Under the pieces are notes generated by a model. That model did no database searches. It was not told the origin of the DNA and was given only the letters and a program-made list of their open reading frames with translations. A DNA stretch of 39,338 nucleotides, taken from positions 1 through 39,338 of the forward strand of contig NZ_JABBPF010000052.1 of NCBI RefSeq assembly GCF_012927415.1, read 5' to 3'. The translations under genes and the position numbers were made by a program. Shown piece after piece: positions 1 through 39,338 of the stretch (the stretch's first letter is position 1; every line of letters starts with the position of its first letter). The stretch comes from Polaromonas sp. (lineage in GTDB: Bacteria; Pseudomonadota; Gammaproteobacteria; Burkholderiales; Burkholderiaceae_C).

Positions 1-60
1 GTACTGCGCTGCCCCCCGAGGGGGCTGGCCTGGCTTGGGGCGGCCCGGCGCGGCGCACTG
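1..60. repeat. GC-rich hairpin and repeat-like sequence downstream of dapB
   Basis: A six-base-pair stem (GCCCCC at 11-16, GGGGGC at 20-25, loop CGA) is followed by a GC-rich run of GGCC/GGCG words. Similar C-run/G-run hairpins are, from memory, common in Comamonadaceae intergenic DNA. It sits just after the dapB stop (minus strand) but has no T-run, so it is not a clear intrinsic terminator. Confidence 0.4.
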
Positions 61-66
61 TGGCAC

Positions 67-897
67 TCATTTCAGATTAAGTACATCAAACATGTCAAAA
101 AGGCCGGTCTTGTGACCCGCCAGAAAACGTGCGGCGCGCAGGCTGCCCTGGGCGTAAGTGGTGCGGCTGGAGGACTTGTGGCTGATTTCAATACGTTCGC
201 CAATACCGGCGAACAGCACGGTGTGGTCGCCGACGATATCGCCGCCGCGTATGGTGGCAAAACCGATGCTGGAAGGATCTCGCTCGCCCGTCACGCCTTC
301 GCGTGAATAGACAGCGCAATCCTTCAGATCGCGGCCCAGTGCACCAGCAATCACTTCGCCCATCTTCAGCGCGGTGCCCGAAGGCGCATCGACCTTGTGA
401 CGGTGGTGGGCTTCAATAATTTCAATGTCGTAGCCGGTGGACAGCGCCCTGGCCGCCATTTCCAGCAGCTTGAGCGTGACATTGACGCCGACACTCATGT
501 TGGGGGCCATGACGATGGCGATATCTTTAGCGGCAGCGGCGATTCCGACTTTCTGAGCCTCTGAAAAACCGGTGGTTCCAATCACCAGCTTGACACCCAG
601 CTCGCAGCAGACGGCCAGGTGGGCCATCGTGCCCTCGGGCCGCGTGAAGTCAATCAACACATCGGAGTTCCGCAGTCCTTCCTGAATGTCAGCCTGAATG
701 AGAACGCCACTGCTGCGGCCAGCGAATGCTGCAGCGTCGGTGCCTGTCGCGGGACTGCCCGCCACATCAAGCGCGCCGGTCAGCAGACAGTCAGTGCTGG
801 CGTTCAACGCCTCGATTAGCATTTGACCCATGCGGCCACTGGAGCCAGCTACCGCAATCCGGAGCTGGCGAGCGTCACTCAAGATATTGACACTCAC
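67..897 (-). CDS. dapB: 4-hydroxy-tetrahydrodipicolinate reductase
   Basis: DapB reduces hydroxy-tetrahydrodipicolinate with NAD(P)H in the cytoplasmic diaminopimelate/lysine pathway. The 276-residue product has the N-terminal dinucleotide-binding glycine motif ([11 protein letters not shown], about residues 15-25) and the family active-site block [15 protein letters not shown] in the C-terminal half, with the catalytic histidine and lysine. Length is normal for the family. The start is a GTG at 897 that overlaps the bamE stop in the four bases GTGA (894-897), so translation is probably coupled to bamE. The pairing bamE-dapB beside a divergent fur is usual in Burkholderiales. Identification is firm. 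Confidence 0.96.
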
Positions 898-1457
898 TGT
901 CTCGGACTTTCAAGCGGAGGATAGACCGTGGTTTGCGGACTCGTCGACTCGCTGGCCACAGCAGGTTTTGCGTCTGCCCTGGCCGCCGAAACCTTTTCAG
1001 CCGCCTTGAGCTGGGCTTCGCTGGCCTCCAGCGGTGGTATCTTGCCGAGCTTGCGCTGGTTGGACAGTTTGGAAACAAACTCTGCCTCGCTGGGCATGGC
1101 ATCACCCTCGAAACGTTCCAGCTGGTCGCCCTTGAAGAACACGGTGTACTTGAAGGATTGTGGCTCAACGCCCTGCCGTTTCATGGTGAACACATAGTCC
1201 CACCGGTCAACGTGAAACAGGCTCGTCATCAGGGGAGTGCCGAGCAAAGCCTTGACCTCATCGCGGCTCAAACCGGGCCGCAGTTGCTCAACCTGTTCTT
1301 TAGACACGAAATTGCCCTGGATAACGTCTACCTTGTAGGGGGTTATCCAGTTCACGGGATTGATGGAGCTGCTGCTCATGCTGCTGCAAGCCCCCAATAC
1401 CGCACAGGCCATGACGATGAAAGCTGTTTGGACGCAGTAACGATGGTTTGCAGACAT
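894..1457 (-). CDS. bamE: Outer membrane assembly lipoprotein BamE (SmpA/OmlA family)
   Basis: BamE is a small lipoprotein of the BAM complex, which inserts beta-barrel proteins into the outer membrane. I place the start at the ATG at 1457 because it gives a short lipoprotein signal ([24 protein letters not shown]) with lipobox LGAC; the frame is open further upstream, but that would put the signal inside the protein. The mature part has the SmpA/OmlA domain, including the typical [17 protein letters not shown] segment and a tryptophan-tyrosine strand (DRWDYVF). A low-complexity tail rich in Ala, Ser and Pro follows (about 60 residues), longer than in enteric BamE. About 187 residues. It is divergent from fur and overlaps dapB by four bases. 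Confidence 0.92.
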
Positions 1458-1569
1458 GACGGGCATAGTAGGGGGTGTAGCGATATGATCGATCATTGTA
1501 GCGGCTGGATGCTTCCCGACACCCTCCCGCGCCGTGCGGGGCCACTCCCCTTTCCCCAGAGAGATTCCC

Positions 1570-2022
1570 ATGAGCAACATTGACGAGTTGAAAAATACCG
1601 GCCTCAAGGCCACCTTGCCCCGGCTCAAGATTCTCGAGATTTTTCAGGTGGGCAAACAGCGCCACATGACGGCCGAAGACGTGTTTCGCGTGCTGCTCGA
1701 AGATCGCTCGGATATTGGCTTGGCAACGGTCTATCGGGTGCTTACCCAGTTCGAGCAGGCCGGCCTGCTCAACCGCAGCAATTTCGAGTCCGGCAAGGCG
1801 GTTTACGAAATTAATGAAGGGCAACACCACGACCATCTGGTGTGCCTGGATTGCGGCAAGGTCGAGGAGTTTTACGACGCCGAAATTGAAAAGCGCCAGC
1901 ATGCCGTGGCCAAATCCAAGGGCTTTGCCATCGCCGACCATTCGCTGTCAATCTATGCCAATTGCACCAAGGACAACTGCCCCAACCGCAATGGCTTGCC
2001 GGTTCGCCACCATCACGCTTGA
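1570..2022 (+). CDS. fur: Ferric uptake regulator Fur
   Basis: Fur is a dimeric metal-responsive repressor that uses Fe(II) as co-repressor to control iron uptake genes. The 150-residue product has the N-terminal winged helix ([15 protein letters not shown], then [22 protein letters not shown]) and the dimerisation/metal domain with [12 protein letters not shown] and the C-terminal CTKDNC pair, matching structural zinc and regulatory metal sites. I chose the ATG at 1570 rather than in-frame starts upstream because the conserved N-terminus begins [15 protein letters not shown] and a purine-rich stretch (AGAGA) precedes it. The 112-base gap to bamE must hold both divergent promoters; I saw no convincing Fur box there. 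It is convergent with hprK. Confidence 0.97.
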
Positions 2023-2043
2023 TTCCTGAAAAAATCAGCCGAA

Positions 2044-2085
2044 GTCCAATATAAACGGGCACTATCAGCTATTAATTTCATAGCG
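2044..2085. repeat. Dispersed palindromic repeat, copy A
   Basis: Starts GTCCAAT, passes an ACGG core and ends in an inverted repeat (AGCTAT...ATAGC). Aligns over 42 bases without gaps with copy B at 5699-5740. It lies between the convergent 3' ends of fur and hprK. Confidence 0.75.
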
Positions 2086-2178
2086 AGATGAAGTTAGAAA
2101 ATATCTGATAAAGAATACCGAAGGCGCAGTGAACGAATTGTAAGGACCGCCACGAGCAGTTCTAGTCCCCTGAGGGCG

Positions 2179-3129
2179 CTAATCGTCCTGTTCCATGGCC
2201 CTGCGGTGGCGCTCGACAAATTCCTGGTAGGTATTGATTCCCCGGAGCTGCAAAATGGCATTGCGCACCGCCGCTTCGACCAGTACGGCAATATTGCGGC
2301 CGGCTTCCACCTGAATAATGACCTTGCGCACTGGAACACCCAGGACGTCTTGCGTCAGTGGCTCGTAGGGAATGCGTTCGTAATCACGCTCCAGGGTTTC
2401 ACGGCGCACCAGGTGCACCAGCATTTTGAGACGCATCTTGCGCCGTACTGCCGTCTCACCAAAAATGGCCTTGATGTCAAGCAGTCCGATGCCGCGAACT
2501 TCCAGCAGGTTTTGCAGCAGATCGGGACAGCGCCCCTCGATTCCGGTCTGGTTGATTCGGTACAGGTCCACGGCGTCATCCGCCACCAAGCCGTGGCCGC
2601 GCGAAATCAGCTCCAGCCCCAGTTCGCTTTTGCCCAAGCCGGATTCGCCGGTGATCATGACGCCCATGCCCAGAATGTCCATGAAGACGCCGTGCATCGA
2701 GGTGCGCTCGGCAAAATGCCTGGACAAATAGGCCCGCAACACGTCAATCACGAAGGCGGCTGAATCCGGCGTGGCAAACATCGGCAATTGGGCACGCTCA
2801 CACATCGACAGCAGCGTGTCGGGGGCCGTCTGGCCGTCTGCCACGACCAGCACTGGCGGCTCAAGCGTGATGATGCGTGAGATGCGTCTGGCGCAGTCCT
2901 CGGGGCTTCCCTTGGTGAGGTAGGCAACCTCCCGCTCACCCAGAATCTGCACACGGTAAGGATGGATGTAGTTGAGATAACCAACCAGGTCGGCACCGGA
3001 ACGCGCTGCGCGCACGGCGACCTCGTCGAAACGCCGCTCTGAAGCGCCAAGACCGGCGACCCATTGCCATTTCAGGGAAGCACGGTGATCTTCAAATAAA
3101 ACGTCAGCACTGACAACGGTAGGCTTCAT
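2179..3129 (-). CDS. hprK: HPr kinase/phosphorylase
   Basis: HprK phosphorylates and dephosphorylates the seryl site of HPr-type phosphocarriers; in beta-proteobacteria it belongs to an incomplete regulatory PTS linked to nitrogen/carbon balance. The 316-residue product has the variable N-terminal domain (1-130) and a C-terminal kinase domain with Walker [16 protein letters not shown] (about 155-170), the AVDLYR segment, and the HprK signature [12 protein letters not shown]. Length is normal. It lies 30 bases after ptsN on the same strand, and the pair is a usual Burkholderiales module. The gap on its 3' side (2023-2178) contains repeat copy A. Identification is secure. Confidence 0.96.
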
Positions 3130-3159
3130 GCGGGCCTGTGATTCAGAGTTCGGGACAAC

Positions 3160-3633
3160 TCAGGAGCTGATTTCATGGGCAGACTGCCAGGACGCAATCA
3201 GTGCGTGCAGCGCTACGGCGTCAGTGCAGGTCTTGATCTGTTCGCGCAGCACGCTGTCACTCAGCAACTCCGCAATTTCCGAAAGGATTTCAAGATGTTT
3301 TTGTGTGGCGGCTTCGGGTACCAGCAGAAAAACCAGCAAATTCACAGCCTGCTCGTCAGGCGCGTCGAAACCGATAGCCGCCTGCAACTGGAAAACGGCA
3401 GCCATAGGGGCTTTCAGGCCCTTGATGCGGCCATGCGGAATGGCCACGCCATGCCCGAGCCCGGTGGAGCCAAGACGCTCGCGCGCGAACAGGCTGTCCG
3501 TGATCAGAGCCCGATTCAGACCATGCTGATTCTCGAACAACAGTCCAGCCTCTTCAAACGCGCGCTTTTTACTCGTCGCTTCAACGCAGACCAGGACTTG
3601 GGTGGGGGGCAAAATTTGCGTAAGACGGTTCAT
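3160..3633 (-). CDS. ptsN: PTS IIA-like nitrogen-regulatory protein (EIIA-Ntr)
   Basis: EIIA-Ntr is the terminal phospho-acceptor of the nitrogen-related PTS; its phosphorylation state controls potassium transport and other targets rather than sugar uptake. The 157-residue protein is a single EIIA fructose/mannitol-type domain with the active-site motif GLGHGVAIPHGRI, the phosphorylated histidine lying in PHGRI. It precedes hprK by 30 bases. It probably has its own promoter at 3654-3681, because a strong terminator (3695-3723) separates it from hpf upstream. Identification is firm. Confidence 0.95.
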   Translation of the reverse strand: MNRLTQILPPTQVLVCVEATSKKRAFEEAGLLFENQHGLNRALITDSLFARERLGSTGLGHGVAIPHGRIKGLKAPMAAVFQLQAAIGFDAPDEQAVNLLVFLLVPEAATQKHLEILSEIAELLSDSVLREQIKTCTDAVALHALIASWQSAHEISS

Positions 3634-3653
3634 AACGATCTTTTAGTCGCCGG

Positions 3654-3681
3654 ATTATGCACTTTGCAGCGGGTTGAACAA
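3654..3681 (-). promoter_or_regulatory. Candidate sigma-70 promoter of ptsN-hprK
   Basis: On the minus strand TTGTTC (3681-3676) and CATAAT (3659-3654) are separated by 16 bases, placing a transcript start about 25-30 bases before the ptsN ATG. It lies just downstream of the hpf terminator. Predicted by eye only. Confidence 0.45.
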
Positions 3682-3694
3682 GAAAATTGACATG

Positions 3695-3723
3695 AAAAAG
3701 CCGCTTGCCATGGCAAACGGCTT
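3695..3723 (-). terminator. Rho-independent terminator after hpf
   Basis: Minus strand reads AAGCCG-T-TTGCC-AT-GGCAA-G-CGGCTT followed by TTT. The twelve-pair stem (one T/G wobble) and T-run are classic. It lies about 120 bases downstream of the hpf stop and before the ptsN promoter. Confidence 0.75.
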
Positions 3724-3843
3724 CAAAACACACTTGACGGCAATAGACAGGAGCGACAAAACTCCATTTTTATACTGAACTGCTTGGGCAACTCAGACAT
3801 CCAGAGCCTGGCTGCACGCAAAACGGAGGGCTCAATGTCTATT

Positions 3844-4173
3844 TCAAGCTTCCCGCTTGGCAGTCACGTGGCCGTGATCCTGGACCTTGGTTTTATAGCG
3901 GCCGACTTGCCGATCCAGCTTGTCGGTCAATTCATCTACAGCGGCATACAGGTCGGCGTGCGAACTTTCAGCAAACAAATCGCGACCCTTGACGTGAAGG
4001 CTGCACTCGGCTCGCTGACGTCTTTCCTTTTCTTTCATATTGTCCACCGTCAACAAGACTCTTACATCCACTACTTGGTCGAAGTGCCGGGTAATACGAT
4101 CCAGCTTGCTCGTGACGTAACCGCGTAATGCGGGGGTAACTTCAAGATGGTGACCGCTAATCGTCAAGTTCAT
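3844..4173 (-). CDS. hpf: Ribosome hibernation promoting factor, short form (HPF/RaiA family)
   Basis: HPF-family proteins bind the small subunit near the decoding site and promote formation of inactive 100S ribosomes in stationary phase. The product, 109 residues from the ATG at 4173 ([12 protein letters not shown]), is a single S30AE domain with the conserved pattern of RGYV, ITRHFDQ and the [17 protein letters not shown] helix. The start is supported by GGAG eight bases upstream; an in-frame extension to 4215 has no such site. It precedes ptsN-hprK as in many beta-proteobacteria, but the usual upstream neighbour rpoN is not in this window: the 5' side is non-coding and then faces a CorA-type gene. 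Confidence 0.93.
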
Positions 4174-4635
4174 AAAGAGACTCCTTTTCCAAAATTGGAT
4201 CTGGGTTGAAAACACCGCCCCAGCCCTTGGGAAGGTGCGGCAGACGGGGCTGTCCTCTTGCGTTCACTATGGCCCCTCCGCCTGGCAATTGCAAGGCCTT
4301 CAACGCAACATTAATGAAACGGTCTGAAAGGGCAGGCGCGAATTCACCCAGGGCAAACAGCGGCGTCATGACTGTGCTTGCCTAGCCGGTTTTTGGCAGA
4401 AAACCGGGGCTCTGGCACGGTGGATAAATCCACGCCCGAATGCCATAATCGCAAATTGTTCGTTACGGAGAAATCCTTGGAAAGCAGCCCCAGTTGCTCG
4501 CTTTCAACACCGCAGACTGACGCCAAATGACGTTGGGGGGTTGAAAGCGATGCCCCTCATCTCCACAAAACCTGCTTGCGCCAAAGGCCACCTTCGGCCT
4601 TGCGCGGGCTTCCGGAAACCGATAAGCCGTCAGTC
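4174..4635. promoter_or_regulatory. 462-base divergent leader region between hpf and corA-like gene
   Basis: No gene supported. The region has several inverted repeats: CCGGTTTT/AAAACCGG (4386-4393 and 4400-4407), GTGGAT-AA-ATCCAC (4420-4433), a perfect eleven-base pair TCGCTTTCAAC (4498-4508) with GTTGAAAGCGA (4540-4550), and AAGGCC/GGCCTT with flanking GCGC (4578-4605). CATAAT at 4444-4449 could be a plus-strand -10 element. The last two hairpins would lie in the 5' leader of the CorA-family mRNA. Confidence 0.5.
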
Positions 4636-5622
4636 ATGCTCAATATTTTCACGCTTGCCAACGGCCGGCTTTTTCAGGAAGAAATCGAATCCCTGGAAGA
4701 ACTCTCCAAATTCCAGCCCATCTGGGTCGACCTGCAGTCGCCTACTGTCGAGGAAAAACGCTGGATCAAGCAATATTACGGCCTTTCCATTCCGGAAGAT
4801 GCGATGGACGAAGACATCGAGGAGTCGGCGCGTTTTTACGAAGAAGATAACGGCGAACTGCACATCCGCTCGGACTTCCTGATCGCCGATGACGTCGAGC
4901 CGCGCACCGTGCGGGTGGCTTTCATCCTCAACCTGGTTAATGATGACCTGAAGAGCAAGGGAGTGCTGTTTTCCATTCACGACGAGGATGTGCCGGTTTT
5001 CAGGCTGCTGCGCATGCGGGCGCGGCGCGCGCCCGGCCTGATAGAAGATGCCAAGGAAGTGCTGCTCAAGCTGTTTGATGCCGATGCCGAATATTCGGCG
5101 GACACGCTTGAAGGTGTTTATGTGGAGCTTGAGAAGGTCAGCAGCCAGGTGTTGTCGGGCGATGTGACCGATGCCCTGGCCGGCGAAGTGCTGGGTGCCA
5201 TTGCGCGCCATGAAGACCTGAACGGCCGCATCCGCCGCAACATGATGGACACGCGCCGCGCCGTCAGTTTTATGATACGCAGCAAAATGTTGAACGCCGA
5301 GCAGTTCGAGGAAGCTCGGCAGATTCTGCGCGACATCGACTCGCTTGACTCGCACACCGCCTTCCTGTTCGACAAGATCAACTTCCTGATGGATGCGACG
5401 GTGGGCTTCATCAACATCAACCAGAACAAGATCATCAAGATTTTCTCGGTAGCCAGCGTCGCACTGTTGCCGCCCACCTTGATTGCCAGCGTTTACGGCA
5501 TGAACTTCAAGCTCATGCCCGAGCTCGACTGGGCGATGGGTTATCCCTACGCGCTGGGGCTGATGATTGCCAGCGCCGTAGTGCCGATGTACTACTTCAG
5601 AAAGCGCGGCTGGCTGCAGTAG
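4636..5622 (+). CDS. corA: CorA-family magnesium/cobalt transport protein
   Basis: CorA-family proteins are pentameric inner-membrane channels for Mg2+ and related divalent ions. The 328-residue product has a large acidic N-terminal cytoplasmic domain, a long helical region (about 150-260) and two C-terminal membrane helices: FSVASVALLPPTLIASV followed by the signature YGMNF, then LGLMIASAVVPMYYF and a basic tail KRGWLQ. The YGMNF loop is the family hallmark. I chose the ATG at 4636 (MLNIFTLANGRLFQEE); there is no strong ribosome-binding site, and an upstream in-frame TTG has no better one. The gene stands alone and is followed by a GC hairpin and repeat copy B. The exact ion is not decided by sequence. 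Confidence 0.92.
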   Translation: MLNIFTLANGRLFQEEIESLEELSKFQPIWVDLQSPTVEEKRWIKQYYGLSIPEDAMDEDIEESARFYEEDNGELHIRSDFLIADDVEPRTVRVAFILNLVNDDLKSKGVLFSIHDEDVPVFRLLRMRARRAPGLIEDAKEVLLKLFDADAEYSADTLEGVYVELEKVSSQVLSGDVTDALAGEVLGAIARHEDLNGRIRRNMMDTRRAVSFMIRSKMLNAEQFEEARQILRDIDSLDSHTAFLFDKINFLMDATVGFININQNKIIKIFSVASVALLPPTLIASVYGMNFKLMPELDWAMGYPYALGLMIASAVVPMYYFRKRGWLQ

Positions 5623-5637
5623 CCAAACAGGCGCCAA

Positions 5638-5655
5638 CCGCCGTCGGGCCGGCGG
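5638..5655 (+). terminator. GC hairpin after the corA-like gene
   Basis: CCGCCG (5638-5643) pairs with CGGCGG (5650-5655) across a six-base loop, 15 bases after the stop codon. It is followed by AAAACC rather than a T-run, so it is a weak or factor-dependent terminator at best. Confidence 0.35.
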
Positions 5656-5698
5656 AAAACCTGACCAGCTCCGCCATTTTTAACCAAACAGACGTCAG

Positions 5699-5740
5699 GT
5701 CCAATAGATACGGTATTTAGTAGCTATTATATTTATAGCA
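5699..5740. repeat. Dispersed palindromic repeat, copy B
   Basis: Begins GTCCAAT, has an ACGG core and ends TAGCTATTATATTTATAGCA. Ungapped 42-base alignment with copy A. It lies between the convergent corA-like gene and the nucleosidase gene and supplies the TAA stop of the latter. Confidence 0.75.
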
Positions 5741-6512
5741 GATTCAGCAGACGTTCGACAATCGCGCGGGCATAGGGGCTGGCGACTTCGTCCGTGAAAC
5801 GCGGAAAATCCCTATGGGCGCTGTCGTCTGCACGATCAGAAATGGTGCGCACGGCGGCAAACGGCACCCCGTAGTCCAGACAGACTTGCGCAACTGCAGC
5901 GCCCTCCATTTCCACCGCCAGCACCGCATGGCCAGCGCCCGCCAGCAAGTCGCGCAGCTTGCGCGATTCGTCAGCGCCACAAACAAAGCGATCGCCGCTG
6001 GCAATCAGCCCCTGATGAACGCAAGCCCCGGCAAAGCCGTGAGCGGCCAGGCTTTGTTGCGCCAGCGCCGCGCAGCTCGCATTGAACAGCAAGGCGCTCA
6101 GGTCCACGTCGCTGGCAAGTCTGGTTTTGCCGTAGAGCGGTACCTCGTAGCGGGGAAACAGCGGAGAGGCATCCAGATCGTGTTGCAAGAAGTCCGTGGC
6201 GACCACAATGTCACCGACATTGACGCCGTCCGCCAGACCGCCCGCCACACCGGTGAACACGATGCGGCGCACGCCAAAACGTTCGATCAGCGCGGCCGCG
6301 GTGATGGCGGCCGCCACCTTGCCGATTCTTGACAAAGCCAGCACCACCGCCTGACCGTGCAGCTCACCCAGCCAGAAGTCGCGGCCGGCATGGCTGACTT
6401 TTCGCGGCGACCGCAGCAACTCGACAAGGCCGCGCTGCTCCTGGGAAAGTGCGCTCAGAATGGCAACCGGCGTTGCAGCAGCAAGGGCAGCAGATGGGGT
6501 GACTGGAAACAT
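5733..6512 (-). CDS. mtnN: 5'-methylthioadenosine/S-adenosylhomocysteine nucleosidase
   Basis: This enzyme cleaves adenine from MTA, SAH and 5'-deoxyadenosine, clearing SAM by-products. The 259-residue protein has the PNP/UDP family fold: FTGVAGGL (phosphate-site glycine loop), SGDRFVC, AVEMEGAAVAQVC with the catalytic glutamates, and RTISDRADDSA containing the conserved catalytic aspartate. I chose the ATG at 6512 because AGGA lies 11 bases upstream; a TTG 36 bases further upstream is less likely. It is about 25 residues longer than the E. coli enzyme, mostly at the N-terminus. The stop codon lies inside repeat copy B. Confidence 0.92.
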   Translation of the reverse strand: MFPVTPSAALAAATPVAILSALSQEQRGLVELLRSPRKVSHAGRDFWLGELHGQAVVLALSRIGKVAAAITAAALIERFGVRRIVFTGVAGGLADGVNVGDIVVATDFLQHDLDASPLFPRYEVPLYGKTRLASDVDLSALLFNASCAALAQQSLAAHGFAGACVHQGLIASGDRFVCGADESRKLRDLLAGAGHAVLAVEMEGAAVAQVCLDYGVPFAAVRTISDRADDSAHRDFPRFTDEVASPYARAIVERLLNLL

Positions 6513-6556
6513 GCGCCGATTTTTCCTATAAAACGCAAGTGAAGCCAAGTGGAGAT

Positions 6557-6599
6557 AAAAAAGGCGACTTGCGTCGCCCTCGGAAAGCCCTTGCGGGCT
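6557..6599 (-). terminator. Rho-independent terminator of fadD, with tandem second hairpin
   Basis: Minus strand: GGCGAC-GCAA-GTCGCC (6578-6563) followed by six T (6562-6557), a textbook terminator. Just upstream a second hairpin AGCCC-GCAA-GGGCT (6599-6586) shares the same GCAA loop. Both follow the fadD stop. Confidence 0.85.
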
Positions 6600-6624
6600 C
6601 TACAACCTTTTACCCTGATGCGCC

Positions 6625-8313
6625 TTAACGCTTGTCGCGCAGTTCTCGACGCAGAATTTTTCCGACCGGTGTCTTGGGCAGATCGGTGCGGAACTCCACC
6701 ACCTTGGGTTGCTTGTAACCGGTCAGGTTTTCCTTGCAGTACGCCCTCACCTGCGCTTCCGTCAGCTCCGGATTTTTCTTCACGATGACCAGCTTCACGG
6801 CCTCGCCGGACTTGTCGTCGACCACGCCCACGCAAGCGCATTCCATGACGCCTTCGAGCCTGGCAACGACGTCTTCAATTTCGTTGGGGTAGACGTTGAA
6901 GCCGCTGACCAGAATCATGTCTTTCTTGCGGTCGATGATCTTGAAAAAGCCGTTGTCATCAATGATGCCAATGTCGCCCGACTTGAAATACCCGTCTGGC
7001 GTCATGACCTTGTCCGTCTCGTCCGGGCGCTGCCAATAACCGGCCATGACCTGCGGACCCTTGATGGCAATCTCGCCAGGCTGGCCCATCGCCACCTCTT
7101 GCCCCTCATCGTCCAGCAGTTTGAAATAAGTGCTGGGAAGTGGCACGCCGATTGTGCCCGTGAAGGCTTTGCTGTTGGTCGGGTTGCAGCTGGCCGACGG
7201 GGAAGTCTCCGAAAGGCCGTAACCTTCGCAGATCGGGCAACCGGTTTTTTCCAGCCACAGCTTGGCGACCGCGCCCTGCACGGCCATGCCGCCACCCAGC
7301 GAGATTTTCAGGTGCGACCAGTCCACGGTGTTGAAGTCGGGGTGATTGGCCAGGCCATTGAACAGCGTGTTGACGGCGGGAAAGCTATGCACCTTGTGCT
7401 TGGTCAGCTCCTTGAGCACGGCCGGCAGATCGCGCGGGTTCGGGATCAGGATGTTTTTGCCGCCGGTGCGCATGCCCAGCATCATGTTCACGGTGAACGC
7501 AAAAATGTGATACAGCGGCAGCGCACAGACATAACTGGGTTGCTCGCCCGCCGGCATGCTGGCCATTGCCGGGCCGTTCCAGGCTTCGGACTGCAGCACG
7601 TTGGCAATCACATTGCGATGCAGCAGCACGGCGCCCTTGGAGACACCGGTCGTGCCGCCGGTGTATTGAAGCACGGCTATGTCGTCCGGCTTGAGGTCGG
7701 GACGCTTGAGCGTGCCGCGCGTGCCCCGCGCCAACGCATCGGTAAAGCGTACTGCATTGGGCAGGTTGAAAGCGGGCACCATCTTCTTGACATTGCGCAC
7801 CACGTAATTGACGAGCGCGCCTTTGAGAAGCCCGAGCTGGTCGCCCATAGCGCACAGCACGACGTGTTTGATTGGCGTGCTGGCAATACATTGCTCCAGC
7901 GTATTGGCAAAATTTTCAATGATGACAATGGCTTTGGCGCCTGAATCCTTGAGCTGGTGCTCCAGCTCGCGCGGTGTGTAAAGCGGGTTGACATTGACCA
8001 CAACAAAACCGGCGCGCAAGATAGCCGCTACTGCAACGGGGTACTGTGGCACATTGGGCATCATGATGGCGACGCGGTCACCCTTGCTCAAACCCAAGCC
8101 CTGCAGGTAAGCACCAAAGGCTACCGACAGGCTGTCGGTCTCGCCAAAGGTAATGTCCTTGCCCATGAAGCTGTAGGCCACCCGGCCCGCATATTTTTTG
8201 AAACTTTCCTCCATCAATGCGACCAGCGACGGATACTGAGAAGCGTCGATATCGACGGGCACGCCTGCCGGGTAGGCTTTTAGCCAAGGGCGGTCACTGG
8301 TCACAGCATTCAT
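6625..8313 (-). CDS. fadD: Long-chain fatty-acid--CoA ligase
   Basis: FadD-type enzymes activate fatty acids to acyl-CoA through an acyl-adenylate and feed beta-oxidation. The 562-residue protein has the AMP-binding P-loop-like motif YTGGTTGVSKGA (about 215-226), the CEGYGLSETSP motif, the GYFKSGDIG and DRKKDMILVSGFNVYPNEIE hinge region, and the C-terminal catalytic lysine context PVGKILRREL. Length matches E. coli FadD (561). The ATG at 8313 has GGAG about ten bases upstream. It is transcribed from its own region after pntB, and a palindrome (8387-8406) about 75 bases before the start is a candidate operator. Close short/medium-chain ligases cannot be excluded for substrate length. Confidence 0.93.
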   Translation of the reverse strand: MNAVTSDRPWLKAYPAGVPVDIDASQYPSLVALMEESFKKYAGRVAYSFMGKDITFGETDSLSVAFGAYLQGLGLSKGDRVAIMMPNVPQYPVAVAAILRAGFVVVNVNPLYTPRELEHQLKDSGAKAIVIIENFANTLEQCIASTPIKHVVLCAMGDQLGLLKGALVNYVVRNVKKMVPAFNLPNAVRFTDALARGTRGTLKRPDLKPDDIAVLQYTGGTTGVSKGAVLLHRNVIANVLQSEAWNGPAMASMPAGEQPSYVCALPLYHIFAFTVNMMLGMRTGGKNILIPNPRDLPAVLKELTKHKVHSFPAVNTLFNGLANHPDFNTVDWSHLKISLGGGMAVQGAVAKLWLEKTGCPICEGYGLSETSPSASCNPTNSKAFTGTIGVPLPSTYFKLLDDEGQEVAMGQPGEIAIKGPQVMAGYWQRPDETDKVMTPDGYFKSGDIGIIDDNGFFKIIDRKKDMILVSGFNVYPNEIEDVVARLEGVMECACVGVVDDKSGEAVKLVIVKKNPELTEAQVRAYCKENLTGYKQPKVVEFRTDLPKTPVGKILRRELRDKR

Positions 8314-8386
8314 TAAGTCGTCTCCATCATTACTTTTACTTGCTTCCGGAATTCTCGGGGCCCGACTGCTTCGTGGCTATTGCGTT

Positions 8387-8406
8387 TTCCCTAGTAAATC
8401 AGGGAA
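8387..8406. promoter_or_regulatory. Palindrome upstream of fadD
   Basis: TTCCCT and AGGGAA form six-base perfect arms separated by eight bases (AGTAAATC). Position and symmetry suit a dimeric regulator of fadD; the protein is unknown. Confidence 0.4.
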
Positions 8407-8416
8407 TCCGAAGGGT

Positions 8417-8436
8417 GATGCCTCTAATTAGGCATC
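8417..8436 (-). terminator. Hairpin after pntB
   Basis: GATGCCT and AGGCATC make a seven-pair stem with loop CTAATT in the 174-base gap between the pntB stop and fadD. No T-run follows, so termination would be weak or factor-dependent. Confidence 0.35.
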
Positions 8437-8487
8437 GACCAGCCATTGACGTTGGATGTCGACGGCCGCCAGTCGCGCAAACAGCGC

Positions 8488-9915
8488 TTATTCGATCGCC
8501 TTGCCCATGTCTTCAATCACTTTTTTGGCATCGCCAAACACCATCATGGTTTTGTCCATGTAAAAAAGCTCGTTGTCCAGACCGGCATAACCCGCCGCCA
8601 TGGAGCGCTTGTTGACGATGACGGTCTTGGCCTTGTAAGCCTCCAGAATCGGCATGCCGTAAATGGCACTGCCCTTGACGTGCGCGGCGGGGTTAACCAC
8701 GTCGTTGGCACCCAGAATGATGGCGACATCGGCCTGGCCAAATTCGGCATTGATGTCTTCCATTTCGAACACCTGGTCGTAAGGCACTTCAGCCTCCGCA
8801 AGCAGCACATTCATGTGGCCGGGCATGCGGCCGGCTACCGGGTGGATGGCGTATTTAACGGTGATGCCTTTGTCCGTCAGTTTTTGCGCCAGTTCCTTGA
8901 CCGCATGCTGGGCTCTGGCCACCGCCAGGCCGTAACCCGGCACGATGATGACGGTTTCGGCATTGCCGAGAATGAAAGCGGCGTCATCGGCAGAGCCTGA
9001 CTTGACCGGGCGCTGTTCCTTGGAACCGGTCGCGGCAGTTGTTGCCTCGCCGCCAAAGCCACCCAGAATCACGTTGAAGAAGGAACGGTTCATCGCCTTG
9101 CACATGATGTAGGACAGGATTGCGCCCGAGGAACCGACCAGCGAACCCGCAATGATCAACATGGCGTTGTTCAGCGAAAAGCCAATGCCGGCAGCGGCCC
9201 AGCCTGAATAGCTGTTGAGCATGGACACCACCACCGGCATGTCAGCGCCGCCAATCGGAATGATGATCAGCACGCCCATTGCAAAAGATAGCGCCAGCAT
9301 GGCAAAAAATGCCGCCCAGTTGCCGGTCAGCATGAAAGTTACGCCAAGCGCCAGAGTGAGTAGGCCAAGCGCGAGGTTCAGCTTGTGCTGACCGGCGAAC
9401 TGCACCGGCGCGCCCTGGAACAAGCGGAACTTGTAGCTGCCGGAGAGCTTGCCGAATGCAATTACCGAGCCGCTGAAGGTGATGGCGCCGATGGCTGCGC
9501 CCAAGAACAGTTCGAGCCGGTTGCCAGCCGGAATCGGCATACCCTTATCCAGGCCATGCAGCAACGCATGTGGCTCGAGCACGGCGGCCACGGCGATAAA
9601 CACAGCCGCTAGGCCGATCATGCTGTGGAAGAAGGCAACCAGTTCCGGCATCTTGGTCATTTCAACGGTTTTGGCGCGGTATGCACCGTAGCCGCCGCCC
9701 ACCACCAGCCCCAGCAGCACCCACGCCATGCCCAAGGCCTTGCCGCCCGAAGTCTCAACGATCAGAGCAGCCGTGGTCAGAACGGCAATCGCCATGCCGA
9801 CCATACCGAAAAGGTTGCCGCGCAACGAGGTGGTCGGATGCGACAAGCCCTTGAGCGCCTGGATGAAAAATACGGAAGCCACCAAATACAGCAGCGTGAC
9901 AATGTTCATGCTCAT
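8488..9915 (-). CDS. pntB: NAD(P) transhydrogenase subunit beta
   Basis: PntB is the membrane and NADP(H)-binding part of the proton-translocating transhydrogenase that uses proton-motive force to make NADPH from NADH. The 475-residue protein has about eight to nine hydrophobic helices in the first 290 residues, with membrane domain II motifs such as PVVVSMLNSYSGWAAAGIGF, then the soluble domain III with VIIVPGYGLAVARAQH, DQVFEMEDINAEF, and ANDVVNPAA plus YAGLDNELFY for NADP binding. Length is normal. The start ATG overlaps the pntAb stop in ATGA (9912-9915), a sign of tight coupling. Confidence 0.96.
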   Translation of the reverse strand: MSMNIVTLLYLVASVFFIQALKGLSHPTTSLRGNLFGMVGMAIAVLTTAALIVETSGGKALGMAWVLLGLVVGGGYGAYRAKTVEMTKMPELVAFFHSMIGLAAVFIAVAAVLEPHALLHGLDKGMPIPAGNRLELFLGAAIGAITFSGSVIAFGKLSGSYKFRLFQGAPVQFAGQHKLNLALGLLTLALGVTFMLTGNWAAFFAMLALSFAMGVLIIIPIGGADMPVVVSMLNSYSGWAAAGIGFSLNNAMLIIAGSLVGSSGAILSYIMCKAMNRSFFNVILGGFGGEATTAATGSKEQRPVKSGSADDAAFILGNAETVIIVPGYGLAVARAQHAVKELAQKLTDKGITVKYAIHPVAGRMPGHMNVLLAEAEVPYDQVFEMEDINAEFGQADVAIILGANDVVNPAAHVKGSAIYGMPILEAYKAKTVIVNKRSMAAGYAGLDNELFYMDKTMMVFGDAKKVIEDMGKAIE

Positions 9916-10247
9916 TTGGAAACTCCCGCATCCGCGGCCGAAATGGCTGGCGCCTTCTTTTCCTTTTTCCGGAACATCTCAAGCATCCGGCGCGTGACCA
10001 GGAAACCGCCGAAGATATTCACCGACGCCAGCGCCACAGCGAGCACGCCCATGGTTTTTCCCAGTGGCGTTTCGGTCAGCGCGGCGGCGAGCATGGCGCC
10101 GACAATCACGATGGCCGAAATGGCGTTGGTAACCGCCATCAGGGGCGTGTGCAAGGCGGGCGTGACAGTCCACACCACGTGGTAACCCACGTAAATGGCC
10201 AGAACAAAAATAATCAGGTTGATGATGGTGGGTGACACTGCATCCAT
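9912..10247 (-). CDS. pntAb: NAD(P) transhydrogenase subunit alpha, membrane part
   Basis: This 111-residue protein corresponds to the C-terminal membrane domain of E. coli PntA and carries hydrophobic helices (NLIIFVLAIYVGYHVVW, TNAISAIVIVGAML, TMGVLAVALASVNIFGGFLV). In many bacteria the alpha subunit is split, as here, giving a three-gene set with pntAa upstream and pntB downstream. It ends in a short charged tail. It overlaps pntB by four bases and follows pntAa by 72 bases. It probably forms part of the proton channel with PntB. Confidence 0.94.
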   Translation of the reverse strand: MDAVSPTIINLIIFVLAIYVGYHVVWTVTPALHTPLMAVTNAISAIVIVGAMLAAALTETPLGKTMGVLAVALASVNIFGGFLVTRRMLEMFRKKEKKAPAISAADAGVSK

Positions 10248-10319
10248 GGTCTTCTCCGTGAGGGGTTGCGCAAGGCTTTAACGGGGGAATTTCCGCTTTT
10301 TCCGGTTATCGGGACTGGC

Positions 10320-11435
10320 TTATTTGCGTTTGACTTCGCCGTTTTGCGTCATCAGGCATGCCGCCACGATATCGTCGGCCAAATCGATGTTGAGCGCGCC
10401 CTCCTTCGTGATGATGAGCTTCAGGAAATCGAGCAGATTGCGCGCGTACAGCGCGCTGGCATCGGCCGCGACCAGCGCCGGCACGTTGGTCTGACCCATC
10501 AGTGTTACGCCATGCTTGATCACGGTTTTGTCAGGTTCGGTCAAGGGGCAATTACCGCCTTGAGGCGCGGCCAGATCGACAATGACACTGCCAGGCTTCA
10601 TGGACCTGACCATGTCTTCGGTCACCAGCACCGGCGCGGCACGCCCAGGAATCAGGGCCGTGGTGATCACCACATCAGCCTGCGCCACGCGCTTGGCAAC
10701 CTCCAGCTTTTGACGCTCCAGCCAGCGGGGTGGCATGGGCTTGGCATATCCGCCCACGCCAATCGCCGCTTCACGCTCTTCATCGGTTTCGTAGGGCACG
10801 TCAATGAACTTCGCGCCCAGCGATTCGACCTGCTCTTTCACGCTGGGTCGCACATCGCTGGCTTCAATCACCGCACCCAGGCGCTTGGCCGTGGCAATGG
10901 CCTGCAGGCCCGCCACGCCAACGCCGAGAATCACCACGCGGGCGGCCTTGACGGTGCCCGCCGCCGTCATCAGCATTGGGAAAAAGCGCTGGTACTGGTC
11001 AGCGGCCATCATCACGGCCTTGTACCCAGCGATATTGGCCTGCGACGAGAGTACGTCCATGCTCTGCGCGCGGCTGGTGCGCGGCGCGGCTTCGAGCGCA
11101 AACGAGGTCAGCTCGGCCGCCGCCCGACGCTGCAGCCCGGCGGCGTCAAAAGGATTCAACATGCCAACCACCACGCTACCAGGCCTGGCATAGGCCATTT
11201 CGCTGTCCAGCGGGCAGCGCACCTTGAGCACGATGTCGGCAGCGTAAGCGCCGGCCGCATCGGTAATCTCGACGCCGACTGCACTGTAGGCATCATCGGG
11301 AACACTGGCGGCGACGCCAGCACCCGACTGGACACGGACGGTGTGACCCTGGGCGATGAGTTTCTTCGCCGTTTCTGGCGTGATCGCGACGCGTGTTTCT
11401 GCAGCCGTCAGTTCGGCAGGTACCCCAATCAGCAT
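10320..11435 (-). CDS. pntAa: NAD(P) transhydrogenase subunit alpha, NAD-binding part
   Basis: Soluble domain I of the transhydrogenase, binding NAD(H). The 371-residue protein has the alanine-dehydrogenase-like fold: MLIGVPAELTAAETRVAITP at the N-terminus, the Rossmann motif VILGVGVAGLQAIATAKRLG followed by the acidic VIEASDVRP, and the conserved loop APVLVTEDMVRSMKPGSVIVD. Length fits the split form of the subunit. A strong ribosome-binding site (GAGGAG) precedes the ATG at 11435. It is the first gene of pntAa-pntAb-pntB. Its 5' side is A+T-richer DNA and then a decayed gene fragment, so it probably has its own promoter around 11450-11540. Confidence 0.95.
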   Translation of the reverse strand: MLIGVPAELTAAETRVAITPETAKKLIAQGHTVRVQSGAGVAASVPDDAYSAVGVEITDAAGAYAADIVLKVRCPLDSEMAYARPGSVVVGMLNPFDAAGLQRRAAAELTSFALEAAPRTSRAQSMDVLSSQANIAGYKAVMMAADQYQRFFPMLMTAAGTVKAARVVILGVGVAGLQAIATAKRLGAVIEASDVRPSVKEQVESLGAKFIDVPYETDEEREAAIGVGGYAKPMPPRWLERQKLEVAKRVAQADVVITTALIPGRAAPVLVTEDMVRSMKPGSVIVDLAAPQGGNCPLTEPDKTVIKHGVTLMGQTNVPALVAADASALYARNLLDFLKLIITKEGALNIDLADDIVAACLMTQNGEVKRK

Positions 11436-11619
11436 GGGTGTCTCCTCAGTACTTTGGTTTTGATGGAAGGCCCCATAGGGGGCCGGACGAAATATTAAAC
11501 TTTCGTAAAGCTTACATGAGTTTTTTGTAAATTCTTGTGAGGGCGATTGGTAGTTTTATTTTTTTGGCCGTCCCGAAGCAAACCGCCAAAAGCCATCACG
11601 CTTCACGCTCACGCACGCA

Positions 11620-12230
11620 GCAAGGCACGATATGGCACTTACCCTTGTGCAACTTGGACCTGCGCATCGAGGCGTCAGGTGTGACCGCGTACACGAGGTC
11701 GTCTATCCCGGCCCTCCCGGCCCAGTACTGGAGAAAGGCTTTGTGCGATCGATGGCGTCTTTCCTGATGCTGCACCAGAGACAAGGCGCCGGTGCCAATC
11801 GGCTGCGGGTCAATTTTCTCCGGCGAGCCGTTTTGAGCATGACATCCGCGTTTTCCTTCGACTGCAGCGCCGTGTGAGGCATGCCCAGGTTGGCCAGGAA
11901 GGAAGCCTCCGGCTAATTGAGCGTGATCCTCGCAGCTTGATCGTTGATTTTTGCCACCGACTGCATCAACCCGGGAATGGCCATGTCGCTACAGCGGGAG
12001 TGATTGAGGCTGGCGATCTTGAAGTAGGCGTTGTCTTTCTTTCACTGGCGCTCGAACATGAACTGCACGTCGTCGTGCATGCATGTTGCGCGTGGGATTG
12101 AATGCGCGTTTTTGTTCCACTTTGAGTTCTTGCGCAGGGCAAAGATGTAATCCTTGCCGTGGGGAAAGATACCGAACTTCCCGGCCAAACCCGGCAACAC
12201 CGCGCAAACTGGCCATCGATAACGCGAAGA
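11620..12230 (-). pseudogene. Decayed fragment of a DppA-type dipeptide-binding protein gene
   Basis: Minus-strand translation in shifting frames recovers a family 5 solute-binding protein: VLPGLAGKFG...GKDYIFALRKNSKWN (from about 12200), then FNPTRNMHA in another frame, DDVQFMFERQ followed by a stop, KKDNAYFKIAS, another stop, PEASFLANLGM, and finally IDDLVYAVTPDASMRRSKLHKGKCHIVP (ending about 11623). These match, in order, the E. coli DppA segments around VIPGLAEKW, YTFHLRKGVKWH, FKPTRDLNADDVVFSFDRQ, RPEAPFLADLAM and FSITPDASVRYAKLQKNECQVMP as I recall them. At least two stops and two frameshifts are present, and both ends of the gene are missing (roughly residues 75-260 of about 535 remain). 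It lies directly after the ABC importer operon, so it may be a lost paralogous binding protein. Confidence 0.85.
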
Positions 12231-12309
12231 AAACACAGGGATGGGTGTTGCGACAGTTTTCACGGCGCTACGCCCGAATGCGGCCGGAAGAAATATCCGT
12301 ATCAACCCG

Positions 12310-12327
12310 TTCAGGCGACCGCCTGAA
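12310..12327 (-). terminator. Hairpin directly after ridA-family gene
   Basis: TTCAGGC and GCCTGAA pair over a four-base loop (GACC on the plus strand), three bases beyond the stop at 12330. Stable seven-pair stem, but no T-run. It marks the likely 3' end of the nine-gene array. Confidence 0.5.
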
Positions 12328-12329
12328 GG

Positions 12330-12692
12330 CTAAAGTGCCTGACCAGGCCTGACTGCGGTGGCAACGATCTCTACCTTCCAGCCTGGATTGGCCAGTTCAA
12401 GTTTGAAGCAATCGCGAGCGGGTGGACTGCCTTTGTCGACCCACTGGTCCCAAGCGGAATTCAGGCCTGCATAATGCCGAAAATCACTCAGATAAATCGT
12501 CGTCGTCAGCAATCTTGACTTGTTGGTTCCGGCGCGCGCCAGCATCACGTCGAGTTTGCGAAGCACTTCAGTGGTTTGCGGTTCGATAGTGGCGTCCAGC
12601 GTGTCCGGCACTTGGCCAGATACAAACACCAACGCTCCGGTGGCGACCATGTCGCACATTCTTTCGTTGGCATCGAATCGCTCAATCGTCAT
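12330..12692 (-). CDS. RidA/YjgF-family protein
   Basis: RidA proteins hydrolyse reactive enamine/imine intermediates released by PLP enzymes. The 120-residue product has the YjgF/YER057c/UK114 fold motifs: VFVSGQVPD, LRKLDVMLARAG, IYLSDFRHYAGLN, and the active-site region PPARDCFKLE (arginine expected to bind the carboxylate) plus VEIVATAV (glutamate). It resembles RidA subgroup members rather than canonical E. coli RidA, since the LxxxDxxxEIEAIA tail is altered. I chose the ATG at 12692 because AAGGAAAG precedes it; an ATG at 12713 touching the upstream stop has no such site. It is the last gene of the array, 21 bases after the ATPase gene. Its presence beside a PLP enzyme suggests it clears imines formed in that pathway. 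Confidence 0.88.
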   Translation of the reverse strand: MTIERFDANERMCDMVATGALVFVSGQVPDTLDATIEPQTTEVLRKLDVMLARAGTNKSRLLTTTIYLSDFRHYAGLNSAWDQWVDKGSPPARDCFKLELANPGWKVEIVATAVRPGQAL

Positions 12693-12713
12693 AAAACTTT
12701 CCTTTATATACAT

Positions 12714-14351
12714 TCAAGTTATTGCGCCCGCCAGACATGCGTCATGTCTGAACCTTCGGCCGGGAATGGCAGCGATGAGTTCGCGGGTATAGGCCTGCTC
12801 GGGCGCACCGCAAATGGCAGCGGCGGGTCCTTGCTCGACAATGCCGCCCGCACGCATCACAACGATGCGATCGCATAAGCCAGACGCCACTCGCAGGTCA
12901 TGGGTGATGAACAGCATGGCCAGCCCAAGCTCTTGCCGGATTTCGCGCAGCAGCGCCAGTACCTGCGCCTGAACCGATACATCCAGGGCCGACACCGCCT
13001 CATCGGCAATCAGCAGCCTGGGTTGCATTGCCAGCGCTCGCGCAATACTGATGCGCTGTCGCTGGCCGCCCGAAAATTGATGCGGAAACCGGCTGAGGGA
13101 ACCAGGAGCGAGGCCAACAATGCGAATTAGTTCAGCGGCGCGGGCATGGGCGACGTCACGCGCGACCCCGGTATTGATCGGTCCGGCGGCAATGATGTTG
13201 CCCACACGGTGCCTCGGATTAAGCGAGGCATAAGGGTCCTGAAACACCATCTGGATCTGCTGGCGCGTAACGCCGAGCTGGCGCCTGCTCAAGCCCACGG
13301 TAGACCTTCCGTCAAACATGATGGATCCACTGTCTGGCTGCAGCAGACCGACCACCACTTTGCCCAACGTGGACTTGCCGGAACCGGACTCACCCACGAC
13401 ACCGACAGTCTCGCCAGCATCGACATGAAGGCTGACGCGGTCCAGGGCAGTGGTCATGCGACCGCCGCGCCCAGCATACTTTTTGCACAGATCGCTGACC
13501 TGAAGCAACGGTGCGCGCTGCACGGGCACACTGTCGGTGTCGGGCCGATCCTTCAGCTCTGGCACCGCGGCAATCAGCTTGCGCGTGTAGGGATGCGCCG
13601 GAGAACGCAGCACATCACCCACGGGACCAGACTCTACACAGCAACCCTGCTGCATCACCAGCACCCGATCGGCAATGTCAGCCACGACACCAAAATCGTG
13701 GGTAATGAACAGAACGCCGATCCCACGCCTGGTTTGCAATTCTCGAATGAGCGTCAGGATTTGCGCTTGGGTTGTCACATCCAGCGCCGTTGTAGGCTCG
13801 TCGGCAATCAACAGCCTCGGCTCCAATGCTAGTGCCATCGCAATCATCACGCGCTGACGCTGCCCCCCGGACAGCTGAAAAGGATAAGCGGACACCACGC
13901 GGGCTGGGTCAGGCAGTTGCACGTCCGTCAGCAACTCAATGGACTTGTCCCGGCGCGCGACTGCGCCCATCGACAGGTGGGCGCCAAAGACCTCTCCAAG
14001 CTGCTGACCAATCGTCATGAGCGGATTCAGCGCCGTCATCGGCTCCTGAAAAATCATACCCACAGCCGCGCCGCGCAACTTGCGCAGTGCCGCTTCGGGC
14101 AAGGCGCTGATCTCGGTATCGCCCAAAAACACTTGGCCCGAGCAATGGCGCACCCCATGCGCCGGCAGAAGACCAATCAGGGAGTGCGCAATCATCGACT
14201 TGCCGGATCCCGACTCCCCCACCACGCACACCGTCTCCCCCGGGTAAATCTCAAACGACACGTTATTGACAACCAGGCGCTGCGGCGTCTGGCCCGTGAT
14301 TTCAACCGATAGAGACTCGAGCCGGGCCACAGGCATGCCGCGCGCGTTCAT
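12714..14351 (-). CDS. Peptide-type ABC transporter, fused two-domain ATPase (DppD-DppF)
   Basis: Cytoplasmic motor of an oligopeptide/dipeptide-family importer. The 545-residue chain carries two complete ABC cassettes. First half: Walker [17 protein letters not shown] (about 45-60), signature [12 protein letters not shown], Walker [14 protein letters not shown]. Second half (from about 275): Walker [17 protein letters not shown], signature [12 protein letters not shown], Walker [14 protein letters not shown]; the Asp-Glu pair is intact in both. The linker after the first cassette contains the oligopeptide-transporter C-terminal region ([17 protein letters not shown]). Separate dppD and dppF genes are common in enteric bacteria; a single fused gene occurs in many proteobacteria. 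It overlaps the upstream permease gene by four bases (ATGA, 14348-14351). Confidence 0.95.
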
Positions 14352-15190
14352 GGTGCTTCCTCCACGGATTGCAGATGGGGGTTGAGCGCATCATTGAGTG
14401 CCTCCCCAATCAGATTGATCGCCAGAACGGTCAGCACGATTGCCAGGCCGGGAAACACACTCATCCACCACGCCATGCGCATCACCGTACGCGACGACCC
14501 GATGATGTAGCCCCAGCTCATCAGGTTGGGATCGCCCAGTCCGAGGAAGCTCAATGCCGACTCAAGGAGAATGGCGGTGGCCACCATCATGGAGCCTGCC
14601 ACGACAATGGGCGACAAGGTATTGGGCAGGATCTCCTTGAAAATGATGGCGATATCTGATCGTCCCGTGAGCCAGGCCGCCTGTACATACTCACGCGAGC
14701 GCATGCTCATGAATTCCGCGCGAACAAGCCTGGCAATCGGCGGCCACGATACCACCGCGATAGCGCCAACGATGGCCTCGATCCTCGGATTAAAAATAGC
14801 CACCAGCACCACCGCCAGCACGAAGCTGGGGATCGTCTGAAAAAACTCGATGAAGCCGACCAGCAAGTGGTCAACCCAGCCGCCTACATAGCCCGCGACC
14901 GCGCCAAGCGTAATGCCGACGGCCAGCGCGGCCACAGTGGATACAACACCGATAAGGAGCGAGACATAGGCGCCGTGCGCAATGCCTGCTGCTACGTCGC
15001 GCCCCAGCATGTCGCTGCCCAGCAGCAAGCCCTCGGTCAACGGAGGCTCAAATGGAGCCCCCACGGTGTCCCATGGGCTGACGGGAAACAGCCAACGCGC
15101 GGTCAACGCCAGCCCGATGACCGCCAGCAGAATTGCCAGGCCCAGCAAGCCGCCCTTGGTCTGCGCATAACGGGTAAAAACACCTTTCAT
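14348..15190 (-). CDS. Peptide-type ABC transporter permease (DppC family)
   Basis: Inner-membrane permease partner of the DppB-type protein. The 280-residue product has about six hydrophobic helices, an N-terminal segment with the usual first helix (GLLGLAILLAVIGLALTARWLF), the GLLLGSDMLGRDVAAGIAHGAYVSLLIG region typical of DppC/OppC, and the EAA loop around ILPNTLSPIVVAGSMM. Start and stop overlap its neighbours by four bases on both sides (15187-15190 and 14348-14351), so dppB-dppC-ATPase are translationally coupled. Substrate cannot be deduced from the permease. Confidence 0.95.
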   Translation of the reverse strand: MKGVFTRYAQTKGGLLGLAILLAVIGLALTARWLFPVSPWDTVGAPFEPPLTEGLLLGSDMLGRDVAAGIAHGAYVSLLIGVVSTVAALAVGITLGAVAGYVGGWVDHLLVGFIEFFQTIPSFVLAVVLVAIFNPRIEAIVGAIAVVSWPPIARLVRAEFMSMRSREYVQAAWLTGRSDIAIIFKEILPNTLSPIVVAGSMMVATAILLESALSFLGLGDPNLMSWGYIIGSSRTVMRMAWWMSVFPGLAIVLTVLAINLIGEALNDALNPHLQSVEEAP

Positions 15191-16158
15191 GACAGCTCAA
15201 TCCTCGGGTCAACATAGGCATAGATGAAATCGGTTAGCAGATTGACGCCGACCACAATAACGGAGATCACAAAGAAGACCCCCAGCAAAACGCCGTAATC
15301 GCGCTGACTGACAGCTTCAAAAGCGAGCCGGCCGACCCCTGGCCAGGCAAAAATGGTCTCCACCACGATAGACCCACCGACCAGCCCACCCGCGTGAATC
15401 CCGGCATAGGTAATAATGGGCAAGAGCGCATTGCGAAGCACGTGGCTGACCAGCACCTGCCGCTCGGGCAGGCCCTTGGCACGCGCGGTCTTGACGAAAT
15501 CGAGCCGACTTACCTCCAGCATTGAGGCTCGTGCCAGGCGCGCATAGATGGCCACATAAAAGAGCGACAGTGTGGCGACAGGCAAGATAGCGTGGCGGGC
15601 AACGTCAAGCACCGCTTGCAAGCCCGTCATGTCGGCACCAATGGAAGAATAGCCATAGGCGGGCAGCCAATTAAGTCCGACAGAAAAGACCAGCACCAGT
15701 AGCAGTCCCGACCAAAAAATGGGGGTTGCATAAAACAGAAGGGCTGCAGCAGAAATGGCAGTATCGGTCCAACTACCGACCCGCCGCGCCGACAGCACTC
15801 CGAGCAGAACCCCCAAAGACACAGACAACACAAAGGCAATTCCCGTCAGCAGCAACGTGGCCGGCAACCGCTCCAGGATCAGCGTTAACACGGGCTGCTG
15901 CTGACGATGCGAGTAGCCGAGGTCGAGGTGCACAAGGTGATTGGCATACACACCCAATTGGGTCGAAAGTGGCTGATCCAGGCCAAACTCCTTCCGCAGT
16001 TGCGCCAGGTAAATTTCATCGGACGCGCCAGACTGCCCCGCCATTACTTGGGCCGGATCGCCAGGCGCCATGCGCACAAGAAAAAAATTGACAACGGCGA
16101 TTAAAGCGATCACCACTACCGCCTTGCCGCATCGGAGCGCCATTGAGCGTATTTTCAC
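15187..16158 (-). CDS. Peptide-type ABC transporter permease (DppB family)
   Basis: The first permease of the importer, 323 residues, about six membrane helices. It shows the DppB/OppB pattern: N-terminal helix then FFLVRMAPGDPAQVMAGQ, a periplasmic loop with LRKEFGLDQPLSTQLGVYANHLVHLDLGYS, and the cytoplasmic EAA region HVLRNALLPIITYAGIHAG followed by VVETIFAWPGVGRLAFEAV. Length fits. It follows the amidohydrolase gene by 58 bases, the largest gap inside this array, so a minor internal promoter is possible. Confidence 0.95.
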   Translation of the reverse strand: MKIRSMALRCGKAVVVIALIAVVNFFLVRMAPGDPAQVMAGQSGASDEIYLAQLRKEFGLDQPLSTQLGVYANHLVHLDLGYSHRQQQPVLTLILERLPATLLLTGIAFVLSVSLGVLLGVLSARRVGSWTDTAISAAALLFYATPIFWSGLLLVLVFSVGLNWLPAYGYSSIGADMTGLQAVLDVARHAILPVATLSLFYVAIYARLARASMLEVSRLDFVKTARAKGLPERQVLVSHVLRNALLPIITYAGIHAGGLVGGSIVVETIFAWPGVGRLAFEAVSQRDYGVLLGVFFVISVIVVGVNLLTDFIYAYVDPRIELS

Positions 16159-16216
16159 TAAAAATTTCTCCTGCCTGGATTTACCGCCAAGCTATTCAAG
16201 ACAATAAATACTGCGA

Positions 16217-17242
16217 TTAACAGTGCCCCGAGAGGACGCGCAAGAAGTCGCGCGCAAGACTTCCAAGTTCTTCGTGCAGATAGCCGCCTTCCTGCACGGC
16301 AACACAGGGCAAACCAAGTGCAGAGATAGCCTGCGCCATCGCCATGAAGCCCGCTGTGGATACACGGTGTGCCCCATGCGGGTCCTTTTCATGGGCATCG
16401 AATCCCAGCGATAGCACCAAGGCTTGCGGCGCATAGCTGCGCACGGCCGCCAAAGCGCTGGCCAGGGCACGCATGACCTCCGCATCTCCACTGCCCACCG
16501 GAAAAGGCAGATTAAGGTTGAAACCCAAGCCCTCACCTTCGCCGCATTCGGAAGGCGTTCCGGAGAAGAACGGATAGAACCCGTCGGGGTCTCCATGAAT
16601 GGACGCGAAGAACACATCAGAACGGTCGTAAAAGATGTCCTGTGTGCCATTGCCGTGATGCACGTCCACATCAAGAATGGCCACCCGTTTGAATTGACGA
16701 CGAAGCAGCTGGGCAGCGACGGCTGCATTGTTGAGATAACAAAAGCCACCGGCCTGGGAGCGCGTGGCATGGTGCCCTGGCGGGCGACACAAAGCATAGG
16801 CCGAGGCCGCCCCCCCCATTACCGCCAGCGCCGCATCGGCCGCGCAGCCAGCTGCGGCCAAAGCAGCCTGCCATGTGCCCGCAGCAATGGGGCAAGCCGC
16901 GTCCTGGGTGTAGAAGCCGGCCTGCCCGATAACGCTTTCTGGCCGGTGCCGAAATCGCCCTCCCGGATGCGTGTTGGCCACAATTTCAGCCCCGGCATCA
17001 GGCAGCCGCGCCCACGCCTGGTAAGCCGTTTCGAGGAATCGAACCAATCCTGTATCGTGCACCGCCAGTACGGCGTCAAGGCCCTGGTAGGTTGGGGCGA
17101 CCAGCTCAAACCCCGCGCCACCCAACGCATGGGCGATGGCGTGTGCGCGAGCTGCGGTTTCTGGATTGGGAACAAGCTGACCCGCTTTCAGGAACATAAG
17201 CGGCTGATGCAGCGCATGGACATCGCTGTAAAAAACTTTCAT
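16217..17242 (-). CDS. Acetylpolyamine amidohydrolase / histone deacetylase-like enzyme
   Basis: A zinc amidohydrolase of the arginase/deacetylase superfamily, closest in pattern to bacterial acetylpolyamine amidohydrolases, which remove acetyl or other short acyl groups from amines. The 341-residue product contains RPPGHHA (His157, His158), LDVDVHHGNGTQDIF (Asp193 and His195 as zinc ligands), SLGFDAHEKDP (Asp282, third ligand) and VQEGGY with the catalytic Tyr321, so all expected catalytic residues are present. The N-terminus (MKVFYSDVHALHQP) resembles the Mycoplana enzyme as I recall it. It lies between the binding-protein and permease genes, which argues that its substrate is imported by this ABC system. 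No signal peptide, so it acts in the cytoplasm. Real substrate unknown. Confidence 0.9.
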   Translation of the reverse strand: MKVFYSDVHALHQPLMFLKAGQLVPNPETAARAHAIAHALGGAGFELVAPTYQGLDAVLAVHDTGLVRFLETAYQAWARLPDAGAEIVANTHPGGRFRHRPESVIGQAGFYTQDAACPIAAGTWQAALAAAGCAADAALAVMGGAASAYALCRPPGHHATRSQAGGFCYLNNAAVAAQLLRRQFKRVAILDVDVHHGNGTQDIFYDRSDVFFASIHGDPDGFYPFFSGTPSECGEGEGLGFNLNLPFPVGSGDAEVMRALASALAAVRSYAPQALVLSLGFDAHEKDPHGAHRVSTAGFMAMAQAISALGLPCVAVQEGGYLHEELGSLARDFLRVLSGHC

Positions 17243-17279
17243 GGCGCGTTCCGTAAGACTTTTAAAGAGTAAAGGCCGC

Positions 17280-18863
17280 TCACTTGGCGAGATAAACAGA
17301 ATCGAAACTCTCGTTCACGCCGATTGCCGTGGTCACCAGGTTGCGAACGCGCTTGTTGTAAATCGTCGGGAAATTAATTTCGATCAGCCAGCCCAGAGGC
17401 ACGTCTTCCACCAGAAGCTTTTGAACATCAGCGTAATAACGTTTGCGGTCTTCATCCTTCACAGCCGATGCGGCCTTGGTAAACAGCTCGTCAACATGCT
17501 CATTGCTGTAGCCAGAGGTGTTGGTGTAGGGAATGCCCTTTTTTATGTTGGATGACAGATAGGTGCGCGACACGCCCAGGGCGGGGTCGCCGTATTGGGT
17601 CAAATAGCTCACCAGCATCTCGAAATCCCAGTTCGCCAACCGCTGGGTCCAGCCTGCGGCATCGGTCGATTCGATCACCACGCGCAGTCCTACTTTACCC
17701 AGGGATTGCCGCACGTATTCGCTCAGGCGGTTCCAGGTCTCGCCGTAAGGAAGGCCGACCAGCTTGATGGTGGCACGCACGCCATCCTTGCCCTTTACCA
17801 GCCCCATGTCATCCAGCAGCGCTTCTGCCTTCTTCAGGTCGAGCGGGTAGGGTTTCACATCGGCGCTGTAAAAACGGGTGGCGCTTGACACCGGGCCTGT
17901 AGCCACTTTGGCGTGACCGAACCAGATTTTGTCGCGAATGAAAGTGCGATCCAGCGCATACATCACAGCCTGCCGAAAACGCTTGTCGTCCATGGGCTTG
18001 GAGCGGATGTTGAACTCAATCCACGCCAGCGGAGAGAGAAACTCGTAGCCCTTGTTCGTGACCTCGAATTGAGGCAAAGACTTAAAGCGATTGACGTCGA
18101 ACAGCTCGATATCGCTGAAGCTGGAAACGTCCACTTTTCCGCTTTCAAGCGCCACGGCCCGCGAGGCCGAATCGGGAATGACCTGAAAATAGATGTCATC
18201 AAGATAGGGCAGACCGGGTTTCCAGTAGTTGTCGTTGCGAATCAGATGGATGTATGCGCCTTTCTTCCACTCTTTCAACTTGAACGGCCCGGTTCCAATG
18301 GGGGTCTGGTTAGCCGGGTTGGTTTTGAAGTCGGTACCTTCGTAAATATGACGCGGTACCATGGGCGCGCTGGATACTTCGAAAGACCCCAGGAACGGCG
18401 CAAACGGCTCCTTCAGTTTGAACACAACAGTAGCGGCGTCAGGCGCAGTGACCGATGCCAAATGGCTGAAATTGTTACGCGCGCGGGAATGCACTTCAGG
18501 CAGGAACTTGGACGTTGTGAAAACCACGTCCGCAGCGGTAAAAGGCTTGCCGTCATGCCACTTGACGCCTTCCTGAAGCTTGAACGTGTAGGTGAGGCCG
18601 TCCTCCGAAGACGTCCAGGATTTGGCAAGGCCAGGCTGAGGATTGAGGTTGCTGTCATAAGTCAGCAGGCCCTGGTAGATTTTCCCGCCGATCATCTGCA
18701 CACCACTCAACTGGTTGAGCCCCAGCATCAGTGTAGGAGGCTCGGGGTTGACAATCATGTTGAGCGTGCCGCCTCGCTGCTGCGCAAACGCGGGAACCGC
18801 GCTTGCCGCGACCAGGGCCATGCACATCACACCTCGACCCAGAAAATTTATCATTCGCTTCAT
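17280..18863 (-). CDS. ABC transporter substrate-binding protein, family 5 (peptide/opine type)
   Basis: Periplasmic receptor for the adjacent importer. The 527-residue precursor has a clear signal peptide (MKRMINFLGRGVMCMALVAASAVPAFA, cut before QQ), then the SBP_bac_5 domain: GGTLNMIVNPEPPTL, LAKSWTSSEDGLTYTFKLQEGVKWHDGKPFTAADVVFT, PIGTGPFKLKEWKKG, and DDKRFRQAVMYALDRTFI. Length is normal. It is 35 bases after the kinase gene and 37 before the amidohydrolase gene on the same strand. It is not close to the decayed DppA-like fragment at 11.6-12.2 kb: the matching segments differ, so the two are separate paralogues. Confidence 0.94.
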   Translation of the reverse strand: MKRMINFLGRGVMCMALVAASAVPAFAQQRGGTLNMIVNPEPPTLMLGLNQLSGVQMIGGKIYQGLLTYDSNLNPQPGLAKSWTSSEDGLTYTFKLQEGVKWHDGKPFTAADVVFTTSKFLPEVHSRARNNFSHLASVTAPDAATVVFKLKEPFAPFLGSFEVSSAPMVPRHIYEGTDFKTNPANQTPIGTGPFKLKEWKKGAYIHLIRNDNYWKPGLPYLDDIYFQVIPDSASRAVALESGKVDVSSFSDIELFDVNRFKSLPQFEVTNKGYEFLSPLAWIEFNIRSKPMDDKRFRQAVMYALDRTFIRDKIWFGHAKVATGPVSSATRFYSADVKPYPLDLKKAEALLDDMGLVKGKDGVRATIKLVGLPYGETWNRLSEYVRQSLGKVGLRVVIESTDAAGWTQRLANWDFEMLVSYLTQYGDPALGVSRTYLSSNIKKGIPYTNTSGYSNEHVDELFTKAASAVKDEDRKRYYADVQKLLVEDVPLGWLIEINFPTIYNKRVRNLVTTAIGVNESFDSVYLAK

Positions 18864-18898
18864 TACTTGTCTCCTGTTATTTCTAGTTTCCTGAACAC

Positions 18899-20011
18899 CT
18901 AAAAAGCTTCACAACGGTAGAAGGCCTTGCTGCGGTAGCCGTTGATGACTTCGACATACCCGGTCATTTCAGCGGCAGCTGCCGTATCGCCCATGTCAGC
19001 AATAAATGGACGACCTGCGAGCGAAATTAACTTCGACGGAGTCGCCAGGACCGACACGCCCTTGCGTCCAACCCGGCGAACCATCTCCGCGCTGAATTGC
19101 TGGTTGCCACGGCCAAAGATATGCCCCTGCCCGCCAATACAAGTCACCAGAATGCGCGACGGCCTGTCCGCCGTGAGTTCGAGCAATGCTGCAGCCGTGG
19201 CGTCATGCAACACCAGCTTGCCGGCGATGTAGGCGTCAACGCTCAACAGGGATGCCTGCCCCTTGAGGGCCTGCTTGACAGCCCAGGTCGTCGAACCCGG
19301 ACCTATCAAGTACATCTTATCCGGCTCCATCGCCTCCACAACGCTGGCCGCCATGGCCTGCGCCTGCACCGCATCGCCCGCCCCTGAACGAACCTTTTTG
19401 CCCTGGAGTAGCCTGGGATCCTCGGGGGACGCGACATAGCCGAACAGGCTGGGCTCAATGCGGCCGCAACGTAAATCACTTTCGTCAAGATCCATCACTT
19501 CGCACTGACGGACGCGGCGCGCATGGGAGCGTAGAAAGCGCACTGCCAACGTGCCAGCAGCAGCGGGTGTGGTGGCAAAAACCCCGGAATACATCTTCAC
19601 TCCCGCAGGAATTCCCAGCACCGGGAAGGCATCGCCGACAGACTCGGCAACGTCGCGAGCCGTACCGTCACCGCCGGCGAACAAGATCAAATCCACCTGC
19701 ATGAGCATCAATCGGCGAGCCAGCGCGGCGGTGTCTTCAGCCGATTCCTTTGCCGGTTTGCGATATACGATCTCGCAGCGCAAGCCCGCGGCACTGGCGG
19801 CGTCCGCCCCCAGCGAACCGGAGCCCGTGATGATGGTCAGCTCCGCGCCAAGTTCCCTTAACGCGCTCAACGCTTGAGTTGCACGCGTGACAGCCTGAGG
19901 CACCACGCCCAGCGCCAGCGCCTGTTCAGCCACGCCGTCACTGCCTCGCAACGCTGCAGGTCCGCCAACACCCGCGAGGGCATTGACAATCAGGCCAACA
20001 CGCAGGCTCAT
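18899..20011 (-). CDS. ATP-NAD/AcoX kinase-like protein (COG3199 type)
   Basis: Member of the ATP-NAD kinase superfamily. The 370-residue product has LRVGLIVNALAGVGGPAAL at the N-terminus, the phosphate-binding motif LILFAGGDGTARDVAE (GGDGT about 113-117), a second glycine-rich loop GIPAGVKMYSGVFATTP, and LIGPGSTTWAVKQALK. This is the architecture of the large NAD-kinase-like/AcoX group, longer than housekeeping NAD kinase, whose real substrates are poorly defined. I chose the ATG at 20011 because it overlaps the stop of the preceding PLP-enzyme gene in ATGA (20008-20011). The coupling suggests it works on the same pathway, either making NADP or phosphorylating another intermediate. Precise reaction unknown. 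Confidence 0.88.
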   Translation of the reverse strand: MSLRVGLIVNALAGVGGPAALRGSDGVAEQALALGVVPQAVTRATQALSALRELGAELTIITGSGSLGADAASAAGLRCEIVYRKPAKESAEDTAALARRLMLMQVDLILFAGGDGTARDVAESVGDAFPVLGIPAGVKMYSGVFATTPAAAGTLAVRFLRSHARRVRQCEVMDLDESDLRCGRIEPSLFGYVASPEDPRLLQGKKVRSGAGDAVQAQAMAASVVEAMEPDKMYLIGPGSTTWAVKQALKGQASLLSVDAYIAGKLVLHDATAAALLELTADRPSRILVTCIGGQGHIFGRGNQQFSAEMVRRVGRKGVSVLATPSKLISLAGRPFIADMGDTAAAAEMTGYVEVINGYRSKAFYRCEAF

Positions 20012-21618
20012 GCGCCCTGCTTCGTCTCTTGGTCGAGAAGCTTGCGCTGGTAGCCGCGCCACGTCATGGCCCATCGTTTGGGATCATCGAGGACTGAACC
20101 ATCAATAGCGTGCACCGGGCAGTTGTGCGGCGCCGAACGCACGATCTCGGGATCGGTGTAGGCCTCATGGGCGATGTGCCGCATGACATCTACGAACTCA
20201 TCCAGATCCGCTTGCGAAAACGACTCGGTGGGCTCGACCGTGGCGGGCTCAGGCACCACGAACGGATGATGGCTGGTCCAGTAGTGCACACCAAAGTCGG
20301 CGGCCCGGATGCCAATTTGATCAGAGCGAATTCCGGTGTCGGCGTGAAGCTTTTCCCAGCTGTAACGAACTTGTTCGATACGCCGCTTACCTGGCGCATA
20401 GGGTGCGCTGAGTCCCGGAATTTTCAACAATTCATGCATCATGTAATTGTTGTTGAGAACAGCGATTTCAGACACTTCCCGCAACCCCTTGGCGCCCAGG
20501 TTCATCACCCAGGCATAGGCGCGCAACACAATGCTGGCAGCGCCCATGAACGCGGACAGTTTGCCGATTGAATCGGGCCCGGCATCTTCGACGCTGTAGC
20601 GACCTTCCCGGAGCATTATTTTGGGAGACGGTAAAAAGCGTTCCAGTGCCTGCGTGACGCACATGGCACCCACAGCAGGGCCCCCACAGGAATGAGGCGT
20701 CGCGAATGTCTTGTGCAAATTGAATTGACACATGTCAAACCCGGCTTCTCGTGCGCGGGTGATTCCCAACAGTCCGTTCGCATTGGCCTGATCGTAGATA
20801 TTCAATCCCCCCGCGGCGCGAACCAGGTCTGTAAACTGGCGAATTTTCTTGTTGAAGATTCCGGTGTCTTCCGGATTGGTGATGATGAGGGCCGCGGTGC
20901 GAGGAGACAGGGCCGCACGCAAAGCCTCCAGATCAGGGAAGCCGTCGGCGTCCGGATATAGAGTAATGACCTTGTAGCCCAGCAAGCGGGCACAGGCTGC
21001 GTCCGACGGATGGGAAAAAATCGTCGTTATTACTTCGTCGCGAACGCCGTAGGTGCCGGCATCTTCCTGATAGGCCCGCAACACGGCGAAATTTCCATAA
21101 ATCGCTTGCGAGCCGCTGCGCGCCTGCAGCGACACCGCATCCATGCCGGATACTTCCATCAGAAGCGCATGAACCTGATGGTACATGTGCAGCAGGCCTT
21201 GCACCGTGTCCACATCCTGCAGCGGATGCAGCTCGGACATCCGGGCATCCCGCGCCAGCTGCTCGTTGACTTTGGGGCTGTATTTAATGGTGCAGGTGCC
21301 TTGCCCTACATCCACGTTCAGGTCTGCTCCCAGCGTTTGCTGTGATAAGCGCAGGTAATGACGCAGAACGCGGTTTTGCGCTATCTCCGGCAGGCGCGGA
21401 GCCTCGATACGCAGCATTCCCGCAGGCAGGCCCGACAACGCCTCGCTGGTCGCAGCGGCGACTTCTGGCTCCAGTTCGGGAACCAGCACGCCGCGCTCGC
21501 CGCGCTGTGACAGCTCGAAAATGACCGGCTCGTCCCAGCGCGCCTGGTGATAGCGGCGCAGATTGGCGCGACCATTCGTGAATCGGGACAAGGATATGTT
21601 GTGCATGGCTTGATTCAT
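20008..21618 (-). CDS. Glycine decarboxylase P-protein-like, PLP-binding subunit (GcvPB-like)
   Basis: Homologue of subunit 2 of two-chain glycine decarboxylase. The 536-residue protein keeps the fold: TCTIKYSPKVNE, LHPLQDVDTVQGLLHMY, and the PLP-lysine motif NLHKTFATPHSCGGPA (Lys303). However, motifs usually near-invariant are changed: the AGAQGE stretch reads RSGSQAIY (167-174), the SAHGTNPA loop reads SHPSDAA, the YDGAN segment reads YDQAN, and GGGGPG reads SCGGPA. This suggests a different substrate or acceptor than glycine and lipoyl H-protein. I chose the ATG at 21618, overlapping the partner stop in ATGA (21615-21618). No gcvT or gcvH is nearby. The 3' end overlaps the kinase gene. Calling it gcvPB would overstate what is known. 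Confidence 0.85.
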   Translation of the reverse strand: MNQAMHNISLSRFTNGRANLRRYHQARWDEPVIFELSQRGERGVLVPELEPEVAAATSEALSGLPAGMLRIEAPRLPEIAQNRVLRHYLRLSQQTLGADLNVDVGQGTCTIKYSPKVNEQLARDARMSELHPLQDVDTVQGLLHMYHQVHALLMEVSGMDAVSLQARSGSQAIYGNFAVLRAYQEDAGTYGVRDEVITTIFSHPSDAACARLLGYKVITLYPDADGFPDLEALRAALSPRTAALIITNPEDTGIFNKKIRQFTDLVRAAGGLNIYDQANANGLLGITRAREAGFDMCQFNLHKTFATPHSCGGPAVGAMCVTQALERFLPSPKIMLREGRYSVEDAGPDSIGKLSAFMGAASIVLRAYAWVMNLGAKGLREVSEIAVLNNNYMMHELLKIPGLSAPYAPGKRRIEQVRYSWEKLHADTGIRSDQIGIRAADFGVHYWTSHHPFVVPEPATVEPTESFSQADLDEFVDVMRHIAHEAYTDPEIVRSAPHNCPVHAIDGSVLDDPKRWAMTWRGYQRKLLDQETKQGA

Positions 21619-23009
21619 TTCTCGAGGATGGTGGCAAGTGCTTCGCACAAGGTGGCGACGTCTTCCTGGCTATGCACTTCGGTAAAGCTGTACAGCGCGC
21701 ACTGACCCAGTGCGGGAAAGGCAATGCTAAGGTCGTGACCGCCAAAAATGCCCTGTTCAAGCAGCGCGCGGTTGATCGTCTTGACCGATTTGCCGCTGGC
21801 ATCGAAGTTCACCACGAACTCCTTGAAGTGCACCTGTTCGGCATGCGGTATGCGTATGCCCGGCACACTGGCCAGCTGCTGTTTGGCATAGGCGTTGCGG
21901 CAGATGATGGTGTGGGCCAGGTCTAGCATGCCCTGCGGGCCCATCAAGGCCATATACACCCCGGCGGTGATACCCCAAAGAGCGGCGGCGGTGCCGACAA
22001 ACTCATTGCCATTTTCTCGCTTGTCAAACGATGTGCGGCTGTAAGCCACGTCACCGAAACCGTACTCGCCCGGCACTTTGGTGGGAGCAATACCGAACAG
22101 CCGCGAAGGGTATTGCATCACCAGGGCCTCGTTGTCATGCGTGCCGATAAAACCACCATGCCCGCCGCCATAGCTCATGTGCATCCCCAGCGACTGGATA
22201 TCGCCGCACACAATATCCGCGCCGTAGGTTGATGGTGGCGCAATCACCCCCAGAGAAGTCGGGTCCACGCCGACCACCAGCAAGGCACCGCAGGCATGAA
22301 CGGCCGCCGCGATGGCCGGTCCGTCCTGAATCACACCCAGATACGATGGGTTGTCAATGAAAAGGCAGGCGACTTCCTCGTTCAGCAGGCTCGCCAGTCG
22401 ACCCATGTCCAGAGTGCCGGTGGCGAGGTCAAAGGGTGCGCGGCGGAACTCGAGGTCGCTGCGGCCATAGTTTTGCATGACCGAATACAGGTCGGGGCTC
22501 ACATGTTCGGCCACCAGCACAACCCGGCGGCCGGTATGACGTCCAGCCATCCGCACGGCCGTGGCCGCGGCTTGATGGCCATCGAACGTCGGAATACTGA
22601 CGACTTCCATCTCCAGCATCTCACCCATCATGCTGGCGTACTCAAACAGCGCCTGAAAACGGCCCGCGTCGTCGTAGGGCTCACCGGCATAGGCCGTAAG
22701 AAACTCGCTGCGACCGTTGACTTCATCGCACACGGCTGGCACGTGGTGCTGGTAGCAGCCGCCGCCAAGAAAGCTGAGCACCTGGTCACAGGAGGTGTTT
22801 TTTGCCAACAGCGACTGCACGTGGCGCTTGAGTCTGTGCTCGGAAAGCAACGGTTCGGGCAGGTTCAGCGGGCGCTGCATGCGCAATTCTGGAGGAATCT
22901 CGGCGTAAAGTTCGTCCATTGAACTTGCGCCTATCGCCGCAAGCATCCTTGCCTTGACCTCGGGAACCGAATTGGGTATGTATGGGTAAACGTGAATCGA
23001 ATTTGTCAT
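21615..23009 (-). CDS. Glycine decarboxylase P-protein-like, small subunit (GcvPA-like)
   Basis: Homologue of subunit 1 of two-chain glycine decarboxylase; pairs with the PLP subunit encoded next. The 464-residue protein starts with the family block YPYIPNSVPEVKARML...IGASSMDELYAEIPPELR and has FLGGGCYQHHVPAV (about 80-93). The motif normally read as YTPYQPEISQGTLQ is here YAGEPYDDAGRFQ (107-119), and SMYDGATA reads PTFDGHQA, so both conserved active-site stretches have diverged. The C-terminal part is ordinary. First gene of the array, 133 bases from the divergent LysR gene. A possible ribosome-binding AAAAGGA lies upstream at somewhat long spacing. Role inferred, not established. Confidence 0.85.
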   Translation of the reverse strand: MTNSIHVYPYIPNSVPEVKARMLAAIGASSMDELYAEIPPELRMQRPLNLPEPLLSEHRLKRHVQSLLAKNTSCDQVLSFLGGGCYQHHVPAVCDEVNGRSEFLTAYAGEPYDDAGRFQALFEYASMMGEMLEMEVVSIPTFDGHQAAATAVRMAGRHTGRRVVLVAEHVSPDLYSVMQNYGRSDLEFRRAPFDLATGTLDMGRLASLLNEEVACLFIDNPSYLGVIQDGPAIAAAVHACGALLVVGVDPTSLGVIAPPSTYGADIVCGDIQSLGMHMSYGGGHGGFIGTHDNEALVMQYPSRLFGIAPTKVPGEYGFGDVAYSRTSFDKRENGNEFVGTAAALWGITAGVYMALMGPQGMLDLAHTIICRNAYAKQQLASVPGIRIPHAEQVHFKEFVVNFDASGKSVKTINRALLEQGIFGGHDLSIAFPALGQCALYSFTEVHSQEDVATLCEALATILEK

Positions 23010-23052
23010 GCCTAAGGCTCATCCTTTTAAGACCATCACCCCTTTAAATACA

Positions 23053-23137
23053 GGGATAGGCAAAGTGTCTCGGGATAAGCAACGCACGACAAATGATCAT
23101 TTTTTACGCGTGGGATAAGTTAATCTAATAGACTTAT
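23053..23137. promoter_or_regulatory. LysR-type operator cluster between gcvPA-like and LysR genes
   Basis: A perfect inverted repeat ATAAGT-N11-ACTTAT (23115-23137) has the T-N11-A form of a LysR box. The word GGGATA recurs at 23053, 23072 and 23112, and the last two extend to GGGATAAG exactly 40 bases apart, close to whole helical turns. The cluster fills the 133-base divergent gap and ends six bases before the LysR ATG. Confidence 0.65.
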
Positions 23138-23142
23138 TGCCC

Positions 23143-24048
23143 ATGGCCAACCTCCTGATCAATCTCAATACCCTACGCGCCTTCGAAGCCACCGCTCGCA
23201 AGAACAGCTTCACCCTTGCCGCTCAAGAACTTTGCGTGACACAGGCGGCGGTCAGTCATCAAGTTCGTCAGATTGAAGAAGTCCTGGGCGTCCGCCTGTT
23301 TGAGCGCGCTCACCGGCGCGTCACGCTCACCGATGCCGGTACCCGCGTTTACGGCACGATTTCCAACGCGTTTCGAGACATTGACAGCACACTTCGCGAA
23401 GTACGGGCGCAAGGCGAGGCCAAGATGACCCTCACGGTGCAGGTAACACCGTCGTTTGGTTCACGCTGGCTGGCGCGCCGCCTGCACTGGTTCTGGGCCG
23501 AGTACCCCGAGATTGACCTGCGCATTTATCACGCCTTGCCGCATGAGCAGTATGACGTGCGCCGCGTAGACCTGGCGATTAAATGGGGCCACAAGAGCTG
23601 GGGCTCCCTGCACTCGGAGGTCTTGTTTGAATGCCAGTTGCTACCCGTGTGCTCGCCCCGATACCTGCGCCCGGAACATCCGCTTCGCAAGCCGGAAGAT
23701 CTGCTGCACTATGCCTTGCTGCACGAGGACAGCTATGAGGACTGGTCAGCCTGGTTTCGCGCCGCAGAGGTTTCACAGCCCGTTCCCATGCGCGGGCCCA
23801 TCATCAACGACAGCAATACCCTCATTGAAGCCGCGCTCAACCTGCAAGGCATTGCACTGGGGCGGCTTCCGCTGATACGAGAGCAACTGCAGGAAGGCTT
23901 GCTGGTCAGTCCGTTTGACCTCGCCATCAAATGCGAAGGTGCTTATCACCTCGTCTACGACGAGAAAGTCTCGAACAGCGAAGTTTTCAAGAAATTTCGG
24001 AATTTTCTGATTGAGCAGGCGCGCGCAGGCCTTGTGACCGCGGAGTGA
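23143..24048 (+). CDS. LysR-type regulator, GcvA-like
   Basis: Probable regulator of the divergent nine-gene array. The 301-residue protein has a LysR winged helix (LNTLRAFEATARKNSFTLAAQELCVTQAAVSHQVRQIEEVLGVRLFER) and an effector domain with the GcvA-type features VTPSFGSRWLARRL, DVRRVDLAIKWG, LLPVCSPRYL and LLHEDSYEDW. GcvA controls the glycine cleavage operon in E. coli, so this relationship fits the P-protein homologues next door. I chose ATG at 23143; a TTG two codons earlier is possible. No clear ribosome-binding site, and the candidate operator ends six bases upstream, so it may repress itself. Confidence 0.93.
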   Translation: MANLLINLNTLRAFEATARKNSFTLAAQELCVTQAAVSHQVRQIEEVLGVRLFERAHRRVTLTDAGTRVYGTISNAFRDIDSTLREVRAQGEAKMTLTVQVTPSFGSRWLARRLHWFWAEYPEIDLRIYHALPHEQYDVRRVDLAIKWGHKSWGSLHSEVLFECQLLPVCSPRYLRPEHPLRKPEDLLHYALLHEDSYEDWSAWFRAAEVSQPVPMRGPIINDSNTLIEAALNLQGIALGRLPLIREQLQEGLLVSPFDLAIKCEGAYHLVYDEKVSNSEVFKKFRNFLIEQARAGLVTAE

Positions 24049-24125
24049 GCCGAGGTTTGCAGGCAAAGTCTCGCGCTCTGCGCCCAAGCATAAAAGCGGC
24101 CTGATGCCTCGCCGCGAAAACGACG

Positions 24126-25649
24126 CTACTTCGCTGTCGGCATTACAAACTCGGCACCCTTGCCGATGCTCTCGGGCCAGCGCTGCATGATCGATTTTTG
24201 TTTGGTGTAAAAACGCACGCCTTCTTCGCCATAAGCGTGCATGTCGCCAAAAAGGCTTTTCTTCCAGCCGCCAAAGCCGTGCCAGGCCATGGGAACCGGA
24301 ATCGGCACGTTGATGCCGACCATGCCGACCTGGATGCGGCGGGAAAATTCGCGCGCCACATGGCCGTCTCGCGTGTAGCAGCTCACCCCATTGCCAAACT
24401 CATGGGCGTTGACCAGTTCGACGGCTTCGGCAAAATCCTTCACGCGCACACAGCCCAGCACCGGGCCGAAAATCTCTTCCTTGTAGATCCGCATATCGGG
24501 CGTGACATGATCAAACAGCGTGCCGCCCATCCAGAAGCCTTCTTCGTGGCCCTTGACGGTGTGGCCGCGCCCATCCACCAGCAGCGTTGCGCCTTCCTTC
24601 ACGCCTTGCTCGATATAGCCAGTGATGCGCTGATGGGCTGCGGCCGTGACGATGGGTCCCATCTCGGCATCCAGCTCGATGCCATTTTTGATCACCAGCG
24701 TTTTGGCTCTGGCCTGCAGCATGGGAATGAGCCTGTCGGCCACGTCGCCCACCAGAACCGCCACCGAAATCGCCATGCAGCGCTCACCCGCCGAGCCGTA
24801 AGCGGCGCCGATCAGGCCATCAACGGCCTGCTCCAGGTCAGCGTCGGGCATGACCACCATATGATTCTTGGCCCCACCCAAAGCCTGCACGCGCTTGCCG
24901 TGATGCGCGCCGGTTTCGTAGATGTAGTTGGCTATCGGCGTCGAGCCGACAAAGGAAACGGCCTTCACATCCGGGTGCACCAGCAATGCATCAACCGCCT
25001 CCTTGTCGCCCTGCACCACGTTGAAAACGCCGTCAGGCAAACCGGCCTGCCTGAGCAACTCGGCCATGAACAGGCTGGCGCTCGGGTCAATCGGGCTAGG
25101 CTTCAAAACAAAGGTGTTGCCCGCAGCAATCGCCACCGGGAACATCCACATCGGCACCATCACCGGGAAGTTGAAGGGCGTAATGCCCGCCACGACGCCG
25201 AGCGGCTGACGCAGCGTCCAGTTGTCAAGGCCGGTACTCACCTGATCGGTAAAGTCCCCCTTGAGCAGTTGCGGAATGCCGCAGGCAAATTCCACGATGT
25301 CGATGCCGCGCGAGACCTCGCCCTGCGCGTCGGTAAACACCTTGCCATGTTCGGCGGTGATCAGGTGCGCCAGCTGGTCCTTGTTCTGGTTGAGCAACTC
25401 CAGAAACTTGAACATCACTCTGGCCCGGCGCAGCGGCGGCGTGTCAGCCCAGGCCGGAAAGGCGGCCTGCGCGGCGGCAACGGCCGCGGCCACGTCAGCC
25501 TCACTACCCAGCGCGACATGGCCTGTAACGGCGCCAGTGGCTGGGTTGAAGACTGGCTGGCTGCGACTGGCGTCGGGGACGCGGGCGCGTCCGTTCAGAT
25601 GGTGGCCAATGGTGATTTGCGTGGCAACTTCGGCAGGCGATGAGAACAT
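24126..25649 (-). CDS. mmsA: CoA-acylating methylmalonate-semialdehyde dehydrogenase
   Basis: MmsA oxidises methylmalonate or malonate semialdehyde with NAD+ and CoA, giving propionyl- or acetyl-CoA with loss of CO2, in valine, beta-alanine and inositol breakdown. The 507-residue protein is an aldehyde dehydrogenase with [51 protein letters not shown] and catalytic Cys291 in [11 protein letters not shown]; the family-specific [12 protein letters not shown] and [19 protein letters not shown] stretches support MmsA over other ALDHs. AGGA precedes the ATG at 25649. Divergent from a LysR gene with a palindrome in between. No other valine-pathway gene is in the window. Confidence 0.93.
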
Positions 25650-25735
25650 GGGAAATCCTTTGAAAAGTGAATCCGTGGAACACAGTCAGTCTAAAAGCCG
25701 CTAAGGGGTTTGATAAGACCCTGTTTACTGATTAC

Positions 25736-25757
25736 ATTGTTCATATTCCTGAACAAT
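25736..25757. promoter_or_regulatory. LysR-type operator between mmsA and its LysR gene
   Basis: ATTGTTC (25736-25742) and GAACAAT (25751-25757) are perfect seven-base arms over an eight-base spacer, ending two bases before the LysR start at 25760. The site can serve both divergent genes and suggests autorepression. Confidence 0.6.
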
Positions 25758-25759
25758 GA

Positions 25760-26806
25760 ATGCCGATCATGTCATCTGACCAGTTGTCGCCGCTGGTGGC
25801 CGATCTCCACCTTTTGACGGTGCTGGCCGTCACCCGCAGCTTTACCGAGACCGCCCGCCGGCTGGGCCTGTCCAAGGCTTCGGCCAGCACACGCATCAGC
25901 GAGCTGGAGCGCACTGCCGGCGTCCTGCTGGTGCGCCGCACCACCCGTTCGGTCGGGCTGACCGAAGCGGGGCAGCAGCTCGTCAACGATATGCAGCCAG
26001 CCTTCAGGCGCATCAGCGATAGCTACACCGCCGCTCGCGACCTGGTTGGGACGCCGCGCGGCCTGATCCGCGTGACCGCACCAGTCGCGCTGGGGCGCCA
26101 GCACTTGGCGCCGTGTGTTGCTGCCTTTTTGTTGCGCTACCCCGACATTCACATTGAGCTGGAGCTGACCGACCGCTTTGTCAACTTGGCCAACGAGGGG
26201 TTTGACCTGGCGATCCGGCATACCAATGCTCCGCCCGAGACGCATGTCGCCTGGGTCCTGTGTGAAACCCGTTCCCGTCTGCTGGCCAGCGCGGACTACC
26301 TGGCGCGGCGCGGCGTGCCGGCGCACCCGGCAGAGCTGGCGGTGCACGACTGCCTGCTTTACCTGCGTGACAGCCACGCCGGCAGCTGGACCTTTGTGCG
26401 CCCGGCGGGGCAGCGGGGAAAACGCCAATCCACGCCTGCAGTTCTGGAGCGGGTCGGCGTGAATGTCGCCGGCTCTCTCAAGGCCAATAACAGCGAAGTG
26501 CTGCGCGACGCCCTGCTGGCCGGCCTCGGCATCGGGCTGCTGCCTGACTTCAGCATGCCATCGCGCGTCATGGGCAACGACAGCACGCCACTCGTCCCGG
26601 TTTTACCCGACTGGCAGGTGCAGGGATTTTTTGGTGAGCGCATTTATGCCCTGCGCCCGTGGTCAGCGCAGGTGCCCAAGGCGATTGGCTGCTTCGTGGA
26701 CCACTTGCGCGAGAGCTTTGCCGGCGGATTTCCCCGTCCGCATGCCGGTCCGCCAGCGGCTGGAGCCGCCGTCATCAAGAGCACGGATAATCTCGCCCAT
26801 GAATAA
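25760..26806 (+). CDS. LysR-type regulator divergent from mmsA
   Basis: LysR-family activator or repressor, 348 residues, longer than usual because of a Pro/Ala-rich tail of about 25 residues. The N-terminal helix-turn-helix reads LHLLTVLAVTRSFTETARRLGLSKASASTRISELERTAG, and the effector domain shows LIRVTAPVALGRQHLAP, EGFDLAIRHTN and LLAGLGIGLLPDF, typical of the CrgA/DsdC-like branch. Starts at 25760 or three codons later at 25769; neither has a strong ribosome-binding site. Divergent from mmsA, so it probably controls it. Its last eight bases overlap the next gene. Confidence 0.92.
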   Translation: MPIMSSDQLSPLVADLHLLTVLAVTRSFTETARRLGLSKASASTRISELERTAGVLLVRRTTRSVGLTEAGQQLVNDMQPAFRRISDSYTAARDLVGTPRGLIRVTAPVALGRQHLAPCVAAFLLRYPDIHIELELTDRFVNLANEGFDLAIRHTNAPPETHVAWVLCETRSRLLASADYLARRGVPAHPAELAVHDCLLYLRDSHAGSWTFVRPAGQRGKRQSTPAVLERVGVNVAGSLKANNSEVLRDALLAGLGIGLLPDFSMPSRVMGNDSTPLVPVLPDWQVQGFFGERIYALRPWSAQVPKAIGCFVDHLRESFAGGFPRPHAGPPAAGAAVIKSTDNLAHE

Positions 26807-27308
26807 TCGATGGAAACCCAACGTCACGGTCGCTGCGGTCATTGAACGGGACTTTGACGGCGTCCGGAAATTTCTGCTGGTCGAGGAAGAAACCCGTGAT
26901 GGCCTGAAGCTCAACAACCCGGCCGGCCACCTGGACCCGGGCGAAAGTCCGGCGCAGGGCTGCACGCGGGAGACGCTGGAGGAAACCGCCTTTCATTTCA
27001 CGCCGACGGCCCTCGTGGGGATCTATTTTTCGCGGTTTGAGCGGGCGCAGGCCGGGCAGGCCGAGTCGCTGGACATCACCTACCTGCGCTTCGCGTTTTC
27101 CGGCGAACTTGGCGAACACGTGGCGGGCCAGCCGCTCGACGAAGGCATTGTGCGCAGCGTATGGCTGAGCGCCGACGAAATCAGGGCTTGCGCCGACATG
27201 CACCGCAGCCCGCTGCTGCTGACCTGCATTGAAGACTATCTGGCCGGCAGCCGCTACCCGCTTGAGCTGATCACAACCGACACCTCCGTTTTGCTATTAA
27301 ATAAATAG
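26799..27308 (+). CDS. nudJ: Nudix hydrolase, NudJ-like phosphatase
   Basis: NudJ-type enzymes hydrolyse thiamine-precursor and nucleoside di/triphosphates. The 169-residue protein resembles E. coli NudJ through its length: KPNVTVAAVIERD, FLLVEEETRDG, NNPAGHLDPGES, and the C-terminal RSPLLLTCIEDYLAGSRYPLEL. The Nudix box GHLDPGESPAQGCTRETLEETA keeps the metal-binding REx2EE core, but the last glycine is alanine. The ATG at 26799 lies inside the 3' end of the LysR gene (eight-base overlap). The final codons come from a copy of the palindromic repeat. In many relatives nudJ sits beside mnmA; here mnmA is 8.2 kb further on. Confidence 0.88.
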   Translation: MNNRWKPNVTVAAVIERDFDGVRKFLLVEEETRDGLKLNNPAGHLDPGESPAQGCTRETLEETAFHFTPTALVGIYFSRFERAQAGQAESLDITYLRFAFSGELGEHVAGQPLDEGIVRSVWLSADEIRACADMHRSPLLLTCIEDYLAGSRYPLELITTDTSVLLLNK

Positions 27309-27309
27309 C
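27286..27309. repeat. Dispersed palindromic repeat, partial copy D at the nudJ 3' end
   Basis: Keeps only the hairpin half: GCTATT-AAATA-AATAGC (27293-27309). It encodes the last residues (LLLNK) and stop of the Nudix protein. Confidence 0.55.
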
Positions 27310-27584
27310 TACTTGTGCCGATAAAACCTGGACCGCAAGCATTTTTTGTCAACAATCCGGACTGGCAGGCCAGCGGCAGCCCCGCTAGCCGGCTTCAGCG
27401 CCTGCCCCTGAGCGCCGCACGCAGGTCTTTCAATGGTCTGCATCGGCTCAGGTTCCCACCCGGCAAGCCACAGGCCGATGAAGCGCATCATTCCACTGCT
27501 ACCGTGAATTGATGCAAGCAATACACCAATGCCTTGAAAAGATGTAACTCACACCGTATCCATGCGTCAACAGCAGGCCGGTCC

Positions 27585-27677
27585 GTGAATGCGGCCAGCC
27601 GTCGCCCGAAAACTGCCGCGTTCCGCCACGGCCACGCTGGCTTCAAGCTGCAGCAGGTCAAAATTGGGACGCACCAT
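27585..27677 (-). pseudogene. LysR-type regulator gene stub (N-terminal 31 codons)
   Basis: From an ATG at 27677 the minus strand reads MVRPNFDLLQLEASVAVAER then GSFRATAGRIHGP, the first helices of a LysR DNA-binding domain, before the homology breaks off and a stop follows within a few codons. The rest of the gene is not recognisable down to the nudJ stop. It is divergent from the tctC stub at 27702, the usual LysR/tctC arrangement. Confidence 0.75.
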
Positions 27678-27701
27678 GAAACAATTCAACCGGAGACAAG
27701 C

Positions 27702-27905
27702 ATAAAGTTCGAACACACCGCCCCGGTCGTCGCTGCAGAAACCATCGGCCGCCCACCTTTGCGCCGAGACAAGTACGCCGTCATGGCGCAGGCCTGGCCT
27801 GAAAACGCCCTCACCGCCGTCGTGCCTAACGCCCCGGGCGGGGCCAACGGCACGATTGCGAACGAATCCGTGGCGCACGGCGCGCCCGATGGCGACGGGT
27901 GGTGG
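27702..27905 (+). pseudogene. TctC (Bug) solute-binding protein gene stub
   Basis: GGAGACAAGC is followed by ATA where a start codon would be expected (27702), then KFEHTAPVVAAETIG and, after a degraded signal region, MAQAWPENALTAVVPNAPGG with ANGTIA, which matches the N-terminus of tripartite-tricarboxylate binding proteins. After a jump the reading continues ESVAHGAPDG (normally about 50 residues later), then unrelated sequence. So the gene has a lost start, an internal deletion and a missing C-terminal two thirds. Confidence 0.75.
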
Positions 27906-27961
27906 CAACAAAAATCAAGGCCGAATGACCGACACCCACCCCTTGACCGGAGCAAATTACC

Positions 27962-28810
27962 ATGAACCTGCAAGACTGGATTGGCCGCAGCGAAACGGCC
28001 GAAGACATCGCCACTGCCACGCCCTACGCCGCACTGTCCGCCACACTCGATCAGCCGGACATACAGCGTCCGCCACCTGGCGCGCCCTTGCCCAGGCTGT
28101 GGCACTGGCTGTATTTTTTACCCATTTATGCACAATCCGACATCGGCGCGGACGGCCATGCCAAACGCGGCGGTTTCATGCCGCCGGTGTCATTGCCACG
28201 CCGCATGTGGGCGGGCAGTGATTTTGCATTCGACGAGCCACTGCTGATTGGTGACCACCTGCGGCGAACGTCGACAATTGCCGACGTGAAGGAGAAGTCG
28301 GGGCGCACCGGCAGCCTGATTTTTGTCAGGGTGCGCCATGAAATCCGTCGCAACGGCGCCCAGGCTATCGCACTGACCGAGCACCACAACATCGTCTACC
28401 GCGCCGCGGCTGCACCGGATGACGTGGTGCCGGCGCCGCAGGCCGCACCCGCCGAATGGGCGTGGGAACGCCGCATCGTGCTCGACGACGTGCTGCTGTT
28501 TCGTTATTCGGCACTGACCTTTAACGGCCACCGCATCCACTACGACCGCCAATATGTGACCGAGGTGGAAGGCTACCCGGGACTCGTCGTGCACGGCCCT
28601 CTGATCGCCACGCTGCTGATGGACCTGTTGCGCCGCCAGCAGCCTGAGGCGAAAGTAGCGCGCTTCGAGTTCAAGGCGGTGCGGCCGACGTTTGACATCA
28701 CGCCGTTTTCAGTCCACGGCCAGCCGTCGGCTGATGGAAAGACCGTGCGCCTGTGGGGCCGCGACCATGAGGGCTGGCTGACCATGGATGCCGTGGCAAC
28801 GCTTTCTTGA
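27962..28810 (+). CDS. FAS1-like dehydratase / MaoC-type hydratase (mesaconyl-CoA hydratase-like)
   Basis: A double-hotdog CoA hydratase of the HTD2/mesaconyl-C4-CoA hydratase type. The 282-residue protein has an N-terminal FAS1-like dehydratase half (RLWHWLYFLPIY, GGFMPPVSLPRRMWAGSDFAF, 47-90) and a C-terminal hotdog with the hydratase motif FNGHRIHYD (187-195, His193 and Asp195) and YPGLVVHGPL (205-214). GGAG lies nine bases before the ATG at 27962. It sits between the tctC and citE stubs, so it seems to be the surviving part of a pathway where a hydratase and a CitE-type lyase would act together on branched dicarboxylyl-CoA. It appears intact. Confidence 0.88.
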   Translation: MNLQDWIGRSETAEDIATATPYAALSATLDQPDIQRPPPGAPLPRLWHWLYFLPIYAQSDIGADGHAKRGGFMPPVSLPRRMWAGSDFAFDEPLLIGDHLRRTSTIADVKEKSGRTGSLIFVRVRHEIRRNGAQAIALTEHHNIVYRAAAAPDDVVPAPQAAPAEWAWERRIVLDDVLLFRYSALTFNGHRIHYDRQYVTEVEGYPGLVVHGPLIATLLMDLLRRQQPEAKVARFEFKAVRPTFDITPFSVHGQPSADGKTVRLWGRDHEGWLTMDAVATLS

Positions 28811-28912
28811 CTCCCGGAAAAGCATCTCCATCGTCACGCTGAAACACCCGATTGCTGCCCACCTTTCGACCCGCCAGTTGGCTGGCATGGGCACAGAAGG
28901 CGCGGCTCGAGC

Positions 28913-29360
28913 ATGACAGCAAGCGAAGCAGTGACTTCCCTTTTTTTCCTCGTAACCGCCCCGAAAATTTTGCCAGGGCGCTGGGCTTGGGCAGAGGCCG
29001 CATCATCATTGATCTACAAGATGCTGCAGCACCCGCCGGGAGGGCCGTTGCACTTGCCGTCATCACGAAATTGTCAGCGAACGCCGGCAAGGAGCGCCGC
29101 ACAATCTGCCTCTGTATCAACGACACCGCGATGGCGTGGCATGGCGAAGACATCGGTTGGTGCAGTTTTGGCGCAAAAATGGGCATTTACCTTTCAAGTT
29201 GCGGCGATACGACGCGCTGCCATTTCTCCCAGCGACCAGGAACCGCCCTGGGCGCGGCGCGTTCTGCCTTTTTGGGGGGTGACTCCCCCGGTGGCGCGAT
29301 ACAGGTGGGCGGCGAGACGGCAGGCCGTTCGGTCGTCCCGAAAGCCGGACGCATCGCAGC
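28913..29360 (+). pseudogene. CitE-type (HpcH/HpaI) lyase gene stub
   Basis: An ATG at 28913 opens MTASEAVTSLFFLV in one frame; after a frame change near the run of T and C at 28938-28952 the text continues PRNRPENFARALGLGRGR, IIIDLQDAAAPAGRAVA and CINDTAMAWHGEDI, matching FVPGNRPERFAKAL...VILDLEDAVAP...RINA..TPWH of CitE-family lyases as I recall them. Homology is good to about 29150. Further on RSVVPKAGRIAAL (about 29330-29370) may be a remnant of the VMLPKAESA segment, but this is weak. The gene is cut to about a third of its length, frameshifted, and abuts the next gene. Confidence 0.75.
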
Positions 29361-29420
29361 CCTTCGGCAATCAGGCGAACCGATAAATTTCATCCAGAAA
29401 CAACCCAGGGAAGAAGCTTC

Positions 29421-30770
29421 ATGTCCGCAACCATCATTGATTCCAGAATATTCGGCGACATGTTCAGTGACGCCAAAATGCGCCACGTCTGGTCCGACGA
29501 AAACCGCACCGCCAAATACCTCGATATCGAGCGCGCGCTGGCCAAGGTGCAGGGCGAGCTGGGCCTGATCCCGCAAGAAGCGGCTGACGAAATTGTCAAG
29601 CATTGCAACATCGAGCAGATCGACTGGATCGCGCTCAAGGTCAAAACCGAACAGATCGGCTATCCCATCATTGCCGTGATCAACCAGATCAACGCGCAGT
29701 GCAAGGACCATCTCGGCGAATACTGCCACTGGGGCGCAACCACGCAGGACATCACCGACACGGCCGCCGTTCTGCAAATCCGGGAAGGTCTGGCGCTGGT
29801 GGAAGAAGACCTGAAGGACATTTCCGCCTCCCTGGCAAAGCTGGCCCGCGAGCACCGTAACACGCCCATCATCGGTCGCAGCAACCTGCAGCAGGCCACG
29901 CCGATCACCTTCGGCTACAAGATGGCCAGCATTCTCGCCGGCATCGAACGCCACCGCGAACGGCTCGATCAGCTAAAAGCCCGCGTGCTGGTCGGCGAAT
30001 TCGGTGGTGCGTCGGGAACGCTGTCGTCCCTGGAGACTGGCGCCATGGCAACGCAGGCCGGGCTGATGAAAGAGCTGGGTCTCGGCCAGCCGCTGATTTC
30101 GTGGCACACAGTGCGCGACAACTTTGCAGAAGTCGGTGCGTTTTTGGGGCTGGTCGGCGGCTCGCTCGGCAAGATCGCGATGGACGTGAAGCTGCTGATG
30201 CAAACCGAAGTCGCCGAGGTGTTTGAACCTTTTGCGCCCGGACGCGGTTCATCGTCCACCATGCCACAAAAGCGCAACCCGGTTTCCTGTCTGTACATCC
30301 ACGCCAACATTTCGGTGGTGCGCCAATTGGCTGCCTCGCTGATGGACGCCATGGTGGCTGACCACGAACGCTCCACCGGCCCGTGGGAAATCGAATGGGT
30401 TGCCATGCCGGAAATTTTCTGCCTGATGTCTGGCGCGCTCAAGCAGACTAGATTCATCCTCAGCGGACTGCAAGTCGATGCGGCGCAGATGCGTCGCAAC
30501 ATCGACATGACGCACGGCCTGGTGATGTCCGAGGCCGTGATGATGGGCCTGGGCCCCTACATGGGCCGCGCATATGCGCACGATTTGGTTTATGACATCT
30601 GCCGGGATGCGCTGAAGCAGAAGCGTCCACTGATTGATCTGCTGGTCGAGCATCCCGAAATCAACAAACACGTCACGCGCGAGCAACTGGCTTCTTTTTG
30701 TGACCCCTTGAACAACCTCGGGCAGGCCGGCGTGATGGTGGACCGGGTGCTGGCCAGCCTGAAGCACTAA
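29421..30770 (+). CDS. Fumarase/aspartase-superfamily lyase (adenylosuccinate lyase / carboxymuconate cycloisomerase-like)
   Basis: A 449-residue member of the class-II fumarase/aspartase superfamily. It shows HWGATTQDITDT (103-114) and the superfamily signature GRGSSSTMPQKRNPV (about 274-287), plus GRSNLQQATPITFG (152-165). Automatic annotation would probably say purB, but the histidine of the usual GRTH motif is Asn155 here, the signature has Q for H in MPHKRNP, and the block HTVRDNFAEVGAFLGLVGGSLGKIA resembles carboxymuconate cycloisomerases. GAAG precedes the ATG. It follows the decayed hydratase/citE cluster on the same strand, so a role in organic-acid breakdown or addition of an amine to a fumarate-like acid is more likely than purine synthesis. 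True substrate unknown. Confidence 0.8.
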   Translation: MSATIIDSRIFGDMFSDAKMRHVWSDENRTAKYLDIERALAKVQGELGLIPQEAADEIVKHCNIEQIDWIALKVKTEQIGYPIIAVINQINAQCKDHLGEYCHWGATTQDITDTAAVLQIREGLALVEEDLKDISASLAKLAREHRNTPIIGRSNLQQATPITFGYKMASILAGIERHRERLDQLKARVLVGEFGGASGTLSSLETGAMATQAGLMKELGLGQPLISWHTVRDNFAEVGAFLGLVGGSLGKIAMDVKLLMQTEVAEVFEPFAPGRGSSSTMPQKRNPVSCLYIHANISVVRQLAASLMDAMVADHERSTGPWEIEWVAMPEIFCLMSGALKQTRFILSGLQVDAAQMRRNIDMTHGLVMSEAVMMGLGPYMGRAYAHDLVYDICRDALKQKRPLIDLLVEHPEINKHVTREQLASFCDPLNNLGQAGVMVDRVLASLKH

Positions 30771-30826
30771 TGGGCCGACAGACAGACGGCGATGCATTGC
30801 TCCTGGACGCCAGCGCTTGGCGGGCC

Positions 30827-30852
30827 GAAGATTTCAATCAGCCGAAATCTTC
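30827..30852. terminator. Bidirectional hairpin between the lyase and tctC genes
   Basis: GAAGATTTC (30827-30835) pairs perfectly with GAAATCTTC (30844-30852) over an eight-base loop. It spans the tctC stop in the convergent gap. No long T-run on either side. Confidence 0.5.
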
Positions 30853-31811
30853 CGTTCCCGAACGATGCGTCCCCATGTCAAGGATTCACTGGCCATAAAG
30901 CGGGCCAGTTCGTCGCGTGTGCCGGGCATGGGAACCAGGCCGTGCTTGTTCAGCTGTTCGCGTACCTCGGGCGTATTCAGCACCTTGACCAGCTCCAGGT
31001 TCCAGCGCTCCAGCAATGGCCTGGGCGTTTTGCTGGAGGCCACAAAGGCATACCAGTTGGTCGCATTGAAGCCCGGGTAGCCTGACTCGGCAATGGTCGG
31101 CACATTGGGCATGAAGGCGGGCCGGGTCAAGCCGGTAGTGGCCAGCGCGATCAGCTTGCCCGACTCGATGTGCGGGCCGGCTGTTGCCGGGGTCGAATAG
31201 TAGGAAGCCACCCGGCCGCCCAGCAAGTCCTGCAGCGCGGGCGCGCCGCCCTTGTAGGGAATATGCACCGTCTCTATCCCGGCCCGGTCATTGAACAGTT
31301 CACCAGCCAGGTGCGAGGCAGACCCGGCGCCGGTGGACGCGAAGTCGAGGCTCCCGGGCTTCTTTTTGGCCAGCGCAACATACTCGGCCAGCGTCTTGAC
31401 GCCAACACCGCTGTGCACGACCAGCACATTCGGAAAGTTAACGCCCATGGTGATGGGCGCCAGGTCGCGCACCGGGTCGTAGCCCAGCTTCATCATGTGC
31501 GGCGCAATCGTCAGCGGGCCGACCGAGCCAAACAACAGCGTCGCGCCATCGCCCGCAGCGTTGACGACGAACTGGTGGGCAATGTTGCCGCCGGCGCCGG
31601 GCTTGTTGTCAACCAGCACGGTCTGGCCAATGTTTTCACCCAGCTTTTTGGCGATCAGGCGGGCCGCTGTGTCAGCCGCGCCTCCGGCGGCAAAGCCCAC
31701 CACCAGGCTGACCGGCTTCTTGGGCGGAAAGTCTTGCGCATGGCCTGGCGCGGTGAAGGCGGGCAGCAAGACCAGCGCGGTGCAAGCCTGAAGCAGTTGG
31801 CGTTTTTTCAT
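30834..31811 (-). CDS. tctC: Tripartite tricarboxylate transporter substrate-binding protein (TctC/Bug family)
   Basis: Periplasmic receptor for carboxylates. The 325-residue precursor has a signal peptide (MKKRQLLQACTALVLLPAFTAPGHA) and the family pattern KKPVSLVVGFAAGGAADTAARLIAKKLGE, VDNKPGAGGNIA, HIPYKGGAPALQDLLGGRV and MPNVPTIAESGYPGF. Length is normal. It is the last gene of the LysR-tcuA-tcuB unit, 26 bases after tcuB, so its ligand is probably the tricarballylate- or citrate-like acid oxidised by TcuA. No TctA/TctB membrane genes are in the window, so it must share a transporter encoded elsewhere or act as a sensor. Confidence 0.94.
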   Translation of the reverse strand: MKKRQLLQACTALVLLPAFTAPGHAQDFPPKKPVSLVVGFAAGGAADTAARLIAKKLGENIGQTVLVDNKPGAGGNIAHQFVVNAAGDGATLLFGSVGPLTIAPHMMKLGYDPVRDLAPITMGVNFPNVLVVHSGVGVKTLAEYVALAKKKPGSLDFASTGAGSASHLAGELFNDRAGIETVHIPYKGGAPALQDLLGGRVASYYSTPATAGPHIESGKLIALATTGLTRPAFMPNVPTIAESGYPGFNATNWYAFVASSKTPRPLLERWNLELVKVLNTPEVREQLNKHGLVPMPGTRDELARFMASESLTWGRIVRERKISAD

Positions 31812-31837
31812 GGTTTCCCCTTTTTATTGTCGGCAAA

Positions 31838-33031
31838 TCAATCGGCACCCAGCCCCACAGGATTGGGCTGGCGTTTTTCCACCGCATGGCGCAGTAAGGA
31901 GGCGGTGCGGAAAATACCGTGGGCAAACTTGCCGGGAGGCAGCGTGGCGAACAGCGCCATCACCACACCCAGATGCATCGCCAGCAGCGCGGGCAAGGCC
32001 TCGCTGCCGCGCGCGAGCCACAGCGCCAGGCCAGTCAGGCTGGTGAAAAACAGCAGCGCAATAAAGCCCAAGTCCATGGGTTTTTGGGCGCGCACGCCTT
32101 GCTGTGGGTCGCGCCGCAGGTTCAATCTGAACAACGCCGCAGTGCCCAGCAATAGGCTCACACCACCGACTGCGCCCAGCAGCTTGGGCAGGCTCGGCAA
32201 ATCGTAGGGCGCTGTCCAGCCCAACGCGTAGTGGTAAACGGTTGCCAAACTGGTCGCGGCAAAGCACAGCATGAAGCCGTAAAAGGTGAGGTGGTGAGCG
32301 CGCTGGCGTGACAAGCTGTAGGCGTCGCCTTCGTTGTTGCAGCCTTCGCCATGCCCGCCGCCCAAGTATTTGAGCCGCAGTACGTCATGCGTTGCCTCGG
32401 CGGCGGCGGACCGGCTCACAGGCTGGTTTGACGTGGCCGGCGTGACATCGCGCCAGAACCGCCGAACGCCCAGACTCAAGGCCAACACCGCCCAGAGAAA
32501 CACCGGCGCAAACATGGCGACCAGCAGGTTGTGCGGAAACAGGTTGTAGAAGTTACCCTGCAGATCGCCGCCCCACAGCGTGCCGTTGAGCGCCAGCGCC
32601 AGCAACAAAAATATCGCCAGCCCGGCAGCCAGAGCCAGGGTCAAGGTCAAGCCGTTTCGCTGGTAAAGCTTGCCCAAAGCGGCAGGCCAGGCGTAGTCCA
32701 CATAGGTCTGCACTCGCACCAGCGCCATGGCTTGAGGCACATTGACGGCAAACTCGTGCGGCGGCGCGTACTGGCAGGCATGCAGGCAGGCACCGCAGTT
32801 ATGGCACAGATTGGCCAGGTAGTGAATGTCTGCCTTGCCGAACTCAAGCCGCCGCGTCATGGCCGGAAACACCGCACAAAAACCTTCGCAGTAACGGCAG
32901 GCGTTGCAGATCTGCATCTGGCGCGCCACTTCGGCCTCGGGTGCGCTTAAAGCACTCAAGGCCAGACCCGCCACCACATCACCATTGGCCAATGCCACCG
33001 CATCGCGGGTTAAGGCCTCAAGCTGCTGCAT
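31838..33031 (-). CDS. tcuB: Tricarballylate utilisation protein TcuB (CitB-type iron-sulphur membrane protein)
   Basis: TcuB re-oxidises the FADH2 of TcuA and passes electrons to the quinone pool. The 397-residue protein has two cysteine clusters near the N-terminus, [11 protein letters not shown] (about 42-52) and [11 protein letters not shown] (about 76-86), for iron-sulphur centres, followed by about six hydrophobic helices (for example [19 protein letters not shown]) with histidines that could bind haem. I chose the ATG at 33031 because AGGAG precedes it by seven bases; it overlaps the end of tcuA by 14 bases. Its frame is open further upstream but without support. Confidence 0.92.
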
Positions 33032-34427
33032 GAATTGCTCCTGATTCAATAGCTGCCTGGGCAGATTGCGCACCGGCTATGCGGCCAAAAGCTGTACCAA
33101 TCGACATTCCGACACCGGCCGTGTAGCCCTTGCCCAGTACGTTACCGGCCATCATTTCGCCGGCCACAAACATGTTATGGCTCGGCACACCGCCAAAAAA
33201 CACGGCTGTCGTTGCATCGGTTTTCAGGCTCAGATAAGTGAAGGTCACGCCGGGTTTGAGGGCGTAGCCGTAAAACGGTCCCTTGTCCACCGGCCGCGCC
33301 CAATGCGTCTTGGCAGGCACCAGCTGGTCGGTGTGGCAGTCGTCAAGCACTGTGTGGTCGAAGCTTCCGACGCGGCAGGCGGCGTTGTAATTGTTCAGGG
33401 TCTGCATGAATGAGCACTCATCGAGTCCAAGCTTTTGCGCCAGCTCGGGCAGCGAATCAGCCCGGGTGCCGGGAAACACCGGCGGCATGAAGCGGCCTGC
33501 GGCCTTGGCGTCAATGATCGAATAAGCCACTTGCCCCGGCTGCTGCGCCACCAGCCGGCCCCAGATGGCATAGCGCTTGGGCCAAAAGTCTTCGCCCTCG
33601 TCGTAAAAACGCTGGCCTTCGCGGTTGACCACCACGCCGAGCGAGACGCAGTCAATGCGCGTGCAGATGCCGCCGTCATACAGCGGTGCGCGTGCATCAA
33701 TCGCTACCATGTGCGCCTGGGTCGGGTCGCCAATCGTGTCTGCGCCGGCGTCAAGCAAATGTTTGAGCACCACGCCCCGGTTGAAACGGGTGCCGCGAAT
33801 CGCAAAATTATCGGACGGCCATTCACCGCGCTCGTTTTGCCCCCAGGCTTCGCGCAGCCATTCGCGGTTGGACTCGAAGCCGCCAGCCGCCAGCACGCAG
33901 GCTTTGGCGGTGATGCGCTTAGCGCCCACCCAGGCTGCCACAAAGCGGCCATCTTCCAGCTCCAGCCGGTCCACCGGGCTGTCGTAGCGAATCTTGACGC
34001 CGAGCTTTTCTGCGCTGCGGTAATACGCGTTGACCAGCGCTTTGCCGCCGCCCATGAAAAAGGCATTGGTGCGGCTCAGGTGCAAGGTGCCTGACAGCGA
34101 GGGCTGAAAATGCACGCCATGCTGGCGCATCCAGTCGCGGCAGTCGCTGGAGGCGCGAATCGTCAGCCGCGCCAGCGCTTCGTTGGTCTGCCCGCCTGTG
34201 ACCTTGAGCAGGTCTTGCCAGAACTCTTCTTCCGAGTAAGCGCCCGTCAACACATCCTGCGGTGCATCGTGCATGCAGCGCAGGTTGCGCGTGTGGCCCG
34301 AGTTGCCGCCGCGCCATTCGCGCGGTGCGGCTTCCAGCAGCAACACGCTCGCGCCCGCCTCGCGCGCCGTCAAGGCCGCGCACAAGGCTGCATTGCCGCC
34401 TCCGATCACCAGCACATCCACCGTCAC
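33018..34427 (-). CDS. tcuA: FAD-dependent tricarballylate dehydrogenase TcuA
   Basis: TcuA oxidises tricarballylate to cis-aconitate in Salmonella; this protein shows the same fold. From the GTG at 34427 it is 469 residues: FAD-binding [23 protein letters not shown] at the N-terminus, then [22 protein letters not shown], the FAD/substrate domain with [21 protein letters not shown], and C-terminal [17 protein letters not shown] and [13 protein letters not shown] typical of fumarate-reductase-like flavoproteins. GAGG lies five bases before this GTG; another GTG ten codons upstream has none. It overlaps tcuB by 14 bases and follows the LysR gene. Related flavoproteins act on other acids, so tricarballylate is likely rather than proven. 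Confidence 0.9.
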
Positions 34428-34508
34428 AGTCGCCTCTTTTTTGGTCAGAATGGGCACACTTTAGGCCGCTGCGCTTCAAAGCGTAAGGCCCGCGAAGCGA
34501 TGGGGCCA

Positions 34509-35459
34509 TCACGAATCGTGATGGATCAGCCGGGCCCCCGCCCACTGGCCTGACCGCACCAGCGTGCGCGCACAGTCGGCCAGCACCACGCGCGTGGCCA
34601 GTGCGGCAGGTGACAACTCATCGTCTGACAGGCTGCACAGCGCATTGGTTCGGCGCACCTGCGCGTCGGCGATCTCTGACCACCGCAAAGCCAGCTCGGC
34701 ATTGCTGATGCGGCCTAGCGCCGCCCAGGGCTGAACCGTGCTGCCCAGGCCGGAACGCACCATGTCCATCAGCATGGCCAACGAATCAATCTCGGCTACC
34801 AGATCGGGTTTGAACCCGGCCCGGGCGAACGCGGCATCTAGCGTGCTGCGCAGGCCATGCGAGCCGGTAGGCAAAATCAGCGGCACCCCGTTGAGGTGCG
34901 CCATGCGGGTTGTCCCTGCTCGTTGCGGCGTGCCGACTTCTCCCGGCTGACGCGGGCCGATCAGGAACAGCTTTTCTTCCAGCAACGGCATCACGCTCCA
35001 GCGCCTGGCCACGCCGGTGTCGAACAGCACCGCCAGATCGAGCTGACGGGAGTTCAACATGGCGGTCACATGACCCGACATGCTCTCGACCATGTGCAGG
35101 CGCACGTCGGGGTAGCGCTCGCGCATGGCACGCATCAGCGGCAGGCCCAGCACCGAGGCGGTGGTGGACGCCAGCCCGACGCTCACAGTGCCAGTCAGGC
35201 GCGACTGCTGGGCCGCGCGTGCGGCCTGCTCGGTGTGGCGCAAGGCCAGCTGGGCCTCTCGAAAAAACGCCAGCCCGGCCTCGGTCGGCACCACGCCCTT
35301 GCTGCTTCTCTGCAGCAGGCGGGTTGCCAGTTCCCCTTCAAGCCGGCTGATCTGCTGGCTCAGGGTTGACTGCACAACGTCGAGCACCAGCGCGGCGCGG
35401 CTCATGCTGCCCTGCTCGACCACAGCGACAAAATACCGAAGCTGGCGCAATTCCATCAT
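34509..35459 (-). CDS. LysR-type regulator of the tcu genes (TcuR-like)
   Basis: LysR-family regulator of 316 residues with helix-turn-helix [48 protein letters not shown] and effector-domain segments [47 protein letters not shown] and [18 protein letters not shown]. It is first in the minus-strand unit LysR-tcuA-tcuB-tctC with an 81-base gap to tcuA, whereas TcuR of Salmonella is a separate gene. I chose the first of two tandem ATG codons (35459); the 61-base gap to the divergent mnmA holds both promoters. Confidence 0.92.
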
Positions 35460-35520
35460 GGCGCTTTCAAATACCGGGGTCGACTGGGGAATAAGGCATG
35501 GCGGGGATAATCGCACACCT

Positions 35521-36705
35521 ATGGACAAGCGACACAGCAGGCAACGGATCGTGGTGGGACTGAGCGGCGGAGTCGACTCCGCCGTCACGGCTTATCTTCT
35601 CAGACAGCAAGGCCACGAGGTCATCGGCATCTTCATGAAAAACTGGGAGGGCGATGACGACAGCGAATTCTGCTCCTCCAACATCGACTTTGTGGACGCG
35701 GCCGCCGTCGCCGACGTAATTGGCATCGAAATCGAGCATGTCAACTTTGCCGCCGATTACAAGGACCGGGTGTTCGCCGAATTCCTGCGGGAGTACCAGG
35801 CCGGCCGCACGCCCAACCCCGACATCCTGTGCAATGCCGAGATCAAGTTCAAGGCCTTCCTGGACCATGCCATGCGGCTGGGCGCCGAGAAAATCGCCAC
35901 GGGACACTATGCCCGCGTGCGGCATAACGAAGCCGCCGGCCTGCACGAGCTGCTCAAAGGCCTGGACCCGGCCAAGGACCAGAGCTACTTTTTGCACCGG
36001 CTGAACCAGGCGCAGCTGTCCAAAACGTTGTTCCCGCTGGGCGAGCTGCGCAAGACCGAGGTGCGGCGCATGGCCGAGGAGATCGGCCTGCCGAACGCCA
36101 GGAAAAAAGACTCGACCGGCATCTGCTTCATCGGCGAGCGGCCGTTTCGCGAATTTTTGAACCGCTACATCGCCAAGGCGCCCGGCCCCATCAAAAACGA
36201 CAGGGGCCGCATTCTGGGCGAGCATGTCGGCCTCAGTTTTTACACGCTGGGCCAGCGCTCGGGTCTGGGCATTGGCGGCGTGAAAGCCAGAGGCGCGGAG
36301 CTGAAAGCCGCACAGGAACGCGGCCAGCGCGGCGTGGGCGAGCACGCACCGTGGTTTGTCGCGCGCAAGGATCTGGACAGCAACACCTTGTGGGTGGTGC
36401 AGGGCCATGACCATGCCTGGCTGCAGTCAACCAAACTGATCGCGCAGGACTGCAGTTGGGTGGCCGGGGCTGCGCCCGAGCCGGGTGCCATGGCCGCCAA
36501 AACCCGCTACCGGCAACTCGACGCTGCCTGCGAACTGCGGCAAGCGAGCGCTGGCGGCTGCGAGCTGGCTTTTTCAGAGCCTCAATGGGCGGTCACGCCG
36601 GGCCAGTCGGCAGTGCTTTACCAGGGCGATGTCTGCCTGGGCGGCGGCGTGATTGCCAGCAGCAATGTGCAAAACCAGCCCACCGGCAGGCTGCTGGCGG
36701 CCTGA
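35521..36705 (+). CDS. mnmA: tRNA-specific 2-thiouridylase MnmA
   Basis: MnmA inserts sulphur at position 2 of U34 in Lys, Glu and Gln tRNAs, using ATP and persulphide from the Tus relay. The 394-residue protein has the PP-loop [17 protein letters not shown] (about 11-27), the first catalytic cysteine in [20 protein letters not shown], and the second in [13 protein letters not shown]. It is about 25 residues longer than the E. coli enzyme because of an insert near 245-275. The ATG at 35521 is 61 bases from the divergent LysR gene; ribosome-binding sequence is weak. It ends 40 bases before repeat copy C. Confidence 0.96.
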
Positions 36706-36746
36706 GTTCGCCCGTTTTTGCATTTTCATGACCAAATCGGGCTCTG

Positions 36747-36789
36747 GTCCAATGAATATCGGCATTGTTTGCTATTATTTATATAGCAA
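36747..36789. repeat. Dispersed palindromic repeat, copy C
   Basis: Begins GTCCAAT, has ATCGG in place of ACGG, and ends in the hairpin TTGCTAT...ATAGCAA. One base longer than copies A and B. Lies between the convergent mnmA and the MipA-type gene. Confidence 0.7.
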
Positions 36790-36807
36790 GCAATACGTTT
36801 TGCTACC

Positions 36808-38223
36808 TCATAGCGCCGATTCGATATAGGTGTAGAGGTAATTGGAGCCACCGTTGACGTTGCCCAGCAGGCGGGAAGCGCCAAAAATTCCGGAGCGGTG
36901 CGACACACCGAAGCCGATATAGGTGTCTTTTAAAGCGCGTGAGCCGATCAGGTCGCCCAGGCTCAGGTCCAGCGTCGGATCCAGGTATTGCAGCAGGCGA
37001 GAAGTCGGCTTGCCGTTGGCTGCCTGGCTACTCGCCTCAACGTAGGGCGAACGCTGGGCAGCCGAAACGCCAGCGCCCAGGCCCAGCCGCGTTTTGACCC
37101 GGTCGCTCCACGGGAAACCGGAATAAAAAGCCTTCATGAACAGGTCAAGTTGGACGCCGTTGCGCTGCAGTCCACGTTCGTGATGGTGCGTAAGCCCCAC
37201 ATAGCCGACAAAATCCAGCGGCCAGCCATTCACATTTTCAAGAAAGGTTTTACCCACCTGAACACCGGCAATGCTGGTGGCGTTGACGCTGGCAGTCGAA
37301 AGGCATTGCGCGGTGACAATCTTCAGCAGGTGGCAGCCGTCATCGGTGGCCTTGCCATAAAGCAGTTTGAACCAGGTCGGCGAGCCTTCCTTGGCCCATT
37401 CCGGCTCATGGCCGCCAAAATCGTAGGCCGCGCCGACGTAGACGCCGGGCAGGACGCGCTTTTGCACGATCGGGCTGTCCTTGATTTTGCCATCCAGCAC
37501 CGTGGCGGACAGGCCGGCCAGCAGGCGCCAGCGTTGCGACAGGTCGTAGGAACCATACAAGCCCAGCGTGGTGTTGATGCCTGCGCCAGGCGCGTAGGCC
37601 GGACGGCCTGCCGCGGCTTCGCTACCGCGCACACCGTAGTAATAATTGTTGAGCCTGGCATCGCGCAGCGCCACGCTCAGGCTGGGGCTCAACCGCCACG
37701 GGCCGGAGCGCCAGTCGTAGCTGTAGCCCAGACGCAATTCATTGCCCTTGGAGGTATTGCCGGCGTCGTGCAGGAATTCGGCCTGCACGTTGCCCCAGGG
37801 CTGGCGATAACGCCACGAGAGGCCCAGGTCAATGCCGGAATCGCGCATCGCCATACCGGTCAGACTGGCGGGCAGGCGATCCGAGGGAAAACCCTCGATC
37901 CGCTGCGCCACGAACAGGTCCAGCCGCTGATCGCCGCCGTTGAGCAGCTTCACACCCGCCCGGTTAGCATCGAGAAAAACCTGTTCGCCCTCAAAAAGAT
38001 AGAGCGGCAAGACGTCGTGGCGCGAGCCGCCCTCCCGGTAGGGCGACGGCCCGACGCGGGCGACAGCGCCCAACCCCGCGCTCCCCGGCTCCGAGAGTGG
38101 CGTAAAGGGCTCGGCGTTGCCGTCCGCGCGCGCTGGCACAGAGGCAGACAGGCCAGCGGCCAACAGTACGGTGCCGGCAAAAGAGGAAAAAACCCGGGAG
38201 CCGGAGAGAGAAAATTTTTTCAT
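36808..38223 (-). CDS. MipA/OmpV-family outer-membrane protein with extra C-terminal beta-barrel region
   Basis: Predicted outer-membrane protein, 471 residues, with a signal peptide (MKKFSLSGSRVFSSFAGTVLLAAGLSASVPARA). Residues about 45-270 match the MipA/OmpV family: GAVARVGPSPYREGGSRHDVLPLYLFEGEQVFLDANRAGVKLL, then repeated aromatic-edged beta strands, ending LPGVYVGAAYDFGG. MipA family proteins are usually near 250-280 residues, so the remaining 200 residues are additional; they contain further amphipathic strands and end YIGFGVSHRSGIFG...GGSNYLYTYIESAL, a pattern I associate with other barrel proteins but cannot name with confidence. Two cysteines (DGCHLL, AQCLS) lie in a loop. Possible roles are scaffold for murein synthesis or lipid A modification; neither is shown. 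Confidence 0.8.
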   Translation of the reverse strand: MKKFSLSGSRVFSSFAGTVLLAAGLSASVPARADGNAEPFTPLSEPGSAGLGAVARVGPSPYREGGSRHDVLPLYLFEGEQVFLDANRAGVKLLNGGDQRLDLFVAQRIEGFPSDRLPASLTGMAMRDSGIDLGLSWRYRQPWGNVQAEFLHDAGNTSKGNELRLGYSYDWRSGPWRLSPSLSVALRDARLNNYYYGVRGSEAAAGRPAYAPGAGINTTLGLYGSYDLSQRWRLLAGLSATVLDGKIKDSPIVQKRVLPGVYVGAAYDFGGHEPEWAKEGSPTWFKLLYGKATDDGCHLLKIVTAQCLSTASVNATSIAGVQVGKTFLENVNGWPLDFVGYVGLTHHHERGLQRNGVQLDLFMKAFYSGFPWSDRVKTRLGLGAGVSAAQRSPYVEASSQAANGKPTSRLLQYLDPTLDLSLGDLIGSRALKDTYIGFGVSHRSGIFGASRLLGNVNGGSNYLYTYIESAL

Positions 38224-38303
38224 GGTGGCGCTTTTCTTCTTTCAGTGACCTGGGAGCCAACAACCGACTGGCCTTGCATTTTTTCACCCAAATACGGCTC
38301 ACA

Positions 38304-38344
38304 TCCAGGTATTACGGGCTTTATTTGCTACAAAACACATAGCG
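38304..38344. repeat. Dispersed palindromic repeat, copy E (diverged)
   Basis: TCCAGGTATTACGGG then TTGCTACAAAACACATAGCG. Keeps the ACGGG core and hairpin ends but with more changes. Located downstream of ssb, in the gap before the MipA-type gene. Confidence 0.55.
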
Positions 38345-38354
38345 CATCGACATT

Positions 38355-38379
38355 AAAAAACCCGCCTCGGGCGGGTTTT
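38355..38379 (-). terminator. Rho-independent terminator of ssb
   Basis: Minus strand: AAAA-CCCGCC-CGA-GGCGGG-TTTTTT. Six GC pairs, three-base loop, T-run of six. The opposite strand also carries TTTT, so it may work both ways. Confidence 0.88.
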
Positions 38380-38410
38380 CGGCAAATTTTTGCCACGCCG
38401 GACCGCATTG

Positions 38411-38902
38411 TCAAAAAGGAATGTCGTCGTCCATGTCATCAAAACCGCTGGCCGCCTTGGACGCTGCGGGTGCCTGTTGCGGCGCTGCGGCAGGCGCTCG
38501 GGCTGGCGGCGCACGGCGTGGCGCTTCGTAGCCGCCACCCTCGTCGCCACCGGGGCCGCCCATGCCTTGTCGGCTGCCCAGCATCTGCATCTGGTCGGCG
38601 CGGATTTCAGTCGTGTATTTTTCGACGCCGCTCTGATCGGTCCACTTGCGGGTGCGCAGGCTGCCTTCGACGTAAACCTGCGAGCCCTTGCGCAGGTACT
38701 GGCCGACGATCTCGGCCAACCGGCCGTTGAACACCACCCGGTGCCATTCGGTCGCCTCTTTCATCTCGCCGGACTGCTTGTCCTTCCACTTGTCGGTAGT
38801 GGCGATGGTGATGTTGGCGACCTGGTCGCCACTGGGAAAGCTGCGCATTTCGGGATCTTTGCCCAAGTTGCCGATGATGATGACTTTGTTGACGGATGCC
38901 AT
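38411..38902 (-). CDS. ssb: Single-stranded DNA-binding protein
   Basis: SSB coats single-stranded DNA in replication and repair and recruits partners through its C-terminal tip. The 163-residue protein has the OB-fold start [50 protein letters not shown], a Gly/Ala/Pro-rich linker, and the acidic tip DDMDDDIPF. Its conserved N-terminus makes the ATG at 38902 certain. It is followed on the minus strand by its terminator and repeat copy E, and preceded by an MFS gene, as in relatives where uvrA lies further on. Confidence 0.97.
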
Positions 38903-38962
38903 GACATGTTCTCCTGAAGCGGGTCTCCGGGGCCCAATCCCCCAAAAGCGGATCCACAGAGT

Positions 38963-39338
38963 TTAACTGGCTGGCCGGCCCAGCGGGTCAGCGCCCGAAA
39001 CAGCCGCCAGCGCGCCACGCCCCGGCGCACTCATCGGCCAGGCGACCAACAGCCACAGCAGCATCAGGCCGCCGCAGACGAGAAAAAGGCCTTTCGGTCC
39101 GTGGTCCTTGATGATCCAGCCGCCGATTGCCCCACCGGCAAAATACCCGAGCGACTGCAAGGTGTTGTAAACCCCCAGCGCCGCGCCCCGCGCATGGGGC
39201 GGCGCCACGCGCGAGGCCAGGCTCGGCTGGCTCGCTTCGAGCACATTGAAACCACAAAAAAACAGCACCAGCAGCGCGCCCAGCCAGCCCAGACTGGGCG
39301 CCGCCGAGAAGACTGACGACACGGTCCACAGCAGGCCA
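38963..39338 (-). CDS. Major facilitator superfamily transporter, C-terminal part (runs off the window)
   Basis: Only the last 125 codons lie in the window; the frame is open to the edge. The sequence shows hydrophobic helices: LGALLVLFFCGFNVLEASQPSLASRVAP, GVYNTLQSLGYFAGGAIGGWI and GLFLVCGGLMLLWLLVAWPM. The segment ARGAALGVYNTLQSLGYFAGGAIGG is typical of MFS efflux proteins of the arabinose-efflux type, including glycine-rich helix spacing. It ends in a short soluble tail. Upstream of ssb in the same direction, as in other Comamonadaceae. Substrate unknown. Confidence 0.85.
   Translation of the reverse strand, partial: GLLWTVSSVFSAAPSLGWLGALLVLFFCGFNVLEASQPSLASRVAPPHARGAALGVYNTLQSLGYFAGGAIGGWIIKDHGPKGLFLVCGGLMLLWLLVAWPMSAPGRGALAAVSGADPLGRPAS

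Follow-up and report, generated by a model that had tools for sequence, protein, structure and literature searches.

The closest described systems are the acetylpolyamine deacetylases grouped in cluster 4 of PMC11532494. In its available part, this paper gives as determinants an Arg95-Asp163 pair, which makes a salt bridge in the dimer, residue 106, a PIS motif, and the contacts Phe27, Tyr168, and Phe225. The same text links the motifs RPPGHH and EGGY to the cleavage of acetyl groups, as opposed to longer ones, and describes an L2 loop that limits the access of peptides in polyamine enzymes. According to the accessible text of PMC4784309, PA3774 is active on acetyl-lysine substrates but not on acetylpolyamines, hence an APAH name does not guarantee an acetylpolyamine substrate. 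Bacterial enzymes of the HDAC family are nevertheless often called acetylpolyamine amidohydrolases on similarity alone. An HDAC that is found in a conserved operon, with features pointing elsewhere, is thus a testable small-molecule deacetylase with another substrate. Here, we describe such a gene in a stretch of 39,338 nucleotides of Polaromonas sp., which we call the window.

The HDAC gene and its operon

The HDAC gene is part of a minus-strand operon with the gene order GcvPA-like, GcvPB-like, NAD-kinase-like, SBP, HDAC, DppB, DppC, DppDF, and RidA (Table 1). The initial annotation had reported a deacetylase-family gene between binding-protein and permease genes. Its coordinates are exact, with the gene on the minus strand, and the flanking genes are indeed those of the SBP (gap of 37 bp) and dppB (gap of 58 bp), a place that is kept in relatives. 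The importer is a dipeptide-type ABC system, with an SBP_bac_5 protein, two BPD_transp_1 permeases, and two ABC_tran stretches. Domain and NCBIfam models recognized no polyamine-catabolic genes in the operon. A promoter scan gave one weak site, fewer than in shuffled sequences. The MmsA gene (24126-25649) was considered as a member of the pathway and rejected, since relatives do not have its ortholog next to the operon: near the operon in L012/L015 there is only a 30% match to MmsA. Downstream of RidA, on the minus strand at around 11600-12280, there is a sequence that resembles, on inspection by eye, the remnant of another family 5 SBP gene.

Table 1. Genes of the operon and the adjacent regulator, with positions in the window.
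Feature	Position	Strand	Remarks
RidA/L-PSP-type protein	12330..12713	minus	Last gene of the operon; start at 12713 or 12692
Fused DppD-DppF ATPase (DppDF)	12714..14351	minus	Two ABC_tran stretches
DppC-type permease	14348..15190	minus	
DppB-type permease	15187..16158	minus	
HDAC-superfamily amidohydrolase, APAH-like	16217..17242	minus	341 aa; from Pfam domain, structures, tree, and alignment
Family 5 extracellular solute-binding protein (SBP)	17280..18863	minus	SBP_bac_5
NAD-kinase-like protein	18899..20014	minus	NAD_kinase, NAD_kinase_C; ORF extends to 20074, start uncertain
GcvPB-like subunit	20008..21615	minus	Divergent two-subunit P-protein; ORF extends to 21648, start uncertain
GcvPA-like subunit	21615..23009	minus	Divergent P-protein
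LysR-family regulator	23137..24048	plus	Divergently oriented

The HDAC frame is open over its whole length, from an ATG at 17242 to a TAA at 16219-16217. The plus-strand reading of the same interval has a stop inside and does not code for the HDAC. The Pfam profile Hist_deacetyl matches residues 27-336 (E 3.4e-77, 260 bits vs a curated cut-off of 27.9). The best solved relatives are 3MEN, which has the highest score, 3Q9B, 9GKZ, and 6PHR, all with entry names of acetylpolyamine amidohydrolase or aminohydrolase; we take 3MEN to be from Burkholderia and 6PHR from Marinobacter. As initially claimed, the set of zinc and catalytic residues is complete: H157, H158, D193, H195, D282, and Y321 align with H158, H159, D195, H197, D284, and Y323 of 3Q9B, presumably in the superfamily's roles of zinc ligands (Asp, His, Asp), His-His pair, and Tyr. 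The motifs RPPGHH and EGGY are present, and an L2-type loop seems present by eye. The N terminus, MKVFYSDVHALHQPLMFLKAGQ, has no stretch that looks by eye like a signal peptide, which agrees with the initial annotation, and the enzyme is probably cytoplasmic.

To find relatives of the operon, we made a single search of genome contigs with the kinase-like protein as query, which gave 48 loci; operons that combine an HDAC with a strongly deviating kinase would escape it. Five loci hold the operon, or as much of it as the contig contains: Polaromonas KJH.2 (L015, the same locus as L012/G028), Polaromonas OV174 (L016), a Burkholderiales bin (L017), a bin whose contig ends inside the HDAC (L018), and a Ramlibacter bin whose contig starts inside the kinase gene (L034). 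The other 43 have gammaproteobacterial kinase genes (41-50% identity) and lack the operon. The HDAC is adjacent to the SBP gene in all five, and to DppB in all four loci whose contig extends there, with an identity to the window copy of 97% in L016, 88% in L015, 79% in L018 (cut), 73% in L034, and 66% in L017. A LysR gene lies beside the operon in four of the five, the fifth contig being the one that begins inside the kinase gene. RidA is present in L015, L016, and L034, and was not detected in L017. The contig of L018, which is binned as Sulfuriferula, has 88-95% protein identity to the window for the complete operon genes that it holds; mis-binning or a recent transfer may explain this.

The operon is rare: of 101 genomes, four gave a match to the kinase-like protein, counting the window's own and one marginal case, and 11 of the 399 genomes of the family, own included, have a GcvPB-like protein with an E-value of 1e-110 or lower. 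All 13 genomes with variant P-proteins (again with our own) have some HDAC match, which exceeds 51% identity only in G000 and G028.

The HDAC is under purifying selection, with a dN/dS of 0.13 relative to L016 and 0.15 relative to L015, the two Polaromonas copies (dS is saturated for L017 and L034). Since the gene and its place are kept down to 66% identity, with these values of dN/dS and the minus frame conserved in relatives, we ruled out a chance ORF. One could still regard the HDAC as a passenger that is carried in the transporter operon and serves another pathway, because it is less conserved between the window and L015 than any of the other eight operon genes (88.0% vs 91.6-96.6%) and other loci of the window-type P-protein lack it (see below). 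We find this very improbable given the conserved place in five out of five loci, the low dN/dS, and the association of the transporter family with HDACs elsewhere.

This association was assessed in the next-nearest relatives of the SBP within the family, i.e., the 19 stretches that correspond to all matches of 45-56% identity outside G000 and G028, matches of 38-43% identity being outside this set. An HDAC is present in 11 stretches (L159, L163-L168, L171-L173, L177), and none was found in the other eight (L160-L162, L169, L170, L174-L176); the stretches of L159, L170, and L177 are shorter than the rest. The stretches fetched for other genes have no HDAC (0/43, 0/11, and 0/7), but the 43 are gammaproteobacterial and hence not a matched control. 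As the 19 loci share ancestry, these counts indicate a recurrent association rather than many independent events. The initial annotation had stated that it would be refuted if relatives of the array lacked the gene. The outcome was in favor of the annotation: all five other loci of the operon have it, and 11 of the 19 next-nearest transporter relatives have an HDAC of another lineage in the stretch, though eight have none.

In the relative whose genes we typed (L163), this sister operon reads class II aldolase, SBP, DppB, DppC, DppDF, GhrA-like 2-hydroxyacid dehydrogenase, class III aminotransferase, HDAC, and EamA, with the aminotransferase immediately before the HDAC. Four of these loci (L164, L165, L172, L177) have a second HDAC. 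The sister operon thus resembles that of the window in having the same transporter subfamily (SBP at 45-56% identity) and an HDAC in the stretch, but it differs in the HDAC lineage, in gene order, and in having an aminotransferase instead of the P-protein cassette. Plasmid HDACs of 45-51% identity (19 records, of which four regions were examined) are set among other genes, and only one of the four regions, L110, has a similar peptide-type importer nearby (25-45% identity). On two rhizobial plasmids (L107 and L110), HDACs about 50% identical to that of the window adjoin a GNAT acetyltransferase, near an aminotransferase, and L110 additionally has a 3-keto-5-aminohexanoate cleavage protein near the HDAC. 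Catabolism of an acetyl-protected amine is possible in these regions.

Comparison with assayed acetylpolyamine deacetylases

We built a phylogenetic tree with 44 of the 54 collected HDAC sequences, after dropping 10 distant ones and keeping 3 as outgroup, and analyzed residues in an alignment of 41. PA1409 and PA0321 are outside this tree. The enzymes 3Q9B, 6PHR, and 9GKZ form with 10 others a clade of 13 (support 100/99), which includes the HDAC paralogue of the window genome (C189, L002); cluster 4, by the bounds given in the available part of PMC11532494, may be wider than this clade. The five window-operon HDACs make a separate clade (99/99) outside it. 3MEN is outside both: it joins the sister-operon HDACs (support 93/87) through a long branch that was flagged as unsure, and shares with the window HDAC a D..xxCP segment near 114-118. 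The term 3MEN is absent from the available text of PMC11532494 and of PMC4784309.

The residues tell a similar story of separation. Position 17 is Glu in the whole clade of 13 and in none of the 28 other sequences; it is Phe in all five window-operon HDACs. At position 95, these have Gly, Pro, or Thr, while the clade has Arg (9), Lys (3), or Ala (1), and at position 163 they have Ser (3), Asp (1), or Glu (1). The motif at 290-292 is PHG in all five and PIS in all 13, but PIS is also found in 9 of the 11 first HDACs of the sister operon. Position 106, at the end of L2, is Ile or Val in the five; it is Glu in 3Q9B, Asp in 6PHR, His in 9GKZ, and Ala or Val in 8 of the 13 clade members, none of which is among the enzymes assayed in the literature consulted. 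All five have Pro at 27 and Phe at 168; their Tyr at 225 is found likewise in many members of the clade, and Ala117 of the window HDAC replaces the clade's usual residue. Since the determinants vary inside the clade, position 106 most of all, and PIS occurs in the sister operon, none of them is decisive alone. Position 19 is Lys in the five window-operon HDACs and Arg in all 11 first HDACs of the sister operon, and it is never basic in the clade of 13. It is in the N-terminal segment that we took to be the L1 lid of PMC11532494, as described in the part of that paper at hand. Lys19 suggests an acidic group on the substrate, a hint drawn from one aligned loop residue.

On sequence grounds, the window HDAC stands apart from the assayed acetylpolyamine deacetylases. 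This bears on the simplest reading of the locus, in which an ordinary acetylpolyamine amidohydrolase frees the polyamine from imported acetylputrescine, acetylcadaverine, or a similar compound. The names of its nearest solved relatives fit this reading, as do RPPGHH, EGGY, and the L2-type loop seen by eye, which are as in cluster 4 in the accessible text of PMC11532494. Peptide-type importers can also carry varied cations. Yet the HDAC is outside the clade of assayed enzymes; Glu17, Arg95, PIS, and Tyr168 are absent from all five copies, which have Ile or Val at 106 and Asp163 only once; a separate gene of the genome, at C189, belongs to the assayed clade; no polyamine-catabolic gene was recognized in the operon; and the top-scoring structure, 3MEN, is outside the clade and goes without mention in the available parts of the two papers. 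We thus consider this reading unlikely, and the initial suggestion of acetylputrescine, acetylcadaverine, or acetylspermidine as substrates is weakened.

Could the HDAC be instead a lysine (protein) deacetylase regulating the operon's own enzymes? In the available text of PMC11532494, PsApaH also deacetylates some lysine peptides, and PA3774, in that of PMC4784309, acts on acetyl-lysine substrates and leaves acetylpolyamines. The loop said in the former to restrict peptides seems present by eye, however, and the recurrence of separate HDAC lineages with the transporter family, in two operon types, fits better with a transported substrate. A regulatory role is in our view rather improbable.

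The divergent P-protein and its kinase-like partner

The GcvPA-like and GcvPB-like proteins pass the respective NCBIfam cut-offs (472 bits vs 364, and 534 vs 441), and glycine is thus a possible substrate. We compared GcvPB in 17 distinct glycine-type sequences, i.e., 15 split ones, the genome's own GcvP, and Thermus, with 13 window-type sequences. (An initial glycine-type set of 18 counted the genome's GcvP twice, as L007 and L155, and a second-type set of 11 counted G772 twice, as L079 and L106, leaving 10; the GcvPB tree was built without duplicates.) We found 36 columns that are invariant in the former and differ in at least 85% of the latter. They include parts of HGTNPA, DGAN, and PHGGGGPG: the glycine-type HGTNPA, YDGANxN, and HKTFxxPHGGGGPG are replaced by HPSDAA, YDQANANG, and HKTFxTPH[AS]CGGPA in window-type sequences. 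HKTF, which we take to be the PLP-lysine motif, is retained in every aligned GcvPB. In the GcvPB tree, a branch of 2.65 changes per column sets the window type, together with a second type (plasmids, G772, G989, and G996), apart from the rest.

The operon has no GcvH or GcvT gene. The only GcvH match of the genome lies at C40, beside the housekeeping gcvP and with gcvT. As this gcvT-gcvH-gcvP set is elsewhere in the genome, the P-protein of the operon is an extra one, and we rejected it as the housekeeping glycine cleavage enzyme. These results also bear on a reading in which the HDAC cleaves a larger or aromatic amide, or an N-formyl amide, and the cassette takes a glycine-like product, e.g., from an acylglycine. 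A P-protein relative would suit such an amine, and related HDAC-family enzymes hydrolyze dimethoate and propanil (PMC11532494, available part). But the pesticide hydrolases of that text have RPA instead of RPP, and the window HDAC retains the deacetylase-linked RPPGHH; moreover, many glycine-type residues are lost in the P-protein of the operon, and a complete set of glycine cleavage genes exists elsewhere in the genome. This makes the reading as a whole doubtful.

A kinase-like gene is in the stretch in 13 of 13 window-type loci, in 9 of 10 second-type loci, and in none of the 15 split loci of the glycine type, where the stretches span just 3.0-4.4 kb. The protein has no sequence match in the PDB. 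Its structural model has a mean pLDDT of 81 and a pTM of 0.56; the top Foldseek hits by E-value include unrelated periplasmic binding proteins, and diacylglycerol kinases match with a probability of 0.99-1.00 over 140-261 columns, with a TM of at most 0.35.

The cassette of kinase-like and divergent GcvPA/GcvPB genes (18899-23009 on the minus strand of the window; L013, L080-L086, L097-L106) recurs with different transporters, on plasmids and chromosomes, in Alpha- and Betaproteobacteria and in Rhodococcus; a haloarchaeal plasmid has the pair without the kinase. No GcvH or GcvT is annotated beside it where annotation was examined. No HDAC was found in the stretch at the eight other loci with a window-type P-protein (L013, L097-L103), hence it is dispensable for that enzyme. 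In L013, the neighbors are an SDR, a Gfo/Idh, a TIM-barrel isomerase-like protein, and a sugar-type ATPase; by eye, L097 has an SDR and L102 a Gfo/Idh-like protein and an ABC ATPase, and in L098-L101 and L103 an ATPase match lies about as far away. The cassette of Gemmobacter neighbors an APC permease, an SDR, an acyl-CoA synthetase, and an amine oxidase, that of Rhodococcus an APC permease, SDRs, an AMP-binding protein, and an ArgE/DapE deacylase, and the Natronosalvus pair, which has no kinase, a nearby M20 hydrolase. Unrelated amidase or deacylase families (ArgE/DapE, M20, AstE/AspA) lie near the cassette elsewhere (L082 15426-16733, L085 9064-10137, L013 2888-4006), as if other hosts used different enzymes for a deacylation step.

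The GcvPA-like gene of L104 (8227-9602) is split in two tblastn pieces, perhaps by a frameshift. A gene pair that looks by eye like TcuA/TcuB, a name that we assume for the pair, is found at 31838-34457 of the window and near the cassette of G996 (L105 909-3543).

A putative pathway and its relation to known systems

The initial proposal of an enzyme acting on an imported compound is in part retained. That the imported compound is linked to amide hydrolysis finds support, at the level of sequence comparison, in the HDAC kept beside the SBP gene in five of five loci, in purifying selection, and in the HDACs of 11 of the 19 next-nearest transporter loci; an acyl amide is the substrate that we infer. 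We lean, by a modest degree, toward an HDAC that works in the cytoplasm as a zinc amidohydrolase, probably by removing acetyl groups, and that specifically serves the compound imported by SBP-DppB-DppC-DppDF. More tentatively, and with rather less confidence, the GcvPA/GcvPB-like pair and its kinase-like partner may be an uncharacterized catabolic PLP system for a compound other than glycine, to which the HDAC and the importer have been joined for an N-acetylated, perhaps acidic, precursor.

In such a pathway, the importer would bring in an amino compound that is N-acetylated and may carry an acidic group, and the HDAC, judging by its family, would remove the acetyl group in the cytoplasm. The freed amino compound might then go to the PLP-dependent GcvPA/GcvPB for decarboxylation or a related carbon-carbon cleavage, as its family and changed motifs suggest, either together with the housekeeping H-protein or with no H-protein at all. 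RidA could hydrolyze the released imine or enamine, which we take to be the function of its family. For the kinase-like protein, the candidate roles are the supply of NADP and the phosphorylation of an intermediate.

If the P-protein does act on a substrate other than glycine, the HDAC would be the entry step of a new pathway. The operon exposes a family of divergent P-protein homologues that is automatically annotated as glycine dehydrogenase, and the HDAC and the SBP are handles on its substrate. The combination of an HDAC and a divergent P-protein was not found among the literature matches listed, which cover few subscription papers, and their titles and abstract openings gave no relevant paper on the operon or on the P-protein/kinase cassette.

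HDAC-type amidohydrolases in catabolic operons are already known in kind, and what the operon hints at is a breakdown pathway not yet described, as opposed to the usual recycling of polyamines. Its P-protein pair resembles the two-subunit GcvPA/GcvPB of Thermus (1WYT) in being encoded by two adjacent genes and in having HKTF. As for the HDAC, it has the superfamily and catalytic residues of the cluster 4 enzymes (M. ramosa 3Q9B, Pseudomonas 9GKZ, 6PHR, and P. aeruginosa PA1409 and PA0321), and it can be aligned over nearly the full length with enzymes of the 3Q9B type, which have in common with it RPPGHH, EGGY, and, by eye, the L2-type loop.
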